A stretch of 64,000 nucleotides of DNA from Fictibacillus halophilus. GTDB lineage: Bacteria > Bacillota > Bacilli > Bacillales > Fictibacillaceae. Position numbers and translations under genes: made by a program. Position 1 is the stretch's first letter. Every line of letters starts with the position of its first letter. The stretch is from positions 2,666,001 through 2,730,000 of the forward strand of contig NZ_JAEACF010000001.1 of the NCBI RefSeq assembly GCF_016401385.1, in the 5' to 3' direction. This document shows, piece by piece, positions 1 through 64,000 of this stretch. The notes under the pieces were generated by a model. That model was not told where the DNA came from, ran no database searches, and worked only from the letters and a program-made list of their open reading frames with translations.

Positions 1-563
1 TACATTAATGGATCATCATATCCATCCACGTTTATATTCCCAAAGATTTCGCCCCATTCTTTAAGAATCTCATGTCTTTGGATACGATGCTTTTCTCTAC
101 CATATAAGTAAAATGATTCATCACAGCTATTATTCGTAACAAATGTCACACTGTAACTGACACCTATTCCACCTTTGGTATCTCCTGAGAGTCCTCCACT
201 CCCATCAGAAGAAGTACAATAATCATTTAATTTTTGTCTATTACCATCATCATCTACGTAGTAAAACTTATCATCAATGAAAACTGAATCATCAACAGGT
301 TCTGACGTAAACGCCACACCGTAAGTAGCCATGCCTGATCCAGCTAAGGTTTCAGAGACACGAATTTCAACGGGAATTATAGAGAAATTGCCTTCTTTTT
401 TAAATTTAGGTTTATCTGGAACATCGTGAAATACAAAAATAGCTCCATCAAATCCTTCAGGTATCAAAAAGATATTGTTAGATTTTTCCTCTTCCTGAAA
501 TACACAGCCAGTCATTGAACCTATAATAAAAATAAAAATAATTATATATGCTATCTTCTTCAT
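1..563 (-). CDS. Putative lipoprotein, C-terminal part outside window
   Basis: The frame is open from ATG at 563 to the window edge (about 187 codons), so the 3' end is missing. The N-terminus is a short lipoprotein signal peptide: lysines, a hydrophobic run, then a lipobox SMTGC. The mature part starts with acidic residues and has the phrase LIPEGFDGAIFV, which resembles the DUF6843-type lipoproteins of Bacillus (from memory, not searched). The protein is probably anchored on the outer face of the membrane. Function is unknown. No neighbour suggests a pathway. Confidence 0.7.
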   Translation of the reverse strand, partial: MKKIAYIIIFIFIIGSMTGCVFQEEEKSNNIFLIPEGFDGAIFVFHDVPDKPKFKKEGNFSIIPVEIRVSETLAGSGMATYGVAFTSEPVDDSVFIDDKFYYVDDDGNRQKLNDYCTSSDGSGGLSGDTKGGIGVSYSVTFVTNNSCDESFYLYGREKHRIQRHEILKEWGEIFGNINVDGYDDPLM

Positions 564-801
564 TTCTTACTCCTAGTAGTATAGTCCATTTAATATTACT
601 TCACTCTTCTATAAAAGGGGAGTTAATTTTCTGCAATAAAATTCATCTTCTGTTAAATAATTGAACTCATTGTAGTCCGAAAAGGCTTCAAATTAGAAGA
701 TTCTTCTATTATAATTTAATCGACTTACAATGCTGCAATACAAAAGGTTAACGTTTCTAAACGGGTCTGTTGAACTTTTGTTAGTTTAGGAGATGGCTAG
801 A

Positions 802-1575
802 ATGAATAACGAGCGAATAAAAAGAAAGTTCTTGGCAGCAATACTATCAAGTTTACTTTTTTCTGGTTTTATGGCGATTGGCTCATCGACTATGGGGAAT
901 CCTGGAGTGAATTATCTTTTATTCTCTGTCATCTTTTTCGTATATTCTGGAGCTATTATTTTTATTTACGGAAACATTGTTTCTCATCTACTAGAATGGT
1001 TGTTTAACCGCTTTTTCCAACCTTCAAAAATCACTTCACTTTGCAGTATCCTCCTACACGGGGTCTTCGGCTCACTGATTGGTCTTATCGGTTTCAATCT
1101 CAGTATTACAATAATGGGATTTGTCGCAGCTCTTCTTTACGGTATCATAGACCATTGGATAAAAACTCGTCAAAACCATGGTCGATCTTTAAAGCCGCTA
1201 ACCTTCCTTGTGATCGCATTTTTCATCCCTTCATTGGTCTTAGGTTTTTTTGCTGATATGGTAGATCCATTTACAGAAGAAGAAGCACAGGACTATGTCG
1301 TGACTTTGCCCGAATATGATGATTTCCCCAATACAGCAGGGAAGATAGAGTTAACAATCCATGGTTTTCATGTCGTGAGAGAAAACATTGTAAAGAAAAA
1401 CGAGGACGGTACATATCTCATCACACTAAAAGAAACAGGAACAAGAGGAACCGAAAAAGCTGTTTGGGAAATTACGTATCGTGTGGAGAGAGGGGCAAGC
1501 TGGTTAGAGAAAGGCCAGGATGAGGTTAGACCTTTGTTTACAAAGGAAGGCATTGAATACTATTTAATGAAGTAG
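802..1575 (+). CDS. Four-helix membrane protein with soluble C-terminal domain, unknown function
   Basis: I place the start at ATG 802 because AGGAG at 788-792 stands 9 nt before it; the in-frame ATG at 793 overlaps the ribosome site. The protein has about 257 residues. Four hydrophobic segments fill roughly residues 10-150, followed by a soluble domain of about 100 residues rich in beta-type sequence (ITLKETGTRGTEKAVWEITY). I do not recognise the family. It is the only clear plus-strand gene in block A and it has its own terminator right after the stop, so it is probably monocistronic. Confidence 0.75.
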   Translation: MNNERIKRKFLAAILSSLLFSGFMAIGSSTMGNPGVNYLLFSVIFFVYSGAIIFIYGNIVSHLLEWLFNRFFQPSKITSLCSILLHGVFGSLIGLIGFNLSITIMGFVAALLYGIIDHWIKTRQNHGRSLKPLTFLVIAFFIPSLVLGFFADMVDPFTEEEAQDYVVTLPEYDDFPNTAGKIELTIHGFHVVRENIVKKNEDGTYLITLKETGTRGTEKAVWEITYRVERGASWLEKGQDEVRPLFTKEGIEYYLMK

Positions 1576-1601
1576 GACTGCTATGTTAGCAGTCCTGTTT
1601 T
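1574..1601 (+). terminator. Rho-independent terminator
   Basis: A 9-bp perfect stem (AGGACTGCT / AGCAGTCCT) with loop ATGTT is followed by GTTTT. It begins inside the stop codon of the upstream plus-strand membrane protein gene. Confidence 0.8.
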
Positions 1602-1644
1602 AATTTAATGAATTATTTAACTGATATATTACTTATTTCACTCT

Positions 1645-1672
1645 TTAAGAAATGCACCCGATTGCGGAATAA
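1645..1672 (-). repeat. Cassette site R1, short form
   Basis: Core GCACCCG at 1654-1660 followed by ATTGCGGAATAA (plus-strand reading). It lies 4 nt beyond the stop codon of the first Nudix gene and is the outermost site of the array seen here. Confidence 0.7.
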
Positions 1673-1675
1673 ATC

Positions 1676-2077
1676 CTAGTTAAATATATGTATGTTACTT
1701 GTTACATTATTAAAGGCATCTTTAATTCTTTTGATATTCCATGGGTGAATTTGTGATGGTAATTCTGTTCTTTCAAAAAAACCTATCCTTTCAATTTCGC
1801 TATTCGGTTCCCAACTGTCTTTACCAACTATAACTACTTTGAATAAAAGAACTAAATCATCCTTTGAAGGAGAGGAATAAATAGCTATTAAATTGTTTAT
1901 TTCAACGATATAGCCTGTCTCCTCATAAACTTCTCTTTTTACTCCTTCTATTGGTGATTCATTCTTTTCAAGATGTCCACCTGGTAATGTCCAATTCCCT
2001 GATCCGTATTTTATTTTAGTTAACAATATTCTTTCATTTTCATCAAAGATTGCTGCAAATACGCCAACCTTTGGCAT
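1676..2077 (-). CDS. Nudix hydrolase (cassette gene 1)
   Basis: Start chosen at ATG 2077, where GGAGG precedes by 9 nt; this gives 133 residues beginning MPKVGVFAAIFDENERILL. The Nudix box is complete: GHLEKNESPIEGVKREVYEE then TGY, fitting G-x5-E-x7-REUxEExGU. Such enzymes cleave nucleoside diphosphate-linked compounds using Mg2+ held by the glutamates. The substrate cannot be told from sequence. The stop codon is 4 nt from site R1, and site R2 lies upstream, so the gene is one single-gene unit of the array. Confidence 0.85.
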   Translation of the reverse strand: MPKVGVFAAIFDENERILLTKIKYGSGNWTLPGGHLEKNESPIEGVKREVYEETGYIVEINNLIAIYSSPSKDDLVLLFKVVIVGKDSWEPNSEIERIGFFERTELPSQIHPWNIKRIKDAFNNVTSNIHIFN

Positions 2078-2120
2078 GCTTTTAACCTCCAATTTAAAGA
2101 TTAATATAATCAAAAAAAAG

Positions 2121-2166
2121 TGATGCATTTCTCCTTATTAAAAAAATGCACCTGTTTATAGAATAA
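2121..2166 (-). repeat. Cassette site R2, hairpin form
   Basis: Inverted repeat TGCATTT / AAATGCA with a 12-nt loop, then a degenerate core GCACCTG (2148-2154) and TTTATAGAATAA. It separates the Nudix gene from the small membrane protein gene. Confidence 0.6.
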
Positions 2167-2225
2167 AGATACTTTATGTATGTTTATGCTTATTGTTAGT
2201 TTCACAATAAGTTAGGGTTAAAACC

Positions 2226-2402
2226 TTATTCTTTGTTCGATAAATCAAATAGACTAGTTGAAATCCCATCTAAAATATCACTTATTACGGATAGAATTTG
2301 TAGAATCTGGCTCAACCATAATGCTATAAAAGCAGTACTAATGGCTATTACTATCAGGGAAAGAATTTTCAACACCTCTAATGGTTTATCTTCGTTTTTC
2401 AT
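2226..2402 (-). CDS. Small single-span membrane protein (cassette gene 2)
   Basis: A 58-residue frame from ATG 2402 to TAA 2226, with GGAG 7 nt before the start. It begins MKNEDKPLEVLKILSLIVIA and has one strong hydrophobic helix (about residues 11-32), then an acidic, serine-rich tail ending SNKE. No family is recognised. Its place between two array sites and its proper ribosome site are the grounds for calling it real. It may be a membrane peptide of the toxin or immunity kind, but nothing shows that directly. Confidence 0.55.
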   Translation of the reverse strand: MKNEDKPLEVLKILSLIVIAISTAFIALWLSQILQILSVISDILDGISTSLFDLSNKE

Positions 2403-2444
2403 TCATTTACTCCTTTTTCCAATTTCATAACAGTTAATGATTCA

Positions 2445-2493
2445 ACAAAAAATGCACTTCTCCTCCTTGAAGAAATGCACCCGATTGCAGAAG
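2445..2493 (-). repeat. Cassette site R3, hairpin form
   Basis: TGCACTTC and GAAGAAATGCA form an imperfect stem, followed by core GCACCCG at 2477-2483 and ATTGCAGAAG. Likeness to the second DJ-1 cassette starts at this core, at 44432. Confidence 0.7.
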
Positions 2494-2496
2494 ATA

Positions 2497-3036
2497 TTAT
2501 TCTTTATACCAGTTTTCATCAAATGTAAGATTCAGTGTATTGCCGAACAATGTTCCAAATCTAACGAACGCTCTTCCTCTTGCAGTAATTAGATTCCCAT
2601 CTTGTACTACTAGAGAATCACAATAATTTTCTTTTTCAAAAACACCAGTCATCTCACGATTTTCTTCAGTCATACCAATCGTATACTTTTTCCCTTTTAA
2701 AACCCCTGCTTTTGCTAGAAGATATGGAGAACTTGAAATACTCGCAATCACAGTTACTTTATCTTGGATTTGTTGTATAAACTCTATTAACTTATTTTCA
2801 TCATCTATCGAAAATATATCCATGCATCCCGGTAACAAGAGACTATCAATTTCATTATCGTTAAGATCATCAATAGTCGCATCAGGCACACAAGTTAATC
2901 CGGATTCCCCTCTAATCGGCTGATCATTAACTCCTACTGTGATGATAGGTTTATCTGATTGCATTAAAATCGATATAGCTACACTTAATTCATACTCACT
3001 AAATTGAGGATATAGTAATACTACGGTTTTCTTCAA
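2497..3036 (-). CDS. DJ-1/PfpI family protein (cassette gene 3, copy 1)
   Basis: I prefer the TTG start at 3036 because GAGG stands 9 nt before it; a longer frame from TTG 3066 has no such site. The product is about 179 residues, beginning LKKTVVLLYPQFSEYELSVA. The flavodoxin-like core and the nucleophile-elbow region are visible, but the position usually held by the reactive cysteine (AIC..P) reads ASISSSP, a serine. Catalysis like that of PfpI or DJ-1 is therefore doubtful, and a sensor or chaperone role is possible. A frameshifted second copy lies at 44.45-45.02 kb. The stop codon is 3 nt from site R3. Confidence 0.8.
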   Translation of the reverse strand: MKKTVVLLYPQFSEYELSVAISILMQSDKPIITVGVNDQPIRGESGLTCVPDATIDDLNDNEIDSLLLPGCMDIFSIDDENKLIEFIQQIQDKVTVIASISSSPYLLAKAGVLKGKKYTIGMTEENREMTGVFEKENYCDSLVVQDGNLITARGRAFVRFGTLFGNTLNLTFDENWYKE

Positions 3037-3087
3037 TATTAAATACCTCGTTTCAAAATTATGCAAAATAAAAACTGGTTGTTATAA

Positions 3088-3111
3088 AAACGCACCCGAT
3101 TGCGGAATAAC
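3088..3111 (-). repeat. Cassette site R4, short form
   Basis: Core GCACCCG at 3092-3098 followed by ATTGCGGAATAA. The acetyltransferase stop codon overlaps the end of the site. This core is the right-hand limit of the duplicated DJ-1 unit. Confidence 0.7.
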
Positions 3112-3635
3112 TATTCTAACTTAATCTTTGGGGTATATGCCATTAGCATAAATTCATTATCTAGATCCTTGATTCTATTAAATCCACATTTTATATAACA
3201 AGCTATCGCTCTTTCATTTGTTTTCTTCACGTCTAAAATAATGCTAGCTGAGGATTCAATTTTATTTATATATTCTAGAATGAGTCCTATTATTAATCTA
3301 CCTATACCTTTTCCCCATAAGTGGGTTTCCCCAATGAATTGATCAATTCCAAAGGCTAATTGATTCGCTTTATATCCGTACTCTTCAAGTTTTTCTTTAC
3401 TCACCTTATAGAATTGTATGTAACCAATTGAATTACCTTTATATTCAACTATGCACGGAGTAACATAATGGTTTCCATTTATTCTTGGCTCATACTTTTT
3501 AATCACCATCTCTAAATCAGAAGAAGGTTCTTCATAGTATTTCAAAACTTTCTCATCCGATAACCATTTAGCCATAATTTTGTAATCATTAACTGACATA
3601 AGTCTTATTAAAAGATTATCTTTAGATATCATCAT
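3111..3635 (-). CDS. GNAT acetyltransferase resembling AAC(6') aminoglycoside acetyltransferases (cassette gene 4)
   Basis: Start at ATG 3635 (or the adjacent ATG 3632), just after AAGGGG. The product is about 174 residues. The GNAT fold is visible: an N-terminal RLMSVNDYKIMAKWLSDEKV stretch, the central GIDQFIGETHLWGKGIGRLI, whose GKGIG holds the acetyl-CoA phosphates, and the late NERAIACYIKCGFNRI. The GIDQ...GKG spacing and the early residues are those I remember from AAC(6')-Ib-type enzymes, so aminoglycoside modification is plausible but untested; peptide or protein acetylation is the alternative. It sits between sites R4 and R5, as resistance genes do in integron cassettes. Confidence 0.8.
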   Translation of the reverse strand: MMISKDNLLIRLMSVNDYKIMAKWLSDEKVLKYYEEPSSDLEMVIKKYEPRINGNHYVTPCIVEYKGNSIGYIQFYKVSKEKLEEYGYKANQLAFGIDQFIGETHLWGKGIGRLIIGLILEYINKIESSASIILDVKKTNERAIACYIKCGFNRIKDLDNEFMLMAYTPKIKLE

Positions 3636-3649
3636 TGAACCCCTTCTTA

Positions 3650-3675
3650 AAGAAATGCACCCGATTGTTGAAGAC
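3650..3675 (-). repeat. Cassette site R5, short form
   Basis: Core GCACCCG at 3657-3663 followed by ATTGTTGAAG. It lies between the small membrane protein stop (3683) and the acetyltransferase start (3635). Confidence 0.7.
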
Positions 3676-3682
3676 TCATCTT

Positions 3683-3946
3683 TTACTGATTCCAAAATAG
3701 CCACGCTGCAAATGGTAAACCCACTGAATAAAAAATATTAATTGAATTTCCTATATAACCAACCACCTTCAGTGTTCCACTGTTGCTTTTATAAGCCGCA
3801 ACCAGTCCCACTATTGGAAGAACCCATCCACCTAAAATCACTATTGGAAAAGACATTCCAATTAAACCTAAGCTATCAAAGTCATAAACAAAAACAGTCA
3901 TAGAGAACAAGAACATAACAACTGATGCAATCCCGTATTTATTCAT
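3683..3946 (-). CDS. Small membrane protein, about three helices (cassette gene 5)
   Basis: Start at ATG 3946 with AGGAGAG 4 nt before it; the product is 87 residues beginning MNKYGIASVVMFLFSMTVFV. Three hydrophobic segments (about residues 5-22, 27-48, 62-82) leave almost no soluble part. The family is not recognised. It ends 8 nt from site R5 and begins downstream of site R6, so it is one array unit. Confidence 0.65.
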   Translation of the reverse strand: MNKYGIASVVMFLFSMTVFVYDFDSLGLIGMSFPIVILGGWVLPIVGLVAAYKSNSGTLKVVGYIGNSINIFYSVGLPFAAWLFWNQ

Positions 3947-3975
3947 ATTTCTCTCCTGGTTGATTTGAAGATAGA

Positions 3976-4020
3976 ATAGCACTTTTCTTGTTAAAGAAAT
4001 GCACGCGATTGTAGAATAAT
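3976..4020 (-). repeat. Cassette site R6
   Basis: Variant core GCACGCG at 4001-4007 followed by ATTGTAGAATAAT, preceded by an imperfect inverted repeat around GCACTTTTCTT. It lies 15 nt beyond the stop of the next gene. Confidence 0.6.
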
Positions 4021-4034
4021 TAATCATACTTATT

Positions 4035-4283
4035 TTAAAAATCGTCCATATTCCAGTTCCATTTCGCATTGATAGTTTCTAGAAACCCCTTGATTTGTTC
4101 CTTTGACAAATCCTTTGCCCCAGTCACCTTATTAGCATAAGATTGTAGAATCCAAGTTTCACCGTAAGGTCTATCTGGTGCTTTCCATCTCACACCAAAC
4201 CTATAATCCTTTCCATCAATTTTGACTTCAACTGATAATATTTCCTTATGTAGTATAAAATCTTTCATTTCCAATACTCTCAA
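4035..4283 (-). CDS. Small soluble protein of unknown function (cassette gene 6)
   Basis: An 82-codon frame. The start is uncertain: AAGGGG is 1 nt from TTG 4283 and 10 nt from TTG 4274, and the first ATG (4268) is too far away, so TTG 4274 fits best. The sequence is polar, with KIDGKDYRFGVRWKAPDRPY and a tryptophan-rich end (NAKWNWNMDDF). I recognise no family. It occupies a single unit between sites R6 and R7. Confidence 0.6.
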   Translation of the reverse strand: MRVLEMKDFILHKEILSVEVKIDGKDYRFGVRWKAPDRPYGETWILQSYANKVTGAKDLSKEQIKGFLETINAKWNWNMDDF

Positions 4284-4297
4284 GCCCCTTTGTAAAC

Positions 4298-4377
4298 TAT
4301 CTTGTTCATTTGTTTAATAAATTCATTAAAAAGTGCGTTAATCCTTCTTGGATTAACGCACCCGATTGTTGAATAAT
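4298..4377 (-). repeat. Cassette site R7, full form with perfect 12-bp hairpin
   Basis: The best copy of the site. On the plus strand it holds a first box TTTGTTTAATAA (4309-4320), a hairpin GTGCGTTAATCC-TTCTT-GGATTAACGCAC (4333-4361), core GCACCCG (4358-4364) and a second box ATTGTTGAATAA. Read on the minus strand, the hairpin is followed by TTTTT and could also end transcription of the gene at 4409-4747. Confidence 0.85.
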
Positions 4378-4408
4378 GAAACAAAGTTATTTAAGATAAG
4401 ATTCGATT

Positions 4409-4744
4409 CTATAATACCTGAATGTCATCTATTGTAATCTGTGCATTTTCACCGTAGAAAGTCACCTCACATTGAAGTGTTAAATCATTAACTTCTTCTT
4501 CATCCCACAAATCAAAGTCCAAAGAATATTTCAGATTATCCTCAATCTCATAAACTTCTACCTCTTGATATATATGATTGGGTGGGTAAACTAAAAGTAT
4601 CCCATAATCATTAATCGCTTCCTCTAACATTTTAATATCTAATCTTCCTATTCTTTTAGTTTCTTGAATTTCTAGATAATTTTTTTCAACAATATCTTTA
4701 ACTAACTCTCTTAATAAACGAATTATTATTTGCTTGTTATCCAT
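4409..4744 (-). CDS. DUF7668-like small acidic protein (cassette gene 7)
   Basis: Start at ATG 4744 (ATG 4747 is adjacent), after AGAGGA. About 111 residues. The N-terminal half is helical (LLRELVKDIVEKNYLEIQE, then RIGRL). The C-terminal half has the phrase SLDFDLWDEEEVNDLTLQ and ends ITIDDIQVL, both of which I associate with DUF7668 proteins; this is a memory match, not a search. Function is unknown. Similar proteins are often found as lone small genes near mobile DNA. The gene lies between sites R7 and R8. Confidence 0.7.
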   Translation of the reverse strand: MDNKQIIIRLLRELVKDIVEKNYLEIQETKRIGRLDIKMLEEAINDYGILLVYPPNHIYQEVEVYEIEDNLKYSLDFDLWDEEEVNDLTLQCEVTFYGENAQITIDDIQVL

Positions 4745-4792
4745 CATATTCCTCTTTCTATTAACTGCATTGTAGATACATTAACACTTCTC

Positions 4793-4822
4793 TTTTTTAA
4801 CAGAAACGCATCCGTTTGTTAA
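4793..4822 (-). repeat. Cassette site R8, degenerate
   Basis: Core variant GCATCCG at 4808-4814 followed by TTTGTTAAAG. It lies 2 nt beyond the stop of the zinc-ribbon gene. Confidence 0.5.
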
Positions 4823-4824
4823 AG

Positions 4825-5499
4825 TTATGTACTCTGTATTTCGGTCTTAATAACCAGACATTTTTTACATAAATAATAGTAAATGTTCATCTCACCGATT
4901 TGAAAAACCACAACTGAAATAAGTTCAGTATCACCAAGATCTTGTGTTATTGAAGCAATGTACATCATTTCACATTTGCATCTGGGACACTCTAAATCAT
5001 TAGGAACTTCCTCATACAAGGGGGCACCTAACAATCTACATACATATTCAGAACCAAATAAATCAAATGCAGCATCATAATTGTCTTCATTTATTGGAAC
5101 ATCTTCATCTTTCATTTCAATTAATTTCACACTGGTTTCTGGAAGTGGTACAGGTAGTTGATCTTCCTCATCTTGAGTCCAATCTTCAGTATTCTCTTGA
5201 CTCAATACTTGTGTTGTTCTCCCCTCATTACTTAATTGAAAATATTGAGGCTCCCACACCATCGCACAGTTTAGGCAAGAAACTAATGGTAACATACTAA
5301 TTCCATCCGCTTTTAATACTGAAAGCCTTGGATCTTTCAAATCAAAACAAAATATTAGGTGCATTTTCTTTCCGCACAGTTTACAAACAGGTACCTCGCA
5401 ATCTTGACCACCAAAATGATGTTTATACCCATCGATTCCTTCAATTACTCTATATCCTTTTATGTCTCTCCAGTGTTCTCCAAAAGGTTTCTGTTTCAT
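4825..5499 (-). CDS. Cysteine-rich protein with two zinc-ribbon-like halves (cassette gene 8)
   Basis: ATG 5499 is preceded by GAGG at 6 nt; the GTG at 5511 lies inside that site and is less likely. About 224 residues. Four CxxC pairs are visible: CKLC, CLNC, CPRC and CKKC, arranged as two pairs of knuckles, each half able to hold one zinc. Between them is an acidic linker rich in glutamate. I cannot name the family; some DUF1963/YwqG-like proteins have a similar look. It fills one unit between sites R8 and R9. Confidence 0.7.
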   Translation of the reverse strand: MKQKPFGEHWRDIKGYRVIEGIDGYKHHFGGQDCEVPVCKLCGKKMHLIFCFDLKDPRLSVLKADGISMLPLVSCLNCAMVWEPQYFQLSNEGRTTQVLSQENTEDWTQDEEDQLPVPLPETSVKLIEMKDEDVPINEDNYDAAFDLFGSEYVCRLLGAPLYEEVPNDLECPRCKCEMMYIASITQDLGDTELISVVVFQIGEMNIYYYLCKKCLVIKTEIQST

Positions 5500-5543
5500 A
5501 AATATCCTCACTTATTAAAGTTAGCTTAATTTTATACAAGGTT

Positions 5544-5625
5544 CCAATCCTGCTCATATGTTTAATAAGTTCCTTAAAAAATGCGTTAATCCTTCTTGGA
5601 TTAACGCACCCGTTAGCTTAATAAG
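5544..5625 (-). repeat. Cassette site R9, full form
   Basis: First box CCTGCTCATATGTTTAATAAG, hairpin TGCGTTAATCC-TTCTT-GGATTAACGCA (5582-5608), core GCACCCG (5606-5612), second box TTAGCTTAATAAG. The stop codon of the second Nudix gene lies inside the second box. Confidence 0.85.
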
Positions 5626-6070
5626 CACTTCTAATATATTCATCTAATATTGGTAAATCAGGTGGACTAATGTTTGGGGGAAGTTCATTAAACTTAAAAA
5701 ATTTTAAATCCTGAACTTCACTTTCTTCTCTTCTCAATACACCTTCATAATCCCTACACACAAAGGCAGACACAACATTATATACTTCATCTCCGTGAGG
5801 ATATTTATAGTAAAAATCTTGTCCTGAAAAGACATTGAATAAAATTAAATTATTTGCGTTCAGTCCCGTCTCTTCATATAATTCCCTTTTAGCTACTTGT
5901 TCTAATGTTTCTCCAATCTCCAAAGAACCACCAGCTAATCCCCAACAATTATTGTCTTTACGAAGTTGTAATAATAATTCATTTTTGCTATTTACAAGTA
6001 TTACACACGCACCAGCCATAATTAGAGGGCGACTACCCACTACTTTTCTTAAATCCATAATGTATCCCAT
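5618..6070 (-). CDS. Nudix hydrolase (cassette gene 9)
   Basis: ATG 6070 stands 5 nt after GGAGG and gives 150 residues beginning MGYIMDLRKVVGSRPLIMAG. The Nudix box is complete (GGSLEIGETLEQVAKRELYE then ETGL). The N-terminal MGYIxxLRxxVGxRPLI is typical of a common Bacillus Nudix group close to ADP-ribose and MutT-like enzymes; the substrate is not assignable. The two Nudix genes of the array are not close copies of each other. The stop codon is inside site R9. Confidence 0.85.
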   Translation of the reverse strand: MGYIMDLRKVVGSRPLIMAGACVILVNSKNELLLQLRKDNNCWGLAGGSLEIGETLEQVAKRELYEETGLNANNLILFNVFSGQDFYYKYPHGDEVYNVVSAFVCRDYEGVLRREESEVQDLKFFKFNELPPNISPPDLPILDEYIRSAY

Positions 6071-6094
6071 TAGATCCTCCAATAGTGTTTATTC

Positions 6095-6175
6095 CACAAT
6101 CCTGCTCGTTTGTCTAATTAATTCAATTAAAAAGTGCGCTATTCCTTCCTGGATCAACGCACCCGATTGTTGATT
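6095..6175 (-). repeat. Cassette site R10, full form
   Basis: First box CCTGCTCGTTTGTCTAATTA, imperfect hairpin GTGCGCTATTCC / GGATCAACGCAC, core GCACCCG (6159-6165), then ATTGTTGATTT. It abuts the stop codon of the PAP2 gene. Confidence 0.8.
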
Positions 6176-6796
6176 TTAATAATTTCTTGTCTTGCTACCT
6201 TTTGTCTTTCTAAATGGCTGAAACAGTTTCCCTTCGTACTTTTCATAAACATTTAATATCTTTTTTGTCCCATTGAGTCTAGGCACTATTATATAGACGT
6301 TAATTGCAACTGCAAAGCTTAAGATCATCCCAGCTATAACATCAAAAGGATAGTGTACGCCTACCCAAATACGGGAAATGCCTACAAGCAATGCTAACAG
6401 TATCCAAAATATCCACCATCCTCTTTTGAACAGCCAAAAAGAAAAACAATAGGAGAAAAACAGGATAGTGTGATCACTTGGAAAGGAATTATCTTTTTCT
6501 TTCACGATTAACTTGTTTACATCTGATAATTCTACAAAAGGCTGATAATTCGAATGAAATACCCCTGAAACCTTCCCTAATATAAAAGCACAAGTAAAAG
6601 TAATTGTTGCACAGAATATCATTATTCTGCTTTCCTTATTCCGTGTAAACCAAATACAGATAACACTGATTGCAAGTAAAAACACCATATATTCTGCAAG
6701 AAAGGTGAAGATTATATTTAATTGTTCGTGCTCTTTTCCTAAATCATTTACTAATCTAAATAAGCCTATATTAACTTCTGAGAAATTCAAACCCAT
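6176..6796 (-). CDS. PAP2 phosphatase, BcrC-like undecaprenyl-diphosphatase (cassette gene 10)
   Basis: 206 residues with five to six hydrophobic segments. PAP2 motifs two and three are clear: FPSDHT and SRIWVGVHYPFDV, which supply the catalytic histidines. In motif one the usual arginine-proline reads QPF, which I recall in some BcrC relatives. BcrC recycles undecaprenyl diphosphate in the membrane and gives bacitracin resistance when abundant, so this could act as a resistance cassette; that role is inferred. The gene lies between sites R10 and R11. Confidence 0.8.
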   Translation of the reverse strand: MGLNFSEVNIGLFRLVNDLGKEHEQLNIIFTFLAEYMVFLLAISVICIWFTRNKESRIMIFCATITFTCAFILGKVSGVFHSNYQPFVELSDVNKLIVKEKDNSFPSDHTILFFSYCFSFWLFKRGWWIFWILLALLVGISRIWVGVHYPFDVIAGMILSFAVAINVYIIVPRLNGTKKILNVYEKYEGKLFQPFRKTKGSKTRNY

Positions 6797-6907
6797 TCAC
6801 CATCCAAGTTCTTTTTCTTTTCATCATAGAAAAGAACCTAGATAGCATCCATCGATTCAGCTTACAATTTTTGGTTCGTTGTGACAATATTGTAAGAATG
6901 TCATTAT

Positions 6908-6928
6908 CTCCAATTGTACCCGTTTGTT
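6908..6928 (-). repeat. Cassette site R11, degenerate
   Basis: GTACCCG at 6915-6921 followed by TTTGTTGTATATAA. It lies about 27 nt beyond the stop of the reductase pseudogene. Confidence 0.45.
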
Positions 6929-6954
6929 GTATATAACGAATTTAAAACAATTCC

Positions 6955-7785
6955 TTAAACTGTATGAAACTTAGATCTAAGGAATTGTTGAGCTTTTTGA
7001 GTATTTAGGGATGTATCAAGAGATAGATAAGGGAACTTTTCTTTTGAAATTTTAATTGGAAAGAGAAGACTATTATCCCATCCAAGCTGTTTCAATCGCT
7101 TTTTAAAGAACGAATAGTAGCTTTCTTTATGTATGGGTCCAGCATGCAAAATACCATTAAATTCAATTTTAGACAACTCAAGAATTGCACTTGATAAATC
7201 ATTTACGTTTACAAAAGTTCTATACACATTTGCCCATGCCTCGATTGGCTTATTTTCTTTTATTTTCTCGATTAACTGTATAGTTCGTTTTTCAATAATA
7301 TGATTCTCATTATCAGCATATAAAGGTCCAGTTCGAAGTATCACGTGATTTGGATGTCTACTAAGAATTAAGTTTTCACCAGCATATTTTCCATTTACAT
7401 AACTAGCTAAGGCTGCTTCGTTAGGTAACGTTCCAATAGAATCGGATTCTTTATAACCTCGAATCCCTTCAACAAAAACAGCATCCGTCGATATGAAAAT
7501 AAGTTTAGTGTCACTCTCTATCTATGATAATAAATTTGCGAGCCCTAAATTATTTAATTGGGTTTCTTCTTCAAAATTCATAAGAGACCAGATTATTACT
7601 TCAGGATTTATTTTCCTAAGTGCACCTCTTATTGATTGTTTGTTTATAACATCGACTTGCACAATATTAGATTTCTCTTGTTGAAAACGTGAGGTACCAA
7701 ACACTGTTAGATTTTTGTTCTCTGAAGCCAATTGGATAAAATTCGAGCCCAAAAAACCTGTCGCTCCTAATACAAGTATTCTCAT
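6955..7785 (-). pseudogene. RmlD-like sugar-nucleotide reductase, broken by one in-frame TAG (cassette gene 11)
   Basis: One frame of about 277 codons runs from ATG 7785 (after AAGGAAG) to the stop at 6955 but is cut by TAG at 7522-7524. Before it is a Rossmann start with GATGFLG; after it come LIFISTDAVFVEG, ASYVNGKYAGE (YxxxK catalytic pair) and a C-terminal substrate domain. The family is dTDP-4-dehydrorhamnose reductase-like extended SDRs. The stop sits where a glutamine (CAG) would fit, so one C-to-T change explains it. Unless the stop is read through, two useless fragments result. Confidence 0.8.
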
Positions 7786-7834
7786 CAACTAAACTTCCTT
7801 TATTAAGTGTTTTTTATGTTTTTCTTCCTCAAAC

Positions 7835-7868
7835 TCCTATTACTTCAACGCACCCGATTGTTAAATAA
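7835..7868 (-). repeat. Cassette site R12, short form
   Basis: Core GCACCCG at 7850-7856 followed by ATTGTTAAATAA, upstream of the reductase pseudogene and downstream of the next, decayed unit. Confidence 0.65.
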
Positions 7869-7913
7869 CTGATTATCAGTTTGTGTAGTTTTTAATAATC
7901 TTAGAGAATAGTT

Positions 7914-8084
7914 TCATTCCTGTTTTATGTCCACAACTAAGATATCAAAAAGTTTATTGTCTATATAGACCAAGAAAGCCCATTTCCCCGACTCGTTTAG
8001 CAGCACATTTGATGGTATATGTGTAATTGTCCAGATGCGAAAATAATCCGACCATCTGCCGTCAGGTTTCTGAAAGAGAACGAC
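7914..8084 (-). pseudogene. Remnant of an unknown gene, start missing
   Basis: An open stretch of about 56 codons without a start codon reads coherently (FQKPDGRWSDYFRIWTI, then WAFLVYIDNKLFDILVVDIK) and ends at TGA 7914-7916. It looks like the C-terminal part of a small soluble protein whose beginning has been lost by frameshift. No family is recognised. It shares the R12 unit with the small cysteine protein upstream. Confidence 0.35.
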
Positions 8085-8138
8085 TCACAAATCAAAATTT
8101 CACTTCTTCCACTGTGGCCTTGCTCGAATTGTTCATCA

Positions 8139-8309
8139 TTACTTATTAGCGTAGTACTTGTTATACACTCTCATTTCACAATCATCGTTATCTATGCATA
8201 ACCAAAGTTGTATCTTTTTTTCGTTCCCGTCACCTTCGTCAGTAGTTACCGTCTTATACCCAATCTCTTCCTCGTTTGTGTTTCCGCACTCATAACATTC
8301 TCTAGCCAT
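8139..8309 (-). CDS. Small four-cysteine protein, 56 residues
   Basis: ATG 8309 to TAA 8139, with GGAG 10 nt before the start. It begins MARECYECGNTNEEEIGYKT and holds CYEC near the N-terminus and two later cysteines (WLC and DDC), a spacing fit for one zinc. Too short for family assignment; zinc-ribbon peptides of this kind are common in Bacillus accessory DNA. It probably shared a cassette with the remnant downstream. Confidence 0.5.
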   Translation of the reverse strand: MARECYECGNTNEEEIGYKTVTTDEGDGNEKKIQLWLCIDNDDCEMRVYNKYYANK

Positions 8310-8380
8310 TTCATTCACTCTCCTATTCTTTTTTTAGATTAAACCAATATTTATTATTATAATAACATAATTATCCAAAT

Positions 8381-8505
8381 CGCATTTAATCCTTCTTAAA
8401 GTGACCTGCATCGTTAGTTTAAGTACATTTCTTCACAATCTCTTCCTAATTCACCATATATCATTAATTTCTTTATTCAACAATCCTGCTCGTTTGTTCA
8501 ATAAG
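8381..8505 (-). repeat. Cassette site R13, decayed, with a separate first box
   Basis: TTTAATCCTTCTTAAAGTG at about 8384 is the hairpin sequence with its second arm lost, followed by GCATCGTTAGTTTAAG. A well-kept first box CCTGCTCGTTTGTTCAATAA stands apart at 8484-8504, about 60 nt beyond the next stop codon. Confidence 0.5.
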
Positions 8506-8565
8506 ATTACTTCTCTTTCTAGTAAAACAGTCTTGTAGTTTAGTGATTATAAGTTAATCGCAACT

Positions 8566-9155
8566 TCATATTTCAATTTCAAAACCTGTTGGTTTTTGGT
8601 AAGGCACCTTACATTCTTTAAAAACCATTTTTAACTTAGACAAGTCATCAGGTAATGCTGGGGATACAGTATATGTATAAGATTTATGACCTCTAGATCC
8701 TCCCCCACCATCAGTTTGGCATTCATAATCTGTTTCGCCATCTTTAATTGAAAGAGTAAAAAAGTTATGTTTGGGAAAAGCATTCTCATCAATTTCCCTA
8801 TCAATGTTAAAATGAACGACACTAGCATTTTCAAACTGACGCACAAAAGTTACCGCATAAAACACATTGTCTTTTTCAAATGATTTAATATTGGTATATT
8901 CTTAATAAATCCCTTTGGCTCTATAAGAGGTTTATACATGTCTTCACTTAAAAAATGTGCAAATATACTATTTAAGAAATCTTCATAAAGATCATTTTCT
9001 TCACACCAAGCTAAAATATGCTGCTTTGTTGGGAAACCTGGATTATTATTTGATAGTACTTTCCGTTGTTTAATTAGTTCACAGATTTGTTGATTGGTGG
9101 CTTCTATTCGTTCGTTATAAAAATCTGTTGGTGGTTCAAATGGCATTCGTTTCAT
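8566..9155 (-). pseudogene. Unknown protein gene split by a frameshift (cassette gene 13)
   Basis: ATG 9155 stands 8 nt after GGAGG. The first frame runs from MKRMPFEPPTDFYNERIEAT to about residue 90 and then ends in a foreign tail; the second frame continues from about 8890 (KSFEKDNVFYAVTFVRQFEN) to the stop at 8566. Joined, they give about 195 residues, a length that fits one gene. The second half has a glycine stretch (TDGGGGSRGHKSYTYTV). No family is recognised. A single frameshift near 8890 is the simplest reading; two overlapping genes are less likely. Confidence 0.55.
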
Positions 9156-9284
9156 ATTCATTTCCTCCAATATTCTATATTCCAACTTACTTGAAGTTAA
9201 GAGAATAAAAACTACCAATTCCTATTATTAAGATTACCATAATTTTGAATTTAAGACTTAGTAAAACTATATCTAATTTCAATT

Positions 9285-9314
9285 ACTCAACAATCTGGCC
9301 CGTTTGTTGAATAA
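9285..9314 (-). repeat. Cassette site R14, last box before core DNA
   Basis: CAATCTGGCCCGTTTGTTGAATAAC matches the first-box consensus. Conserved core chromosome (minJ) begins about 120 nt further on, so this may mark the edge of the array. Confidence 0.6.
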
Positions 9315-9437
9315 CAGGAATAAAAAAAGACTCACATTAAATGAGCCCTTAAATAAAAATTATTGCGATTCCGATAAATTATGAAAAATGATTCCAGCGA
9401 ATTTTGAACAGATTCCGATTAATTATGAAAAATTACA

Positions 9438-10637
9438 TCAATCCCCAACAGCAGCATTCCGATCCACTACATCATGGACGAGCAGTACACCAAGCTGGTG
9501 GTGTTCGTTTTGGTAGAGTGATCCTTGAACGAATCGAATCTCACCATTCAGATTAAGAACTTCAAGTTTGCAATATGCAGCGTTGATTTGGAGGGCTCGG
9601 TATAAACTTGATTCTTGTGAAAGTGTGACTCCATTTACTTTCACAATGACTTCGCCAATCTTTAATCCCATCTTTGCAGCAGGTGTTCCTGGCACTACTG
9701 AAAGAATCATAACTCCCTGATCTCTTGGTACAAAGTGCGATGGTCTCGTGTCATCACGTTGGCTCGTTACGAGTGTAATGAGCTCTCGTCCTGCAAGACC
9801 GGCTGCGATTGCTATAGCAATTAATAGCGGTAAATTATAAAAATGACCCACTGCTGCAATACCAGTTACGATAAATCCTAAAATCAAAACTTGTCTGCCT
9901 AGATGTTTAATCGCTTCTTCTGGCAGTGTATGTGTGACTAACTGGCGATATCCAATGGCAAACGGTACAAGGAAGAATGAGAATCCTATTGCGCCCATCG
10001 GAAACAATGGCCACCAATCTAATACAGGAATAGAGCCTACAGGAAGAACTAAAAACTGTGGAACAATCCAAAATCTCGTAGCTTCATGTGCTCCAATATA
10101 ATGACCCCGTTTACCTTTGAACAGTCGAGGCGAAGTGCGATCTGCACCTTTCCATATGACCAGTATTCCTTCTTGAATTAAAAGAACACCAATAATGACC
10201 GCCAATGAATCAAGCGGCGTTTTCTGAACATCCACAATCCATTGATCTACAAAAGAAATGCCAAGTTGAAATTTCGGAAGCAACAGACCGACGACTGCCG
10301 ATAAACTTACAGCGTATGCAGGGTTCATAAACCTTGTTTTAAACGTTAAGCCTAAAGCAAGATAAACGACCCCAATTAAGGCAATCATCCCAAGCGGCAA
10401 TGTAATACCAGCTGCCACAAAGATTACAGAACCGATGAGTCCAATCAGAATGCCTGGCAGCAATGAAAATATTAAATTATCAATAACAGGGTGCACGCGC
10501 ACTTTAAATTCTTTTCTCTCTCGTTTCACACGTTTTAATCCAATTAAGAAAGCAACAAGAATAAAACCGTAAAAAAGCGGGTGTAAAAAAAGCAGCAGCA
10601 TGCCCTGAAGTAATTCTTTCACAAAGGTGTCTGTCAT
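9438..10637 (-). CDS. minJ: MinJ-like division topology protein (membrane plus PDZ)
   Basis: 399 residues. Several hydrophobic segments fill residues 1-290; the remainder is a PDZ domain (DQGVMILSVVPGTPAAKMGL, then IGEVIVKVNGV). Length, layout and position next to ctpB match B. subtilis MinJ (YvjD), which links DivIVA to MinD at the poles and septum. The ATG start overlaps the stop of the small DUF4083 gene by 4 nt, so the two are probably coupled in translation. B. subtilis has swrA in this neighbourhood; I see none here. Confidence 0.85.
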   Translation of the reverse strand: MTDTFVKELLQGMLLLFLHPLFYGFILVAFLIGLKRVKRERKEFKVRVHPVIDNLIFSLLPGILIGLIGSVIFVAAGITLPLGMIALIGVVYLALGLTFKTRFMNPAYAVSLSAVVGLLLPKFQLGISFVDQWIVDVQKTPLDSLAVIIGVLLIQEGILVIWKGADRTSPRLFKGKRGHYIGAHEATRFWIVPQFLVLPVGSIPVLDWWPLFPMGAIGFSFFLVPFAIGYRQLVTHTLPEEAIKHLGRQVLILGFIVTGIAAVGHFYNLPLLIAIAIAAGLAGRELITLVTSQRDDTRPSHFVPRDQGVMILSVVPGTPAAKMGLKIGEVIVKVNGVTLSQESSLYRALQINAAYCKLEVLNLNGEIRFVQGSLYQNEHHQLGVLLVHDVVDRNAAVGD

Positions 10638-10813
10638 GTGCGGTCTCTTCCTTTCTCATCTTTCAATTCATCCACTTTTTCTTCAATACGTTTCAATCTT
10701 CTATCCGTACTCACAGCTCGCTTCACTAATAAACCAACCCCAACGATAATGGCGATCAGCACGAGAAACAAAACCAGCTGATAAATAACATCTCCAACAT
10801 TCAATGACTGCAT
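10634..10813 (-). CDS. DUF4083-like small membrane protein
   Basis: Start at ATG 10813, with AAAGGGG 10 nt before it; 59 residues. One N-terminal helix (VIYQLVLFLVLIAIIVGVGL) is followed by a charged coiled segment (RRLKRIEEKVDELKDEKGRD). This is the layout of DUF4083 proteins of Bacillus, whose role is not known. The stop codon overlaps the minJ start in ATGA, which suggests a joint operon and perhaps a joint role at the membrane. Confidence 0.7.
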   Translation of the reverse strand: MQSLNVGDVIYQLVLFLVLIAIIVGVGLLVKRAVSTDRRLKRIEEKVDELKDEKGRDRT

Positions 10814-10943
10814 TTCGTCTACCCCTTTTAACATGACAAAGGATTTTATCTCTCAGATCGTTTAATTTTCTGTTTCATTTAATACCCACCATAGAAATTA
10901 TTCAAGGATTTTACTTGTTTTTCGTTAAGAACTTCTATGAATA

Positions 10944-11075
10944 GTTGATTGGAGCGCAAGGTGCGAGACTCCTGCGGGACAGGCCGGCAGGTGAGACACT
11001 TATACGTGAAACGTACGAATGTGGCTCACCGCCTGCCCCGCGGAAAGCGAGCAACCTGGAGCGGAAATCAACCTC
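10944..11075. repeat. 132-bp palindromic intergenic repeat, copy 1
   Basis: GC-rich element in the 350-bp gap between the DUF4083 gene and ctpB. Its ends are inverted (GTTGATT / AATCAAC) and inner parts also pair (GGTGAG / CTCACC, GCAGG / CCTGC). Copy 2 at 28225-28356 is nearly identical over the whole length. Similar GC-rich elements containing GACTCCTGCGGGA are familiar to me from many Bacillaceae intergenic regions. Confidence 0.8.
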
Positions 11076-11111
11076 ACACAAGAGGCTCTTAAAACATCGA
11101 AGCTTCACCTA

Positions 11112-11147
11112 AAAAAAATCCGTAGAGAATAATTTCCTCTACGGATA
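11112..11147 (-). terminator. Rho-independent terminator of ctpB
   Basis: On the minus strand ATCCGTAGAG and CTCTACGGAT pair across a short AT-rich loop and are followed by seven or more T residues. Confidence 0.85.
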
Positions 11148-11185
11148 GTATTCGTGTTTCAGTTGTTTTTTCCTGCCATAATCCC

Positions 11186-12655
11186 TTATTTTGCAAGCAA
11201 TTCAATCGCCGTTTTACGCTGAACATCGTTCTTATCATCACGGATTGAATCGATCACTTTTGACTCCATCTTACCAGCTGTCTTCGTATCTACTTTTCCT
11301 GTTGCTGGCAAGTTGTTCGCACGCTGGAACGCAGTTACCGCAGCTTGCGTTTTCTCATCAAAATATCCATCTTCTCTACCCGTCTGGAACCCTAAACCGT
11401 TCAACATCACTTGAGCGTTCTTCACTTGCTCGTTGTTCATATCAAACTCTAACGCTTTTTTCTCAACCGTGATCGGGTTTGTGTAGAAGTAGTCTGGCTG
11501 CTTTACTTCAAAAGTAGGCTTTACCCCTTTTTTATGAATCCAATTTCCATCAGGTGTCAGCCACTTAAACAGTGTCAGCTTGATGTTCGATCCATCACCG
11601 AGGTCGATCGATTGCTGGACCGTCCCTTTACCGAATGACTTCTCACCAACAAGGTCATAATTTCCTGCCTCTTTTAAAGCTGCAGCTAAAATTTCAGACG
11701 CTGACGCACTACCTTTGTCGATCAAACCGATGATCGGATAATCTTTCTTTTCTTTTAACGTAGAAACATAACGTTCTTTGTTCCCTTTGCGGTCTTCAAT
11801 CTGAACGAATGGCTTTTCCTCAGGGATAATCTGACGAAGAATGCTATCAACCGCTTCTAGATAGCCTCCTGGATTACCACGAACGTCAATAACTAGACCA
11901 TCAATCTTTTCTTTTTCTAACTCAGTCAACTGTTTCTTAAAATCAGATCCCGTTTTTTCTGAGAAAGATGTGATTTCAAGTACACCGATTTTTTTCCCTT
12001 TTACTTCTTCAATATCAGAGTAAACGGTCTCGATCGGAATCTCGTCACGTGTTACTTTTACCGGCATGACATCATTGACACCTGTTCGTTTTACACCAAG
12101 TGTTACGATAGATCCTTTTTCACCGCGGATTTTTAAAACGGCTTTATACAGATCTAGTCCTTCAACGCTTTTACCGTCGATCGTGATGATCTGATCGTTC
12201 GGCTTTAGTCCTGCTTTTTCAGCAGGTGAATCTTTGAACGGTGCGACGATCGTTACTTTACCGTCTACCATACTTACTTCTGCACCGATTCCTTCAAATG
12301 AAGAATCGAGTGATTGTGAAAACTGACTTGCCGTTTCTTCATCCATATAAACGGAATATGGATCTTTTAACGTTTTGACCATTCCTTGAATGGCACCTTC
12401 AAGGAGTTTGTCACGATCAACATCTTCTACATAACGAGAAGAGATGATCTCATACGTCTTCTGAAGTTTCGCAAACTCTTCGTCGTTGTCGACTTTCGTT
12501 GCGGTCTTCGGCAGATCGTTTACTTCACCGTTCTGAACATACTTTGAATCGTTTCCAAACAGTGCCATCGAACCATACATGCCACCGGCACCAACAAGCA
12601 AGGAAAGAACAATCAGCAGGGCCAACATTTTTTTATTTACGTTCATTCTGCTCAC
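11186..12655 (-). CDS. ctpB: CtpB-like S41 carboxy-terminal processing protease
   Basis: 489 residues: an N-terminal membrane anchor (10-32), a helical segment, a PDZ domain (about 120-195, GAEVSMVDGKVTIVAPFKDS), the S41 core with the serine region GSASASEILAAA (about 315-326) and the lysine in GEKSFGKGTVQQ (about 337-348), then a C-terminal peptidoglycan-binding domain (about 410-470, QVMLNGLGFQTGREDGYFDE). This is the full CtpA/CtpB layout. In B. subtilis CtpB cuts SpoIVFA in the signalling that activates sigma-K. It lies between the M23 hydrolase gene and minJ, on the same strand. Confidence 0.93.
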   Translation of the reverse strand: MSRMNVNKKMLALLIVLSLLVGAGGMYGSMALFGNDSKYVQNGEVNDLPKTATKVDNDEEFAKLQKTYEIISSRYVEDVDRDKLLEGAIQGMVKTLKDPYSVYMDEETASQFSQSLDSSFEGIGAEVSMVDGKVTIVAPFKDSPAEKAGLKPNDQIITIDGKSVEGLDLYKAVLKIRGEKGSIVTLGVKRTGVNDVMPVKVTRDEIPIETVYSDIEEVKGKKIGVLEITSFSEKTGSDFKKQLTELEKEKIDGLVIDVRGNPGGYLEAVDSILRQIIPEEKPFVQIEDRKGNKERYVSTLKEKKDYPIIGLIDKGSASASEILAAALKEAGNYDLVGEKSFGKGTVQQSIDLGDGSNIKLTLFKWLTPDGNWIHKKGVKPTFEVKQPDYFYTNPITVEKKALEFDMNNEQVKNAQVMLNGLGFQTGREDGYFDEKTQAAVTAFQRANNLPATGKVDTKTAGKMESKVIDSIRDDKNDVQRKTAIELLAK

Positions 12656-12780
12656 CTCGTTTTTGCAGGAAAAGGCATCACACCCTGCAAAGTGCGATGC
12701 CTTCCATTGTAAGAGTCTTTAGGCAACAGCCTGTCTCCTACTTCACTATATGAATAGCTTGTTTACTTTATGTGTTTATT

Positions 12781-13998
12781 TTACCAGTAAGCCGCAGGAT
12801 TTACAGCATTTGTTTTTCCTGCATTCCAAGGTCCTTTGTGAAGTTCAAAGTGTAAATGCTGACCAAATGAATGTCCAGTGTTCCCCATGTTGCCTAGGAA
12901 CTGCCCTTTTGAAACAGAACCGCCTGATACAGCACGGCTGCTCATGTGAGCGTAAACCGTTGTCCATTGCTGCCCACCGATTGAGTGAGAGATGTATACA
13001 ACGTTTCCGTATGAAGAAGAATACTCTGATTTAATAACTGTTCCGTCAGCTGCTGCATAGATCGGAACCGTTCCACCTTGTGCGATGTCAATTCCTTCAT
13101 GCATACCGCTGCTTCTGTTACCAAAACCAGAAGTAATTCTTCCAGCAGCAGGTTTAATGATCATGCCATTACCTGATACAGGCCCCATCGAAGGAGCTGA
13201 ACCACCTGATGAAGAAGATTCACGAGCTGCTTTTTCACGTGCAGCTGCACGAGCTTGTTCAGCACGGAACGCCTCTTCTTGAGATTTTAGAAGTGCACCT
13301 TCGTTTTCAATTTTATGTGCTTCAGCATGCAACGAATCTTCTTCTTTTTTAAGAGAAGCCATCAAACGTGTTTTCTCATCCATTTGAGCTTTCAATTGCT
13401 GTTGCAGCACTTGTAATTCTTTCATTGCGTTTTGTAGGTTAACTAGTTTTTTCTCAACATCTGCCATCTTTTTCTCTAGAAGCTCTTTATCTTTCTTTTG
13501 TTCTTCTAGGAGCTGACGATCTTGTTCTGCAATCATGTTCAATGCTAGAACACGGTCAAGAAAATCACCAAAATCTTTCGAACCAAGAACAACTTCTAAG
13601 TAAGAAACAGCTCCGCCAGATTCATACATAGAGTTAACTCGTTCTTTTAATAGAGCATCGCGTTTATCAATTCGCTTCTGAACAACAGCGATCTCGCCTT
13701 TTAAAACGTCGATCTCTTCTTTAGTTTCTTTAATATCCGTTTGTTTTGCTTGAACTTTCAGATCTGTTTCAGAAGAAAGCTTATCAATTCTTGCTACTTC
13801 CGCTTCAATCGCTTCCTGGCTGCTTTTGTTCTTGTCCAGCTTAGCTTGTGATTCTTTCGCTTTTTTTGCATTTTCTTGTTGTTTTTTCTGGATGCTTGAT
13901 AAAGATTCCGCGTGAACGACGGATTCAGAGTGATACATAGTAAAGGCGCCCAGTGCCAAACTTAATGAAAGCACTGTACCAACCACTTTCCTTTTCAT
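12781..13998 (-). CDS. EnvC-like murein hydrolase (coiled coil plus M23 peptidase)
   Basis: 405 residues. A signal peptide ends near ESVVHA (30). Residues 31-255 are long coiled coils, residues 262-275 a Ser/Gly linker, and 285-400 an M23 domain with zinc ligands His300 and Asp304 (HEGID) and HLHFE at 381-385. All ligands are present, so it should cut peptidoglycan cross-bridges. It follows ftsX directly. FtsEX complexes switch on coiled-coil hydrolases (EnvC in E. coli, PcsB in streptococci, CwlO in B. subtilis), so this is probably the local FtsEX target. That link is inferred from position and layout. Confidence 0.88.
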   Translation of the reverse strand: MKRKVVGTVLSLSLALGAFTMYHSESVVHAESLSSIQKKQQENAKKAKESQAKLDKNKSSQEAIEAEVARIDKLSSETDLKVQAKQTDIKETKEEIDVLKGEIAVVQKRIDKRDALLKERVNSMYESGGAVSYLEVVLGSKDFGDFLDRVLALNMIAEQDRQLLEEQKKDKELLEKKMADVEKKLVNLQNAMKELQVLQQQLKAQMDEKTRLMASLKKEEDSLHAEAHKIENEGALLKSQEEAFRAEQARAAAREKAARESSSSGGSAPSMGPVSGNGMIIKPAAGRITSGFGNRSSGMHEGIDIAQGGTVPIYAAADGTVIKSEYSSSYGNVVYISHSIGGQQWTTVYAHMSSRAVSGGSVSKGQFLGNMGNTGHSFGQHLHFELHKGPWNAGKTNAVNPAAYW

Positions 13999-14067
13999 TC
14001 GTTTTCCTCCCTAACCCCTATTAATTGTTTCGTTTTTCTTGGATCTCTTTATTTCTGCTATCTTTAC

Positions 14068-14961
14068 TTAAATCTTCAAGAACTTACGAACAGACGTTAA
14101 GCTTCCCCAAACGCCGATCACTCCACCGATCAGAATCATCAACAGCGCTAGCTGCGGGATAAGTGGTGTAACTGGCAATAGCTCAATGAATACTGTTCCT
14201 AATTTTTGATTAACGATATCGAAAATGGCTTGATAGCCTACCGTGATGACAACAATCGGAAGTATAGCACCCGCGACACCTAATGCAAAACCTTCAATGA
14301 AGAACGGCCAGCGGATAAATCCATTCGTCGCACCAACGAGTTTCATAATTTCAATCTCGCGTCTTCGTGTTACGATTGTTAATTTTATAGTATTTGAGAT
14401 GAGGAACATCGCTGTGAAAACAAGTCCTAATACGAGGACAATTCCAACGTTGCGGGCAACATCTGTCACTTTAAAGAGTTTCTCGACGGTCCCTTTTCCG
14501 TACTCAACTTTGTTTACAAATTTAAATTTCTCAACTTCTTTTGCTACAGCAGCCGTATCTTGTGGCTTTTCTGTATAGATGATGAACGCATCTCGCAATG
14601 GATTTTCATTTTTAAGGGATGAGAAAGCTTCGCCTTCATCTCCTAGACTTTCAATCAGTTCATCAAGGCCTTCTTCTTTAGATTGATACTCTACTGTTTT
14701 TACCTTACCAAGCTTTTCAAGCTCTTGTTTATAAGCATCGTATCTTTCAGGCTTTTCCGTTCGTTCGATGTAGGCTCTGATCTGAACATCGTCTTCAATC
14801 TGACTTGCAATATAGTTAATGTTCAAAAGGATTGCCAAGAACACACTTACTAATAGCAAGGTTACCGTTACTGCAGAGATAGAAGCAAAGGACATCCAGC
14901 CGTTTCTTCCCATGCTCTTAAATGCTTCTACAAAATGACGCTTTAATGTTCTAATCTTCAT
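14068..14961 (-). CDS. ftsX: FtsX, membrane subunit of the FtsEX complex
   Basis: I choose ATG 14961 (MKIRTLKRHFVEAFKSMGRN); its ribosome site AAGGGGG lies in the end of ftsE, and the two genes overlap by 11 nt. About 297 residues: helix 1 near residues 22-45, a large extracellular loop (50-160), then three more helices. This is the standard four-helix FtsX topology with the cytoplasmic N-terminus. It passes ATP-driven change in FtsE to a cell-wall hydrolase outside, most likely the M23 protein encoded next. Confidence 0.93.
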   Translation of the reverse strand: MKIRTLKRHFVEAFKSMGRNGWMSFASISAVTVTLLLVSVFLAILLNINYIASQIEDDVQIRAYIERTEKPERYDAYKQELEKLGKVKTVEYQSKEEGLDELIESLGDEGEAFSSLKNENPLRDAFIIYTEKPQDTAAVAKEVEKFKFVNKVEYGKGTVEKLFKVTDVARNVGIVLVLGLVFTAMFLISNTIKLTIVTRRREIEIMKLVGATNGFIRWPFFIEGFALGVAGAILPIVVITVGYQAIFDIVNQKLGTVFIELLPVTPLIPQLALLMILIGGVIGVWGSLTSVRKFLKI

Positions 14962-15637
14962 AGCCGTAATCCCCCTTCGCCTCATCACGTACAATTCGGC
15001 CGCCTTCGATGGCGATTACGCGCTTTGTGATCGTATTTACAATCTCTTTATTGTGAGTTGCCATAACAACTGTCGTCCCACGAGCGTTGATCTCTTTGAA
15101 GATGTCCATGATCTCCCACGCTGTTTCTGGATCAAGGTTACCTGTCGGCTCATCCGCGATAACAACGGGAGGATGGTTTACGATCGAACGTGCGATTGAT
15201 ACACGCTGCTGCTCTCCACCAGATAGCTCGTCCGGGAACATGCGCGCTTTGTTTTTTAGTTTTACAAGATCAAGAACTTCCATAACACGTTCTCTGATCA
15301 CTTTTGGCGATTCCTCAATAACTTCAAGTGCAAAGGCTACGTTTTCATATACCGTTAAACGTGGCAACAGTTTAAAGTCTTGAAAGATAACCCCAATCTT
15401 TCTTCGTACTTTAGGAATCTGTCTTTCTTTCATTTTTGCAAGGTTTGTCCCATTAATGATAATTGAACCTTGTGTAGGTTTCTCTTCACGATACATACAT
15501 TTTATAAACGTGGATTTACCTGCTCCACTCGGTCCGACTACATAAACAAATTCACCTTTTTCTATGTAGACGTCAATCCCGTTAAGTGCCATAACACCGT
15601 TCGGGTATGTTTTCCATACATCAACCATTTCTATCAA
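14951..15637 (-). CDS. ftsE: FtsE, ATPase subunit of the FtsEX complex
   Basis: 228 residues. The start is TTG 15637 (reading MIEMVDVWKTYPNGVMALNG), 9 nt after AAGGAAG; homologues begin with the same MIEM. All ABC ATPase motifs are present: Walker A GPSGAGKST, Q-loop IFQDFKLL, signature LSGGEQQR, Walker B VVIADEPTGNLD and the His switch ATHNKEI. It heads the unit ftsE-ftsX-M23-ctpB. Confidence 0.95.
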   Translation of the reverse strand: MIEMVDVWKTYPNGVMALNGIDVYIEKGEFVYVVGPSGAGKSTFIKCMYREEKPTQGSIIINGTNLAKMKERQIPKVRRKIGVIFQDFKLLPRLTVYENVAFALEVIEESPKVIRERVMEVLDLVKLKNKARMFPDELSGGEQQRVSIARSIVNHPPVVIADEPTGNLDPETAWEIMDIFKEINARGTTVVMATHNKEIVNTITKRVIAIEGGRIVRDEAKGDYGYED

Positions 15638-16042
15638 ACAAAATCACTTCCTTACTACCCCAAAAAATATTTCCCTGATCAATCAACAAGTTCTATATAA
15701 AGGTCTTTCGACAAAAACGCGATATATGTCAGTTTTTTTCCGCAATAACTATTATAACATCTTGGACTGACAATTTTATTACAGTTGTGTTTCATCTTCC
15801 CTCAAACAAGGGACCATGGTCATGTTTTCGAGATTCCGTAGTACTTAAAATACGACACAATTCGCTGTAATCCTTCATATATCATTCAAAACCTGCACGG
15901 AGACTTTTCGACACGAGCACTATAAAACCGACCATCGCTACGAGATTTCGGGTCTTTTGACCTGGTATTGCGGGTATTTTTCATACGATTGTTCGTGAAT
16001 TCTAGTAAAATGGGCACCGATGTGTGATTAGTACTAGTGATC
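15638..16042. other. Intergenic region upstream of ftsE
   Basis: About 400 nt without a convincing gene. B. subtilis has cccB (cytochrome c-551) before ftsE; I find no CxxCH motif in frame here, so it seems absent. The ftsE promoter must lie here, but no strong sigma-A match stood out. Confidence 0.4.
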
Positions 16043-16075
16043 AAAAGAAAACCAGTCGAGACGAGTCCCAACTGG
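16043..16075 (-). terminator. Terminator of the YitT-family gene
   Basis: On the minus strand CCAGTTG and CGACTGG pair (one G-T wobble) and are followed by TTTTCTTTT. Confidence 0.7.
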
Positions 16076-16091
16076 CTGATTTTCTAAACGT

Positions 16092-16964
16092 TTATCCGCG
16101 TTTAAAGCCTTCTCCTAACACTTCGTTCGCATTAACTACGATTACGAATGCATCTGGATCTACACCTTTCACGTATTGTTTCAATTTTGTTACTTCATAT
16201 TGGGCGACAACGACCATCAACATCGGTCGTTCATCTTGCGTGTAACCACCAAACGCATTGATTTTTGTTACACCACGATAAATGTGTGTCAGGATGCCTT
16301 GACGAAGTTCATCTTCTTTATCTGAAATGATTAACGCCATCTTTGTCGTACCTAGCCCAATCTGTACCACGTCAATCGTTTTTGCCGTGATGAACATCGC
16401 AATGAGAGCATACAGAGCTTGTTCGATTCCAAAGAATAATGCAGACGACGTAACGATCGTGCCATCTATGAGGAGGATGATTGATCCGAGTGAAGCACCC
16501 GTATATTTATGAACAATCTGTGCGAGCAGATCAACGCCACCTGTAGACGCTTTTCCACGAAACACGATTCCAAGACCAGCCCCGATTCCGAGTCCACCGA
16601 AAATCGCTCCAAGCAAAGGATCTTCTGTTGCCGCTCCCCATCCTTCAAAAATAAAGACGAAAAACGGAAGCACGACTGTTCCGACGAGTGTTTTTGCACC
16701 GAATCGTCTGCCGAGGAAAAATAATCCCGCAAAGAAGAGCGGAATGTTTAAACTCCACTGTACGATAGAAGGTTTCCATTGAAAGAGTCCGTACAGAATC
16801 GTTGATATCCCGCTCACACCGCCAGAGGCGATCTGGTTCGGTAGAAGAAATACCGAGAATGCGAGTGCCACAAGTCCTGATCCAATCACAACATATACAT
16901 ATTCTAAAATGAGTTCAACGGTCGGGTGTAGAATCCCGCGTCGTTTTCGCATAGCCATCATCAT
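16092..16964 (-). CDS. YitT-family membrane protein (YvjA-like)
   Basis: About 290 residues; ATG 16964 and the next two ATG codons are all possible starts, none with a strong ribosome site. Five to six hydrophobic helices span residues 20-200 (ASGGVSGISTILYGLFQW lies near the first loop). The last 85 residues form the soluble DUF2179 domain (GVTKINAFGGYTQDERPMLM). This is the YitT/YvjA layout; B. subtilis yvjA sits in the same neighbourhood. The substrate or role is not established. Confidence 0.85.
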   Translation of the reverse strand: MMMAMRKRRGILHPTVELILEYVYVVIGSGLVALAFSVFLLPNQIASGGVSGISTILYGLFQWKPSIVQWSLNIPLFFAGLFFLGRRFGAKTLVGTVVLPFFVFIFEGWGAATEDPLLGAIFGGLGIGAGLGIVFRGKASTGGVDLLAQIVHKYTGASLGSIILLIDGTIVTSSALFFGIEQALYALIAMFITAKTIDVVQIGLGTTKMALIISDKEDELRQGILTHIYRGVTKINAFGGYTQDERPMLMVVVAQYEVTKLKQYVKGVDPDAFVIVVNANEVLGEGFKRG

Positions 16965-17088
16965 TGCTGTCTTTAACCCTCAAACTTTCATAAGGAATTT
17001 CTTTAAACCGAGAAAAAGTATACCAATCACAGTATGCCCTTGTAAATGAGACCTAAGTGCCGCGGTGATGGAGTGAAGTGAGAAACAG

Positions 17089-17120
17089 AAAAAGAGAGCC
17101 ATGCTTTCATGACTCTCTTC
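17089..17120 (-). terminator. Terminator of the BCCT transporter gene
   Basis: On the minus strand AAGAGAGTCATG and CATGGCTCTCTT pair around AAAG and are followed by a T run. Confidence 0.85.
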
Positions 17121-17128
17121 TGTTCATA

Positions 17129-18637
17129 TTACTCTTTTTCTTTAGGTTTCTTTATTTCGCTATTTAAACCTTTCATTAAGGACCAGCACATAAATACCAT
17201 GATAATTGCGAATGGAAGTGCTGTTGCGATCGATACCGTTTGTAGAATGGTCAATCCACCAGCTGTTAATAACACTACAGCAACCAGAGATTGCACCACA
17301 CCCCACGTAATCTTAATTCTGTTTGATGGATTTAAGTTACCTGATTCACTAAGCATTCCTAGTACGAATGTAGCCGTATCTGCAACCGTAATATAATAGG
17401 TGATTACAACAGCTAGTCCGATTAAGCTAAGAATGGTGCTGAACGGCATTGCCTCAAATAGATAGAAAATCGACAGTGACACATTGTCTGCAATTTTTTT
17501 CGCTAGTTCGTGATTGCCTAGATTTTGAACATAATGAAGGCCCGTTCCACCAAAGATGGCGATCCAAAAGCACGTGCCTAATGTTGGTGCTACTAATACA
17601 CCTAGAATGAATTCTTTAATCGTTCTTCCTTTTGACACACGCGCGATAAACATTCCAACGAATGGTGCCCAAGCGATCCACCATGCCCAATAGAAGAGCG
17701 TCCAGTTTCCGATCCACTCCCCTTTACTAAATGGCGCAGATCTTAAACTCATCTGTAGGAAATCATTTAAATAGTTACCTAGTGAGTTAAAGAACAAGTT
17801 GAAGATCACAAACGTCGGACCAAGAATTAAGACTAAGAACATGATCAAGAAAGACAAGATCATGGCGGTGTTTGATAAATATTGAATACCTTTTTCTAAC
17901 CCTGTTGAAATAGAAATCAAGAATAGAATTGTGGCAACTGCAATAATGAGAATTTGTACAGATAGTGTATCTGGAACATCAAATAAGAAATGGAAGCCGC
18001 CTGATATTTGAAGAGCTCCAAAGCCTAGTGATGTTGCAATACCAAATACTGTAGCAAAAACAGCAAGGATATCGATCGTCTTACCGATCGGACCATAAAT
18101 TTTATCTCCTAACAATGGATAAAAAGCAGAGCTGATGGATGCTGGAAGCTTTTTATTATATTGAAAGAAAGCTAACGCTAAACCAATGACGGCATAAACT
18201 GCCCATGGATGCAATCCCCAGTGGAAAAACGTATATTTCATTGCTACCTTTGCTGAAGCATCGGTGAATCCTTCTCCATATGGAGGCGTAACATAGTGTG
18301 TTACAGGCTCTGCAACACTCCAGTACACGATCCCAATTCCCATACCTGCTCCAAAGAGCATCGCTAACCAAGAAGATGTTTTAAATTCTGGTCGGTCAGA
18401 TTCTTTTCCTAAACGGATACGTCCGTATTTGGAAAGCAGTAGATAGACAGAGAATAAAACAAAAAACAAAGCAGAAGCAAGATAGATCCACCCTAGATAA
18501 TCGATGGTATAGCTATAGATACCATTTGTTACTGCCGCTAAACTCTTCTTAAAAAATATTCCCCAACCTATAAACATCACTGTTAAAAACAATGATATAT
18601 AAAGAACACTTTTCCCTTTACGATCTTGAGTACTCAT
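17129..18637 (-). CDS. BCCT-family glycine betaine/choline/carnitine transporter (OpuD-like)
   Basis: 502 residues, twelve hydrophobic segments. The BCCT signature is clear (GNWTLFYWAWWIAWAPFVGM), as is the glycine-rich FGAGMGIGIVYWSVAEP of helix 3. Such carriers import compatible solutes with sodium and respond to osmotic stress. AAGGGG precedes ATG 18637. The C-terminal tail is short (KKPKEKE), so strong osmosensing through a long tail, as in BetP, is unlikely. It is monocistronic, with its own terminator. Confidence 0.92.
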   Translation of the reverse strand: MSTQDRKGKSVLYISLFLTVMFIGWGIFFKKSLAAVTNGIYSYTIDYLGWIYLASALFFVLFSVYLLLSKYGRIRLGKESDRPEFKTSSWLAMLFGAGMGIGIVYWSVAEPVTHYVTPPYGEGFTDASAKVAMKYTFFHWGLHPWAVYAVIGLALAFFQYNKKLPASISSAFYPLLGDKIYGPIGKTIDILAVFATVFGIATSLGFGALQISGGFHFLFDVPDTLSVQILIIAVATILFLISISTGLEKGIQYLSNTAMILSFLIMFLVLILGPTFVIFNLFFNSLGNYLNDFLQMSLRSAPFSKGEWIGNWTLFYWAWWIAWAPFVGMFIARVSKGRTIKEFILGVLVAPTLGTCFWIAIFGGTGLHYVQNLGNHELAKKIADNVSLSIFYLFEAMPFSTILSLIGLAVVITYYITVADTATFVLGMLSESGNLNPSNRIKITWGVVQSLVAVVLLTAGGLTILQTVSIATALPFAIIMVFMCWSLMKGLNSEIKKPKEKE

Positions 18638-18882
18638 ATGATTCCCCTTTACACTTTCGAAAATGGATACACTGTCTTTATATTCACCTGTTTTACAAAT
18701 TTTATGTCAGATTTTAAGTAAAAGTAATTTTTCGATTGTATCCATATTCCGTTTGTTCCTTTTTTAAACAAGTGAATAAGGTCCAGTCCTACATCCCTCC
18801 TATTAATAAAGACCCTGATTAAAACAACAAGGTACAAGTATAACATATGAGTCAACTCATTCTGTAAAGATTGAAACATGCA
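18638..18882. other. Intergenic region between the transporter and the protease gene
   Basis: No supported gene in this stretch. It should hold the promoter of the BCCT transporter. Confidence 0.35.
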
Positions 18883-18930
18883 AAAAAAGCAGCCATCTAA
18901 GTCATGTTCTTCTTAAATGGCTACTTTTAC
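18883..18930 (-). terminator. Terminator of the subtilisin-like protease gene
   Basis: AGTAGCCATTTAAG and CTTAGATGGCTGCT pair on the minus strand and run into seven T residues. Confidence 0.8.
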
Positions 18931-18937
18931 ATGAATG

Positions 18938-21900
18938 CTATGATTGGATACCTAATTCTACTAAGATTGTTTCTAATGTTTTTCCTTTGTATTTCTTTCT
19001 AGGGGATGGAGTATCGTCAACATGTTGGTTTTGCAAGAGATAGTTTTTCTGTACATATTTCATATCTTTAGCATCTACCTTTCCGTCAAAGTTAATGTCT
19101 GCAGCACGTTTTCCTGTTCCCCATGCATTTTGAATCTCGATGGCGTCATGGATATCAATGACGTTGTCTTGGTTCACGTCTCCCGCCTTCACATCAAGTG
19201 CGGTAATAAAACGGGTTTGACCGTGTAACTCACCATTATGTTCAAATCCGATATAGACTTTCCCTTTCGTCAAAAAGTGGCCTGGGACTTTCATTTCAAC
19301 CGTGAATGCTTCTTTTTGCAGAGGCAGCTTGTCGTACTTATACTGACCATTATCCGCTATGCGTTCAGATGGATCATGTGCGTTCCCGTCTGCATCGATG
19401 ATTTGAACAGAGCCACCTACTTTTGTCCAATCTCGTCTTTCTGTAACAGTTTCTTCATCGTTTTTGAATCCTTGTGGTGTAATGTAGCCATTCGCAATAG
19501 AGAATTGTGGCTTCACTTTCCAAACGAAAGGAGCTTGAAGAACGGTAGTTGTAATGGAATTGGCATCCGTTACTTTTACAACGGGCAGTAGGCCTGCTTG
19601 CGTTGTGTAAGTCGCATCACTTACTTTTAGCGTTACGTCAACAAGGTCAGCATGATCTAAAACACCGCTTCCTTCATTGAATTGAACCGTGATCATACCA
19701 TCTTTTACATCAATAGAGCCTTTATTTTTATAGGAGTCATTTAGTTTAGCATCGACTAGTGAAACGGCTCCATAACTGCTATTGTTTAAATTCCATTCTG
19801 CTTTCGTTAGATTCGTTAAGTTGTCTAAAGAGAGGGTTGCCTTCACCGTTTCTCCTGTTTTCAATACAGCATCTGCATCTGTACTCTTTGAGTAGGAAAC
19901 GGCTGTACCTTCTTTAACAAAGTAATAATTTTTCTGCAGCGCTTGATTTCCGGCCATATCAAATCCGGTCATACGAAAATTGAGTGACTGAACTTTTTCA
20001 TTCATCGCAATCTCTTCAACGAACTTTCCTTCTTTGTCCATTTTGATTGCAGTTGACGGAAAAGCAGAGTTCCAATAGTAGATCATTGAGTTTGAAGATT
20101 GATCTACGTTTAGGCCAACTTCTTTCATCTTGTCTACAAGTGGATCATTAATTTTTATATCGAATGGATATGTTGCTTGACCTGGTTTGTATTCTAAAAA
20201 CGGTGATTCTCCATCAAGCGAGCTTTCGAATGTTGGTGCATCAATATCGATAAACACGTGGCGATATTCAACAATTTCTTTGCCGGTGGCTGTGGTAGAG
20301 ATCAACTTTAGTTTATAGTGACCTGCAGGCGCGTATGAGAAATTAGAATCAATCGGTTCTGTTTGATCACCAGTGAATTTGTAGTACATACCGTTAAATG
20401 CGTTTAACACGTAATAGGATTGGTTTTCGTTACGTCCACTTAAATTCAGTGTTCCGATATATCCTAAATCTTTGCCTGTCTTTCCGTCTTGGAGAACCAC
20501 TTCCATTTTTTCCATTGGGGCTTTAAAGTTAAATTCCATGCCCGTGTAGATGGTGCGATACCCGAAAAATCCACCTTGATTCAGGTAGTTTGGAGCAATA
20601 GCAGATGATGCAAGCTCTAACTTGTTATAACCATCTTCTGTAATACGAACACTGAATGGAATTCGGTATTGCTCATCTGACTTATCGTTGTTTGTCAGTG
20701 TGATGTATCCTTCGTAAATTCCCTCTTTTGCGTTTTTCGGAATGTCGATGCCCGCTGACACCTTTTTAAAGTCTTCACCAGCGATTTTGATTTCCTCTGG
20801 CATGTTGATTTCGATGCCATTCTCCTTCAGGCTTGGTGATCCTTTTGTTTCTTTCACTTTAACTTTGAACGACTTTTTTACTTTGTCATGATTTTCAATC
20901 GTAACGGACTTTTTCAGAGACAGATTCTTACCAGCATAGTGACTACCGTACGCAATGCCACCTGTACGTTCTTTAATCTTCACAAGATTTGTAGAACTAG
21001 GAATTAAAGTCTCATCGTTTACTTGAAAGCTCGTTCCACTGTACACGGCTTGATAGGGATCTACACGACCTGCTCCTACTTCAAATACCGAGTAATCACC
21101 GTTAAGCGGATCTGCTGTATTCATAAGAATTGTTTTTACGTCTTCAGGCTCTAGATCAGGATTCGCATCAAGCATTAGAGCTGCAATACCTGCTGTGTGT
21201 GGAGCGGCCATCGATGTACCGGAATATCTAGAATAAGCGTAATCATAGTTTCCTTGATTCGTTGGATTCACCATATAAGATGGAACCGTAGAAAGAACGG
21301 CAACTCCAGGCGCTGTTACTTCTGGCTTCATATCGTACGACTGTCTTGCAGGTCCTCTTGAACTGAAAGCGGCTAAGCGATCTCCTTCTGTTTGAATCTC
21401 ACCATACTTTCCAAACGTAAAGTTGGATTTACCTGCAGAAATCTGAGTCTTGATTTTTTCACCAGCTGCTTTTGTTAATGAGAATGATGGAATAAATGTT
21501 GTCGACTCACCAAGGTTCGCTTCGATTACTCCATCCACGTTGTTGTATAGGAGTACTGCAACCGCACCGTTTTGTTTAGCGAGTGTCACTTTTTCGTTCA
21601 AAGTCGTTTCACCGCGAGCGATGAGAGCGATCTTCCCTTTTACATCTTTACCCGTGTAATTCGTCGCCTTTCCAAGACCCACATCAACAAGATCGTAAGA
21701 CTTACCTTGTAGGTCGTTCAATCGATCAGCATAATGGCGTGCTAAACCTGTTAGCTGGAGTCCACTCTCACTACCCACTGTTCCTGTAAAAGAAGCAACC
21801 GTCATCGGGACGTCGCTTGCTCCAATCGTAAGGGCTAATGCAGCAGCACCCGGTGAACCAAGTGTATATGCGTTCGGTCCTGAATTACCAGCAGAAACGA

Positions 21901-23011
21901 CAGCTGTCACATCATTAAGAACCGCATAGTTGATCGCTGTACTCGTCGGATAGTACGGATCATTGATACCTGCACCTAACGAAAGATTGATTACGTCCAT
22001 TCCGTCTTTAACAGCTTTTTCGATTCCTGATATTATGCCTTCAGAAGAGCCCGTCCCGTAAGGCCCTAACACACGATACGCATAGATATCAGCATCTGGC
22101 GCCACACCTTGAACTGAGACATTTGGATTTGTACCTTGACCCGCAATCGTTCCCGCAACATGTGTACCATGCGACGTGTAATACGCGTTGCCATTGAACT
22201 CTGGTTTTTTAGAGTCTTGCCAGTTCTTATACGTCGTTTCCATCGGATCGCTGTCATTATCGACAAAATCATAACCGCCCTTATACACATCTTTTAAGTC
22301 AGGGTGATTATAGTCGATTCCAGTGTCTAAGATTCCCACTTTAACACCTTCACCAGTGATTCCCTCATTATGTAGCTGATCAATTTTCAAGTAAGGAATG
22401 CTCTCTACAGATGTTCCCGCACTGTTGCTGTTCAGGGCTTTTTCTTCTCCCATCGCGATCGGATCGACTTGAAACGTTACATCATTATAAACGGCCTTAA
22501 CGGCTTCTGATTGCAAAAGCGTTTCTACCTGATTGGCAGGAAGTTTCATCGCCACACCGTTATATACGGTTTTGTATGTGGAGGTGATTTTGTGCGTTGA
22601 TTTTTTAGTCATTGGAGTGATAGAAGGAATCAGGTTCTCAACATCCTTCTTAAATTGAGCATGCTCTTGATCTACTTTGCTGTCTGCTTGCTGTCGTGAG
22701 ATCTTTTTCCCTTTTAACTGAGCATCTAACACTGCAGCTTGTCCAGGCTTTGATTGAAATTGAACGATAACGGAGATTTCTTTTTCGCTCAGCAGTTCTT
22801 CTTTCTTAAAGCCTTGAAGACCTTCAACATCTGTTAGCTCGAGCTGTTTTAAAGCTTCTCTTTGTTTAGCGGTAAGTGATGATAAAATGTCCTCGGCTTT
22901 AAAAGGAGCAGCACTTGTTTGCTGTGTGAACATCGACGAGTTTGGAGAGAGCAGCAGTCCTGCAGCCAATGTAAGGGCAGTAGATTTTTTAATAAAAGAT
23001 ATCTTTTTCAT
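18938..23011 (-). CDS. Large secreted subtilisin (Vpr-like) with cohesin-like and dockerin modules
   Basis: I start at ATG 23011 (MKKISFIKKSTALTLAAGLL), AGGG standing 5 nt before; 1,357 residues. A signal peptide is followed by an I9-like propeptide (about 75-185) and an S8 domain with Asp229 (GILDTGID), His281 (HGTHVAG) and Ser600 (GTSMAAPHTAG). A PA domain is inserted between His and Ser. Then come Fn3-like and beta-sandwich parts, a stretch with cohesin-like features (about 1070-1190), and a C-terminal dockerin with two calcium loops (DVNQDNVIDIHDAIEIQNAW; DINFDGKVDAKDMKYVQ). The catalytic part resembles minor extracellular protease Vpr. Dockerins are unusual on Bacillus proteases. Confidence 0.88.
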   Translation of the reverse strand: MKKISFIKKSTALTLAAGLLLSPNSSMFTQQTSAAPFKAEDILSSLTAKQREALKQLELTDVEGLQGFKKEELLSEKEISVIVQFQSKPGQAAVLDAQLKGKKISRQQADSKVDQEHAQFKKDVENLIPSITPMTKKSTHKITSTYKTVYNGVAMKLPANQVETLLQSEAVKAVYNDVTFQVDPIAMGEEKALNSNSAGTSVESIPYLKIDQLHNEGITGEGVKVGILDTGIDYNHPDLKDVYKGGYDFVDNDSDPMETTYKNWQDSKKPEFNGNAYYTSHGTHVAGTIAGQGTNPNVSVQGVAPDADIYAYRVLGPYGTGSSEGIISGIEKAVKDGMDVINLSLGAGINDPYYPTSTAINYAVLNDVTAVVSAGNSGPNAYTLGSPGAAALALTIGASDVPMTVASFTGTVGSESGLQLTGLARHYADRLNDLQGKSYDLVDVGLGKATNYTGKDVKGKIALIARGETTLNEKVTLAKQNGAVAVLLYNNVDGVIEANLGESTTFIPSFSLTKAAGEKIKTQISAGKSNFTFGKYGEIQTEGDRLAAFSSRGPARQSYDMKPEVTAPGVAVLSTVPSYMVNPTNQGNYDYAYSRYSGTSMAAPHTAGIAALMLDANPDLEPEDVKTILMNTADPLNGDYSVFEVGAGRVDPYQAVYSGTSFQVNDETLIPSSTNLVKIKERTGGIAYGSHYAGKNLSLKKSVTIENHDKVKKSFKVKVKETKGSPSLKENGIEINMPEEIKIAGEDFKKVSAGIDIPKNAKEGIYEGYITLTNNDKSDEQYRIPFSVRITEDGYNKLELASSAIAPNYLNQGGFFGYRTIYTGMEFNFKAPMEKMEVVLQDGKTGKDLGYIGTLNLSGRNENQSYYVLNAFNGMYYKFTGDQTEPIDSNFSYAPAGHYKLKLISTTATGKEIVEYRHVFIDIDAPTFESSLDGESPFLEYKPGQATYPFDIKINDPLVDKMKEVGLNVDQSSNSMIYYWNSAFPSTAIKMDKEGKFVEEIAMNEKVQSLNFRMTGFDMAGNQALQKNYYFVKEGTAVSYSKSTDADAVLKTGETVKATLSLDNLTNLTKAEWNLNNSSYGAVSLVDAKLNDSYKNKGSIDVKDGMITVQFNEGSGVLDHADLVDVTLKVSDATYTTQAGLLPVVKVTDANSITTTVLQAPFVWKVKPQFSIANGYITPQGFKNDEETVTERRDWTKVGGSVQIIDADGNAHDPSERIADNGQYKYDKLPLQKEAFTVEMKVPGHFLTKGKVYIGFEHNGELHGQTRFITALDVKAGDVNQDNVIDIHDAIEIQNAWGTGKRAADINFDGKVDAKDMKYVQKNYLLQNQHVDDTPSPRKKYKGKTLETILVELGIQS

Positions 23012-23053
23012 CGTTTCCCTGCTTTCTTTGTGGTTTCTAAAATGAATTTGCAA

Positions 23054-23372
23054 TCACCTATTTGGGCTTTCTATATATGAATCTCTTAGATGTTAAATTT
23101 TTCTAGTAAAACAAAGTTCCTGAAGCACCTCCTATTCATTTTTTGAATTTTTCGTATATTTAAATGTAATTGTAATCTCAACAACGCCTTGCCGCTATCG
23201 GGGTTTCACACATGACTCACTGCCTATATCAACCGGGAACTTAATTGGAATCTCTACAAAAATTAGGTGAGAAATAGGGATATAGACTTAAAAAACGTTC
23301 AACTGATTTGGGGTTTTCTTTAGTAGAATAGAAATATTAGAGAAATGTTTATCAGAGATAGGGGGGCATCTC
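23054..23372. promoter_or_regulatory. Divergent promoter region between protease and NprR-like regulator
   Basis: About 320 nt between divergent genes, without a frame of interest. It must hold both promoters. I looked for a PlcR-type box (TATG-N8-CATA) and found no good copy. Confidence 0.4.
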
Positions 23373-24617
23373 ATGCTTGAAGGAAAAATCATAAAATTCT
23401 ACCGCGAGCTTAGAAATATGACACAAAAAGAGCTCGGGGACGGAATTTGTTCAGGTACACATGTGAGTAAAATTGAACGAGGACTGACTGAGGTTTCCAA
23501 AGAAACAATTCAATTTTTAGCGAATCGATTACAGATCGATATTCAGAATGAGATGAATTTGTACAAAAGCGTAGAACTTCTCTTAAAAAAATGGGAAGAA
23601 GCGATCATCATGAAGCTGGATGTCAAAACAGAAAACATAAAAAAACAACTCGAACAGATTGCTCTGTTGCAGATTCCAGATTTCCAGCGCACCCACACTC
23701 TATTATTAGCACGCTATTACATACTCACCGAACAGAGAAATAAGGCAGATACCCTTCTTCAAGAGATGGAAAAATGGACAGAGCTCTCACATCGTGAAAA
23801 GAGCATGCTTCTGCATATTAGAGGTATCTATGGGCTTCAGATGAAACATGATTATTACGAAGCCATCGATCTCTTAAAACAGGTAGACCCTACATACTAC
23901 AAAAATGAAGAATACTATTATCATATGGCTGTTGCTTATCACTCTACCAACTCACGTGTACTCTCGTACTATTACGCTAGCAAAGCGCTGAGCTTTTTTG
24001 AGAAATCACATTGCTATGCCCGAGTGATTGAAACCGAAATGCTCATGTTAATTCAAATCGAACAAGAGCGAACAAGCGGACCTCAAAACGAAAAATATCA
24101 AGAACTCATCGAAATGTGCGAGAATTTTGGCTTAGAGAAACAAAAAGCCCTTCTTCTTCACAACTTTGGCTATCACTCGATCCTTCATGGCCATTTTGAA
24201 GATGCGTGTCTATACTACAAGGAATCGATGCAACTAAAAGATCCTAGCACTTCCAACTACTTAGGTTCTCTTGAAGGCTATGTGAACGCCGCTACTCTTT
24301 TAGGAAAAGAACCTGTGAAAAACATTCTTCAACTCGCCGAAAAAGGGTTAAAAACGGCACAAGAGAACGGAAGCACAACATTTGTTCACTTCTTTCATAT
24401 GCATATCTATCGTTTGAAAAAGCAAGACGATCTTTATTTTCACTATCTTGAAACAGAACTATATCCACATCTAAAACAGCTGGGGTATGTATTACCCGCT
24501 GAACACTATGAGATTGTTCTGTTTGATTTTTATAATAAAAAGGAAGATGTTGAAAGGGCAAATTTGTACGCCAAAATCATAGCGGACAAGAACCGCCGTA
24601 CGAATCAGTTTGTTTAA
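23373..24617 (+). CDS. RRNPP-type regulator (NprR/PlcR-like): XRE helix-turn-helix plus TPR repeats
   Basis: 414 residues; GGGGGG ends 6 nt before ATG 23373. Residues 5-60 are an XRE-type helix-turn-helix (RNMTQKELGDGICSGTHVSK, then IERG). Residues 75-410 are helical repeats of TPR type. Length and order match NprR (about 420 residues) and PlcR of the RRNPP family, which bind short exported-and-reimported peptides. NprR governs an extracellular protease in the B. cereus group, and here the divergent neighbour is a large extracellular protease. No short signal-peptide gene follows: a terminator begins 8 nt after the stop. Confidence 0.85.
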   Translation: MLEGKIIKFYRELRNMTQKELGDGICSGTHVSKIERGLTEVSKETIQFLANRLQIDIQNEMNLYKSVELLLKKWEEAIIMKLDVKTENIKKQLEQIALLQIPDFQRTHTLLLARYYILTEQRNKADTLLQEMEKWTELSHREKSMLLHIRGIYGLQMKHDYYEAIDLLKQVDPTYYKNEEYYYHMAVAYHSTNSRVLSYYYASKALSFFEKSHCYARVIETEMLMLIQIEQERTSGPQNEKYQELIEMCENFGLEKQKALLLHNFGYHSILHGHFEDACLYYKESMQLKDPSTSNYLGSLEGYVNAATLLGKEPVKNILQLAEKGLKTAQENGSTTFVHFFHMHIYRLKKQDDLYFHYLETELYPHLKQLGYVLPAEHYEIVLFDFYNKKEDVERANLYAKIIADKNRRTNQFV

Positions 24618-24621
24618 TAAA

Positions 24622-24653
24622 GAAAGGAAGCCGAAAATTGGCTTCCTTTTTAA
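24622..24653 (+). terminator. Terminator of the NprR-like gene
   Basis: GGAAGCC / GGCTTCC stem around GAAAATT followed by TTTTT. It may also serve tatC on the other strand. Confidence 0.85.
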
Positions 24654-24656
24654 ACT

Positions 24657-25427
24657 TCATGAAGGACGTCTCATTTGCACGACCTTATTTTCTTCTTCCA
24701 TTGCGAGCTGTTCTTTTACGAGCTTCTTTTTATAGACCACGCGTGACAGCATGATGCTGATCTCATAAAGGACGAGAAGCGGGATGACGACTAGGAAATC
24801 TGATACTAAATCTGGCGGTGTGATCAAGACGGCAACGACCACAAGTCCGAAATACGAAACTTTCCTAGCTTTTGTAAGCACGTGTGGATTTAAGATGCCA
24901 AGCGAAGTTAGGAACATCACCACTAACGGAATCTCGAACAAAAAGCCGAACGGAAGCGTTAGATTCATCATGAACTTAAAGTATTTTTCTGAGGTGAAGA
25001 ATGTTTGAAAGTGCCCTTCTGATAGACCTAATAAGAAATTTAAAACCATCGGATACACGATGAAATATCCGAATGATAATCCTAACAAAAATAAGAAAAA
25101 TAGTGCCGGAATGTAGGACAGCGTCACTTTCTGCTCTCTCTTACTCAGTGCCGGTTTGATGAACATCCACGTTTGGTGAGCCGCAACGGGTATTGTGAAC
25201 GCGATCGCGATGACACCGGATATCATAAAATACACCCATAAAATCTCGCTTGGCCCAAGAACGGCAAGCTGTTGATCAAGATCACGAATCAGCCAGTCAT
25301 AAATCGGCTGAACGTAGAAAAAAGAAACAGAAAGAACCGTTATGAAAACAGCGAGCGTGATAATGATGCGTTTTCTAAGTTCACCTAGGTGTTCAACAAA
25401 GTACATCTCTTCAGCTTTCATCATCAT
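24657..25427 (-). CDS. tatC: TatC, twin-arginine translocase subunit
   Basis: 256 residues; one of three consecutive ATG codons from 25427 is the start, AGGAGG being 4 nt before the first. The cytosolic N-terminus ends in HLGELRKRI, the conserved TatC start that reads twin-arginine signals. Six helices follow, with the typical PALSKREQK loop and the FGFLFEIPLV region. It lies downstream of tatA and of a Tat substrate gene, as in the B. subtilis phoD-tatAd-tatCd unit. A terminator and tandem repeats separate it from tatA, so it may have its own promoter. Confidence 0.95.
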   Translation of the reverse strand: MMMKAEEMYFVEHLGELRKRIIITLAVFITVLSVSFFYVQPIYDWLIRDLDQQLAVLGPSEILWVYFMISGVIAIAFTIPVAAHQTWMFIKPALSKREQKVTLSYIPALFFLFLLGLSFGYFIVYPMVLNFLLGLSEGHFQTFFTSEKYFKFMMNLTLPFGFLFEIPLVVMFLTSLGILNPHVLTKARKVSYFGLVVVAVLITPPDLVSDFLVVIPLLVLYEISIMLSRVVYKKKLVKEQLAMEEENKVVQMRRPS

Positions 25428-25494
25428 ACAGCCTCCTTTCTATAATTAGCGGTTCATTATGGAGTTTGTTTTGCCGTGTTTGGCTTTTTGATTC

Positions 25495-25635
25495 ATGTTT
25501 AGGAACGTCAATCCAGAAGTTTTGGCTCCCAATCCACGAGTTTGGACGTTCAATCCACAAATTTCAGCTTTCAATCCACGAGTTTGGACACTCAATCCAT
25601 AAGTTTTGACTCTCAATCTACGAGTTTTGAATCGA
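25495..25635. repeat. Tandem repeat, about six units of 21 bp (type CAATCCACGAGTTTGGAC)
   Basis: Imperfect direct repeats of a 21-nt unit starting CAATCC and containing AGTTTTGG or AGTTTGGAC, between tatC and tatA. They are too regular to be chance. The frame is not coding. Unrelated 21-nt repeat families lie at 37370-37490 and 39705-39800. Confidence 0.8.
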
Positions 25636-25649
25636 GACCATCATAATGA

Positions 25650-25682
25650 AAAAGATGCGGACTTTTACCGTGCCCGCATCTT
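25650..25682 (-). terminator. Terminator of tatA
   Basis: GATGCGG / CCGCATC stem on the minus strand followed by TTTTT. Confidence 0.8.
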
Positions 25683-25692
25683 CCACTTTTCT

Positions 25693-25878
25693 TTATTTAG
25701 ACTGCGGCTTTTCTTCTTTTTCATCAGAAGACATGAGGTCTTTCGCTGAATGCTTGAATTCGCGAAGCGTGCTTCCGAATGCTCGTCCGATCTCTGGCAG
25801 CTTAGATGGTCCGAAAATGATAAGCGCAATGATTAAGATCAAGATCAATCCTGGTACTCCGATGTTTGTGAAACCCAT
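25693..25878 (-). CDS. tatA: TatA, twin-arginine translocase pore subunit
   Basis: 61 residues with one N-terminal helix, then the [14 protein letters not shown] hinge and amphipathic helix, and an acidic tail ([12 protein letters not shown]). The phrase [13 protein letters not shown] is the TatA hallmark. AGGAGG lies 8 nt before ATG 25878. With TatC it forms the minimal Gram-positive Tat system; the gene upstream encodes a substrate. Confidence 0.95.
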
Positions 25879-25933
25879 GTAGATCGCCTCCTCAAATTTT
25901 GGTGATCATTTGTTACATTCCGTCTGACTAAAA

Positions 25934-27571
25934 TTAGAACTTGAAACCAGTAATCGCTACAACAGATGGACGCGGCGTGTTACCTCCGCGTACTTGCGGC
26001 CACGTGCTTGTTGGATTTGCTTTATCTTCCGTTTCCTCACCTGGGTGCTGAACACTTAGGAACAACGTTTTTTCATTCGGTGTAAAAGATGGTCCTGTTA
26101 ACTCCGCTTCTTTTGGAGCAGATGCAAACTGGAACGCCTCTCCTTTGTCACGGCCGATTGTAGGAATCATGAACATGCCGTTGTTACCAAAGCTTGTCCA
26201 CGCACCAGAATTCAGCTTGCTTGATGAAATGTCCGTCACTGTCCATAGGTTTGCGTTTGAATCGAACGTTAGATTGTCAGGCGCACTGAATCCGCTTTGA
26301 CGACCTCCTGCTGCAAAAATCTCAAATTCAAAGCTCTCTGCACCATGATCTTCGTCTTTTTCAAAAAAGCGTGTGATGTGGCCATGAATGTTGCCGTGTT
26401 TATCGTTGTTTGTGTGTGCGATGAACACCGTACCGTCAAGTGGTGAAATCTCCACATCTTCCGGGCGGTCTGTCGGTGTCGCACCTAGAAGGATTGCCGC
26501 ATCATGTGCGTTTACCACTACATCACCTTGTGTTTTAAACTTTTCTAAAAGGTCAGCTTTCCCTGCTGCTTTTTCACGAACCGCATCGATCGTTAACGGA
26601 AGCCATTTGCCGTTTGCAAGATCTGCTGCATAAAGCGTTCCTTCTTCTAAAAGCTTGCTGTTTTCTTTCCCTTTAGCTGCAGCATATTTGCCTTTACTCA
26701 CAAACTTGTACACACAAGCATCCTTTTTGTCATCTCCCATGTAGACAACTACTCGTCCGTCGTTCGAGATTCCAACGCTTGCATTTTCGTGATTGAATCG
26801 ACCAAGAGCCGTATGCTTTCTTACTTTAAAGTTCGGGTCAAAAGGATCAACTTCAATCACCCAGCCATAATGCGTTTGATCGAGATTTGCCGCTTTTGAC
26901 GTATCCTCAAAGTTTTCTTCGCAAGATAACACCGTGTTCCATGGTGTTCGTCCGCCAGAACAGTTTGCAAATGTTCCTTGTGCAGAAGTTGCACCATTTA
27001 CAGCTGCCGTTCCTTTAGCTGGACCAGTTAGGGCGAATGGCGTTAAACCTGTTACACGTCGAGCATACTCTGAATTTGTTTCCATCATCCATTTGCCGTT
27101 CTTCACTTTCACTTCAATAATAGAACCGCCTTGATTGTAGAGCATCTTTTCAATTTGTGCCGGTGTATATTTACCGTTAACTTTTTCTCCTTCAACATAT
27201 AAAGGATTTGTATATTCGTGGTTTACCCAAAGCAAGCCATGTTCACTAGATTTGTCGATCGGAAAGTACATCGTAAAGTCATTATTAAATCCAAACGTGT
27301 CACCTTTTTTATTAATTACATCACCATAAGATGCAATCACTTCATATTTATATCCTTTTGGCAGAACAAGATCGTCTTTATCCGTTGGTGCGATTGGGTG
27401 AAACTTAAATCCTTTTTTGCGAGGCTTCATGCGCATCAAGCTGTCCGATTGTGCGTTAGCTGTTTCTGATAAAGCACCTAACCCCGTCGTAGCTGCAGCA
27501 AGTGCCGTTGCACCCGTACCCAAATACGTTAAAAAGGTTCTTCTATCCAATGGCTTCTTTTCCATGTCCAT
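25934..27571 (-). CDS. phoX: PhoX-family phosphatase with Tat signal
   Basis: 545 residues. The N-terminus carries a twin-arginine motif (DRRTFLTYLG), a hydrophobic stretch and ANA-Q, a likely cleavage point near residue 40. The body is DUF839/PhoX: NHEYTNPLYV, CSGGRTPWNTVLSCEENFED and GRFNHENASVGIS are typical. PhoX enzymes are calcium-dependent (Ca and Fe) alkaline phosphatases released outside to gain phosphate. Its place before tatA and tatC suggests a dedicated export route. The start ATG 27571 (or 27565) follows GGGGG. Confidence 0.9.
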   Translation of the reverse strand: MDMEKKPLDRRTFLTYLGTGATALAAATTGLGALSETANAQSDSLMRMKPRKKGFKFHPIAPTDKDDLVLPKGYKYEVIASYGDVINKKGDTFGFNNDFTMYFPIDKSSEHGLLWVNHEYTNPLYVEGEKVNGKYTPAQIEKMLYNQGGSIIEVKVKNGKWMMETNSEYARRVTGLTPFALTGPAKGTAAVNGATSAQGTFANCSGGRTPWNTVLSCEENFEDTSKAANLDQTHYGWVIEVDPFDPNFKVRKHTALGRFNHENASVGISNDGRVVVYMGDDKKDACVYKFVSKGKYAAAKGKENSKLLEEGTLYAADLANGKWLPLTIDAVREKAAGKADLLEKFKTQGDVVVNAHDAAILLGATPTDRPEDVEISPLDGTVFIAHTNNDKHGNIHGHITRFFEKDEDHGAESFEFEIFAAGGRQSGFSAPDNLTFDSNANLWTVTDISSSKLNSGAWTSFGNNGMFMIPTIGRDKGEAFQFASAPKEAELTGPSFTPNEKTLFLSVQHPGEETEDKANPTSTWPQVRGGNTPRPSVVAITGFKF

Positions 27572-27925
27572 TTCCCCCTAGACCAAATAATTAATGTTGC
27601 ATCTATAAGAATACTGTCGAAATGTTAAGACACTATGTAGAGGATTTAAACAAATGTTTAAGAATTTTTTGTTTTTTTATAAAGTTGCAACGTTCGCCGA
27701 CATAAAACGATTAACCCTAACGGTAGGAATACGATACAAAAAGGATTTGATTATTATCCCATCAAACCTTTTATGAGATGAAGATTTCTGTTATAGAAAA
27801 TATAAGTTGGGAAAATAGGGGAATTTCCTTTATACTAAAGAAGACACATGTCCATGTTTTTTCCCAATATACATTCCGATTGAGATAGGTATAATTAACT
27901 AGAGAGCTTTATTAGGAGTGAAGCC
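27572..27925. promoter_or_regulatory. Upstream region of phoX and of a small plus-strand gene
   Basis: About 350 AT-rich nt. On the minus strand, before phoX, TTAAAC, TTTAAA, TCTACA and TCTTAACA recur over about 60 nt (27620-27680). They are loosely like the TT(A/T/C)ACA repeats bound by PhoP, though the 11-nt spacing is not regular, so a Pho box is only possible. Nothing else is seen. Confidence 0.3.
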
Positions 27926-28078
27926 ATGCAAATAGAAGTGGGGAGTTTCGTCATGTATAACGGCAAAGAATATCAAGTCGTTTGGATTTATGACAACGGA
28001 AACGTGGAGATTGTAACAGACGGACAACATAGAAAGATCGAGCTTGTACAAGAGGGAGATCTCACACACATACGATAA
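27926..28078 (+). CDS. Small conserved-looking protein, 50 residues
   Basis: ATG 27926 to TAA 28078, with AGGAG 9 nt before the start and a strong terminator after the stop. It begins MQIEVGSFVMYNGKEYQVVW and looks like one small beta-barrel (SH3- or KOW-like), ending LVQEGDLTHIR. I recall similar short Bacillus proteins without known function. Clean start and stop signals make it a real gene. Confidence 0.7.
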   Translation: MQIEVGSFVMYNGKEYQVVWIYDNGNVEIVTDGQHRKIELVQEGDLTHIR

Positions 28079-28081
28079 AAA

Positions 28082-28120
28082 AACTTCCGGAAGCAAATAG
28101 CCCGGAAGTTTTGTTTTTGT
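28082..28120 (+). terminator. Terminator of the 50-residue protein gene
   Basis: CTTCCGG / CCGGAAG stem with a loop of about 11 nt, followed by TTTTGTTTTTG. Confidence 0.85.
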
Positions 28121-28224
28121 TTTTATTTCATTTTTTGTTGTTTGTGTTGGATGGTTTATTAATTGAAGCTTAATTATATTCTCAAATCACTAAAAAGAAT
28201 TTTTGTTTTTAATACCCTCGCCAA

Positions 28225-28356
28225 GTTGATTAGAGCGGAAGGTGCGAGACTCCTGCGGGACAGGCCGGCAGGTGAGACACTTATACGTGAAACGTACGAA
28301 TGTGGCTCACCGCCTGCCCCGCGGAAAGCGAAGCACCTGGAGCGCAGATCAACCTC
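28225..28356. repeat. 132-bp palindromic intergenic repeat, copy 2
   Basis: Nearly identical to the copy at 10944-11075, with a handful of differences near both ends. It lies just downstream of prfB, where a terminator would be expected, and may fold into a long stem in RNA. Confidence 0.8.
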
Positions 28357-28396
28357 TCTCAAAAACCTCGAAGCCTAACCCAACAAAAAGGATTTT

Positions 28397-29495
28397 TTAC
28401 AACTTAGACCGCAAATAAGAATCAATAAACGGCGTGATCTCGCCATCCATCACAGACTGCACATTACCAACCTCAGTATTCGTCCGGTGGTCCTTCACAA
28501 GACTATAAGGATGGAAAACATAAGAGCGAATCTGACTCCCCCATCCGATCTCCTTCTGCTCACCACGAATTTCATTCAACTGTGCCTGCTGCTCTTCCAA
28601 ACGACGCTGCACCAATTTTGCCATCATCATCTTCATCGCACGCTCACGGTTCTTGATCTGCGAACGCTCCGTTTGACACGAAACTACTGTGTTCGTTGGA
28701 ATATGTGTCATACGAACAGCAGAGTCGGTCGTGTTAACGTGCTGACCACCTGCTCCAGACGCACGATACGTATCAATCTTAAGATCTTCTGTACGAATCT
28801 CGATCTCCGTATCATCTGTGATCTCTGGCATCACTTCACACGAAACGAAGGACGTGTGACGACGGCCGGATGAATCGAACGGTGAAATACGTACGAGGCG
28901 GTGAACCCCTTTTTCAGCCTTTAAATAGCCATACGCATTATGCCCTTTAATGCTAAGTGTTACAGATTTCACCCCTGCTTCATCACCTGGCAAGTAATCG
29001 AGCGTTTCTACTTTGTACCCTTGGCGCTCTGCATAACGAGTGTACATACGAAGCAGCATGGACGCCCAGTCTTGAGATTCTGTACCACCCGCACCTGGGT
29101 GAAGTTCTAAAATCGCGTTGTTTTTATCATACGGTTCGTTCAATAAAAGCTGAAGCTCAAAATCATTCAGCTTCGTGATCAAGGATTTCAGATCTTTTAC
29201 AAGTTCTTTCTGAAGATCATCATCCGCTTCTTCTTTTACAAGCTCGTGTGCGATCTCTAGATCTTCATAAGCAGAAGCAAGCTCTTCAAACTCGTTCACT
29301 TGTTCTTTTAGCCCGTTCGCTTCATTAATAACGACTTGTGCTGCGTTTTGATCATCCCAAAACGTAGGTGCACTCATCTCTTCATCTAGTTCTGCGATAC
29401 GCGCTTTCTTAGTATCAAGGTCAAAGAGACCCCCTAAAGTCGTTGATACGTTTTTCAATAACGTTTAATTCCTGTTTAACTTCTACTAAATCCAT
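28397..29495 (-). CDS. prfB: Peptide chain release factor 2, with programmed +1 frameshift
   Basis: The gene starts at ATG 29495 ([20 protein letters not shown]). After 24 codons it meets an in-frame TGA at 29421-29423 and continues in the +1 frame as [13 protein letters not shown] to 28397. The slip site AGG GGG TCT CTT TGA C is the classic RF2 autoregulatory signal: scarce RF2 lets the ribosome slip. RF2 motifs are intact: SPF (stop-codon reading, RISPFDSSG) and GGQ (SGAGGQHVN, peptide release). It follows secA, as in B. subtilis. Confidence 0.95.
29421..29435 (-). promoter_or_regulatory. prfB: Programmed +1 ribosomal frameshift site in prfB
   Basis: On the minus strand AGGGGG acts as an internal Shine-Dalgarno just before CTT TGA C. 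It is the known RF2 feedback element. Confidence 0.93.
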
Positions 29496-29627
29496 AGTCT
29501 TTGCACCTCATCTTATAGTTGTTCCATCTTTAAAATATGCGAACGCTGTTCAAATTAACCCTTTTTCACGTCTGATTACAAGCGTAAAGAGAGCCTATAA
29601 AAAGACTCTCTTCCCTCACGCAACTTC

Positions 29628-32147
29628 CTATTCTTGTTCAGCTCCGTGACATTGCTTGTATTTCTTTCCGCTTCCGCATGGACAAGGATCATTACGCTTG
29701 ATTTCTTGTGCTTTACGAACCGGTTTCTTCTTTTTGGCTGTATCTTGTTTATCGCTCGGAACAACGGCTTTCCCTTCAGCCACTTGTTCACGTTGCATGT
29801 TTTGCTCGATCTGCGATTTTAAAATATAAGTTGTAACTTCCTCTTCGATCGCTGCAACCATCGCTTCAAACATCTCAAAGCCTTCAAACTGGTATTCACG
29901 CAACGGATCGTTCTGACCGTAAGCACGCAGGTGGATACCTTGACGAAGCTGTTCCATCTGATCGATGTGATCCATCCATTTGCTATCAACCGAACGAAGG
30001 ATTACCGCTTTTTCAAACTCAGCGATCTGTTCAGCTGGAAGCTGTGTTTCTTTTTCAGCAAACGCCGCGTGTACTTTCGCTTGAATCTTCTCGATGATCT
30101 CTTCACGATCAAGACCGAATAGATCTTTTTCCGTAAACGTCGGCTCTGTGAACATCACAGCATTCACATAGTCTGCGATTTCTTTCGTGTTCCACTCTTC
30201 TTGAACTTCCGCTTCTGGTGTGTGAACCGTAACGATTCGCTCAAGTGTAGAATCGATCATGCGAAGAACGATATCACTCAAGTTCTCAGCATCCAGAACT
30301 TCTTGACGCTGTGCATAGATGATCTCACGTTGTTGACGCATAACATCGTCATATTGTAGAAGCTGCTTACGAGCATCAAAGTTCGATCCCTCTACACGTT
30401 TTTGTGCAGATTCAACAGCTTTTGTAACCATTTTAGACTCGATCGGCGTCTCTTCATCCATGCCAAGACGCTCCATCATTGTCATCAAGTTGTCAGAACC
30501 GAATCGACGCATCAGTTCATCTTCCATGGAGATGTAGAAACGGGACGAACCTGGATCTCCTTGACGACCCGCACGACCACGCAACTGGTTATCGATACGG
30601 CGTGATTCGTGACGCTCAGTACCAAGGATGTGCAGTCCGCCTACTTCACGAACTCCTTCTCCAAGCTTGATATCCGTACCACGACCGGCCATGTTCGTTG
30701 CGATCGTAACCATGCCAAGCTGACCTGCATTTTCGATGATCTCTGCTTCACGCTCATGGTTTTTCGCGTTTAGTACGTTATGCTTGATCTTACGCTTTGT
30801 TAAAAGCTGTGAAAGTAGTTCAGAGGTTTCAACGGCAACCGTACCAACAAGGATCGGCTGTCCTGTTTTATGACGCTCTTCAATTTCAGCCGCGATCGCT
30901 TTGAACTTGCCCTGCATCGTTTTATAAATAAGATCTGATCTGTCATCACGCGCGATCGGACGGTTCGTCGGAATACAGATAACATCCATGTTGTAGATGT
31001 TGCGGAATTCCTCTTCTTCCGTTTTCGCCGTACCCGTCATACCCGCAAGCTTGTTGTACATACGGAAGTAGTTCTGGAACGTGATCGTCGCAAGCGTCAT
31101 ACTCTCACGCTGAATCTCCAAACCTTCCTTCGCTTCAATCGCTTGGTGAAGACCATCGCTGTAACGACGACCAGCCATCAGACGTCCTGTGAATGGGTCA
31201 ACGATTACGATCTCGCCGTCTTGAACGACATAATCCACATCTCGCTGCATGATGATGTTCGCTTTTAACGCCTGATTGATATGGTGATTCAGTGTTACGT
31301 GCTGATAATCATATAAGTTATCGATCGAGAACATCTGCTCCGCTCGGTTGATACCTTCTTCTGAAAGCTGAACGTTCTTTGTCTTTTCATCCACTGTATA
31401 ATCGGTTTCTTTTTTCAGTTGACGCACAAACATGTTCGCCATCTGATAAAGCTGCGTTGATTTTTGAGCAGAACCTGAAATGATCAACGGTGTACGCGCT
31501 TCGTCAATTAAAATGGAGTCAACCTCATCGACGATCGCATAGTTACGGCGCTGAACCATCTGTTCTTTATAAACCACCATGTTGTCACGCAGATAATCGA
31601 AGCCGAACTCATTGTTCGTACCATATGTGATATCTGCTGCGTACGCCTCACGCTTTTCTTCTTTTGATAGATCAGAGACGTTCAGTCCAACACTTAAACC
31701 TAAGAAATTGTAAAGCGGCGCCATGATCTCAGAGTCACGACGAGCCAAGTATTCGTTGACTGTAACAACATGAGTTCCTTTTCCATCTAGTGCGTTTAAA
31801 TAAACCGGCATTGTCGCTACTAACGTTTTACCTTCACCGGTTTTCATCTCTGCAATGTTACCTTCATGAAGCGCAACCGCACCCATAATCTGTACAGGAT
31901 AATGACGCATGTTTAATACACGAGCTGATGCTTCACGCACCGTCGCAAACGCTTCAGGGAGAAGGTCATCCAGAGATTCTCCTTTTTCGATACGGCTCTT
32001 GAACTCAGCCGTTTTGTTCGCCAAAGCTTCATCATTTAAAGCCTTAAACTCTTCAGCTAACGTTTCCACTTTTTCCGCAATTCTCTCGTATCTATTCAAC
32101 GTTCGGTCATTGGAACTTGGAAAAATCTTTTTCAAAATGCTAATCAT
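29628..32147 (-). CDS. secA: SecA, preprotein translocase ATPase
   Basis: 839 residues with all SecA parts: the N-terminal motor with Walker A ([11 protein letters not shown]), the preprotein-crosslinking domain, the second nucleotide domain ([13 protein letters not shown] and [11 protein letters not shown]), the helical scaffold ([17 protein letters not shown]), and the C-terminal zinc-binding SEC-C tail [14 protein letters not shown]. It drives post-translational export through SecYEG. The product is full length for a Bacillus SecA. prfB follows on the same strand. Confidence 0.97.
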
Positions 32148-32359
32148 CCGAATAACGCTCCCTGTTCTCGAAAATTATATACCACTTCTATTCTAACAGT
32201 TTGTGAAACGAGCCACAAGAAATCCCAAATCTTTTCATCGGAATTGTAGCATTCATCGTAAAGAAACTTCCTATATATGTGAAAAATTTGATACTTTCAT
32301 AGAGACTGACGCACTAAATTTTGGTAAAATAATATAAAGATGGATGGGGGAGGTTCTGA

Positions 32360-32983
32360 ATGGAAAACACTGATCTAGACAGGACAAACAGCACAGGGCA
32401 AGGACAGGAAGCGCAGCTGCAACAAAAGAAACAGCGAAGTGAAAAAAGCAAGACGATCATTCTTACCCTCGTTCTAAGCTTCTTTATCATCGGTGGCCTT
32501 GGTACATGGGGATATTATTCACTGTTCGGACCTAATTCTGTAGCGAGTGTGAATGCACCTACTGATGAGGAATTGACGGAGGCCGAAAAATCCAGCGGCA
32601 CTGCTCTCTTCAAGCCAACCATGGAAGTTCCAAAAACCGAGATTCAAAGACGAATCAACGTGATTCATGAATTTTGGAACGGTGAGCTCGGCTATGATAA
32701 ATGGTCGAAATATAACATAGACACACATACACCGGTATTAAAAGATATTGAAATCGATATACGAAATAAAATTCTGCCTTACGTTGCGGGTCCACTAAAG
32801 GCAGACATCGAGACCGCTCTTAGCAAGATTGAGAAAAGCATAAATTCTGAGAGTGTAGAGCCTTTAAAAGGTGTTCACCGCATCTTTCACGATCTCGATA
32901 TCTCGTTGAACAATTATAAAGCTAGCGATTATTGGGACGTGACGGAAACAGGTAAGTGGATTAAGGAAGAAGTAAAAGAATAG
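32360..32983 (+). CDS. Membrane-anchored protein of unknown function
   Basis: 207 residues; GGGGGAGG stands 7 nt before ATG 32360. A charged, glutamine-rich N-terminus (1-30) precedes one helix (IILTLVLSFFIIGGLGTWGY), then an extracellular, mostly helical domain of about 150 residues with many Asp, Glu and Lys. No family is recognised. A promoter-like TATAAAG lies about 15 nt before the ribosome site. It faces secA divergently; a link to export is not supported. Confidence 0.7.
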   Translation: MENTDLDRTNSTGQGQEAQLQQKKQRSEKSKTIILTLVLSFFIIGGLGTWGYYSLFGPNSVASVNAPTDEELTEAEKSSGTALFKPTMEVPKTEIQRRINVIHEFWNGELGYDKWSKYNIDTHTPVLKDIEIDIRNKILPYVAGPLKADIETALSKIEKSINSESVEPLKGVHRIFHDLDISLNNYKASDYWDVTETGKWIKEEVKE

Positions 32984-33087
32984 GTGGATTGGGCACTGCT
33001 CTCGTGGTTGACTGAGGGTGGTGTTTTTTAGTTTTGTTGCTGAGATTTTGCATGTGTTTAAAGTATATGGTTCAAATAAAAGCACAT

Positions 33088-33118
33088 AAAAAAGCTGACT
33101 TCATCACTGAAGCCAGCC
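33088..33118 (-). terminator. Terminator of the acyl-CoA ligase gene
   Basis: GCTGGCTTCA and TGAAGTCAGC pair around GTGA on the minus strand, followed by six T residues. Confidence 0.85.
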
Positions 33119-33125
33119 CCTTTCA

Positions 33126-34754
33126 TTACGATTTTGCCGTCGTCATATAATGATCTTTCAACTGATCACGCAATGTCCGCTTTAAAAACTTACCAACCGA
33201 CGTTTTCGGAATCTCATCCATGAACACGATATCGTCTGGAATCCACCACTTCGCAAACTGCGGCCTCAAAAACTCAACAATATCTTCTTTTGGCACTTTT
33301 CCTTTTGCCTCAGGCTTCAACACGACACATGCGAGTGGTCGCTCCTGCCATTCGGGATGAGGAACAGCGATAACAGAAGCTTCAAAAACATCCGGAAACG
33401 CCATGATTGCATTCTCCAGATCAACGGACGATATCCACTCACCGCCGCTCTTAATGAGATCCTTCGTCCGGTCGACAATCTTCACGAATCCTTCTTCGTC
33501 CACCGTAACGACATCCCCGGTATGAAGCCAGCCATCGTTGAACGTGCCTTCTGTCCGATCATCGTTGTAATATTCGTCTGCGATCCAGTTCGAACGCAGC
33601 AACAGCTCACCCATCTCGTGACCGTCCCATTTCACTTCCCCGTTCGCACCGATTACTTTCATCTCAACACCTTGCACGACATAACCTTGCTTCGCTTTAT
33701 AATCGAGCTTTGCTTCATCATCCAGATCAGATTGATAGGTTTTTAGACGCGTTGCAATGACGAGTGGACTCGTTTCCGTCATACCATAAGCATGCATGAA
33801 CGGAATATTATGTTTTTCCTCGAAGGTTTTTATCATCCCTTTTGGTGCAGCAGATCCTCCGCAAATAACCGCTCGAATACTAGAAGTATCATAACTATTC
33901 TGTTCGAGTTCTTGAAGAAGCCCCATCCAAATCGTTGGTACACCTGCAGCAAAGGTTACTTTTTCCATCTCAATCAGTTCCGCTAAAAGCTGTGGCGTGA
34001 ATCGCGGTCCAGGCATCACTTGCTTCGAACCGAACCAGGTTGCCGCATACGGAAGTCCCCAAGCATTTACGTGGAACATCGGCACAACTGGCATAAGAAC
34101 ATCACTTTCTGATACAGAACCGCCATCAGCAAGTCCTAGTGACATGGAGTGCAGCACTGTCGAGCGATGTGTGTACGTTACACCCTTTGGATTTCCTGTT
34201 GTCGCAGACGTATAGCACATCCCAACAGGGTCGTTTTCATCTACATTTTGCGGGAACTCATAAGCCGGGTCACCTGTTTCTAGAAGTTTTTCATAATGGT
34301 AAAGAGGCTGAAGCGGCGATTGCGGAAGCTCGTCCTCATCGGTCATCAATATAAACGCTTTTACATTAGGAATATGGTCTTTAAGAGCTTCAACAAGAGG
34401 TAGGATGTCCTGATCTACGAATAAAATCTGGTCATCGGCATGATTGATAATGTATGCGATATGCTGAGGGGAAAGTCGGATATTGATCGTGTGAAGTACA
34501 GCTTCAACACCTGGTATTGCGAAATAAGCTTCTAGATGACGATGGTGATTCCATGCAAGTGTTCCAACCCGCTCACCTTTTTGAACACCAAGGCGTTTTA
34601 GCGCGCTCGAAAGCCTGCGTGTTCGCTCACCAATCTCCCGGTAGCTGAACTTCCTGATCCCGGACATCGTGCGGCTCGTTACTTCCTTTTTCGCAAAATA
34701 CCACTCCGCATGCTCTAGCATACTTGTAACTCGAAAAGGCACATTCATCATCAT
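33126..34754 (-). CDS. Long- or medium-chain fatty acid-CoA ligase
   Basis: 542 residues of the ANL superfamily. AMP-binding motif YTSATTGNPKGVTYTHRS, the HAYGMTETSPL motif, the hinge region GWLHTGDVVTVDEEGFVKIV and the C-terminal catalytic lysine region KTSVGKFLKR are all present. It forms acyl-AMP, then acyl-CoA. The chain length preferred cannot be told; the closest memory match is the FadD-like group of Bacillus. Monocistronic. Confidence 0.9.
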   Translation of the reverse strand: MMMNVPFRVTSMLEHAEWYFAKKEVTSRTMSGIRKFSYREIGERTRRLSSALKRLGVQKGERVGTLAWNHHRHLEAYFAIPGVEAVLHTINIRLSPQHIAYIINHADDQILFVDQDILPLVEALKDHIPNVKAFILMTDEDELPQSPLQPLYHYEKLLETGDPAYEFPQNVDENDPVGMCYTSATTGNPKGVTYTHRSTVLHSMSLGLADGGSVSESDVLMPVVPMFHVNAWGLPYAATWFGSKQVMPGPRFTPQLLAELIEMEKVTFAAGVPTIWMGLLQELEQNSYDTSSIRAVICGGSAAPKGMIKTFEEKHNIPFMHAYGMTETSPLVIATRLKTYQSDLDDEAKLDYKAKQGYVVQGVEMKVIGANGEVKWDGHEMGELLLRSNWIADEYYNDDRTEGTFNDGWLHTGDVVTVDEEGFVKIVDRTKDLIKSGGEWISSVDLENAIMAFPDVFEASVIAVPHPEWQERPLACVVLKPEAKGKVPKEDIVEFLRPQFAKWWIPDDIVFMDEIPKTSVGKFLKRTLRDQLKDHYMTTAKS

Positions 34755-34980
34755 AACTACTTCTCCTCCTTAAATAGTAAACATAGTCATTAGTGTAAGC
34801 GTTTTCTTGTTACTCACTAGTTCCCCTTACCTACTTCAAAATCCTGCTGTGAAAACAGATTAGTAGGGAACAAAACACATAAAAACACGAAAAAAATTTT
34901 CCAGCTGAAAAAATTTTGAAATTTCATCCAGAATTTGCGATACACTTATAAAAAAACGGCATAAAAAGGAGTGTTTTCTT

Positions 34981-36843
34981 ATGCCTGATTGGTCGTATCA
35001 TACCTTTTTTAAACCGCTTCTGTTTCGCATGAAATCAGAGACAAGCCGCGATCTCACTTTACATACGATGAACACCCTCGCCAAACTGCCATTTGGTGAT
35101 AAAATCATACAGTTTTTTGGCCATATGCAGCCAAGCAAAGAATTGGAACAAAAGCATGCTGAGATCACCTTTCCTTCACCTGTTGGCGTTAGTGGTGCAT
35201 TAGATCCTCATCTGAATGGGACAAAAGCGTTCACTAACCTTGGCTTCGGTTTTATTGAAGTAGGGCCGATTACCGTTCTGCCACAAATTTCAGAGAGATC
35301 TATTTTACGTGATATAGAAAAAGAAACATTGGTGTATGGAAATTTTCATGAAAATTTGGGTCTTGATGCCGCTTTAGTAAAACTTCAATCTTTGAAGAGA
35401 ACAACAATTCCACTGGGGATAATGATTAAGGGAGAAGCACTTCAGGAATATGAAAAGCTAGTTCAAAAGCTAGATGAACATGCTGCATTCTTTGTTATCG
35501 ATGCGCAAGGCGCTTCTTATTTAGACCATATTCGGGAGCTTACACCTAAACCTCTTGTATTGGAACTTACTCATAAAAAGGTGATGAACTTTACAGAAGA
35601 TATTCCTGTGGATGGATATATCATTCGTGAAGGAATTGAAAGGGATGATGGCGTCGAACTCGGACAGATGGAGATGCATCATCTAAAAGAAAGTATTCAA
35701 CAGCTATTACCTTATAACAAGCCGATTATAGCTTCTGGTGGCGTACATGAACCTAGTGATGCAATGGAACTTTTTAGGGCAGGCGCCTCTCTCATTCAGC
35801 TTCATAGCGGATTTGTTTATTCAGGACCAGGTCTTCCGAAGCGCATAAACGAACGGATTTTGTACGAAAAACATCCTATCTCTAAACCAGTTGAACAAAC
35901 AGGATGGATCTCCTTTTTCCTGATGGGACTTGGCGTTTTCATCGCAGGGATCATCGCTTTGATTATTGGACTAACAGAAGTTCTTCTGCCGTATGATGAA
36001 CAATATTTAGGTATACAAAAAGAAGAGATTCAGGCATTCAGTCATCATTTGTTCCATTTCATGTCTCATGATCGAATTTGTTTAGCAGGTGTTATGATAT
36101 CGGCAGGTTTTATGTTCATGCAGCTTTCGTATCATGGGATTCGGAATGGTGAACATTGGGCAAAAAAAGTGTATGTGATTGCTGCATCACTCGGTTTCTT
36201 AAACATCTTTTACTTTATGGGATTCGGCTATTTTGACAAGCTTCACTTTATTTATTACTTAATCATCCTTCCCTTTTTTCTTTATGGACTTTATCAAGCA
36301 CGAAACCTCACAACGGGATCAAAAGGGTTGAATCTGTATAACACGCTTTCTTGGAAAAGAAGTCAGCTTGGTCAGAGCTTATTTGTCATATCAGGTATGT
36401 GCTTGCTCTCTGCAGGAATCGTGATTTCCATCATCGGAATGAACGGTGTTTTTGTGAAAGAAGACTTAATGTTCTTCGCACTAACACCTGAACAAATCAC
36501 TGCGTTTAACGATAAGTTAATTCCATTAATCGCACACGATCGCGCTGGATTTGGCGGTGCTTTGATCTCAGAAGGATTTTTATTGTTAACCATAGCGTTA
36601 TGGGGATATCGTGAAGGTGCAAAATGGGTGTGGTGGACACTGACACTCGGCGGTTTGCCAGGATTTTTAACGGGTGTTGGGACACATTTTATGATTGGGT
36701 ACGACAATCACTTTCACCTTTCACCCGCTTATCTATTGTTTGTTTTTTATTTGGTTGGATTGGTTTACTCTTACCCTTATTTAAGTCGCAGTGGAGAGAA
36801 TAAAATGAATGCTGTATCTGTATTGAAAGCAGAAAAAGTGTAG
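34981..36843 (+). CDS. Dihydroorotate dehydrogenase-like domain fused to a duplicated membrane module
   Basis: 620 residues; AAGGAG 8 nt before ATG 34981. Residues 1-300 resemble the dihydroorotate dehydrogenase barrel: LGFGFIEVGPITVLPQ and the flavin phosphate site ASGGVHEPSDAMELFRAGAS, then QLHSGFVYSGPG. The usual AGFDKN (with the flavin-contacting lysine) reads SGALDPHLNG, so classical activity is doubtful. Residues 305-600 are about eight helices in two homologous halves, each with an HDR motif (HFMSHDRICLAG; PLIAHDRAGFGG) and SxGF. A membrane oxidoreductase passing electrons to a membrane partner is one guess. Confidence 0.7.
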   Translation: MPDWSYHTFFKPLLFRMKSETSRDLTLHTMNTLAKLPFGDKIIQFFGHMQPSKELEQKHAEITFPSPVGVSGALDPHLNGTKAFTNLGFGFIEVGPITVLPQISERSILRDIEKETLVYGNFHENLGLDAALVKLQSLKRTTIPLGIMIKGEALQEYEKLVQKLDEHAAFFVIDAQGASYLDHIRELTPKPLVLELTHKKVMNFTEDIPVDGYIIREGIERDDGVELGQMEMHHLKESIQQLLPYNKPIIASGGVHEPSDAMELFRAGASLIQLHSGFVYSGPGLPKRINERILYEKHPISKPVEQTGWISFFLMGLGVFIAGIIALIIGLTEVLLPYDEQYLGIQKEEIQAFSHHLFHFMSHDRICLAGVMISAGFMFMQLSYHGIRNGEHWAKKVYVIAASLGFLNIFYFMGFGYFDKLHFIYYLIILPFFLYGLYQARNLTTGSKGLNLYNTLSWKRSQLGQSLFVISGMCLLSAGIVISIIGMNGVFVKEDLMFFALTPEQITAFNDKLIPLIAHDRAGFGGALISEGFLLLTIALWGYREGAKWVWWTLTLGGLPGFLTGVGTHFMIGYDNHFHLSPAYLLFVFYLVGLVYSYPYLSRSGENKMNAVSVLKAEKV

Positions 36844-36867
36844 ACATGGAGTCTGCACTTTTTTTCA
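36836..36867 (+). terminator. Terminator of the dehydrogenase-like gene, possibly bidirectional
   Basis: GTGTAGAC / GTCTGCAC stem (one wobble) around a short loop, with a T run after it and an A run before it. The dinB-like stop codon lies within. Confidence 0.7.
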
Positions 36868-37347
36868 TTTTGCTTGTGATTGTCTTTGAAGGTGAAGTGC
36901 TTTACGTATAGCAAGGATCGTGCCTAAATGAAGACCTTCATGATAAAACGTTCGTGGCAGCACTTCCGCATAGGTGTTCATTCCGAGCTCAGTTGGTTCA
37001 TCTAATTCTTGATCTAGACGATGACCAAACTGCTCCTGAATCACTTGAACCTGCTCCATCAACCGGTGGCGAAGCTCTTGAAGCGTTGGAGGTGTCTGCT
37101 GCCAATCCTCTGGCTTCGTTCCAAACCCGAATAACTCGCGATAATAAATGGGTGCCGGGTTATCTTCACGTGTTTTATGATACAGCCAATCGTACTGATC
37201 CAAAAAAATATGCCCCAAATTCCAACGGATGTTGTTGTTGAAACCCTCAGGAACAAAATCCGCTTCCTCCTCAGTGAGTCCTTCCACAGCACTCAGTGTG
37301 TTGTGGCGAAAAGCTACGAGTTGTTTTAACAGGATATCGTTTTTCAT
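36865..37347 (-). CDS. DinB-superfamily protein
   Basis: Start at ATG 37347, GGAG 10 nt before; 160 residues. Four helices with metal ligands at the usual DinB places: NLGHIFLDQYDWLYH early and FYHEGLHLGTI late. Members are metal-binding thiol transferases or stress proteins (bacillithiol S-transferase-like). The exact role is unknown. The 21-bp repeats start just upstream. Confidence 0.85.
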   Translation of the reverse strand: MKNDILLKQLVAFRHNTLSAVEGLTEEEADFVPEGFNNNIRWNLGHIFLDQYDWLYHKTREDNPAPIYYRELFGFGTKPEDWQQTPPTLQELRHRLMEQVQVIQEQFGHRLDQELDEPTELGMNTYAEVLPRTFYHEGLHLGTILAIRKALHLQRQSQAK

Positions 37348-37369
37348 GGTTAGTGGCTCCTTCATTTAA

Positions 37370-37490
37370 AATATATCGGCGAGAATTAGTTTTTATCGGC
37401 GAGTTTCAGAATATATCGGCAAGAATCCATTTTTATCGGCGAGTTTCAAATTATATCGACAAAATTTTGATTATATCGGCAAGTTTCCTA
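37370..37490. repeat. Tandem repeat, about six units of 20-21 bp (type TATCGGCGAGTTTC)
   Basis: Imperfect units TATCGGCGAG or TATCGGCAAG plus about 11 variable AT-rich nt, between the dinB-like gene and the hpf terminator. Units alternate slightly in the variable part. The sequence is unlike the repeats at 25.5 kb and 39.7 kb but the period is the same. Confidence 0.8.
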
Positions 37491-37500
37491 TCTCAAACTT

Positions 37501-37532
37501 AAAACACACCCCAAAGTGTCATGGGGTGTGTA
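37501..37532 (-). terminator. Terminator of hpf
   Basis: ACACACCCCA / TGGGGTGTGT, a 10-bp perfect stem on the minus strand, followed by TTTT. Confidence 0.88.
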
Positions 37533-37549
37533 GTCTATTTTTGTATATG

Positions 37550-38104
37550 TTAGTTCGTTCCCGCAATCAGTCCATATTTGCCGTCTTTACGTCTGTACAC
37601 GACGTTCATCTCACCAGTTTCGGCATTGTTATAGACGAAGAAACTGTGGCCAAGTAAATCCATTTGGAGAATGGCTTCCTCTGTGTCCATTGGTTTCAGA
37701 TCGAATCGTTTTTCACGAACAATCTCAAAATCTTCATCTTCCTCTAACAGAGCCGTTGATACGCCTTCTGTACCGTTAGCAAACATGTGCTTTGTGCCTT
37801 CAGCATTTCTAAATTTACGGTTTACTTTTGTTTTGTGTTTTCGAATTTGACGCTCTAATTTTTCTACCACCAAATCAATCGCAGCGTATAAATCCAAATG
37901 ACGTTCCTCTGCACGAAGCAGCAGGCCCTTCATCGGTATCGTTACCTCAATGGATTGTTCATTGTTGTACACCTTCAGATTGACATGTACTTCAGAGTTC
38001 GGAGTTTCGTTAAAGTACTTTGTGAGTTTCGTCACCTTTTTCTCAACGTAAGCCCTAATGGCTTCTGTCACCTCGATGTTTTCTCCACGAATGTTAAAAT
38101 GCAT
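37550..38104 (-). CDS. hpf: Long-form ribosome hibernation promoting factor
   Basis: 184 residues. The N-terminal part (1-100) is the ribosome-binding fold (MHFNIRGENIEVTEAIRAYV, then EKKVTKL). The C-terminal part (about 125-184, MDTEEAILQMDLLGHSFFVY, GKYGLI) is the dimerisation tail that makes 100S ribosomes in Gram-positives. AAAGGAGG precedes ATG 38104. B. subtilis hpf (yvyD) is read by sigma-B and sigma-H; a sigma-B-like promoter is visible just upstream here. Confidence 0.95.
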   Translation of the reverse strand: MHFNIRGENIEVTEAIRAYVEKKVTKLTKYFNETPNSEVHVNLKVYNNEQSIEVTIPMKGLLLRAEERHLDLYAAIDLVVEKLERQIRKHKTKVNRKFRNAEGTKHMFANGTEGVSTALLEEDEDFEIVREKRFDLKPMDTEEAILQMDLLGHSFFVYNNAETGEMNVVYRRKDGKYGLIAGTN

Positions 38105-38144
38105 AACTTAACTCCTCCTTTCGGTGATGTATATATATTTCGAT

Positions 38145-38170
38145 ATACCCCAAAAGAATTCCTCCGTAAC
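38145..38170 (-). promoter_or_regulatory. Candidate sigma-B promoter of hpf
   Basis: On the minus strand GTTACG (38170-38165), 14 nt, then GGGTAT (38150-38145). The -10 is the sigma-B consensus and the -35 matches in GTT. The start of transcription would fall about 30 nt before the ATG. Confidence 0.5.
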
Positions 38171-38321
38171 ATTTAAAATATTTTGACAATATTTTTACAC
38201 TATCGACAAAATCTTTACAATGGTGAAAAACCTTATGTTATCGGGTTAAAATCTGATCAGCTAGCTAAATGAGAACGAAAAATAAATTTCACTTACATTC
38301 TGCTAGTTCAAAACTATGTGG

Positions 38322-38407
38322 TATACTAGGAATTAACCTTTGAAGCTTTAAGACATTTTACAAAACCTGTTCCATCACCCTACTCGAACTGTTGAGTGGG
38401 GTTTTTT
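38322..38407 (+). ncRNA. Candidate small RNA of about 75 nt between hpf and the cold-shock gene
   Basis: An extended -10 (TGG-TATACT, 38319-38327) is followed about 50 nt later by a terminator, CCCTACTC / GAGTGGGG plus six T residues (38378-38407). No gene lies between and both neighbours are on the other strand, so the promoter and terminator serve something else. The -35 is weak. The transcript would begin near 38334. It fits no RNA family I know. Confidence 0.4.
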
Positions 38408-38430
38408 CATGTAATATTTTTAGACAAAAC

Positions 38431-38462
38431 AAAAAAACAGGCTCTAAAGAGAACCTGTTTTC
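38431..38462 (-). terminator. Terminator of the first cold-shock gene
   Basis: AAACAGGTTCTC and GAGCCTGTTT pair imperfectly on the minus strand, followed by a run of T. Confidence 0.85.
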
Positions 38463-38474
38463 ATATAACGAAGC

Positions 38475-38675
38475 TTATGCTTTTTGAACGTTAGCAGCTT
38501 GAGCGCCACGAGCACCTTGCTCAACTTCGAAAGTTACTTTTTGACCTTCGTCTAAAGATTTGAAACCATCAGTTTGGATAGCTGAGAAATGTACGAATAC
38601 ATCGTCTCCGTTTTCGCGCTCGATGAATCCGAAACCTTTTTCTGCGTTAAACCATTTTACTGTACCTTGTTCCAT
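38475..38675 (-). CDS. Cold-shock protein (CspB/CspD type)
   Basis: 66 residues: [20 protein letters not shown] with RNA-binding motifs KGFGFIE (RNP1) and VFVHFSAI (RNP2), ending AANVQKA. It is an RNA chaperone with a single cold-shock domain. GGAGGC precedes ATG 38675. About 240 nt upstream are free and could hold the cold-responsive leader usual for such genes. Confidence 0.95.
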
Positions 38676-38860
38676 GTTTGTTGCCTCCTAGTGCGTTACC
38701 ACACGATATATTGCTACTCTTGCCCAAAGTATTGCTAAAGAAGAAAAGTCGAAACTCATACACTCTTTTACGCCGAACAAAAATAATCTATACCCATCAT
38801 AACAGTGATTGCGTTATGTTGCAAACGAATCATTCATAATAAGAAATATTTTCTAAAAAT

Positions 38861-38888
38861 AAAAACCCGCCTGCGTGAACAGACGGGA
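38861..38888 (-). terminator. Terminator of the second cold-shock gene
   Basis: CCCGTCTG / CAGGCGGG stem on the minus strand followed by TTTTTATTTTT. Confidence 0.85.
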
Positions 38889-38915
38889 GTAAAAGTATGG
38901 TCATATTGCCTGGAA

Positions 38916-39113
38916 TTATAGTTTAGTTACGTTTGCCGCTTGAGGCCCACGAGCTCCATCTACAATATCAAACTCGACTTGCTGACCTTCATCAAGGCTT
39001 TTGAATCCTTCAGTGTTGATTGCAGAGAAGTGTACGAACACATCGTCTCCGTCTTCGCGCTCGATAAATCCAAAACCTTTTTCTGCGTTAAACCATTTTA
39101 CTTTTCCTAACAT
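38916..39113 (-). CDS. Cold-shock protein, second copy
   Basis: I start at ATG 39113 ([20 protein letters not shown]), which gives the normal 65 residues; a longer frame upstream is noise. RNP1 (KGFGFIE) and RNP2 (VFVHFSAI) are intact. It is about three quarters identical to the neighbour at 38475-38675 and lies in the same orientation, so the pair looks like a tandem duplication. Confidence 0.93.
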
Positions 39114-39421
39114 GCCTTTCACAATCCCTTCATCATGCGAATCTTTGTATAGATCTTCTATACACTTTATAGTATGACATATACCCAAAAAAGTTGTCAA
39201 AGGCTTAAGATTAGCGAAAAATAAGAAGTTTTGTCGAAAAAACTTTATGATAATTATTGAATAAAAATACATTAAATAGCTCTTATATGCATCATTCACT
39301 CACCTTCGCCGCCGCTCATTTTTCAGATTCTATTTGTTACTTCTAATCCAAGCTTGGCCACATATAATGCACTATACAGCGAAGGAACATTAAACAGTTG
39401 TTTAAAAGGAGGCAATGGACG

Positions 39422-39694
39422 TTGCTGCAAATGATTGAAAAAGTCGTACTAGCTATGGCGGCCATTCGTATTTTATCAGGTACTTTAGAGATTACCGCAG
39501 CGCTATTCATGCTGCATTACAATACGGTAGAACGAGCTCTCGTTATCAATTCCATGCTTTCCATCATCGGCCCGATCATCTTTTTCTCCACGATGACGCT
39601 CGGAATCTATGGATTATCAACGAAATTGTCATTCGGAAGCTTGATCTGGATCATGCTTGGCGTCGTTTGTATTGTTTATGGGATAAAGAGATAG
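39422..39694 (+). CDS. YqhV-like (DUF2619) membrane protein
   Basis: TTG 39422 is the likely start: AAAGGAGG stands 9 nt before it, while the ATG between them is out of frame and short. 90 residues with three hydrophobic helices (MIEKVVLAMAAIRILSGTLE; VINSMLSIIGPIIFFSTMTL; LIWIMLGVVCIVYGI). This matches the YqhV family of Bacillus, role unknown (yqhV lies near the spoIIIA operon in B. subtilis). Confidence 0.75.
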   Translation: MLQMIEKVVLAMAAIRILSGTLEITAALFMLHYNTVERALVINSMLSIIGPIIFFSTMTLGIYGLSTKLSFGSLIWIMLGVVCIVYGIKR

Positions 39695-39704
39695 TTGTAA
39701 GTAA

Positions 39705-39800
39705 CCTCATTTCAAATAATCTCGCAGTAACTGCAAGTATTCTCACGAAAATCACTGTTAATCTCACGAGAATTTTTATAATCTCACGAAAAGGCCAATA
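39705..39800. repeat. Tandem repeat, about four units of 20-21 bp (type AATCTCACGAAAA)
   Basis: Units start AATCTCGC, ATTCTCAC, AATCTCAC, AATCTCAC at 20-21-nt steps, between the YqhV-like gene and citR. This is a third unrelated sequence with the same period as the repeats at 25.5 and 37.4 kb. Confidence 0.7.
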
Positions 39801-39830
39801 TAAACGCGAGTCGACAAACTGACAACAACC

Positions 39831-40709
39831 TTAAAACCGATATCCAGACAAATACGTTAGAAACTCTTTTTGTTTACCATGATTGTACTTCGTTAACGCA
39901 TAGGTATGAGCATCCGGAATATCGACTGAATAGCAGTCCACCTCTAGCAATCGTCCTTCTAACAGCTCTCTTCTTACTGTTGATAACGGTAAGAACGAAA
40001 TTCCTAACCCTTCCGCAATAAAGCGCTTTGTAATGTGAATCTGAGACACCTTCATCATCCGCACGCCGGGATAACGGGATTTAACACGTTTGCAGAGATC
40101 ATCCCAATATCCTGGATGGTTATGGGTTAGAAGATAGTTTGAGAGCAGCACTTCTTTTTCATCCAGCGGAGGAGCTGCTTCAAAATCCAGCCCATCGTGC
40201 GGTGCCACTAAAACGATTTTGTCTTGATAAAGCATCTGACTCGTAATTTCAGAGTGCGTACTTCCTAAACAAGAAAGCCCAAGGTCCACATCCTCGTTTA
40301 AAACCGCTTCTTCAATATCTTCTGAATCAATGATCTTTATCGATATCTCCACATCGGGATTGGCTTTTACATATCGTTTCAAAACAGAGGGCAGAATCGT
40401 ATCTGCAATAAGAGGTGAGATTCCGATACAAAGCTTCGTATCATAGCCTTGCTGAAACGCATTAAGATCCTGTAGTCCACTTTCATACACTTCCATCAGT
40501 TTTCTCGCATGCTGCAGGTACCTTCTCCCTTCCGCCGTCAGCTTCACTCTTCTTCCATCACGTAAAAATAGAGCCATCCCTAATTCAGACTCCAGCATTT
40601 TTATATGTATAGAAACAGAGGGTTGTGAAACGTGTAAAATTTCAGATGTTCTTCTGAAATTCTCGCATTCTGCAGCAGTGATAAAAGTTTGTAGCCAGGT
40701 AAACTCCAT
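39831..40709 (-). CDS. citR: CitR-like LysR-family regulator
   Basis: 292 residues. Winged helix-turn-helix at residues 1-60 (NFRRTSEILHVSQPSVSIHI), then a periplasmic-binding-like effector domain (about 90-290). It is divergent from a citrate synthase gene with about 95 nt between, exactly as citR and citA in B. subtilis, where CitR represses citA. The effector is not known. Start at ATG 40709 after GGAGGGG. Confidence 0.85.
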   Translation of the reverse strand: MEFTWLQTFITAAECENFRRTSEILHVSQPSVSIHIKMLESELGMALFLRDGRRVKLTAEGRRYLQHARKLMEVYESGLQDLNAFQQGYDTKLCIGISPLIADTILPSVLKRYVKANPDVEISIKIIDSEDIEEAVLNEDVDLGLSCLGSTHSEITSQMLYQDKIVLVAPHDGLDFEAAPPLDEKEVLLSNYLLTHNHPGYWDDLCKRVKSRYPGVRMMKVSQIHITKRFIAEGLGISFLPLSTVRRELLEGRLLEVDCYSVDIPDAHTYALTKYNHGKQKEFLTYLSGYRF

Positions 40710-40823
40710 ACTTTTGATCCCCTCCCTGATTATTATTTTTTATCAAATCAATCAAAAACAATTAATATCATATATCAACTTCTTCTTATACAATGATACT
40801 AAATAATGGAAGGAGTGAAAACC

Positions 40824-41930
40824 ATGATGCAAAAAGGACTTAAAGGAATCGTTGCAGCGGAAACAGCGATTAGTCATATTGATGGTACAGAGGGTAAGCT
40901 CATTTATAGAGGTTACGCGATTGGTGACCTTACTTCACGTTTCTCGTTTGAAGAAGTGGCGCACCTTCTTTGGTTCGGTGAACTCCCTGATAAAAATCAA
41001 TTACAAAAGCTTAAAGTTGAGCTGATAAAAAATCGAGAGCTCCCTCTTCATATAAAACACATTTTAGACCATCTGCCTAAAGATATGGATTTGATGAGTG
41101 TAATCCGAACCGCCATTTCGTCTGAAGATGTGGCAAGTTATGGATGGAAGCCAAGCGTATCACAAGCCATTCGGTTAACGAGTCTTGTTCCGACCATCAT
41201 TTGCTATTGGACACGTCTTTTAAATGGTAAGCCTTTTGTTGAGGCATCTACCGAGTTAAGTCATGTTGAAAACTATCTATATATGCTGACAGGAGATATA
41301 CCAACCAAAGCTCATACACTAGCACTTGAAACGTATATGATTCTAACGCTCGAGCACGGAATGAACGCCTCCACTTTTTCGGCTCGGGTTACAGCATCGA
41401 CCGAATCGGATATGGTTTCAGCTGCAACATCTGCAATCGGAACGATGAAAGGACCTCTTCATGGCGGAGCACCTTCAGGAGTCATTGATTTACTAGACGA
41501 AGTTCGAAAAGTTGGAAGTGCTGAACAAGTGATACGAGGTAAATTAGAGAATGGAGAAAAGCTCATGGGATTCGGTCACCGTGTTTATAAAACTCACGAT
41601 CCACGAGCTGTTGCACTAAAGGCAAAACTTTTAGAGTTAGTCGGTGAAGATGAGTGGTTAGATCTCGCGCTTGAAGTAGAAACAATGGCGATCGCGTTGC
41701 TCGAGGAATACAAACCGGGCAGAGCGTTGTATACGAACGTTGAATTTTACGCCGCAGCGATTATGAAAGCGATCGACCTAGATTCTGCTTTATTCACCCC
41801 TACCTTTACAGCAAGTCGAATGGTGGGATGGACCGCTCACATTTTGGAGCAATCAGAAGACAACACGATTTACCGTCCACAGTCTGTATATACAGGGAAG
41901 TTTCACGATAAAGTTACAATTAACGAATAG
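40824..41930 (+). CDS. citA: Citrate synthase (CitA-like)
   Basis: ATG 40824 (or 40827) follows AAGGAGTG; about 368 residues. Catalytic histidines lie in LHGGAPSG and GFGHRVYKTHDPRA, and the aspartate region follows in AAIMKAIDLDSALFTPTFTA. All are in the normal order for a small Gram-positive citrate synthase. It condenses acetyl-CoA with oxaloacetate. The divergent LysR gene points to CitA, the minor enzyme, rather than CitZ, which sits with icd and mdh. Confidence 0.93.
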   Translation: MMQKGLKGIVAAETAISHIDGTEGKLIYRGYAIGDLTSRFSFEEVAHLLWFGELPDKNQLQKLKVELIKNRELPLHIKHILDHLPKDMDLMSVIRTAISSEDVASYGWKPSVSQAIRLTSLVPTIICYWTRLLNGKPFVEASTELSHVENYLYMLTGDIPTKAHTLALETYMILTLEHGMNASTFSARVTASTESDMVSAATSAIGTMKGPLHGGAPSGVIDLLDEVRKVGSAEQVIRGKLENGEKLMGFGHRVYKTHDPRAVALKAKLLELVGEDEWLDLALEVETMAIALLEEYKPGRALYTNVEFYAAAIMKAIDLDSALFTPTFTASRMVGWTAHILEQSEDNTIYRPQSVYTGKFHDKVTINE

Positions 41931-42005
41931 CCATTCCATATAGAAGCATCTCTAATCTCAATGGTAAAATAAAGTAAGAACCGCTCGAGAAAGAGGTGCT
42001 TTTTA

Positions 42006-42161
42006 GTGATTCTGAAATCAATTCTATACAGAAAAGATAAGAAACAAGAAGGATATCCATTTCAACTTCCACTTTTTCAATCCTTAGAGTCTCTTCACTT
42101 TCAAAAACCTGTCACCATCAGAAATGAAAGAATCGGCGTTACAAGAATTAGCAAACATTGA
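42006..42161 (+). pseudogene. Remnant of an AAA-ATPase-like gene, N-terminal 51 codons
   Basis: GTG 42006, GAGGTG 8 nt before, then a frame whose text (LKSILYRKDKKQEGYPFQLP, then LFQSLESLHFQKPVTI) resembles the start of small AAA/ABC-type ATPases that continue into a Walker A motif. Here the text breaks off where GENGxGKS should stand and a stop follows. It is probably a truncated gene; a genuine short protein is less likely. Confidence 0.4.
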
Positions 42162-42256
42162 CTGCAAGACGCCAGGGACTTAACTAGTTAGTAATTAGAC
42201 AAAAAAAGTGACGCATGAATAAAACTAATCATGAATTAGCTCCTGTTAAAAAATGA

Positions 42257-42420
42257 TTATCTTTCTAACTTTTGTAAGATATCTAAAGTCTTCAAATTGT
42301 TATGATAACCAATTAAGTTTCCATAACCGAAGTCTTTAGTAGCTTTTACAGAAATCTTGTTGACGTTTTGATGGTGGTAAATACTTTTTTGACATGCTCC
42401 TCAGTGATTGCCAAAATTCT
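42257..42420 (-). pseudogene. Gene remnant, C-terminal part
   Basis: Two overlapping frames read sensibly (ITEEHVKKVFTTIKT, then KATKDFGYGNLIGYHNNLKT) and end at TAA 42257. It looks like one small helical protein with a frameshift near 42330. Family unknown. It lies directly downstream of the recombinase fragment. Confidence 0.3.
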
Positions 42421-42433
42421 AATAGCATTACCG

Positions 42434-42655
42434 TCAATTTACTTCTGGGTATCCGATGTCTGAAAAAGAGAGTTTGTTTTCAGCTAAATAATCAAGCAGC
42501 GTCTTTGCATTGGCTCGGTACGCTCGCTTTGTATGTTCGGAGAACTCTTTACCTTTTACAAAAACGCGCGCAAAAAAGAACATCTCGATAAAATCCCGTT
42601 CGCTCGCTTCTCTCAAGTTGAAATTTCGATCTTCATCTAAAAAGTTCTTATTTTT
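42434..42655 (-). pseudogene. N-terminal fragment of a tyrosine-recombinase-like integrase
   Basis: The frame reads FLDEDRNFNLREASERDFIE, then KEFSEHTKRAYRANAKTLLD and YLAENKLSFSDIGYPEV before a stop. The SEHTKRAYRANAKTLLDYL stretch is the helix pair of the N-terminal core-binding domain of phage-type integrases and Xer proteins. The catalytic domain (R..HxxR..Y) is absent. No good start is seen. It is the only recombinase-like text of this type in the window. Confidence 0.5.
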
Positions 42656-43006
42656 CCAAATTATATATCAACTCTTTACGGTTTCCAGTTTATTCTTGTG
42701 GCTCTCCTCACATTGTGAAAATAGAATCAACTTATTTTCATTTAGTTTTAGGTATTAAGTATTTAATCCATTTAAATAGGATGACGTACCTGACAGATTA
42801 CTATATACATATTATCAGTTAATTTCTTAAAACAATAAGGATAATACATCCTTATCTTTATTGTTATTAATAAGTATAAATTACGAACTAACGTTCCGGA
42901 AAATATTTAATTATTGAATAGTCAGATAATTAAATGGTAGAATTTATGAAAATCAGTAATTCTTTATTTAAATACATAAACTGGAAAAATTTCATATTGG
43001 GGTGAT
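42656..43006. other. AT-rich intergenic stretch without supported genes
   Basis: About 350 nt, very AT-rich. I see no gene, repeat or strong promoter, except that the AbrB-like gene promoter must lie at its right end. Confidence 0.4.
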
Positions 43007-43009
43007 ATG

Positions 43010-43294
43010 ATGTCGGTGTTATTAAAGAAATGCTATGACAACAAGAAAGGCTATTTTTACATCCCTGTGGTGTGGAGCGAGGAATTTCAGTTTGAAGTGG
43101 GAGGAAAAGTTAGTCTAGGTATTGAGGATGATAAAATTGTAATTGATAAACATACTAATCGAAGATATACACAGTTGATAGGTGTGAGGGGTAGGATTAC
43201 GATACCTGTAGAGATAAGAGAAGTACTTAAAGATCAAACGTATCAAATGTTAGTTAAGCAAGATACGGAACAAATTATATTAATACCAGCCTAA
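43010..43294 (+). CDS. AbrB/SpoVT-like protein with two swapped-hairpin-like halves
   Basis: ATG 43007 or 43010 after GGGGTG; about 95 residues. The second half (GVRGRITIPVEIREVLKDQT) is a clear AbrB-type DNA-binding strand-helix unit. The first half (DNKKGYFYIPVVWSEEFQFE, LGIEDDKIVID) has the same pattern, so the protein may be an internal pair. Such proteins are transition-state regulators or antitoxins; no toxin gene follows. A decayed relative is at 52911-53172. Confidence 0.65.
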   Translation: MSVLLKKCYDNKKGYFYIPVVWSEEFQFEVGGKVSLGIEDDKIVIDKHTNRRYTQLIGVRGRITIPVEIREVLKDQTYQMLVKQDTEQIILIPA

Positions 43295-43302
43295 ACCTTT
43301 TT

Positions 43303-43338
43303 AAAAAACACATCTATCTAATTATGTGTGTTTTTTGT
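43303..43338 (+). terminator. Terminator of the AbrB-like gene
   Basis: AAAACACAT / ATGTGTGTTTT stem, then six T residues. Confidence 0.8.
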
Positions 43339-43602
43339 ATGTAATACATTAATAAATACGGTACATGAAATTTATAACATTTACATAAATTGTTGAACCT
43401 TCCTTAAAGCGCTTAGCGAAAGATTTAGGTTGAAATTCATGAATAACGTTGCGATTAAAGGTATTTAAAGTACGCCTAGCTTATTTGTTATTTATTTCTC
43501 TAAAGAGAAAACGTTACTGTATACATAAAGGTATTTTGTCCTTAAAATACATTTGGAAAACTTCCAGTATACCTTAGATAGGAATATTACTCAGATCAGT
43601 TC
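43339..43602. other. Intergenic region, nothing recognised
   Basis: About 260 AT-rich nt with no convincing gene or repeat. Confidence 0.35.
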
Positions 43603-43774
43603 TTAATTTGTGATTATTAAATAAAAGATAATACAGAAGACTACTAAACCAAGTCCGAACATCCCGTAGCCGAATTTTCGTAGTCTAGGTATCTTTCGTG
43701 TTACGATAAGAGGGAAAGTGACTAATGCAATTGTAACTACTAAAAAGATAAAATTAATAAGTTCTTCACCTCAT
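43603..43774 (-). pseudogene. Small two-helix membrane protein with a disrupted start
   Basis: From about 43767 one frame reads EELINFIFLVVTIALVTFPL and FGYGMFGLGLVVFCIIFYLI to TAA 43603. ATG 43774, 2 nt after GAGGAGGACC, is in another frame; one extra base near 43769 would explain this. The site overlaps the stop of the next gene upstream, so both formed an operon. It could have been an immunity-type membrane protein. Confidence 0.4.
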
Positions 43775-43784
43775 GGTCCTCCTC

Positions 43785-44220
43785 TTAGTTCGACTGTTTC
43801 AGACGATAATAGATGTCTTCTGCGTCTTTGTTAGAAATATAAGCGCTAGTTGCTTCTGTTGCTGCATTTAATCCTCCACCTATCCCCATAAGAGCGCCGA
43901 TTAAAGTAGTCCTTACTAGATAAAGGAGAAGTAAGAACAGCAACATTTGCGCCAGTTAGACTCGCGCCTAATAATCCATAGGCTTTTATTTCACTTTCTC
44001 TTGCATCATTTAAAGCTTGTTTGAAAGCCTCTAGGTCGTCACGGTTTCCTGATGTTTCTTTATAATAAGGGTATGCTTCTGAACTTAGAGAAATGTTCCA
44101 ACCGATGTTTCATTCTCATAAAAGGACTTCTAATAATACAAGTCAAACCATAGGTCACTACCTTTTTGTGTGTAACTTTCGGAATGGTGGGTAGAATTTG
44201 TTTCTGCAATTAATTCCACA
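43785..44220 (-). pseudogene. Multiply frameshifted unknown gene with a glycine-zipper region
   Basis: Pieces in changing frames join to one text: ELIAETNSTHHSESYTQKGS, DLWFDLYY (TAG), WNISLSSEAYPYYKETSGNR, DDLEAFKQALNDARESEIKA, GASLTGANVAVL, then TLIGALMGIGGGLNAATEAT and YISNKDAEDIYYRLKQ to TAA 43785. The GALMGIGGG part looks like a glycine zipper able to enter membranes. The family is not recognised. It lies between two small membrane protein genes. Confidence 0.4.
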
Positions 44221-44226
44221 GCCCTT

Positions 44227-44361
44227 CTACGTTGTTTTTTTTAATCGGAACATCATTCTAGGAATAAAAGTTAAGATGTTCCATAACAATTCAAATAATA
44301 GTACACTTGTAATTTCCCCTAACACACCTCTAATAGATCTCCTGTATCCGCTTTTGTTCAT
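44227..44361 (-). CDS. Small membrane protein, 44 residues (second array)
   Basis: ATG 44361 with AGGAAGA 5 nt before; it begins MNKSGYRRSIRGVLGEITSV and has one hydrophobic helix (VLLFELLWNILTFIP) and a basic end. Between site S1 and the decayed gene downstream. Function unknown; its clear start signal and distinct amino-acid pattern favour a real gene. Confidence 0.5.
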   Translation of the reverse strand: MNKSGYRRSIRGVLGEITSVLLFELLWNILTFIPRMMFRLKKTT

Positions 44362-44373
44362 TATCTTCTTCCT

Positions 44374-44447
44374 ACCTGCTAGTTTGTTTAATAGATTCAT
44401 TAAAAAGTGCGTTAATCCTTCTTGGATCAACGCACCCGATTGCAGAA
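44374..44447 (-). repeat. Cassette site S1, full form (second array)
   Basis: First box CCTGCTAGTTTGTTTAATAG, hairpin TGCGTTAATCC-TTCTT-GGATCAACGCA, core GCACCCG (44432-44438) and ATTGCAGAAG. Likeness to the first DJ-1 cassette begins exactly at this core. Confidence 0.85.
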
Positions 44448-44451
44448 GATA

Positions 44452-45020
44452 TTATTCTTTATACCAGCTTTCATCAAATATAAGATTCAGTGTATTGCCG
44501 AACAATGTTCCAAATCTAATGAACGCTCTTCCTTTTGGAGTAATTATATTCCTATCTTGTACTACTAGAGAATCACAATAATTTTCTTTTTCAAAAACAC
44601 CAGTCATCAATCGGTTTTCTTCAGTCATACCAATAGTATACTTTTTCCCTTTTAAACCCCTGCTTTTGCTAGAAGATAAGAAGAACTTGAAATACTCGCA
44701 ATCACAGTTACTTTATTGTGAATTTGTTGTATAAACTCTATTAACTTATTTTCATCATCTAGCGAAAATATATCCATGCATCCCGGTAATAAGAGACTAT
44801 CTATTTCATTATCGTTAAGATCATCAATAGTAGTATCAGGCACACAAGTTAATCCGGATTCTCCTCTAATCGGTCGATCATTAACTCCTACTGTGATGAT
44901 AGGTTTATTTGATTGCATTAATATCGATATAGCTACAATTAATTCATACTCACTAAATTGAGGATATAGTAATACTACCGTTTTCTTGAATATTAAATAC
45001 CTCGTTTCAAAATTATGCAA
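44452..45020 (-). pseudogene. DJ-1/PfpI family gene, frameshifted second copy
   Basis: A near copy of the gene at 2497-3036. One A is missing from an A run near 44655, which breaks the frame after YLLAKAGV; the rest (KKYTIGMTEENRLMTGVFEK) continues in another frame to TAA 44452. The TTG that is the likely start of copy 1 is TTC here, so the start is lost too. The serine at the nucleophile position is shared. The cassette has clearly decayed after duplication. Confidence 0.85.
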
Positions 45021-45043
45021 AATAAAAAAACTGGTTGTTATAA

Positions 45044-45067
45044 AAACGCACCCGTTAGTTCAATAAG
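45044..45067 (-). repeat. Cassette site S2
   Basis: Core GCACCCG at 45048-45054 followed by TTAGTTCAATAAGG. Compared with R4, sequence matches up to CCCG and then differs, marking the right limit of the DJ-1 unit. Confidence 0.75.
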
Positions 45068-45297
45068 GATCACGACAAAATTTATTTTATATAGTCAAAT
45101 ATTTTAATGTCTACCTCATCTAAACACCCAACCTATCCTTATAATACAAAGCGTCCAGTAATTGAGATAGTTATACCATAGAGATAAGGCGAAAATTAAA
45201 CTACGAATGTTAGTTTGTATTTTACTTTTTTCAATATAAGACGATATAACTATATGTTCTAACATTTCAAAAATATTACTTTTGAGGAGGGAATGAC

Positions 45298-46281
45298 ATG
45301 CAAATTGGAACAATCAATAACCTTAATCTTCAAACAATCAACAATTTGGTCTCTACAACAAAAAATGCATCACCAACACAATCAAACTTAGCAACCGAAA
45401 GCATTACACAAAAAAGAGCAACAAACGGTATTATATTGGACATTGGAAATGAGGTTTTTTCAGAAAGACAATTAAATGCAATTAGCGATGTTTTTGTAAG
45501 TATGACTGTTAAATTTCAACATTCAATGCAAGAAGTAGGTGGTTATGACTCGGATATATTTTCATCTTTAGCTGCAAAATATGTTGAAGTAAAAGGGGCT
45601 TGGGAAAAAATATACGGCTACAGTGGAGATGTTTTGAAAGGGTTAATAAATGCTTTAGACAAAAATTACAATAAAGCGATTGAAAGTATTGCTGATTCTA
45701 TCGAATGGGAAGTTGGGGATGCTTTCCAAAAAAGCATGTCAAAAATATCGCATAATGAAGCTATCGCCCTATCAAGAGCGACCTCTAGTCATGTACACTT
45801 CAGTTTTGATGAAAGATGGTCAGAAGAAATACAAGCATACCGGTCATTTTCAATGACTTTAAAGAGTAGCATTATCAACATGGGAGAAATGGCAAAGCAA
45901 TATATGCTTGAGGGCAACACCATGCCGAAAACTGAAGATGAAAAGAATAAATTTGATAGTTATATTTCTCAAATAGAGGGTGATAGTGTTGAGAAATTTT
46001 CAGCTAGTGATATTAAAATGATTGCTCTTACATCTAATGCATATTTAAAACATGATTATGGAGAGATGCTTAGAGCACTTTCGGGATTAGCTGATTGGAG
46101 TGTTGAACGTGGTTATTCAGAAAATACTATGAATGGTTTCCTTGATACCATGCTTAAAAGTGTTGCGATACGACAAAATATCAAACTGGATAATTTAAGC
46201 ATTCAAGAAATGATGAAAAAATTATTAGAAAAGTATGTAATAGAACCTGGAAGTAGGCCTAGTCCGTATATAGGATTCTAA
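45298..46281 (+). CDS. Unknown helical protein, 327 residues
   Basis: AGGAGGG stands 6 nt before ATG 45298. The first 45 residues are Asn/Thr/Ser-rich and low in complexity (QIGTINNLNLQTINNLVSTT); the rest is helical with no signal peptide or membrane helix. Phrases such as GNEVFSERQLNAISDVFVSM do not call up a family. It is the only plus-strand gene in the second array block, lies between sites S2 and S3, and is low in GC, so it may be horizontally acquired. Confidence 0.65.
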   Translation: MQIGTINNLNLQTINNLVSTTKNASPTQSNLATESITQKRATNGIILDIGNEVFSERQLNAISDVFVSMTVKFQHSMQEVGGYDSDIFSSLAAKYVEVKGAWEKIYGYSGDVLKGLINALDKNYNKAIESIADSIEWEVGDAFQKSMSKISHNEAIALSRATSSHVHFSFDERWSEEIQAYRSFSMTLKSSIINMGEMAKQYMLEGNTMPKTEDEKNKFDSYISQIEGDSVEKFSASDIKMIALTSNAYLKHDYGEMLRALSGLADWSVERGYSENTMNGFLDTMLKSVAIRQNIKLDNLSIQEMMKKLLEKYVIEPGSRPSPYIGF

Positions 46282-46893
46282 TTGATGAAAAAACGAGAGG
46301 TTGTTATTGAATTCTACTTAATAAGTCTAAATGAGCATTTCTAAATACAATAATCACCATATGTGAACCGATGACAGGTACCCTAAGCTACTTGTAACTC
46401 ATTTTGATTTGTTCCAGTGGCGTGCTGTCTGTTGTTGCAGCCTCAAACATGTTTCTACAAGTAGGGGGTGGACAGTTTAGTTCACGGAAAATTGTCCAAC
46501 GCACCCGTACGTCCTACTGCTACTGATAATATTAAATCCTATAAAAAACCAGTAAAAACTGATTTACCTTATAATACGAAAGCACCCGTTAGCCATCCAT
46601 GCAGCACAAAATCAGTGCTGCACCACAGAGAATGAAAATGTTTAGGAAGTATCAATACTGATACTGACCTTAATCCAGTCTACCATAATCCATAGACTTA
46701 TTTATGCTCTCCTCTTTTTTAAACGATTAGGTAGGGGTCTTCTTAAGTATTGTCTTTTTTTTTTCTTGAAAATTTCATGGTAGTTTAATAAGAACAGCGA
46801 CACTTATTAAACAATAGCGCCCGATTGTGGAGTATAAATAAACCCATTCTAAAAAAAACGCATTGTTAATTAACAGTACGGTTTTTTAAAATT
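46282..46893. other. Gene-poor stretch with stray cassette cores and a palindrome
   Basis: About 600 nt. GCACCCG cores at 46501-46507 (S3), 46582-46588 (S4, followed by TTAG) and a variant GCGCCCG at 46817-46823 (S5, followed by ATTGTGGAGTA) stand without intact genes between them. TGCAGCAC / GTGCTGCA forms a perfect 8-bp inverted repeat near 46600. It reads like array units whose cargo has been deleted. Confidence 0.5.
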
Positions 46894-46983
46894 CTATTTA
46901 TAAGCCAAAATTTGTTCTGTGTATGTTTTAAAGTCTATTAGATGTCTTTCAATAATTTTCTGTACAATCTCAAGATTTACTTC

Positions 46984-47301
46984 TTAATAATCGTGAACAG
47001 CAATATTTCTAAAGCCCACCATTGCCTTTAGTCCCTTAGATAAGTCTATTGTTATGATGTTATTCTGCTGTAGAAGATCAAACGTCTCTCGACTGGTTTG
47101 AGGGATACCCAACTTTTTCTCTGCTACTACATGCATACCTAGATCAATCGCCGCTTCACATGCACGTTGGATATTCAAGATGATCGAATCTTGTTTCGTA
47201 AAGTTTTCTAAATTCAATGGAGTATTATCATACTCTTCATTAATCCGCTTTAAGCATCTTTCTATGATGCTAATCTTGTTAAGTATCACATCATTTTTCA
47301 T
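46984..47301 (-). CDS. hepT: HepT-like HEPN toxin, C-terminus cut by a premature stop
   Basis: Start ATG 47301 overlaps the end of mntA. About 105 residues. Helical HEPN protein; the RNase motif R-x4-H is present as RNIAVH just before the stop. After TAA the same frame goes on sensibly (EVNLEIVQKIIERHLIDFKT) to TAG at 46894, so CAA-to-TAA is the likely change. The product lacks its last helix and may be inactive, although the catalytic motif is kept. HepT is neutralised by AMP-ylation by MntA. Confidence 0.75.
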   Translation of the reverse strand: MKNDVILNKISIIERCLKRINEEYDNTPLNLENFTKQDSIILNIQRACEAAIDLGMHVVAEKKLGIPQTSRETFDLLQQNNIITIDLSKGLKAMVGFRNIAVHDY

Positions 47302-47695
47302 AGACCGATCCACTCTCTTCTATTCTTTTCATCACGATTTCTCGTTCTTCGTTTAGCTTCGCATACATTTTAAGTGTCTTCATCTCAAATTCCATCCTGC
47401 GTTTATCATCTTTACAGAATATCGTTTTACCAGATTGGATAATTTGAGCTGCAAATACAGTAGAGGCATGATTCAAATCAACGAGATCAACATCCTTATT
47501 AATCATTGTAGCGAGCTCTTGACCCATCATAAAACGGTCGTACTTCTCTATTTTTTGATCACTCAAATACGCGATATCTAGATCACTGTCTACTCTGTCC
47601 GTTCCTTTGGCCGTGGAACCGAAAACAACAATCAGATAAGGAGATAACTTTTCAGTTAAAAGAGTAATAACTTGTTCCTCTATTTTACGGTCCAC
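47291..47695 (-). CDS. mntA: MntA-like nucleotidyltransferase antitoxin
   Basis: Start GTG 47695, 8 nt after GGAGG; 134 residues. The minimal nucleotidyltransferase motif GSTAKGTDRVDSDLDI (GSx10DxD) is intact, as is the third aspartate region (DVDLVDLNHAS). It modifies and silences the HEPN toxin encoded by the overlapping downstream gene. With the toxin truncated, the antitoxin may now be free of selection. Confidence 0.85.
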   Translation of the reverse strand: MDRKIEEQVITLLTEKLSPYLIVVFGSTAKGTDRVDSDLDIAYLSDQKIEKYDRFMMGQELATMINKDVDLVDLNHASTVFAAQIIQSGKTIFCKDDKRRMEFEMKTLKMYAKLNEEREIVMKRIEESGSVYEK

Positions 47696-47834
47696 ATCAG
47701 CACCTCCAGAATTTCTATCGTTATAGTGTATGACAGCTTCTATACTCACTATCCTCTTTCATTTCTATAAAAAGTATATCATGAATAAGTCATAACAACT
47801 TACTTTCCTAACCTGAATTTTCTGTATGTCAGGT

Positions 47835-48056
47835 TTATTTATTAACTAACTTTCCGCTAAATAAACTTTGGATAAAATCAGGATCATTGATAAATTTTAC
47901 TTCGTTGCTGTTAAACGTAAACCTTTCCATAATGACTTCTTCCTACTGTCTTTTCACTTCTGAGAAGTCTTGTTTCTCTTTTTCTGTTTGAGTCAAATCC
48001 ATTAGAGAGAGTTTCATATATTCGTCTATCCACTTTCCGAACCATGTCTTTACGTT
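47835..48056 (-). pseudogene. Small unknown gene with in-frame TAG
   Basis: One frame reads WFGKWIDEYMKLSLMDLTQT and EKEKQDFSEVKRQ, then TAG at 47943-47945, then EEVIMERFTFNSNEVKFIND and PDFIQSLFSGKLVNK to TAA 47835. The 31 codons from ATG 47930 could also be a gene of their own. I do not recognise it. Confidence 0.35.
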
Positions 48057-48540
48057 TCAATATAACCACCTCATTACAATTTTTCTAAACTATATATCGG
48101 AATATCGTTCGATAATTAAATATTTCTCGTATAAAAATTGTCATAGTTTTCCCTCCTGATTTAATTAAAAAAGAAGGACTCCGAAAAATCCTTGCGGTAT
48201 CTATCTTCAATAACGATATTCGTTATCTGGGGAGTTCTACCTTGCGCTAGCTTCGTTGAAGTAACACTTCGTCACTTAGGTGTTGATAATCTTTTACCTT
48301 TACTTCATAGATTCTCCATTTCATTTCGAGCTCTCCCTTCTTTGATTAGAAGGACAGAGTCATCACGAAAAGAGGAGAGGAGTCAAGGGACATGAAGTTT
48401 GTGTAAGTTTTGGCTATATAAAAGTTTACAAAGTTTGCTTGAAAGTGGTTAGTGGAAAGCATCCCTTTACTCATCGGAGAAAAAGAAGGGGAGAACGAAA
48501 TAAAAGCTTGTGGACCCGTATAATCTACAAGCTTCTAACA
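48057..48540. other. Gene-poor stretch between the decayed gene and the first chemotaxis receptor
   Basis: Contains short coherent text in broken frames (minus strand around 48170-48360) but nothing I can call a gene. No cassette site is seen. Confidence 0.35.
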
Positions 48541-50007
48541 TTACTTAATGATGTCTTCCGATTGTCTTGTCGTTTCTTCCATTAATTGTGCAATCGACCG
48601 GTTATCCATGGTTAGTGTTTCTACCGTTGCAGCCATCTCTTCTAGAGTCGCGGTTGACTGCTCGATTACCGCTGCAAGCTCACTCGTCGACCCTTCAACC
48701 CCAATTGTTTGATTTCTTACACCTTCTGCTACGGTCAGAAGAGTATGAACATGATGGTTCATCTTTTCAAATACATCTCTTGTATCTGTGAAAGCTTCCG
48801 TAACTTCTAAGGAAGAACGTTGTCCTTGTTTAAGGAACGTTACACTCATATCCATTCCTTCAAGCGCCTTCGTGTTGTTCTGATTCAATCGGTCTAAGTT
48901 ATGGTTGATCTTATCGGTTGTCTTACTGCTCATCTCTGCGAGTTTACGGATTTCATCTGCAACGACCGCAAAACCTCTTCCGGCCTCTCCTGCCCGTGCT
49001 GCTTCAATTGAAGCATTAAGAGCTAGCAGGTTCGTTTGATCTGTGATCTCTTTGATCGTACCCGTTAAACTGTTCGTCTCTTGAATCGTGTGTGTGAGTT
49101 CTTTGAACGTCTCGTTCAACTGAATGATGATATCGTTTAGACTCTGTAACTCTTGGTTCATGTGGTTCATCTTGTCTTGTCCTTCATCCACTACAACCGA
49201 AGCGTTCATTGATTCTTCTTTTAATCCTGAAGAGACCGTGTACAACTGTTCCATCGCTTGAAGGGTATGCTGAGCGTTTCCGGATATATCACCGATCTGT
49301 TCGGATTGTGAAAGGCTACCCGCCGATACCTCATTGATCGCCACCGTCATCTCTTCTTGTGAAGCGAGGCTACTCTGAACCTGTTCGTTCACTCTCCCTA
49401 AGTTACCGATGATAGTTTTCACGCTCATTTCCAAGAAATCTTTTTGTACCTGTTGTTTCTTCGCATCTTCTTCTGCAGCCAACATAAAACCTTCTAATTG
49501 CTCATACTGTCTGTGAACCAAACGAATGATGACAAATAGGATGATGCTCATCAATACAAACGCGATCATAGAAGTAGCCATCAACTGCTGATCTTCTTTT
49601 GTTAGATCTGTCAGTGCTCTCGTAATGAAGAGTGAAGTCAATCCTAGTGAAAACCCGATCAAGAAAACGATGAGTTTAAAATGCATAGCAGAGACCAGTA
49701 ATAAGACGAATAATACTGGGATGATCTCTACCGTAGCTCCTAATATAAAGATCGAAGACATGCTGAACCCATAGATCAACAGAATGCTCGACAGAGGAAA
49801 CAGATGATAGCGTTTAAAAATAAAGGTGATTGAAACAAATAGCGCCGCGAACGCAAGAATCTCTGACCCATAAAAGACAGTACGACTGTAATCTTCGTAA
49901 ACGATTGTTTTCCCCGCCGCCGCAAGGATGGAGATCGTAAACGTAACAAATAACAAGATGTTCTTTTTCTTGATATCACTTAACTTGAGTTGCTCTACTG
50001 AACTCAT
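48541..50007 (-). CDS. Methyl-accepting chemotaxis protein, six-helix membrane type
   Basis: Start ATG 50007 ([20 protein letters not shown]) after AGAGGG; 488 residues. Six hydrophobic helices fill residues 20-170, with no large extracellular sensor and no clear HAMP domain. The rest is the coiled signalling domain, whose tip reads [20 protein letters not shown] and [16 protein letters not shown], the CheA/CheW-binding hairpin. The sensor is probably within the membrane or in its short loops. Confidence 0.88.
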
Positions 50008-50214
50008 AATCTTTCCCTCTTCCACTATAATGTGCATGCGATTTTATATCGACGGAGATGAAGGAAAATTTATAGAAAATAAAAGCCACTTTAAAATATT
50101 TTCAACTTTACGCTTATCGAACAATATATATACCACTCACAGAAAGAGAGAAGATTCTCATAAACGTTTATGTTATTTTTATCTAGCAAGTAATGGTAGA
50201 ATCCTCTATCAACC

Positions 50215-50619
50215 CTACATATAAAGGAAAAATGTTATGAAGAAGTTGACTGCTTTAATTCTATATCCGTTCCTATCGAATACCCTCCAGATCTCTCCGT
50301 AGGTAGTGGGGATATTCTTAGCCTGTCCTCTGTAAGTAAACACCACATACTTATTCTCTGGAAACGTATGGAGGATCATAACTTACTTCACTTTACGAAA
50401 GTCCACATTATCGATTTCGATCCCACAGGTGTAGAAGTATTGGTTACTTCTAGTTGATAAGCAAACCCCTACTATATTCTCTAACCCCTCTTGACCAATA
50501 AATGATTGAGCCTGCTTCCATAAACTTGGTATTGGATAGACCAACTCACCATCTCATTTTCCTACCGAACTGTACCCGACTATTACAAATGCTTTTTTTA
50601 CATCTTCTTGAAATCTCAT
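50215..50619 (-). pseudogene. Effector-binding (GyrI-like/AraC) protein gene with two in-frame stops
   Basis: One frame of 135 codons from ATG 50619 (GGAGG 8 nt before) to TAG 50215 is interrupted by TGA and TAA but never shifts. The text (VIGYSS-like start, ELVYPIPSLWKQAQSFIGQE, HTFPENKYVVFTYRGQAKNI, TTYGEIWRVFDRNGY) is that of the bacterial effector-binding domain. The TGA falls where Trp would fit. Two point mutations would restore it. Confidence 0.6.
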
Positions 50620-50775
50620 CCTTGATCCCTCCTTTTTGTATGTAAACTTCATCATAGCGGGATGGATTCTTGAATTCTTAACCTTTCTTGCTCACTACTG
50701 AATCACAGTGAAAGTTAAATCGTCTCTGCCGATATATTCTATGCAGAATCAATTTAAACAGAAGGATGTTGAATC

Positions 50776-52461
50776 ATGAAAATCAAATGGAAACTTCCCA
50801 TCATTATCAGTTTGCTCGTATTTTTTATCTGTACCGTGGGTATCTATTCAGCGGTAGTCTTAAATTCTTTTACTGACAAGAGTAACAAGTTAAAAAACAT
50901 GATGGAGATACAGAAAACCATCAAGAACGTGCAGTACCGTCTTGCTGGGATTTCAAACGATGAAAGAGGATTGTTGATTACAAACGATACGGAATTTGCT
51001 GAAGGCATGAGTAAAAAAGCTGAAGAAATTGAAAAAAACTTTCAATACTTAAATACACTCAACCCGGCAAAAGAGGAATCAGAAAAGATAAATCGAATCT
51101 CTAAAGCTCTATTGTTGTATAAAGAAACGAACAGAAAAGTGGTAACCACTCTACAAAAGAATCCACAACTAGCGAAAGATCTTCATTTTGGTGAAGAGCG
51201 TAGAATAAGAAAAGAAGTTCTTGATCCTGCAGTCAACAAAATGGTGGATTCATTAAATAAAGATATAGAACTATTAAAGAAAGATATTCAACAGAGTGCT
51301 AAAGTGAATGAAATCATGATTTTGAGCATAACAGCTGTAGCGTCTATAATAGGTATCATTCTTTCTGTTATGCTTTTATTTTCTATATTAAGACCGTTGA
51401 AACTCATCAATCAACAGATGAAAGAAATAGCTGAGGGTGAAGGAGATCTGACGAAGATCATCAATATCAAGAACAAAGACGAGTTTGGTGAACTCGGTGT
51501 ATCGTTTAATCGTTTCATGTCGACACTTCGTACACTTTTTAGTCAGGTTAGGGAGTCCTCTCTTCAGGTAGCGAGCTCATCAGAACAGTTCTCTGCGAGT
51601 GCTGAAGAGACAAAAGTCACTTCCGAACTCATCTCAAGTTCCATGCAATCGATCGCGACCAGTGCGGCTGATCAATCGTCTATGTCAACGACCAGCCTTC
51701 AGTCAGTGAGTGAGTCTTTAACAGCCATACAAACAATTACAGAAAACTCTTCAAAAGTGGCTGATATCGCCGTATCAATGAAAGATAAAGCTGAAAGTGG
51801 AGAAAGATGTGTAAACCATGTTATGGATCAGATGACTACGATCCAAGAGTCTGTGGAGATAACAAGAGTGGGATTTGATAGTCTCCAAAAAGAAATTGGA
51901 CAGATCAACACCATCACCACACTGATCAACGAGATCGCTGAACAGACAAACCTACTTGCCTTAAACGCAGCAATCGAAGCTGCTCGAGCAGGAGAACACG
52001 GTAGAGGGTTTGCGGTTGTAGCAGATGAGGTAAGAATTCTAGCAGAAAGGTCCAATCAGTCTGCGAATCAGATCCGAAAGGTTGTTGAGAAGATTTTTAC
52101 AGATACTTCACACACGGTAGAAACGATAAGTCATGTGAAAACAGATGTCACATCTGGTATCGAAATGTCTCAGACGGCAGCAACCGAAATTTCAGAGATC
52201 ACACGATATATCGACCAAGTGTCATCTCAGATTCAAGAGATCGCCGCTACCACCGAAGAGTTAAGTTCAGGGTTTGAGAATGTTCACGACGCCGTGAGCG
52301 GAATTGAACACGCTGCGAGTATCACTTCAAATAACACGACTGAGATTGCAGCCGCATCACAAGAACAACTTGCCTCGATGGAAGAAGTAAAGGGTGCCGC
52401 TGTGTCTCTGACTGTTGTAGCAAATGAACTTCAACAATTGATCGGTAAGTTTAAAATCTAG
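50776..52461 (+). CDS. Methyl-accepting chemotaxis protein with four-helix/CHASE3-like sensor and HAMP
   Basis: 561 residues; AGAAGG 9 nt before ATG 50776. Helix 1 (8-30), an extracellular helical sensor (31-180; [20 protein letters not shown] is CHASE3-like), helix 2 (about 182-205), HAMP ([20 protein letters not shown]), then the signalling coil with tip [21 protein letters not shown] terminator follows. The ligand is unknown. It is not a close copy of the receptor at 48.5 kb. Confidence 0.92.
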
Positions 52462-52483
52462 AATCGATAGAGAAAAGTTGAAG

Positions 52484-52514
52484 AACTCGAGACACCACTC
52501 GAGTTCTTTTTTTC
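52484..52514 (+). terminator. Terminator of the second chemotaxis receptor gene
   Basis: GAACTCGAG / CTCGAGTTC perfect stem followed by seven T residues. Confidence 0.88.
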
Positions 52515-52521
52515 ATGTTCA

Positions 52522-52680
52522 CTATGCCTGTAGTTTCATGAGCGCACCAAAATATTGAGAAGCGGTTGCAAAAGTGATATACGCACAAAGTTCACTGATC
52601 TCTTCATCTGTGAAGATGAACCTAAACTGTTCGACATGGTTTACATCTCCGCTAAAGACCTTTCGGCAAAAGAAGGTAAA
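52522..52680 (-). pseudogene. C-terminal fragment of a carboxymuconolactone decarboxylase-like protein
   Basis: An open stretch without a start reads VFSGDVNHVEQFRFIFTDEE and ISELCAYITFATASQYFGAL to TAG 52522. The FTDEEISELCAYITFATA pattern is the C-terminal helix pair of the AhpD/CMD family. The catalytic CxxC part is absent. Gene truncated at its 5' end. Confidence 0.45.
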
Positions 52681-52684
52681 ACAG

Positions 52685-52930
52685 ATGTATACACTGAAAC
52701 ATCATCAAGAAAATAAAAGAACCTTCCATTATAGAAGTGCCACATTTGAGTTACCCGTTATTGTCGATAAGAATGGATTTGTTCTGGAATACCCTGAAAC
52801 TATTCGTAAGGAGATTTTAGATAGAAAAAAAGAGTTTGTTGTACTTCACAACAAGCTCTGTTCATTTACTCTATTCTTGAATTTTGTTCCTGTAGAAAGC
52901 GAGTTACTGTTTATTCAGGAGCCAATATGA
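52685..52930 (+). CDS. Small unknown protein, possibly a truncated glycolipid-binding-like domain
   Basis: ATG 52685 with AAGG 8 nt before; 81 residues. The stretch FHYRSATFELPVIVDKNGFV, LEYPETI recalls putative glycolipid-binding proteins (COG3554), but the rest does not fit well. The end overlaps a relic on the other strand by 20 nt. Low confidence; it may be a fragment. Confidence 0.35.
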   Translation: MYTLKHHQENKRTFHYRSATFELPVIVDKNGFVLEYPETIRKEILDRKKEFVVLHNKLCSFTLFLNFVPVESELLFIQEPI

Positions 52931-53172
52931 TTCTTTCATCTTTTTGTTCGATTTTGATCTGAAAGATTTTATAGGTGAATTTCTTCTGCCTTAACTCGTA
53001 AGGGATGGTAAGATATCCTTTATTAGAGATGTGATCTGTTTAAATTCTCTTATGAGTGTCTTATAGATGACAAGGATAGAATCATGGTAACAATCGATTC
53101 CTAGCTCTAGACCTCTATGAATGTTAAACACTTCTCTCCAGATAACCGGTATGTTCAGGTAACCTTTCTTGT
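52911..53172 (-). pseudogene. AbrB-like gene relic with a frameshift
   Basis: The first part reads DNKKGYLNIPVIWREVFNIH, LGIDCYHDSILVIYKT; after a frame change near 53010 it reads NKGYLTIPYELRQKKFTYKI, QIKIEQKDERIILAPE to TAA 52911. Both halves match the intact AbrB-like protein at 43010-43294 (shared DNKKGY, IPV, LGI). It lies directly downstream of the peptide relics. Confidence 0.5.
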
Positions 53173-53176
53173 TATC

Positions 53177-53271
53177 CTAGGTTAATAACCATCCTGCTAC
53201 TCCAATTGTAGTAGGAATCAAGAAGCCATTTAAAGATTTAATTTTAACTTCTTTAACCTCTAATTTTTCAT
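53177..53271 (-). pseudogene. RiPP-like precursor peptide A, one base missing
   Basis: AAAGGAG stands 9 nt before ATG 53271, but the frame stops after three codons. Restoring one A in the following A run gives a peptide of about 31 residues: leader KKLEVKEVKIKSLNG, then a hydrophobic core FLIPTTIGVAGWLLT. The EVKIKSLN leader resembles EVKVRELN of peptide B, and both end in LT. It looks like a ribosomal peptide precursor. Confidence 0.4.
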
Positions 53272-53301
53272 TAATATTTACTCCTTTCATATTTAAGTTT
53301 T

Positions 53302-53469
53302 TTATTGAGTTCTTTTTAAAGCTATACTAACTAAATAGCCAGCCATTAACACTAATAATATTGCCACTGGTACGATAATTATTAAACTCTGTACTCTTAT
53401 AGCAACATTTGTACCTAAAGTAACAAAAGATAAAATAATAATAAGGTGCAATAAGTTTTTTAGACTCAT
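53302..53469 (-). CDS. Small two-helix membrane protein, 55 residues
   Basis: ATG 53469 to TAA 53302. It begins MSLKNLLHLIIILSFVTLGT and continues IIIVPVAILLVLMAGYLVSI, ending KRTQ. Its ATG overlaps the stop of precursor B (ATGA), so translation is coupled. Position between two peptide precursors suggests immunity or export, which is an inference. It is the only intact frame of this small cluster. Confidence 0.5.
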   Translation of the reverse strand: MSLKNLLHLIIILSFVTLGTNVAIRVQSLIIIVPVAILLVLMAGYLVSIALKRTQ

Positions 53470-53596
53470 GTTAATTCAGCTCCTACACCAGCACCTGCAG
53501 CAATTTTGCCTTCTCCTATCGTTACACCTGCCCAGAAACTAGCCCCATTAGAATTTAGTTCTCTAACTTAACTTCCTCAAAAAATAAATTTTTCAT
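53466..53596 (-). pseudogene. RiPP-like precursor peptide B, one base missing
   Basis: ATG 53596 follows GGAGG by 8 nt. MKNLFFEEVK is read, then the frame breaks; restoring one A gives VRELNSNGASFWAGVTIGEG and KIAAGAGVGAELT, ending at TGA 53466. The whole would be about 43 residues, an acidic leader followed by a Gly/Ala-rich hydrophobic core. The C-terminal threonine recalls daptide precursors, but no daptide enzymes are in the window. Confidence 0.4.
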
Positions 53597-53789
53597 TAAA
53601 ATACCTCCTCTTCTATTTAAAAGTGTAACTTTCAAAAATACTTCACAAGTATATTTCAATTATATGTTAAATTTAAACATTTTTTAACAATTACCTACAT
53701 ATTTACAAAAAATCCATTTCATCCTTACGATTAATTTATGTTATAAATCTAAATGCACTTCTATGCATAGCATTAAAATAACTTTATGA

Positions 53790-53965
53790 GAAGCTTTAAG
53801 TGCTATACCAATCTTTCTCCTCATCAATATGTGATACGAACGAGGATTGCGCGAAGTAAAGAACTACTTACCAACACCAACCGCTCTCTTTGGGACATCA
53901 GTTATGAAGTGGGATTCAACAACCTGAGTCAGTTTCACCGAAACTTTGTAACTGTGGTAGGCTGT
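53790..53965 (+). pseudogene. AraC-family regulator fragment cut by an IS200-like relic
   Basis: The text FKCYTNLSPHQYVIRTRIAR, SKELLTNTNRSLWDISYEVG, FNNLSQFHRNFV is the second helix-turn-helix of an AraC protein. The beginning is lost and the end stops where the transposase relic begins on the other strand. Confidence 0.6.
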
Positions 53966-54612
53966 ACGCTGTTGCTTCGGAAGGGTTCGCCCGGCACTAC
54001 TTCTACCGGCCCGATCTCAAAGACCTCCTGGTTACCTCCTCTGTTTTTCTTTACCTCTTTATCTATTAATGGATCAATGTATTCCATCATACTTATTTGT
54101 TCTGCGACTACATCATCTTGAATTTGATTACGAATGTATTCTTCTATCACTTTTTTGTTTCTTCCCACTGTATCTACATAAAAACCGGTACACCAAAATT
54201 TTCGGTTCCCGTATCGATACTTCAGGTTAGCGTGCCGATCAAATATCATTAAACTACTTTTTCCTTTTAAGTAGCCTACAAACGCAGATACACTTAGTTT
54301 GGGGTATGCTCACTAACATATGTACATGATCTCGACATGCTGTAGCTTCAATGATTTCTACACCTTTTCTTTCACACAGTGTCCGTAAAATTTCTCCTAT
54401 GTCTTGTATATCACCTGTCTTCTATACTTTGGTGCGAATACGATATGATACTTACATTCTTGTATGCTAAACTATTGATGTCTTTAGACAATGAAAACTC
54501 CTCCGATGCTGGAATATTGGTTGGCGAACCAAATTTATTTTAGCGCCCGGAAGAGTTTTTTAAATGCCACGCTGTAAGCTTTTTGGAACCCTAGGCCTAG
54601 CCTAGGGTTTTC
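53966..54612 (-). mobile_element. tnpA: IS200/IS605-family relic with decayed tnpA
   Basis: On the minus strand the frames read MSKYHIVFAPKYRRQVIYKT (then TAG), GEILRTLCERKGVEIIEATA, CRDHVHMLVSIP (HUH motif), a frameshift, YLKGKSSLMIFDRHANLKYR, and FYVDTVGRNKKVIEEYIRNQ with the catalytic tyrosine. These are the parts of a Y1 transposase, now inactive. At the outer end AACCCTAGGC-CTA-GCCTAGGGTT (54587-54609) is a perfect hairpin of the kind found near the ends of these elements. It interrupts the AraC fragment. Confidence 0.75.
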
Positions 54613-54625
54613 GATTTTATAACAA

Positions 54626-54665
54626 GAACAGGAAGCAAGGGGAACCGTCCCCTTGCTTCCTGTTC
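54626..54665 (-). terminator. Long perfect hairpin after the GH114 gene
   Basis: A 17-bp perfect stem (GAACAGGAAGCAAGGGG and its complement) with a 6-nt loop, 2 nt beyond the stop codon; followed on the minus strand by TTGTTAT. GGGGACGGTTC inside it recurs in part at 62.53 kb. Confidence 0.7.
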
Positions 54666-54667
54666 AA

Positions 54668-55507
54668 TTAAAATACATCATAAGACTTCTTATCATGGTA
54701 ATGCAAAAAGTTAAATTTCTTCGCATAATTTTTACTTTTATGTTCTGTTTTCGTAGAAACCGTCAAGACTTGAGTTTTACCCAATTGTTGAATTTTTTTA
54801 AGCTTCTCAATCTGAACTTGAGCCCACTCATCTTTTGAAACTTCACTATAATCAAAACCTTCCCACATGAAACCATCCATGTATTTATGCGTATGCTGAA
54901 TGGTCTCCATCCCCCAGTTTTGTACCATTAAGAGATTCGGGAAATTTTGATGGCTTTTATCTAAGAAAGCAAGAAGTCCATCTAGTTGGTTTTTATATAT
55001 GACTGCGTTTTGTTCCAAATGTTCGTTGTCAATGTTTCCAACGGTATCAAAAAAAACGCCGTCCATTCCTTTAGAAGAAACTTGTCTTTCCATTTCATCT
55101 ATGAGAACTTGGTGATAGTGATTACTTGCAATATCCATCAGATAAGAATCCCATTGCTCATAATGAACTTTAGCACCATTTCTTTTAAAATAGTCATGCT
55201 CAGCTAGAAGCTCAGACCTTAGTTCGTTCCACGTTGGTGTTTCCATAACGCTAATATAACCAAGAACGATCGTACCGTTTTCTTGCAGATATTGAACTTG
55301 CTCTTTACTGTATAACTGTGGTTCAATCACAACTAAATCATATTCTTTTAACTTCTTTAGTATACGATCTGTTGGTGCCGAGTAATAAATTTTGTAATTT
55401 TTAACCTGTTGCAAAGTACTTTGTCCCTCTTGAGCAAAACTGTGTTTAGGAGATAATGATAAAAATCCCAAAGTAAAAATTGCCATGATTAATAACCACT
55501 TTTTCAT
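54668..55507 (-). CDS. GH114 endo-alpha-1,4-polygalactosaminidase-like hydrolase of the Pel locus
   Basis: 279 residues; a signal peptide (MKKWLLIMAIFTLGFLSLSP, cut after FAQ) and a GH114 barrel: YKIYYSAPTD, IEPQLYSKEQV, GYISVMETPTW, MDGVFFDTVGNID (catalytic aspartate region), FMWEGFDYSEV. It matches the hydrolase part of Pseudomonas PelA, which cuts Pel (galactosamine-rich) polysaccharide. In this organism it is a separate secreted protein encoded after pelG. GGGGG before ATG 55507 lies within a hairpin controlled by a c-di-GMP riboswitch. Confidence 0.9.
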   Translation of the reverse strand: MKKWLLIMAIFTLGFLSLSPKHSFAQEGQSTLQQVKNYKIYYSAPTDRILKKLKEYDLVVIEPQLYSKEQVQYLQENGTIVLGYISVMETPTWNELRSELLAEHDYFKRNGAKVHYEQWDSYLMDIASNHYHQVLIDEMERQVSSKGMDGVFFDTVGNIDNEHLEQNAVIYKNQLDGLLAFLDKSHQNFPNLLMVQNWGMETIQHTHKYMDGFMWEGFDYSEVSKDEWAQVQIEKLKKIQQLGKTQVLTVSTKTEHKSKNYAKKFNFLHYHDKKSYDVF

Positions 55508-55532
55508 AAAAATTCCCCCGATTTATACGAGG

Positions 55533-55630
55533 GATGGGTTGGTTTCGCGGACTGGCAATCTTTATCCTATTTTTAGAATCGAAGACCCATATCTTTGCGT
55601 CCTTGGCTTTCACCAAGTTTGCCCATCACC
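55533..55630 (-). promoter_or_regulatory. c-di-GMP-I (GEMM) riboswitch upstream of the GH114 hydrolase gene
   Basis: On the minus strand: P1 GATGGG (55627-55622) pairs with CCCATC (55538-55533). Within lie GGCAAACTTGG, a stem CTTGG-TGAAAG-CCAAG with a GAAA-type loop, then GGACGCAAAG, the hallmarks of the GEMM aptamer. Directly after, CCCTCG pairs with CGGGGG, which is the ribosome site of the gene and is followed by AATTTTT, so it can act as a sequestering hairpin or a terminator. Aptamer folding and this hairpin are close enough to exclude one another. Confidence 0.88.
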
Positions 55631-55693
55631 ACAGTATTAAATTAATTATTTCCATCTTATAGGTTTTGAATTCAGAAAACAATAGCTATCCGT

Positions 55694-57145
55694 CTAATTT
55701 TTAGAAAAATTAGAAATAATTTTTTCTAAAGAATTCTGATAGTGTTTTGGATCTCTTTTTGTAAAGATATAAAAATCAGCTTCTGCTACATATGATATTA
55801 GTCGAAGTCCTCCGTATGTAAAAGAACACGCAGCTCCCACAGCTACTCCTACTCCGTACCAATCAAACCCGAGCGGCAGCAACATAAGAGTAAGTATAGA
55901 GGTTACGATAAAGAATATGAAAGTTGTTACATACGCTCCTCTTCGGTCATCAAAATATAGATGCAGAAGGGAAAGTGTTAATACAAGACTGATTGAAAAG
56001 ACCGCTACTAATGTAATCGGCATTAAATCAAAGAAGTCCGCTTTCCATTCGAACCACGTAACAAACCTCGGCAGTAATAGAAGGACAAGCAGTGTAAATA
56101 ACCCTTGCGTTCTGATAAGGCGAATCACTTCTTCTTTTAGTACTCTGATCATTATTTTCTTACTCTCTTGTATTTGAGCTAAATTGCCGCCTTCATTTAT
56201 AAATCCATAAAACGTCCAATATTTTTTATAGAACCTTGTTTCAATCGAGATTACAAATGTCATCATCGTAGGGATGATGGTTAAAAACGACCAAAAAAGA
56301 GCTGTGTCATAATCAGGGTGATAACGGAAAGTCTCTTGAACAATCACAGATCCTTCACCAAACCAAATTATCCAGTTACTTACCCAAAGTCCCAAACTAT
56401 AAAAGATACCTGTGAAAAGTAAGTCAGGGTATTTGTAGGTATATTTGATAAATCCCCATTGGTTACCTATAGGTCGGTCTGGAAAGCTGGTTAGTAGATG
56501 ATAAAGAAGCCAAAGAAGTGTTACGAGCATCCCCAATGTAAAAACAAATAGCATAACAGCCGCTCCTTTAATAACGGGAAGAGAACGGACAAACTCTCCG
56601 ATGGGTAACACCCAAAAGCCAACGATTGTTAAGGATCCTCCGAAGAAAAAGGCATACACAATATTCATATATTCTTTTGTTGCCGTGCTGTATAAAAACA
56701 GTACCCAAATGAGGTTCATGATCAGAAACAATATTAAGACAATCCAGTCGTACCAAAATGGTATAGGGCTTAGCATAGCAAAGGGTAGCCATAACAATAG
56801 TGCTAAACCACATGTCACTTTTGCCAACCCTATACTTGTTGAAGCCACATCTTCAATTTTTCCCGAATAGAACAGATCTGCTATATACCTCGTAACTAAG
56901 AGTTGAAGGGAAAAATAGATCACTTGTGAAAAAATAAACGTGTAGGAGATGGACACGACAAACAATTCTCTTGTACGACGATCTATATCGTAATGCTGCA
57001 TCCCCCATTGCAAAAGAGTGAGGATCACAATGGTGATCAACCAAGGTCCTGAAGTTAATAGGATAGTAAATCCATATGCCTTTGCTCTACTTGAAAAGTA
57101 ATCTTCTTGAAACATCTTATGAAGTTGAAAGCCTATTCCTGCCAT
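55694..57145 (-). CDS. pelG: PelG-like exopolysaccharide transporter
   Basis: 483 residues with about twelve hydrophobic helices; the start MAGIGFQLHKMFQEDYFSSR is characteristic of PelG, a MOP/polysaccharide-type membrane protein thought to move Pel across the membrane. The start lies 13 nt inside the end of pelF, typical for this operon. There is no outer membrane partner (PelB, PelC), as expected in a Gram-positive. Confidence 0.9.
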   Translation of the reverse strand: MAGIGFQLHKMFQEDYFSSRAKAYGFTILLTSGPWLITIVILTLLQWGMQHYDIDRRTRELFVVSISYTFIFSQVIYFSLQLLVTRYIADLFYSGKIEDVASTSIGLAKVTCGLALLLWLPFAMLSPIPFWYDWIVLILFLIMNLIWVLFLYSTATKEYMNIVYAFFFGGSLTIVGFWVLPIGEFVRSLPVIKGAAVMLFVFTLGMLVTLLWLLYHLLTSFPDRPIGNQWGFIKYTYKYPDLLFTGIFYSLGLWVSNWIIWFGEGSVIVQETFRYHPDYDTALFWSFLTIIPTMMTFVISIETRFYKKYWTFYGFINEGGNLAQIQESKKIMIRVLKEEVIRLIRTQGLFTLLVLLLLPRFVTWFEWKADFFDLMPITLVAVFSISLVLTLSLLHLYFDDRRGAYVTTFIFFIVTSILTLMLLPLGFDWYGVGVAVGAACSFTYGGLRLISYVAEADFYIFTKRDPKHYQNSLEKIISNFSKN

Positions 57146-58560
57146 TGTTTTTCGTGACCTACTTCCTTATAAAGAGAACGATATCTCTCAATGACTTCAC
57201 TGAGCTGATATCGATGCTTGACTCGATTGAAACCGTTTCTGCCATGAAGTTCGATTAGTGATGGTTCTTCTACATACTTTTCTATACTTTCTGCCACTTT
57301 TCTAGGATTTACCGGAGGAACAATGAAACCTGCTGGTCCGAATAAATCGATGGCACCACCTGTTATCAGTTCTTCACAATCTCCAACATTTGTACTAACA
57401 AATGGAATACCAGCCGCTAAACCTTCTAAAATGGCTAAAGGCTGCCCTTCTGAAATGCTTGTTAACAATAATACATCCATTTCCATTAACTTCGATTGCA
57501 CATTGACTTTACCTGTAAATGTAATACATTGCTTTAAACCTAGTTCGTTTAATAAGTTTTCGCATTCGCTAACATATTCTTTATCCTCATCTAAGGGGCC
57601 AAATATATGTAAGTGAAAAGGAATATTCCGTTTTCGTAACATATCGGCGGCGTAAATCATGGTTATGATATCTTTTATCGGGACTACTCTTACAATGGCC
57701 CCTAACTGCATCGGATTTTCATCCGAAAAATGCTTCCTTTTTAATGAGTAATCAGATAGAGTCACCCCGTTTGCAATAACGAGCTGCTTAGATTTCGGTG
57801 CTCCCAAACGCTCTTGAATCTTTGCATTCTTATGGAAAAGCGTAATTAACTGTTCGGCACGATGGTACGCGAGTTGACTTAGAAAATAAAAAAATTGAAT
57901 CCATCTGCTTTTATAAATCATAGGTATCCAATCTGACTTTAAAATTTCCTCTTCTCGTTCTCGAGAGTAGATCCCATGTTCAGTAACAAGTAGAGGAATT
58001 TCTTGTTTTGCTGAAAGATAAGCTCCCAAAACTCCCGCATACCCAGTAGATGCTGTATGCAAAAGGTCATATTCCTCAAATTCGCTTTGAAGAAGATGAA
58101 GAATTGGCTCATATTTATTGCGAATCATCCAGAAATAATCAATAAAAGAACTTTGTAGTTTTTCTTCTTTATAACAGGTCTGAACAATTTCCCAGAATTC
58201 ATGACTTCTAAAAAATCCAGATGGATTGCCCATGATACTTGTATCACCTATGAAACGCATAGCTTTTCCGGAAGTATCTTTGGACATAAAGAAGGAAAGT
58301 AGATCTTCTCTGTTTTCATCCGTTAAACGGGGACATATCGGTCGTTGTTCTTCTACTTCCAACTTATAGACTTTAACTGACTTTGCGTTAACAGGAAGTT
58401 CGTATCTCCAGTCTTCTTTCGTCGTTCGGGATCCACTTGGCATAATAGAGATAATGGTGAAATCAAACTCAGGCATTTTAGTAATAAGAGTATGTATCCA
58501 CGAAGAAACCCCTCCACTAACAAAGGGGTAACTACCCTCGGCAACGATTGCTATTTTCAC
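57133..58560 (-). CDS. pelF: PelF-like GT4 glycosyltransferase
   Basis: I prefer GTG 58560 (MKIAIVAEGSYPFVSGGVSS), 6 nt after GAGG, which begins right after the pelA stop; a GTG 12 nt further up is possible. About 475 residues with the GT-B pattern: N-terminal SGGVSSWIH, LLVTEHGIYSREREEE, and the nucleotide-sugar site ISEGQPLAILEGLAAGIPFV. PelF polymerises the Pel sugar from UDP-linked precursors in the cytosol. The gene is in order with pelA and pelG. Confidence 0.92.
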   Translation of the reverse strand: MKIAIVAEGSYPFVSGGVSSWIHTLITKMPEFDFTIISIMPSGSRTTKEDWRYELPVNAKSVKVYKLEVEEQRPICPRLTDENREDLLSFFMSKDTSGKAMRFIGDTSIMGNPSGFFRSHEFWEIVQTCYKEEKLQSSFIDYFWMIRNKYEPILHLLQSEFEEYDLLHTASTGYAGVLGAYLSAKQEIPLLVTEHGIYSREREEEILKSDWIPMIYKSRWIQFFYFLSQLAYHRAEQLITLFHKNAKIQERLGAPKSKQLVIANGVTLSDYSLKRKHFSDENPMQLGAIVRVVPIKDIITMIYAADMLRKRNIPFHLHIFGPLDEDKEYVSECENLLNELGLKQCITFTGKVNVQSKLMEMDVLLLTSISEGQPLAILEGLAAGIPFVSTNVGDCEELITGGAIDLFGPAGFIVPPVNPRKVAESIEKYVEEPSLIELHGRNGFNRVKHRYQLSEVIERYRSLYKEVGHEKQWQE

Positions 58561-58561
58561 C

Positions 58562-60400
58562 TTATACCTCACCTCTTTTAATAGGGACTACCGTTTTACC
58601 TTTATAAGTTTCAATCGTATATAGTCCTCTAATCCCCTTTATGTTTGCAACGTTGTACCCATCAAAAGCACCGGTTTCCAATGTTTCATTGTCATTGAGT
58701 CGGATTAGAAAAACACTCGGTGACACTAAATTTTCACCATAAAGAAGAATATGGTTCTCTCGGTAGTTCACCTTCATTTTAGATTGGCTATAACCCGTGT
58801 ATAACTGCTTTGCTTCTTGTGCTGTTACCCCTTTTAAAAAAGGATAGGTTTCATAAATCTTCTTCAGATGACGATCCAGTTCAACATTTAAGTATGGCCA
58901 TTTGTACCCTTTATTTCGATAGGAATCCAACAAATCGTCTGGGTGAATAAAGTGTGATAGGATTCCAGCATTAGCTAGCGCGTCTGCATATGAAAATTGC
59001 TCATACCTATCAGGAACATATCCACTGGATACACGAGGTAGATGAAAATAACCTGAGTTGTTCTCATCGTAACCAAATTCTTGAATGTAGGAACCTTGTT
59101 CAGTACCGCCTAGATATAAAGAAGAGATTGTATCAATAGAAGGTGCACTTCTCTTCAATGCTTTAAGTCCAGTTGTATTAATAACATTTGAAGGAGGTAC
59201 ATAGGTTCTAAGCGTATAATTAGGAAATAAGTGCTCATGCATCTTCGTGACTTGTGATGTTGCGTTCTCCATCTGTTCCTGATCTTTCCAAGGGATGTAT
59301 TCAAACTCTTCATCAATTGGTTCGCTCTCAGTCACGAGAGATTGATGATTATATCCATGCAGACTTAACTCATCTCCATTTTGTATTGCATCTCGGCCGT
59401 AAAATAAGAATTTTGCTTGGTTTTGTTTAATTAACTGTTCGGTGTTCATCGTCTGATCAGCTCGATACGTCCCGATGAAAGCATGTGTATATTTTAAATC
59501 GTATTTTCTCTGTAAATCCTTCATATCCGGCCACCAGATGTTCTTATAAAAAGAACTCACACTCCGATCAAAGATAGGAGAAATATTTTCATGATCACCG
59601 TCAGGAAATGGAGAAGGGAAATCGTCAATAAAAAAGACACTCATTTCAAGTCTGCCAGAAACAAACCTTGGAGGCAGTAGTGACAATGATTGTAACAACA
59701 AACCTCTCGATCCCTTTCCTTGAAGCATTGTACCATTCCAATACGCTACTTTACCTTTTCCGTAGGAATGGTACCAAAGTATAGGTGTTCCTTGGCTTTC
59801 CACATAAACTTCACTGTCTTTCTGTAGGGTAAGATCAAGAGAATTATTCGGGATCTTACCTTCTTTATCTTCAATATTAGGATATATAGGAGCAAATGAC
59901 TTAGTAAACGTAATCCCGTTCAAATCATCTTTATGATACCCGTTAACCTGTTCAATCCCCATTACATCATTTAAGCCAGGATGAAAAAAACGTAGTCCTA
60001 CGAATAGCCTTCCCCCATCATTAACAAAATTCCGAATATTATTTTCTTCTGCTATTGCTATTTTTTCGTCTAGAATAACAACGATCGTATAGGGAGAAAC
60101 CGTGACTTGTTCTAAAGAATCAATGTAGGTGTAAGACAATTTAGCAAGTTCGAGTGATTTTTCGAGGTGGAGTTTGGAGGGATTGTTCTTAAATGATTCG
60201 TCGTTACCTAACACGAGAATGTTAAGATGATCGCCTTTACCAGCCGCCGATGCAGTAGGAAGAAATTCTTGTTTCTTCGTCTTTATCTCTTGTTGCGAAA
60301 AAAGCCAGTGAACCTCTCCGATTCTGGAAACTTGTACAACGATTATACATAGTACGGTGATCAGCATAACTGACCAAACAACTTTATTGGTATCTTTCAT
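58562..60400 (-). CDS. pelA: PelA deacetylase-like membrane protein (DUF2194 type)
   Basis: 612 residues: one N-terminal helix (about 8-25), a beta-type domain (50-230), then a polysaccharide deacetylase-like barrel with FFIDDFPSPFPDGDHENISP and HGYNHQSLVTE, whose aspartate and histidines look like metal ligands. This corresponds to the deacetylase module (PelA-DA) of the Gram-positive Pel locus of B. cereus, which lacks the hydrolase module; that module is the separate GH114 gene here. It would act outside on N-acetylgalactosamine units. Confidence 0.85.
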   Translation of the reverse strand: MKDTNKVVWSVMLITVLCIIVVQVSRIGEVHWLFSQQEIKTKKQEFLPTASAAGKGDHLNILVLGNDESFKNNPSKLHLEKSLELAKLSYTYIDSLEQVTVSPYTIVVILDEKIAIAEENNIRNFVNDGGRLFVGLRFFHPGLNDVMGIEQVNGYHKDDLNGITFTKSFAPIYPNIEDKEGKIPNNSLDLTLQKDSEVYVESQGTPILWYHSYGKGKVAYWNGTMLQGKGSRGLLLQSLSLLPPRFVSGRLEMSVFFIDDFPSPFPDGDHENISPIFDRSVSSFYKNIWWPDMKDLQRKYDLKYTHAFIGTYRADQTMNTEQLIKQNQAKFLFYGRDAIQNGDELSLHGYNHQSLVTESEPIDEEFEYIPWKDQEQMENATSQVTKMHEHLFPNYTLRTYVPPSNVINTTGLKALKRSAPSIDTISSLYLGGTEQGSYIQEFGYDENNSGYFHLPRVSSGYVPDRYEQFSYADALANAGILSHFIHPDDLLDSYRNKGYKWPYLNVELDRHLKKIYETYPFLKGVTAQEAKQLYTGYSQSKMKVNYRENHILLYGENLVSPSVFLIRLNDNETLETGAFDGYNVANIKGIRGLYTIETYKGKTVVPIKRGEV

Positions 60401-60406
60401 CTTTTT

Positions 60407-61291
60407 TCATCCCTTTATTAGATCTACTACTGACTGTAGCCTCACTGGAATTTTTGCTGAGTAGTGGTTCTCGATTTTTGTTAAAACGGTATTCAATTTA
60501 ATCTTTTCATGAGTGACATAATAATTGTTGAGCAGAATGAAGTAGCATTCAGTCGAATTTGGAAAGTCAGAGATAACCTTTTCAGACAAGGAAACAGCCT
60601 GATTTTTTTTACTGTTTTCCCAGTAGTACAGTGCTAATTGTTCATAAAACAAAGTCTCTCTTGGATAATGCTTAATAGCCTCTCTTAAGAGGTTTTCATA
60701 GACGTCCTTTTTTTCTTTCAGCAACGTATCAGAAACAATATCACTCGTAAGGTATTCTTTATACACATACAAAATATTTTTGTAACCTTGTAAACTGCTA
60801 GTCTCACTGAGCATCTTATGAATGATTGTTTCATATCGTTTATTTAACAGATTTAGTGCAGTAGCTGCATAATGAGCAGTTTCTCTATTTTGTTGCACGA
60901 CCGCTGCTTTTAAATAGCGTCCTTGTTCAGGTATTTTGTTCTCCATTAACCGGACGACTAAGTCTTTTCCGATATCATCAACCGTTTGCACTCCAGCAAA
61001 AAAGGGAATAGATTCTCTTCTTTTTAACGAGAGTAGCCCGATTTCGTTAAAATTGTTTACATAAAAACGTTCATGATGAATATACCGTTTTTCTTTCCCC
61101 TTTCGATCTGAGAGCTTTATGACCAACCAAACTCCTAATGCTCCTAGTATAGGAATGACGAAACTAATAGCCAACAGCCAAAAATACTCTATGTTCCTTT
61201 CTGTGTGGTCACTCCTTTTTTGAAGCAACTTATTTATGATTAAAACAAGAAGACTGTTTATCACATAAAGGATAAAAAAATAGTTCATCAT
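60407..61291 (-). CDS. pelE: PelE-like membrane protein with TPR-like repeats
   Basis: 294 residues. Two hydrophobic helices (about 3-17 and 35-60), a linker, then helical repeats (about 100-290, LFYEQLALYYWENSKKNQAV is TPR-like). PelE has this two-helix plus TPR layout and bridges PelD and the rest of the synthase. pelD ends 1 nt before its start and pelA begins 6 nt after its stop. Confidence 0.85.
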   Translation of the reverse strand: MMNYFFILYVINSLLVLIINKLLQKRSDHTERNIEYFWLLAISFVIPILGALGVWLVIKLSDRKGKEKRYIHHERFYVNNFNEIGLLSLKRRESIPFFAGVQTVDDIGKDLVVRLMENKIPEQGRYLKAAVVQQNRETAHYAATALNLLNKRYETIIHKMLSETSSLQGYKNILYVYKEYLTSDIVSDTLLKEKKDVYENLLREAIKHYPRETLFYEQLALYYWENSKKNQAVSLSEKVISDFPNSTECYFILLNNYYVTHEKIKLNTVLTKIENHYSAKIPVRLQSVVDLIKG

Positions 61292-61292
61292 A

Positions 61293-62510
61293 TCAGTTCA
61301 GAACCCCCAACACCACTTCTTTTAATCTGTCCTCAATGACCTTTACATTTTCTTTAGACGTTCCGGGCAATAGAATAATTAAATGGCTTGATCTGGGATT
61401 ATAGGAGATTAAGTCAACTTCTCTTAAATACTTTCTTAGTATTGTTTCTAAACGCTGCAGAACAGGAAGGTTTAATGGATCAGTTTTAAAGTAGACATAA
61501 CAATAGGGAACATGAAATTCCACTAATCTCGCTTTCTCAATTTTAATTCGTTCTTTAAAAGAGGAAGGTTTAAACACTTTCGTATGTTGATAGTATTGCT
61601 GTTGTTCTTGTTTTTCAGACTTATGCCAAGTCTTTGTTAATTGTTCCGATATGATTTCTATCAACATATGTAACATAGAAAGACCTTCATTGCTTAACCG
61701 AGCAAGGTCTAGCTCCTGTATAACAATAATCTGTCTAATTTGATTATTGATTTTTATTGGAGCTGCTAACAAGGGTGCATTCTCTTCATCTGTTATACGC
61801 CGAACCGTAATGCTTTCGTCTTGAATCAATCGTTCATAGAACATTGGTGCTGAATCAATAAATATCGTTTGAGGTAAAAGTTTCCCCGATCCCTTTCTCA
61901 CCTTTATACGCAAAGCTCTTAAACTCTGATCGACATGGTAGATTCCGAGCGTCTTTGCACCGTAATAAGTCTCAAGCGTTTTAGCCACCTCATTAATGAA
62001 CATCTCAATATGATCTTGATCTAGTGCTTGCAGCATCTTATAAACGTTAATCATTGTCATTTCTGAAGCAAGAATTTTTTTCTCTAAAACATCGTTTGTT
62101 TCGTTCACTGTGTATAAGGTCGTAACAGCTTGTTCAAGCTGCACTTGAAGCTCTTCTCTCTCCGACTCCTTATCCTCATACCTCTCTCTGTATCTAGTAG
62201 AGTAAATGCCACTAATATAAGCGGTTAATAGATAGATGATGGCAGAGATAGAGAAATTCCCAAAGAAGATAAAAGAGTAAACATCTTCGTTACTGCTCCA
62301 AACATTCATGATATGTAAAGTTAATATAACCCCTGTTATGACCAACCCGTAAAGAATCCCATACCTTATACCAATTAAGAGCACGATAATCACATAGGGA
62401 CTTCCAGATAACTCAGCAAACGAAAAAACATAAAATTCTATGATGAAAAGGATGATGGATATAACGAATAGTTCCGACCACTTTATCCATTTTTTATTTA
62501 TTTTATACAT
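61293..62510 (-). CDS. pelD: PelD-like c-di-GMP receptor (membrane, GAF, degenerate GGDEF)
   Basis: 405 residues; AGGAG 9 nt before ATG 62510. Four hydrophobic helices (about 14-105), a short coil (110-150), a GAF domain (about 155-285) and a C-terminal GGDEF-like domain without a GGDEF motif. Arg363-Glu-Val-Asp366 forms RxxD, the inhibitory-site motif by which Pseudomonas PelD (R367, D370) binds c-di-GMP. Pel synthesis should thus be switched on by c-di-GMP. First gene of the operon. Confidence 0.9.
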   Translation of the reverse strand: MYKINKKWIKWSELFVISIILFIIEFYVFSFAELSGSPYVIIVLLIGIRYGILYGLVITGVILTLHIMNVWSSNEDVYSFIFFGNFSISAIIYLLTAYISGIYSTRYRERYEDKESEREELQVQLEQAVTTLYTVNETNDVLEKKILASEMTMINVYKMLQALDQDHIEMFINEVAKTLETYYGAKTLGIYHVDQSLRALRIKVRKGSGKLLPQTIFIDSAPMFYERLIQDESITVRRITDEENAPLLAAPIKINNQIRQIIVIQELDLARLSNEGLSMLHMLIEIISEQLTKTWHKSEKQEQQQYYQHTKVFKPSSFKERIKIEKARLVEFHVPYCYVYFKTDPLNLPVLQRLETILRKYLREVDLISYNPRSSHLIILLPGTSKENVKVIEDRLKEVVLGVLN

Positions 62511-62902
62511 ATTCTGCTACTCCTAAAGGCAAAGGGACGGTTCTCTCTCTTTTTAGGAATCGCCATCTTCATCATTTTTTCTAATACAATCCATATAGAT
62601 AGGATGTTACTTACTTGCACGAATAATCGTATGTCACGTTTCATTACTACTCCTCATTTATCTTTTACTTTTATATCGTATGTATATAGTCAAAGTTAAT
62701 AGTTTTCCTTAAGTAGGATAACACGTTTATGGGATTTAGTACCAATAAAAATGGTCGTAGTTGTTATTATATTAGGAAAAAGGGATGATGAACCGCCCTA
62801 AATATTCCCTATATATGCTAAAATAGATAAATAATTGATATTTCGAATGCTAGAACATTGGGATACGAAAACAGATTTTAAAGATACATGAGGAGGAACG
62901 AA
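62511..62902. promoter_or_regulatory. Divergent promoter region between pelD and galE
   Basis: About 390 nt. It must hold promoters of the pel operon and galE. AAGGGACGGTTCTC (62530) repeats part of the hairpin at 54.63 kb, and GAACCGCCC (62790) is near its reverse. No second GEMM aptamer is seen. Confidence 0.4.
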
Positions 62903-63931
62903 ATGGCTATTTTAGTCACAGGTGGTGCGGGTTTTATTGGCAGTCATACAGTTGTTCAATTAATTCAGTCAGGCCTTGATGTAATCATCATTGATAATTT
63001 TATAAACAGTGACCCAGAAGTATTGAACTCTTTACATAGCATTACCGGGGTATCCATCAAGTTTTATAACATAGATTTGTTAGATAAAGAAAAGGTTCAG
63101 AATGTCTTTTGTGAGAACAACATCGATGCCGTTATTCATTTTGCAGGACTTAAGGCGGTAGGGGAATCGATTTTAAAACCTCTTCAGTATTATCATAACA
63201 ATATTACGAGCACCTTAATTTTATGTGAAGTGATGAAGTTTCATGGTGTAAAGAAAATCGTATTTAGTTCATCCGCTACGGTCTACGGAACAGGCCAAAA
63301 TAAACCATTGATGGAAGATACGCCACTAGGTGCAACAAATCCTTATGGCCGGACGAAATTAATGCTAGAACAAGTTTTAAAAGATCTACACGAATCTGAT
63401 CATGAGTGGAGTGTAGCTCTTCTTCGTTATTTTAATCCCGTCGGTGCTCATCCAAGCGGGTTGATCGGTGAGAAACCAAGTGATCACCCAAACAATTTAG
63501 TGCCTTACCTCACACAGGTTGCGGCAAGAAAACTTAGTAAACTTCGCATTTTCGGTAACGACTATGATACAAGTGACGGTACAGGTGTAAGAGATTATAT
63601 TCATGTGGAAGACTTGGCAAGCGGCCATCTAAAAGCACTAGATAAAGTGCTGACGAATAATGGTGTGCATACTTATAACTTGGGAACGGGCAAAGGATTT
63701 AGCGTAATGGACGTCATACGAACATTTGAAAAAGTAACAGGTGTATACATTCCGTATGAAGTAATCGATCGTCGTCCTGGAGATGTTGCAGTCAGTTATG
63801 CAGATACAACAAAAGCAAGACAAGAGCTCGGATGGTTTGCCGAAAAAGGACTAGAAGAAATGCTACGAGATGTATGGAACTGGCAGCAGAAGCGCGTGGA
63901 CATTTCTCGCTCTCCTAGTTATATAAAATAG
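62903..63931 (+). CDS. galE: UDP-glucose 4-epimerase
   Basis: Start ATG 62903, 6 nt after AGGAGG; 342 residues. Rossmann start VTGGAGFIGSHTVV, catalytic SSSATVYG and NPYGRTK (YxxxK), and RYFNPVGAHPSG are standard GalE. It makes UDP-galactose and often UDP-GalNAc; next to pel genes it probably supplies the GalNAc precursor. Divergent from pelD, as in known Gram-positive Pel loci. Confidence 0.95.
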   Translation: MAILVTGGAGFIGSHTVVQLIQSGLDVIIIDNFINSDPEVLNSLHSITGVSIKFYNIDLLDKEKVQNVFCENNIDAVIHFAGLKAVGESILKPLQYYHNNITSTLILCEVMKFHGVKKIVFSSSATVYGTGQNKPLMEDTPLGATNPYGRTKLMLEQVLKDLHESDHEWSVALLRYFNPVGAHPSGLIGEKPSDHPNNLVPYLTQVAARKLSKLRIFGNDYDTSDGTGVRDYIHVEDLASGHLKALDKVLTNNGVHTYNLGTGKGFSVMDVIRTFEKVTGVYIPYEVIDRRPGDVAVSYADTTKARQELGWFAEKGLEEMLRDVWNWQQKRVDISRSPSYIK

Positions 63932-63945
63932 GTAATCTCTGAGAG

Positions 63946-64000
63946 GTGAATGGGTTTGTTAAAGCTGTAGGCATTACTATCTTGTTATTTTTTATTGCTT
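63946..64000 (+). CDS. Start of a further gene, cut by the window edge
   Basis: From GTG 63946 the frame is open to the edge and reads NGFVKAVGITILLFFIA, like a signal peptide or membrane helix. GAGAG just before it is a weak ribosome site. It would follow galE by 14 nt. Too short to name. Confidence 0.35.
   Translation, partial: MNGFVKAVGITILLFFIA

Follow-up and report, generated by a model that had tools for sequence, protein, structure and literature searches.

The array of small genes near the beginning of the window (the whole 64-kb stretch of DNA analysed here) very probably consists of mobile single-gene cassettes that belong to an integron-like system of Bacillales. Rows of small genes bounded by one site, often beside a dedicated recombinase, make Fictibacillus and many of its relatives seem to own a gene-shuffling platform that is integron-like in its working and yet no integron. 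With dozens to more than 100 sites per genome, a system of this kind would account for a large share of the turnover of accessory genes in these bacilli, and it would constitute a second, independent case of a Xer-like recombinase turned gene-shuffling platform. Its defined core and recombinase are open to direct laboratory testing, and numerous small orphan genes could be annotated by means of it. The original prediction held that no Bacillaceae system of this form had been described, and none was listed in searches of an open-access library (no preprints, few subscription papers).

The core and the sites of the window

In the profile of 186 sites, the core comprises two inverted 13-nt arms and a 6-nt asymmetric spacer (TTATTCAACAAWC-GGGTGC-RTTTCTTNAAGAA), a 13-6-13 layout by which the site is assigned to the tyrosine-recombinase core type. 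Scored with the resulting 32-nt profile at a threshold of 12 bits, 64 loci, most of them picked for sites or recombinase, contained 484 distinct places as against none in the reversed sequence; an alternative count of 525 is obtained when palindromes are scored on both strands. Within the window, the pattern TTATTCAACAATCSKGNBCG, with at most three mismatches, matched 13 times (shuffle mean 0.12), and a second and a third pattern matched 8 and 16 times (0.00 and 0.09 in shuffles), which excludes a chance origin of the sites. A scan of the window array against Rfam gave no match. Integron sites have the 7-mer consensus sequences RYYYAAC and GTTRRRY, and 7-mers of this type occur in the core arms, ATTCAAC fitting the former and GTTGAAT the latter. 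The claim that attC arms in the usual arrangement are missing needs correcting in that the 7-mers are present, in the arrangement of a 13-6-13 core.

Twelve strong sites had been proposed between 1654 and 7850; all read on the minus strand and score 11.9 to 45.4 bits, 11 of the 12 reaching the threshold. The spacer GGGTGC is found in the cores at 7837-7868, 6146-6177 (followed by a hairpin and a T-run), 5593-5624 (with a hairpin downstream), 4345-4376 (followed by the stem GTGCGTTAATCC/GGATTAACGCAC and a T-run), 3644-3675, 3079-3110, 2464-2495 (with a terminator-like hairpin at 2450-2482), and 1641-1672. Variant spacers occur at 6903-6934 (GGGTAC, the weakest of the twelve at 11.9 bits), 4795-4826 (GGATGC), 3988-4019 (GCGTGC), and 2135-2166 (AGGTGC, with a terminator-like hairpin at 2122-2152). 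While all 12 asymmetric cores of the array lie on the minus strand, the palindromic cores at 6089, 8473, and 9283 have no clear direction. The first of these (6089-6120; spacer GAGCAG on the minus strand) is the second core of a composite starting at 6146-6177 and reaches the threshold on the plus strand only. The weaker site suspected at 9300 turned out to be real, namely the head site at 9283-9314 (minus strand), with palindromic arms TTATTCAACAAAC and GATTGTTGAGTAA and the spacer GGGCCA. The one suspected at 8408 had to be abandoned, since nothing there fits the profile (best score -18 bits); a palindromic core of a second type lies instead at 8473-8504, with the spacer GAGCAG on the minus strand and scores of 14.7 (minus) and 20.2 (plus). 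The array continues beyond the start of the window with a 19-bit site just outside it. Outside the range originally noted, the window contains two further cores at 44419-44450 and 45035-45066 and a lone 29-bit site with the spacer GGGCGC at 46804-46835.

Cassette units and their boundaries

The cassette genes identified between the sites are on the minus strand and as unrelated as predicted. They encode Nudix proteins twice (5618-6082 and 1676-2128), a PAP2-family protein (6176-6796), a DUF7668 protein (4409-4747), a DJ-1/PfpI protein (2497-3066), and a GNAT protein (3111-3632; the open reading frame opens at 3704, past the neighbouring site, and the start is read here as lying near 3632), as well as a broken epimerase/SDR (6955-7788, in two open reading frames at 7522-7788 and 6955-7344). 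No Pfam match was obtained for the 122-aa gene of the first cassette (8850-9218), a 228-aa gene (4825-5511), and an 82-aa gene (4035-4283). Among the cassette genes of such arrays, a few carry defence-like domains (AbiH, nucleotide cyclase).

The relation of sites to gene ends was evaluated for 562 main-strand sites in 59 loci, with 29 minority-strand places left out. Only 20 of these sites lie inside an open reading frame of at least 80 aa as against 65% expected at random, so that the sites do not ignore gene ends, and the distance from stop codon to crossover has a median of 56.5 nt compared with 330 nt at random. Open reading frames are on the strand of the site in 475 cases and on the other strand in 87. 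Read in the direction of the gene, a unit runs GGGTGC...gene...TTATTCAACAATC; the core therefore straddles the cassette boundary, and the hairpin is part of the following cassette, at its 5′ end. The idea that each gene ends at a site needs amendment in this respect. A terminator-like hairpin follows the crossover at 281 of the 562 sites (19 in shuffles) and precedes the site at 77 of 559; in the window array, a terminator scan returned 7 hits versus 2.8, two of the 7 at cores. A promoter scan found no excess (32 versus 38.7). Since half of the cassettes begin with such a hairpin, many would be expected to be transcribed separately, each from a promoter of its own, and the hairpins at 281 of 562 predicted cassette starts speak against promoterless cassettes read from a common Pc.

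Cassette DNA shared between places often breaks at C^GGG, as judged by comparisons at species level and within genomes. The DJ-1 cassette of the array, with the cores at 3079-3110 and 2464-2495 as its left and right ends, is present a second time at 44388-45054 (minus strand), where the two cores mentioned above bound a copy that is 93% identical to 2434-3098 but broken in its reading frame; in both contexts, the likeness breaks at the core. Of 210 similar segments within arrays, 66 have their left end no more than 20 nt from a crossover, 63 their right end, and 16 both, the means for shifted-site controls being 11.7, 8.7, and 0.1. In the other 194 segments, at least one end is not a break at a core, and a good part of them are the recombinase genes themselves. 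A search for pairs of the type A-B versus A-X-B returned 19 rows, mostly owing to the likeness of the sites themselves, with no clean case. Letter-by-letter comparison of four chosen cassette pairs showed the breaks at the core instead of at the hairpin. The predicted logic of a cassette array is thereby supported: whole units occur in different contexts and break at the site, gene ends are respected, and a recombinase adjoins many arrays. Bacilli have comparable palindromic repeats dispersed in their genomes, and it could be argued from these and from the hairpin after half of the sites that the latter only represent a family of dispersed repeats or mobile terminators settling behind genes. 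This is very unlikely in view of the inverted arms with their asymmetric spacer, the one main orientation, the clustering at one place, the exchange boundaries at the core rather than the hairpin, and the linkage to a recombinase.

At the head of the array lies a PDZ-domain gene (9438-10637, minus strand), which is the conserved chromosomal neighbour across the genus. Beside the ctpB/PDZ genes, an array with a head core is present in 13 of the 17 Fictibacillus genomes read, and the cassettes at this place differ almost wholly among genomes; even in close species, the ctpB/PDZ neighbour and the right flank are constant and the cassettes different. The head spacer is of the type GG[GT][CT]CA in 12 of the 13 genomes. 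A fixed attI at the head was considered and rejected, as the same cassette starting with GGGCCA heads the locus of one genome (G003) yet sits inside the array of another (G001); spacer and right arm are therefore those of the first cassette, which leaves the left arm as the sole possible platform part. The conservation of the place within the genus would also fit a chromosomal hotspot that gathers genes by homologous recombination in its flanks, the sites being remnants. This has next to no probability, because it leaves unexplained the core-ended units at unrelated places and the arrays that are present elsewhere in the genomes.

The linked recombinase

A Xer-like tyrosine recombinase of about 280 aa is encoded in or beside arrays, in line with the proposal to look for such a gene there; the family includes a gene of F. 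nanhaiensis (L079, 9986-10831). At least two distinct sites were found at 70 of the 80 named recombinase loci and fewer than two at 10. A site lies within 1.5 kb of the recombinase at 64 of the 80 loci. Among loci encoding other tyrosine recombinases, the same is true of 1 of 17 in relatives (excluding L060, which is a family member of genome G010) and of none of the 8 in the window's own genome. The catalytic set of tyrosine recombinases (R, K, H, R, H, Y) is represented by R138, K165, H230, R233, H256, and Y265, which are invariant in 14 family members. Among proteins of solved structure, XerD, a XerC-like protein, and XerA come closest, and the NF040815 model for XerA yielded 214 and 210 for two members, just below its cut-off of 220. 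In many loci, a core-like site or arm is located about 60-160 nt upstream of the recombinase start. One recombinase group has its gene placed within the array like a cassette, and another, sharing 63-69% identity with the query, is for the most part oriented away from its sites (134 hits on the opposite strand versus 39 on the same strand at 27 loci) and has low scores for the upstream element. Relatives on viral contigs (n = 11; 50-57%) have 0 to 4 weak arm matches each. In two related Peribacillus plasmids, nearly the same annotated genes surround the recombinase.

No family recombinase was found at E 1e-45 in five site-rich genomes, namely that of the window (G000), G001, G004, G009, and G015, and the array of the window is therefore an orphan. 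Four tandem tyrosine recombinases of the same genome (L017, 8246-11731) were rejected as candidates: they are some 133 kb away from the array, have no site in the 20 kb around them and no close copy in 34 other genomes searched, and do not group with the family in the tree. Site-rich genomes without the linked recombinase, G001 for one, do possess XerC/XerD-like genes, and the core is built like a dif site, as would be expected if the host's dimer-resolution recombinases XerC/XerD (CodV/RipX in bacilli) moved the modules as in Acinetobacter pdif, with the linked recombinase as a passenger. This remains an unlikely explanation given the proximity of sites to the dedicated recombinase as opposed to others and the mostly uniform direction of modules within one array; to our knowledge, the core arms are also unlike the dif arms of B. 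subtilis.

The linked recombinase, as judged by its sequence, is not IntI. Two members scanned with TIGR02249 scored 87 and 91 bits against a cut-off of 265, and no protein in any of 15 genomes searched exceeded it. A true integron, whose IntI and folded single-stranded attC sites would have diverged too far to be recognised, is accordingly disfavoured and highly improbable, even though the group facing away from its sites is reminiscent of intI and some sites are two-core composites, attC likewise holding two simple sites. The distal arm is carried by 69 of 388 sites (1 in shuffles), and composites are regular on plasmid CP053689; in the majority of the 388, this arm, which a single folded hairpin requires, is absent. 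Four plasmid composites folded better than shuffles (z -3.0 to -5.0), for the most part into separate hairpins, and the z values of four window sites were -6.5, -3.7, -1.9, and -1.6.

Proposed mechanism and known systems

In the mechanism favoured here, a Xer-like recombinase would bind both 13-nt arms of each core and cleave at the border of arm and spacer (C^GGG). Two cores of the same orientation would then recombine and free one cassette as a circle, comprising GGGTGC, arm 2, often a terminator hairpin, the gene, and arm 1, which in turn would insert at another core. Such a system may be active at present; the orphan array of the window would have been moved in the past or in trans. On balance, we favour the wider view that Bacillales have their own order-wide gene-capture platform, derived from Xer and independent of IntI integrons, in which the cores are double-stranded, the spacer decides the partners (GGGTGC in Fictibacillus, GGGGGC in Peribacillus, GGGCGC and GGGAGC elsewhere, GGGCCA in head position), and many cassettes bring their own transcription stop.

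With integrons and CALIN, the system shares arrays in which small genes of unrelated kinds mostly point the same way and each have one short site, a tyrosine recombinase adjoining some arrays and not others, and a conserved chromosomal place. It differs from integrons in a recombinase far below the IntI model, a core of the double-stranded 13-6-13 type, a recombinase gene that in one group is placed cassette-like in the array, and a cassette boundary within the left core, which puts hairpin and terminator 5′ of the gene. Integrons are reported to be very rare in Firmicutes, with a single complete integron in Limnochorda pilosa and a few CALIN (PMC9024848). A dif-like core with a 6-bp centre is a feature common to the present system and Acinetobacter pdif. 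In the latter, gene modules lie between dif-like cores with a 6-nt centre whose orientation alternates, whereas the 12 asymmetric window cores are in direct orientation, and the present system has a dedicated linked recombinase and arrays on the chromosome that comprise up to dozens of single genes. The dif site itself has arms of 11 bp and a centre of 6 bp (PMC5357621). XerS/difSL, XerH/difH, and XerA resemble the present system in that a single Xer-like recombinase lies close to its core. These single-recombinase systems resolve chromosome dimers at one site (PMC5357621), in contrast to the many sites per genome, one per gene, found here.

Cassette array and core sites in the window

A head core (9283-9314), the palindromic first site of the array, and 12 cassette cores extend from window position 9314 to 1641 on the minus strand, and all of them are intergenic. 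Under three patterns the window gave 13, 8 and 16 core matches, compared to 0.12, 0.00 and 0.09 in shuffles. The original prediction that these small genes form a cassette array is supported. A profile built from 186 sites with at most two mismatches to TTATTCAACAAWCGGGTGC reads TTATTCAACAAWC - GGGTGC - RTTTCTTNAAGAA, in which the second arm is a weaker, inverted copy of the first. The core has the build of a simple tyrosine-recombinase site such as dif, for which a 6-bp centre and half-sites of 11 bp are described (PMC5357621). At a threshold of 12 bits, the profile matched 484 distinct places in 64 loci, most of them picked for holding sites or recombinase, versus none in the same sequences reversed. 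A lone strong core (29.3 bits, spacer GGGCGC) lies at window 46804-46835 on the minus strand.

When the spacer was left unscored, with the main strand still assigned by the full profile, spacer positions 1-3 were G in 87-91% of 492 main-strand sites and positions 4-6 were mixed. The spacer type tracks lineage, being GGGTGC in Fictibacillus, GGGGGC in 32/79 sites of Peribacillus frigoritolerans F-D2, GGGAGC in 9/10 of Alkalihalobacillus CinArs1, and GGGCGC in 5/13 of Neobacillus vireti. Such lineage-bound types fit a requirement that recombining spacers match. Alternatively, the combination of a conserved first half and a free second half would also be compatible with one-strand exchange; the exchange of one strand only is described for VGJ phage at dif1 (PMC5357621).

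The position of sites relative to genes was compared with random points in the same arrays, using 562 main-strand sites (29 other-strand places excluded) from 59 loci, every one of which has three or more sites. Only 20 of the 562 cores fall within ORFs of at least 80 aa, versus 65% of random points. The last same-strand stop precedes the core by a median of 56.5 nt (330 at random), and a same-strand stop lies within -40 to 60 nt of 252/554 cores versus 11% at random. The ORF is on the same strand as the core in 475 of 562 cases, and the median core-to-core length is 706 nt across the 472 intervals shorter than 4 kb. Terminator-like hairpins with a T-run follow the crossover, the putative C^GGG cut at the border of arm and spacer, in 281/562 sites versus 19/562 after shuffling, and a terminator-like hairpin occurs within the preceding 75 nt at 77/559 sites. 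An extra arm, GATTGTTGAATAA, is found 45-94 nt further on in 69 of 388 sites, mostly at 61-65 or 74-78 nt, versus one in shuffles. Composites are more regular on plasmid CP053689, with a core TGATGC, a hairpin plus T-run, and a core TGGCAG about 60-70 nt on. Folded as single-strand DNA, four of these composites gave z of -3.0 to -5.0 and formed mainly separate hairpins, and four window sites gave -6.5, -3.7, -1.9, and -1.6.

Cassettes as units at a conserved chromosomal place

The DJ-1 cassette is present twice in the window (2434-3098 and 44388-45054; 93% identity), the second copy 1.7 kb from the lone core. Identity extends from CGGGTGC to the next core, and both flanking neighbours are unlike. 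Among 210 similar segments inside arrays, 66 left ends coincide with a crossover (shifted-site control: mean 11.7, largest 24), as do 63 right ends (mean 8.7, largest 14) and both ends of 16 segments (mean 0.1, largest 2). Of four pairs picked from this list and viewed letter by letter, G015/G008, G004/G014 and G001/G003 break at C|GGG, and the breaks in G004/G009 are less sharp at each end.

The ctpB/PDZ neighbour occurs in 18/18 genomes of the genus, and the place was read in 17 of them (G017 left out; G003 ends at a contig end). In 13 of the 17, an array with a head core adjoins the PDZ gene; no head core reached threshold at this place in G004, G007, G012, and G016. The head-core spacer is GGGCCA in 10 of the 13 genomes, GG[GT][CT]CA in 12, and AGGGCA in G010. 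The 12 aligned heads are similar before the core and dissimilar after it, even where flanks share 92-93% identity between species. At this place G015 has about 19 cassettes and G013 only one or two, and in the window array only the DJ-1 gene, the Nudix genes, and a 260-aa gene at 793-1575 have relatives in the other compared loci.

In 132 cassette proteins from eight genomes, 87 Pfam families were matched at 1e-4, most commonly GNAT (8) and Nudix (6); none of the others among the 25 families listed has more than three members. At 1e-5, 27 defence models were matched; among the 25 listed, PDC-S07 was hit by six proteins and mad2 by two, whereas AbiH, oligonucleotide cyclases, and LmuA were hit by a single protein each.

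The family recombinase

A tyrosine recombinase of about 280 aa is encoded in or beside arrays in G005 and G010, which like the window genome belong to Fictibacillus, in G014 (a fragment), and in Peribacillus G114. With the G005 protein as query (E 1e-45 or better), family members were found in 36 of 149 genomes, own genome counted, some of them distant or broken. The best 80 of 495 collected loci are Bacillales by name, except for one MAG named only Bacillota. At least two distinct sites are present in the fetched stretch of 70 of these 80 (fewer than two recognisable sites in 10), with a total of 481 places compared to 8 in reversed sequence. A site lies within 1.5 kb in 64/80, versus 1/17 loci of other tyrosine recombinases (18 scored, L060 removed since it is the G010 family member) and 0/8 in the own genome. 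Sites mostly share one direction with members of at least 70% identity (53 loci; 304 same versus 140 opposite, palindromes tallied on both strands) and are mostly opposite with members of 63-69% (27 loci; 39 versus 134).

The best solved relatives of the protein are XerD (3e-41), a XerC-like protein, and XerA, with IntI4 at 1e-19, and in a profile scan it did not reach the IntI model cut-off. In a tree, the family and its viral-contig relatives separate from other tyrosine recombinases with support of 100/99, on long outer branches. The protein is Xer-like. Integron integrases are described as a subgroup whose catalytic domain carries a specific insertion (PMC8138268). The sequences suggest a system that works like an integron yet, by its recombinase, stands outside the integron family. 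In the open-access literature searched, preprints excluded, no such system was found described; a description elsewhere is possible.

The same query (E 1e-45) detected no family recombinase in the window genome or in G001, the site-richest genome with 124 sites at two mismatches. Therefore, either arrays outlast the recombinase or another enzyme serves them. In three genomes lacking the family member, other and larger tyrosine recombinases, alone or in groups, are located near array ends (L284 12354-17000 in G004, L285 9706 in G015, and L286 2195-4200 in G009). The window genome also has a tandem row of four genes for Xer-like tyrosine recombinases (279, 296, 277, and 295 aa; two related pairs) at L017 8246-11731 (G000:C1:2808246-2811731), with no core sites in the surrounding 20 kb and no close copy among 34 other genomes searched.

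Further observations

The plasmid CP053689.1 (L283), filed as Arthrobacter citreus, bears a very regular array and the family recombinase, otherwise a Bacillales family; the plasmid may have been assigned to the wrong organism. A 60-aa ORF (window 42434-42616), roughly 2 kb away from the second DJ-1 cassette, weakly matches the phage integrase N-terminal domain (E 0.003, under the cut-off) and is possibly a recombinase remnant. Rfam matches on the minus strand are a cspA thermoregulator (38431-38788) and a c-di-GMP-I riboswitch (55543-55633). Window positions 10943-11118 and 28224-28389 contain copies, 86% identical, of a dispersed repeat about 140-175 nt long, which has many more copies across genomes of the genus.
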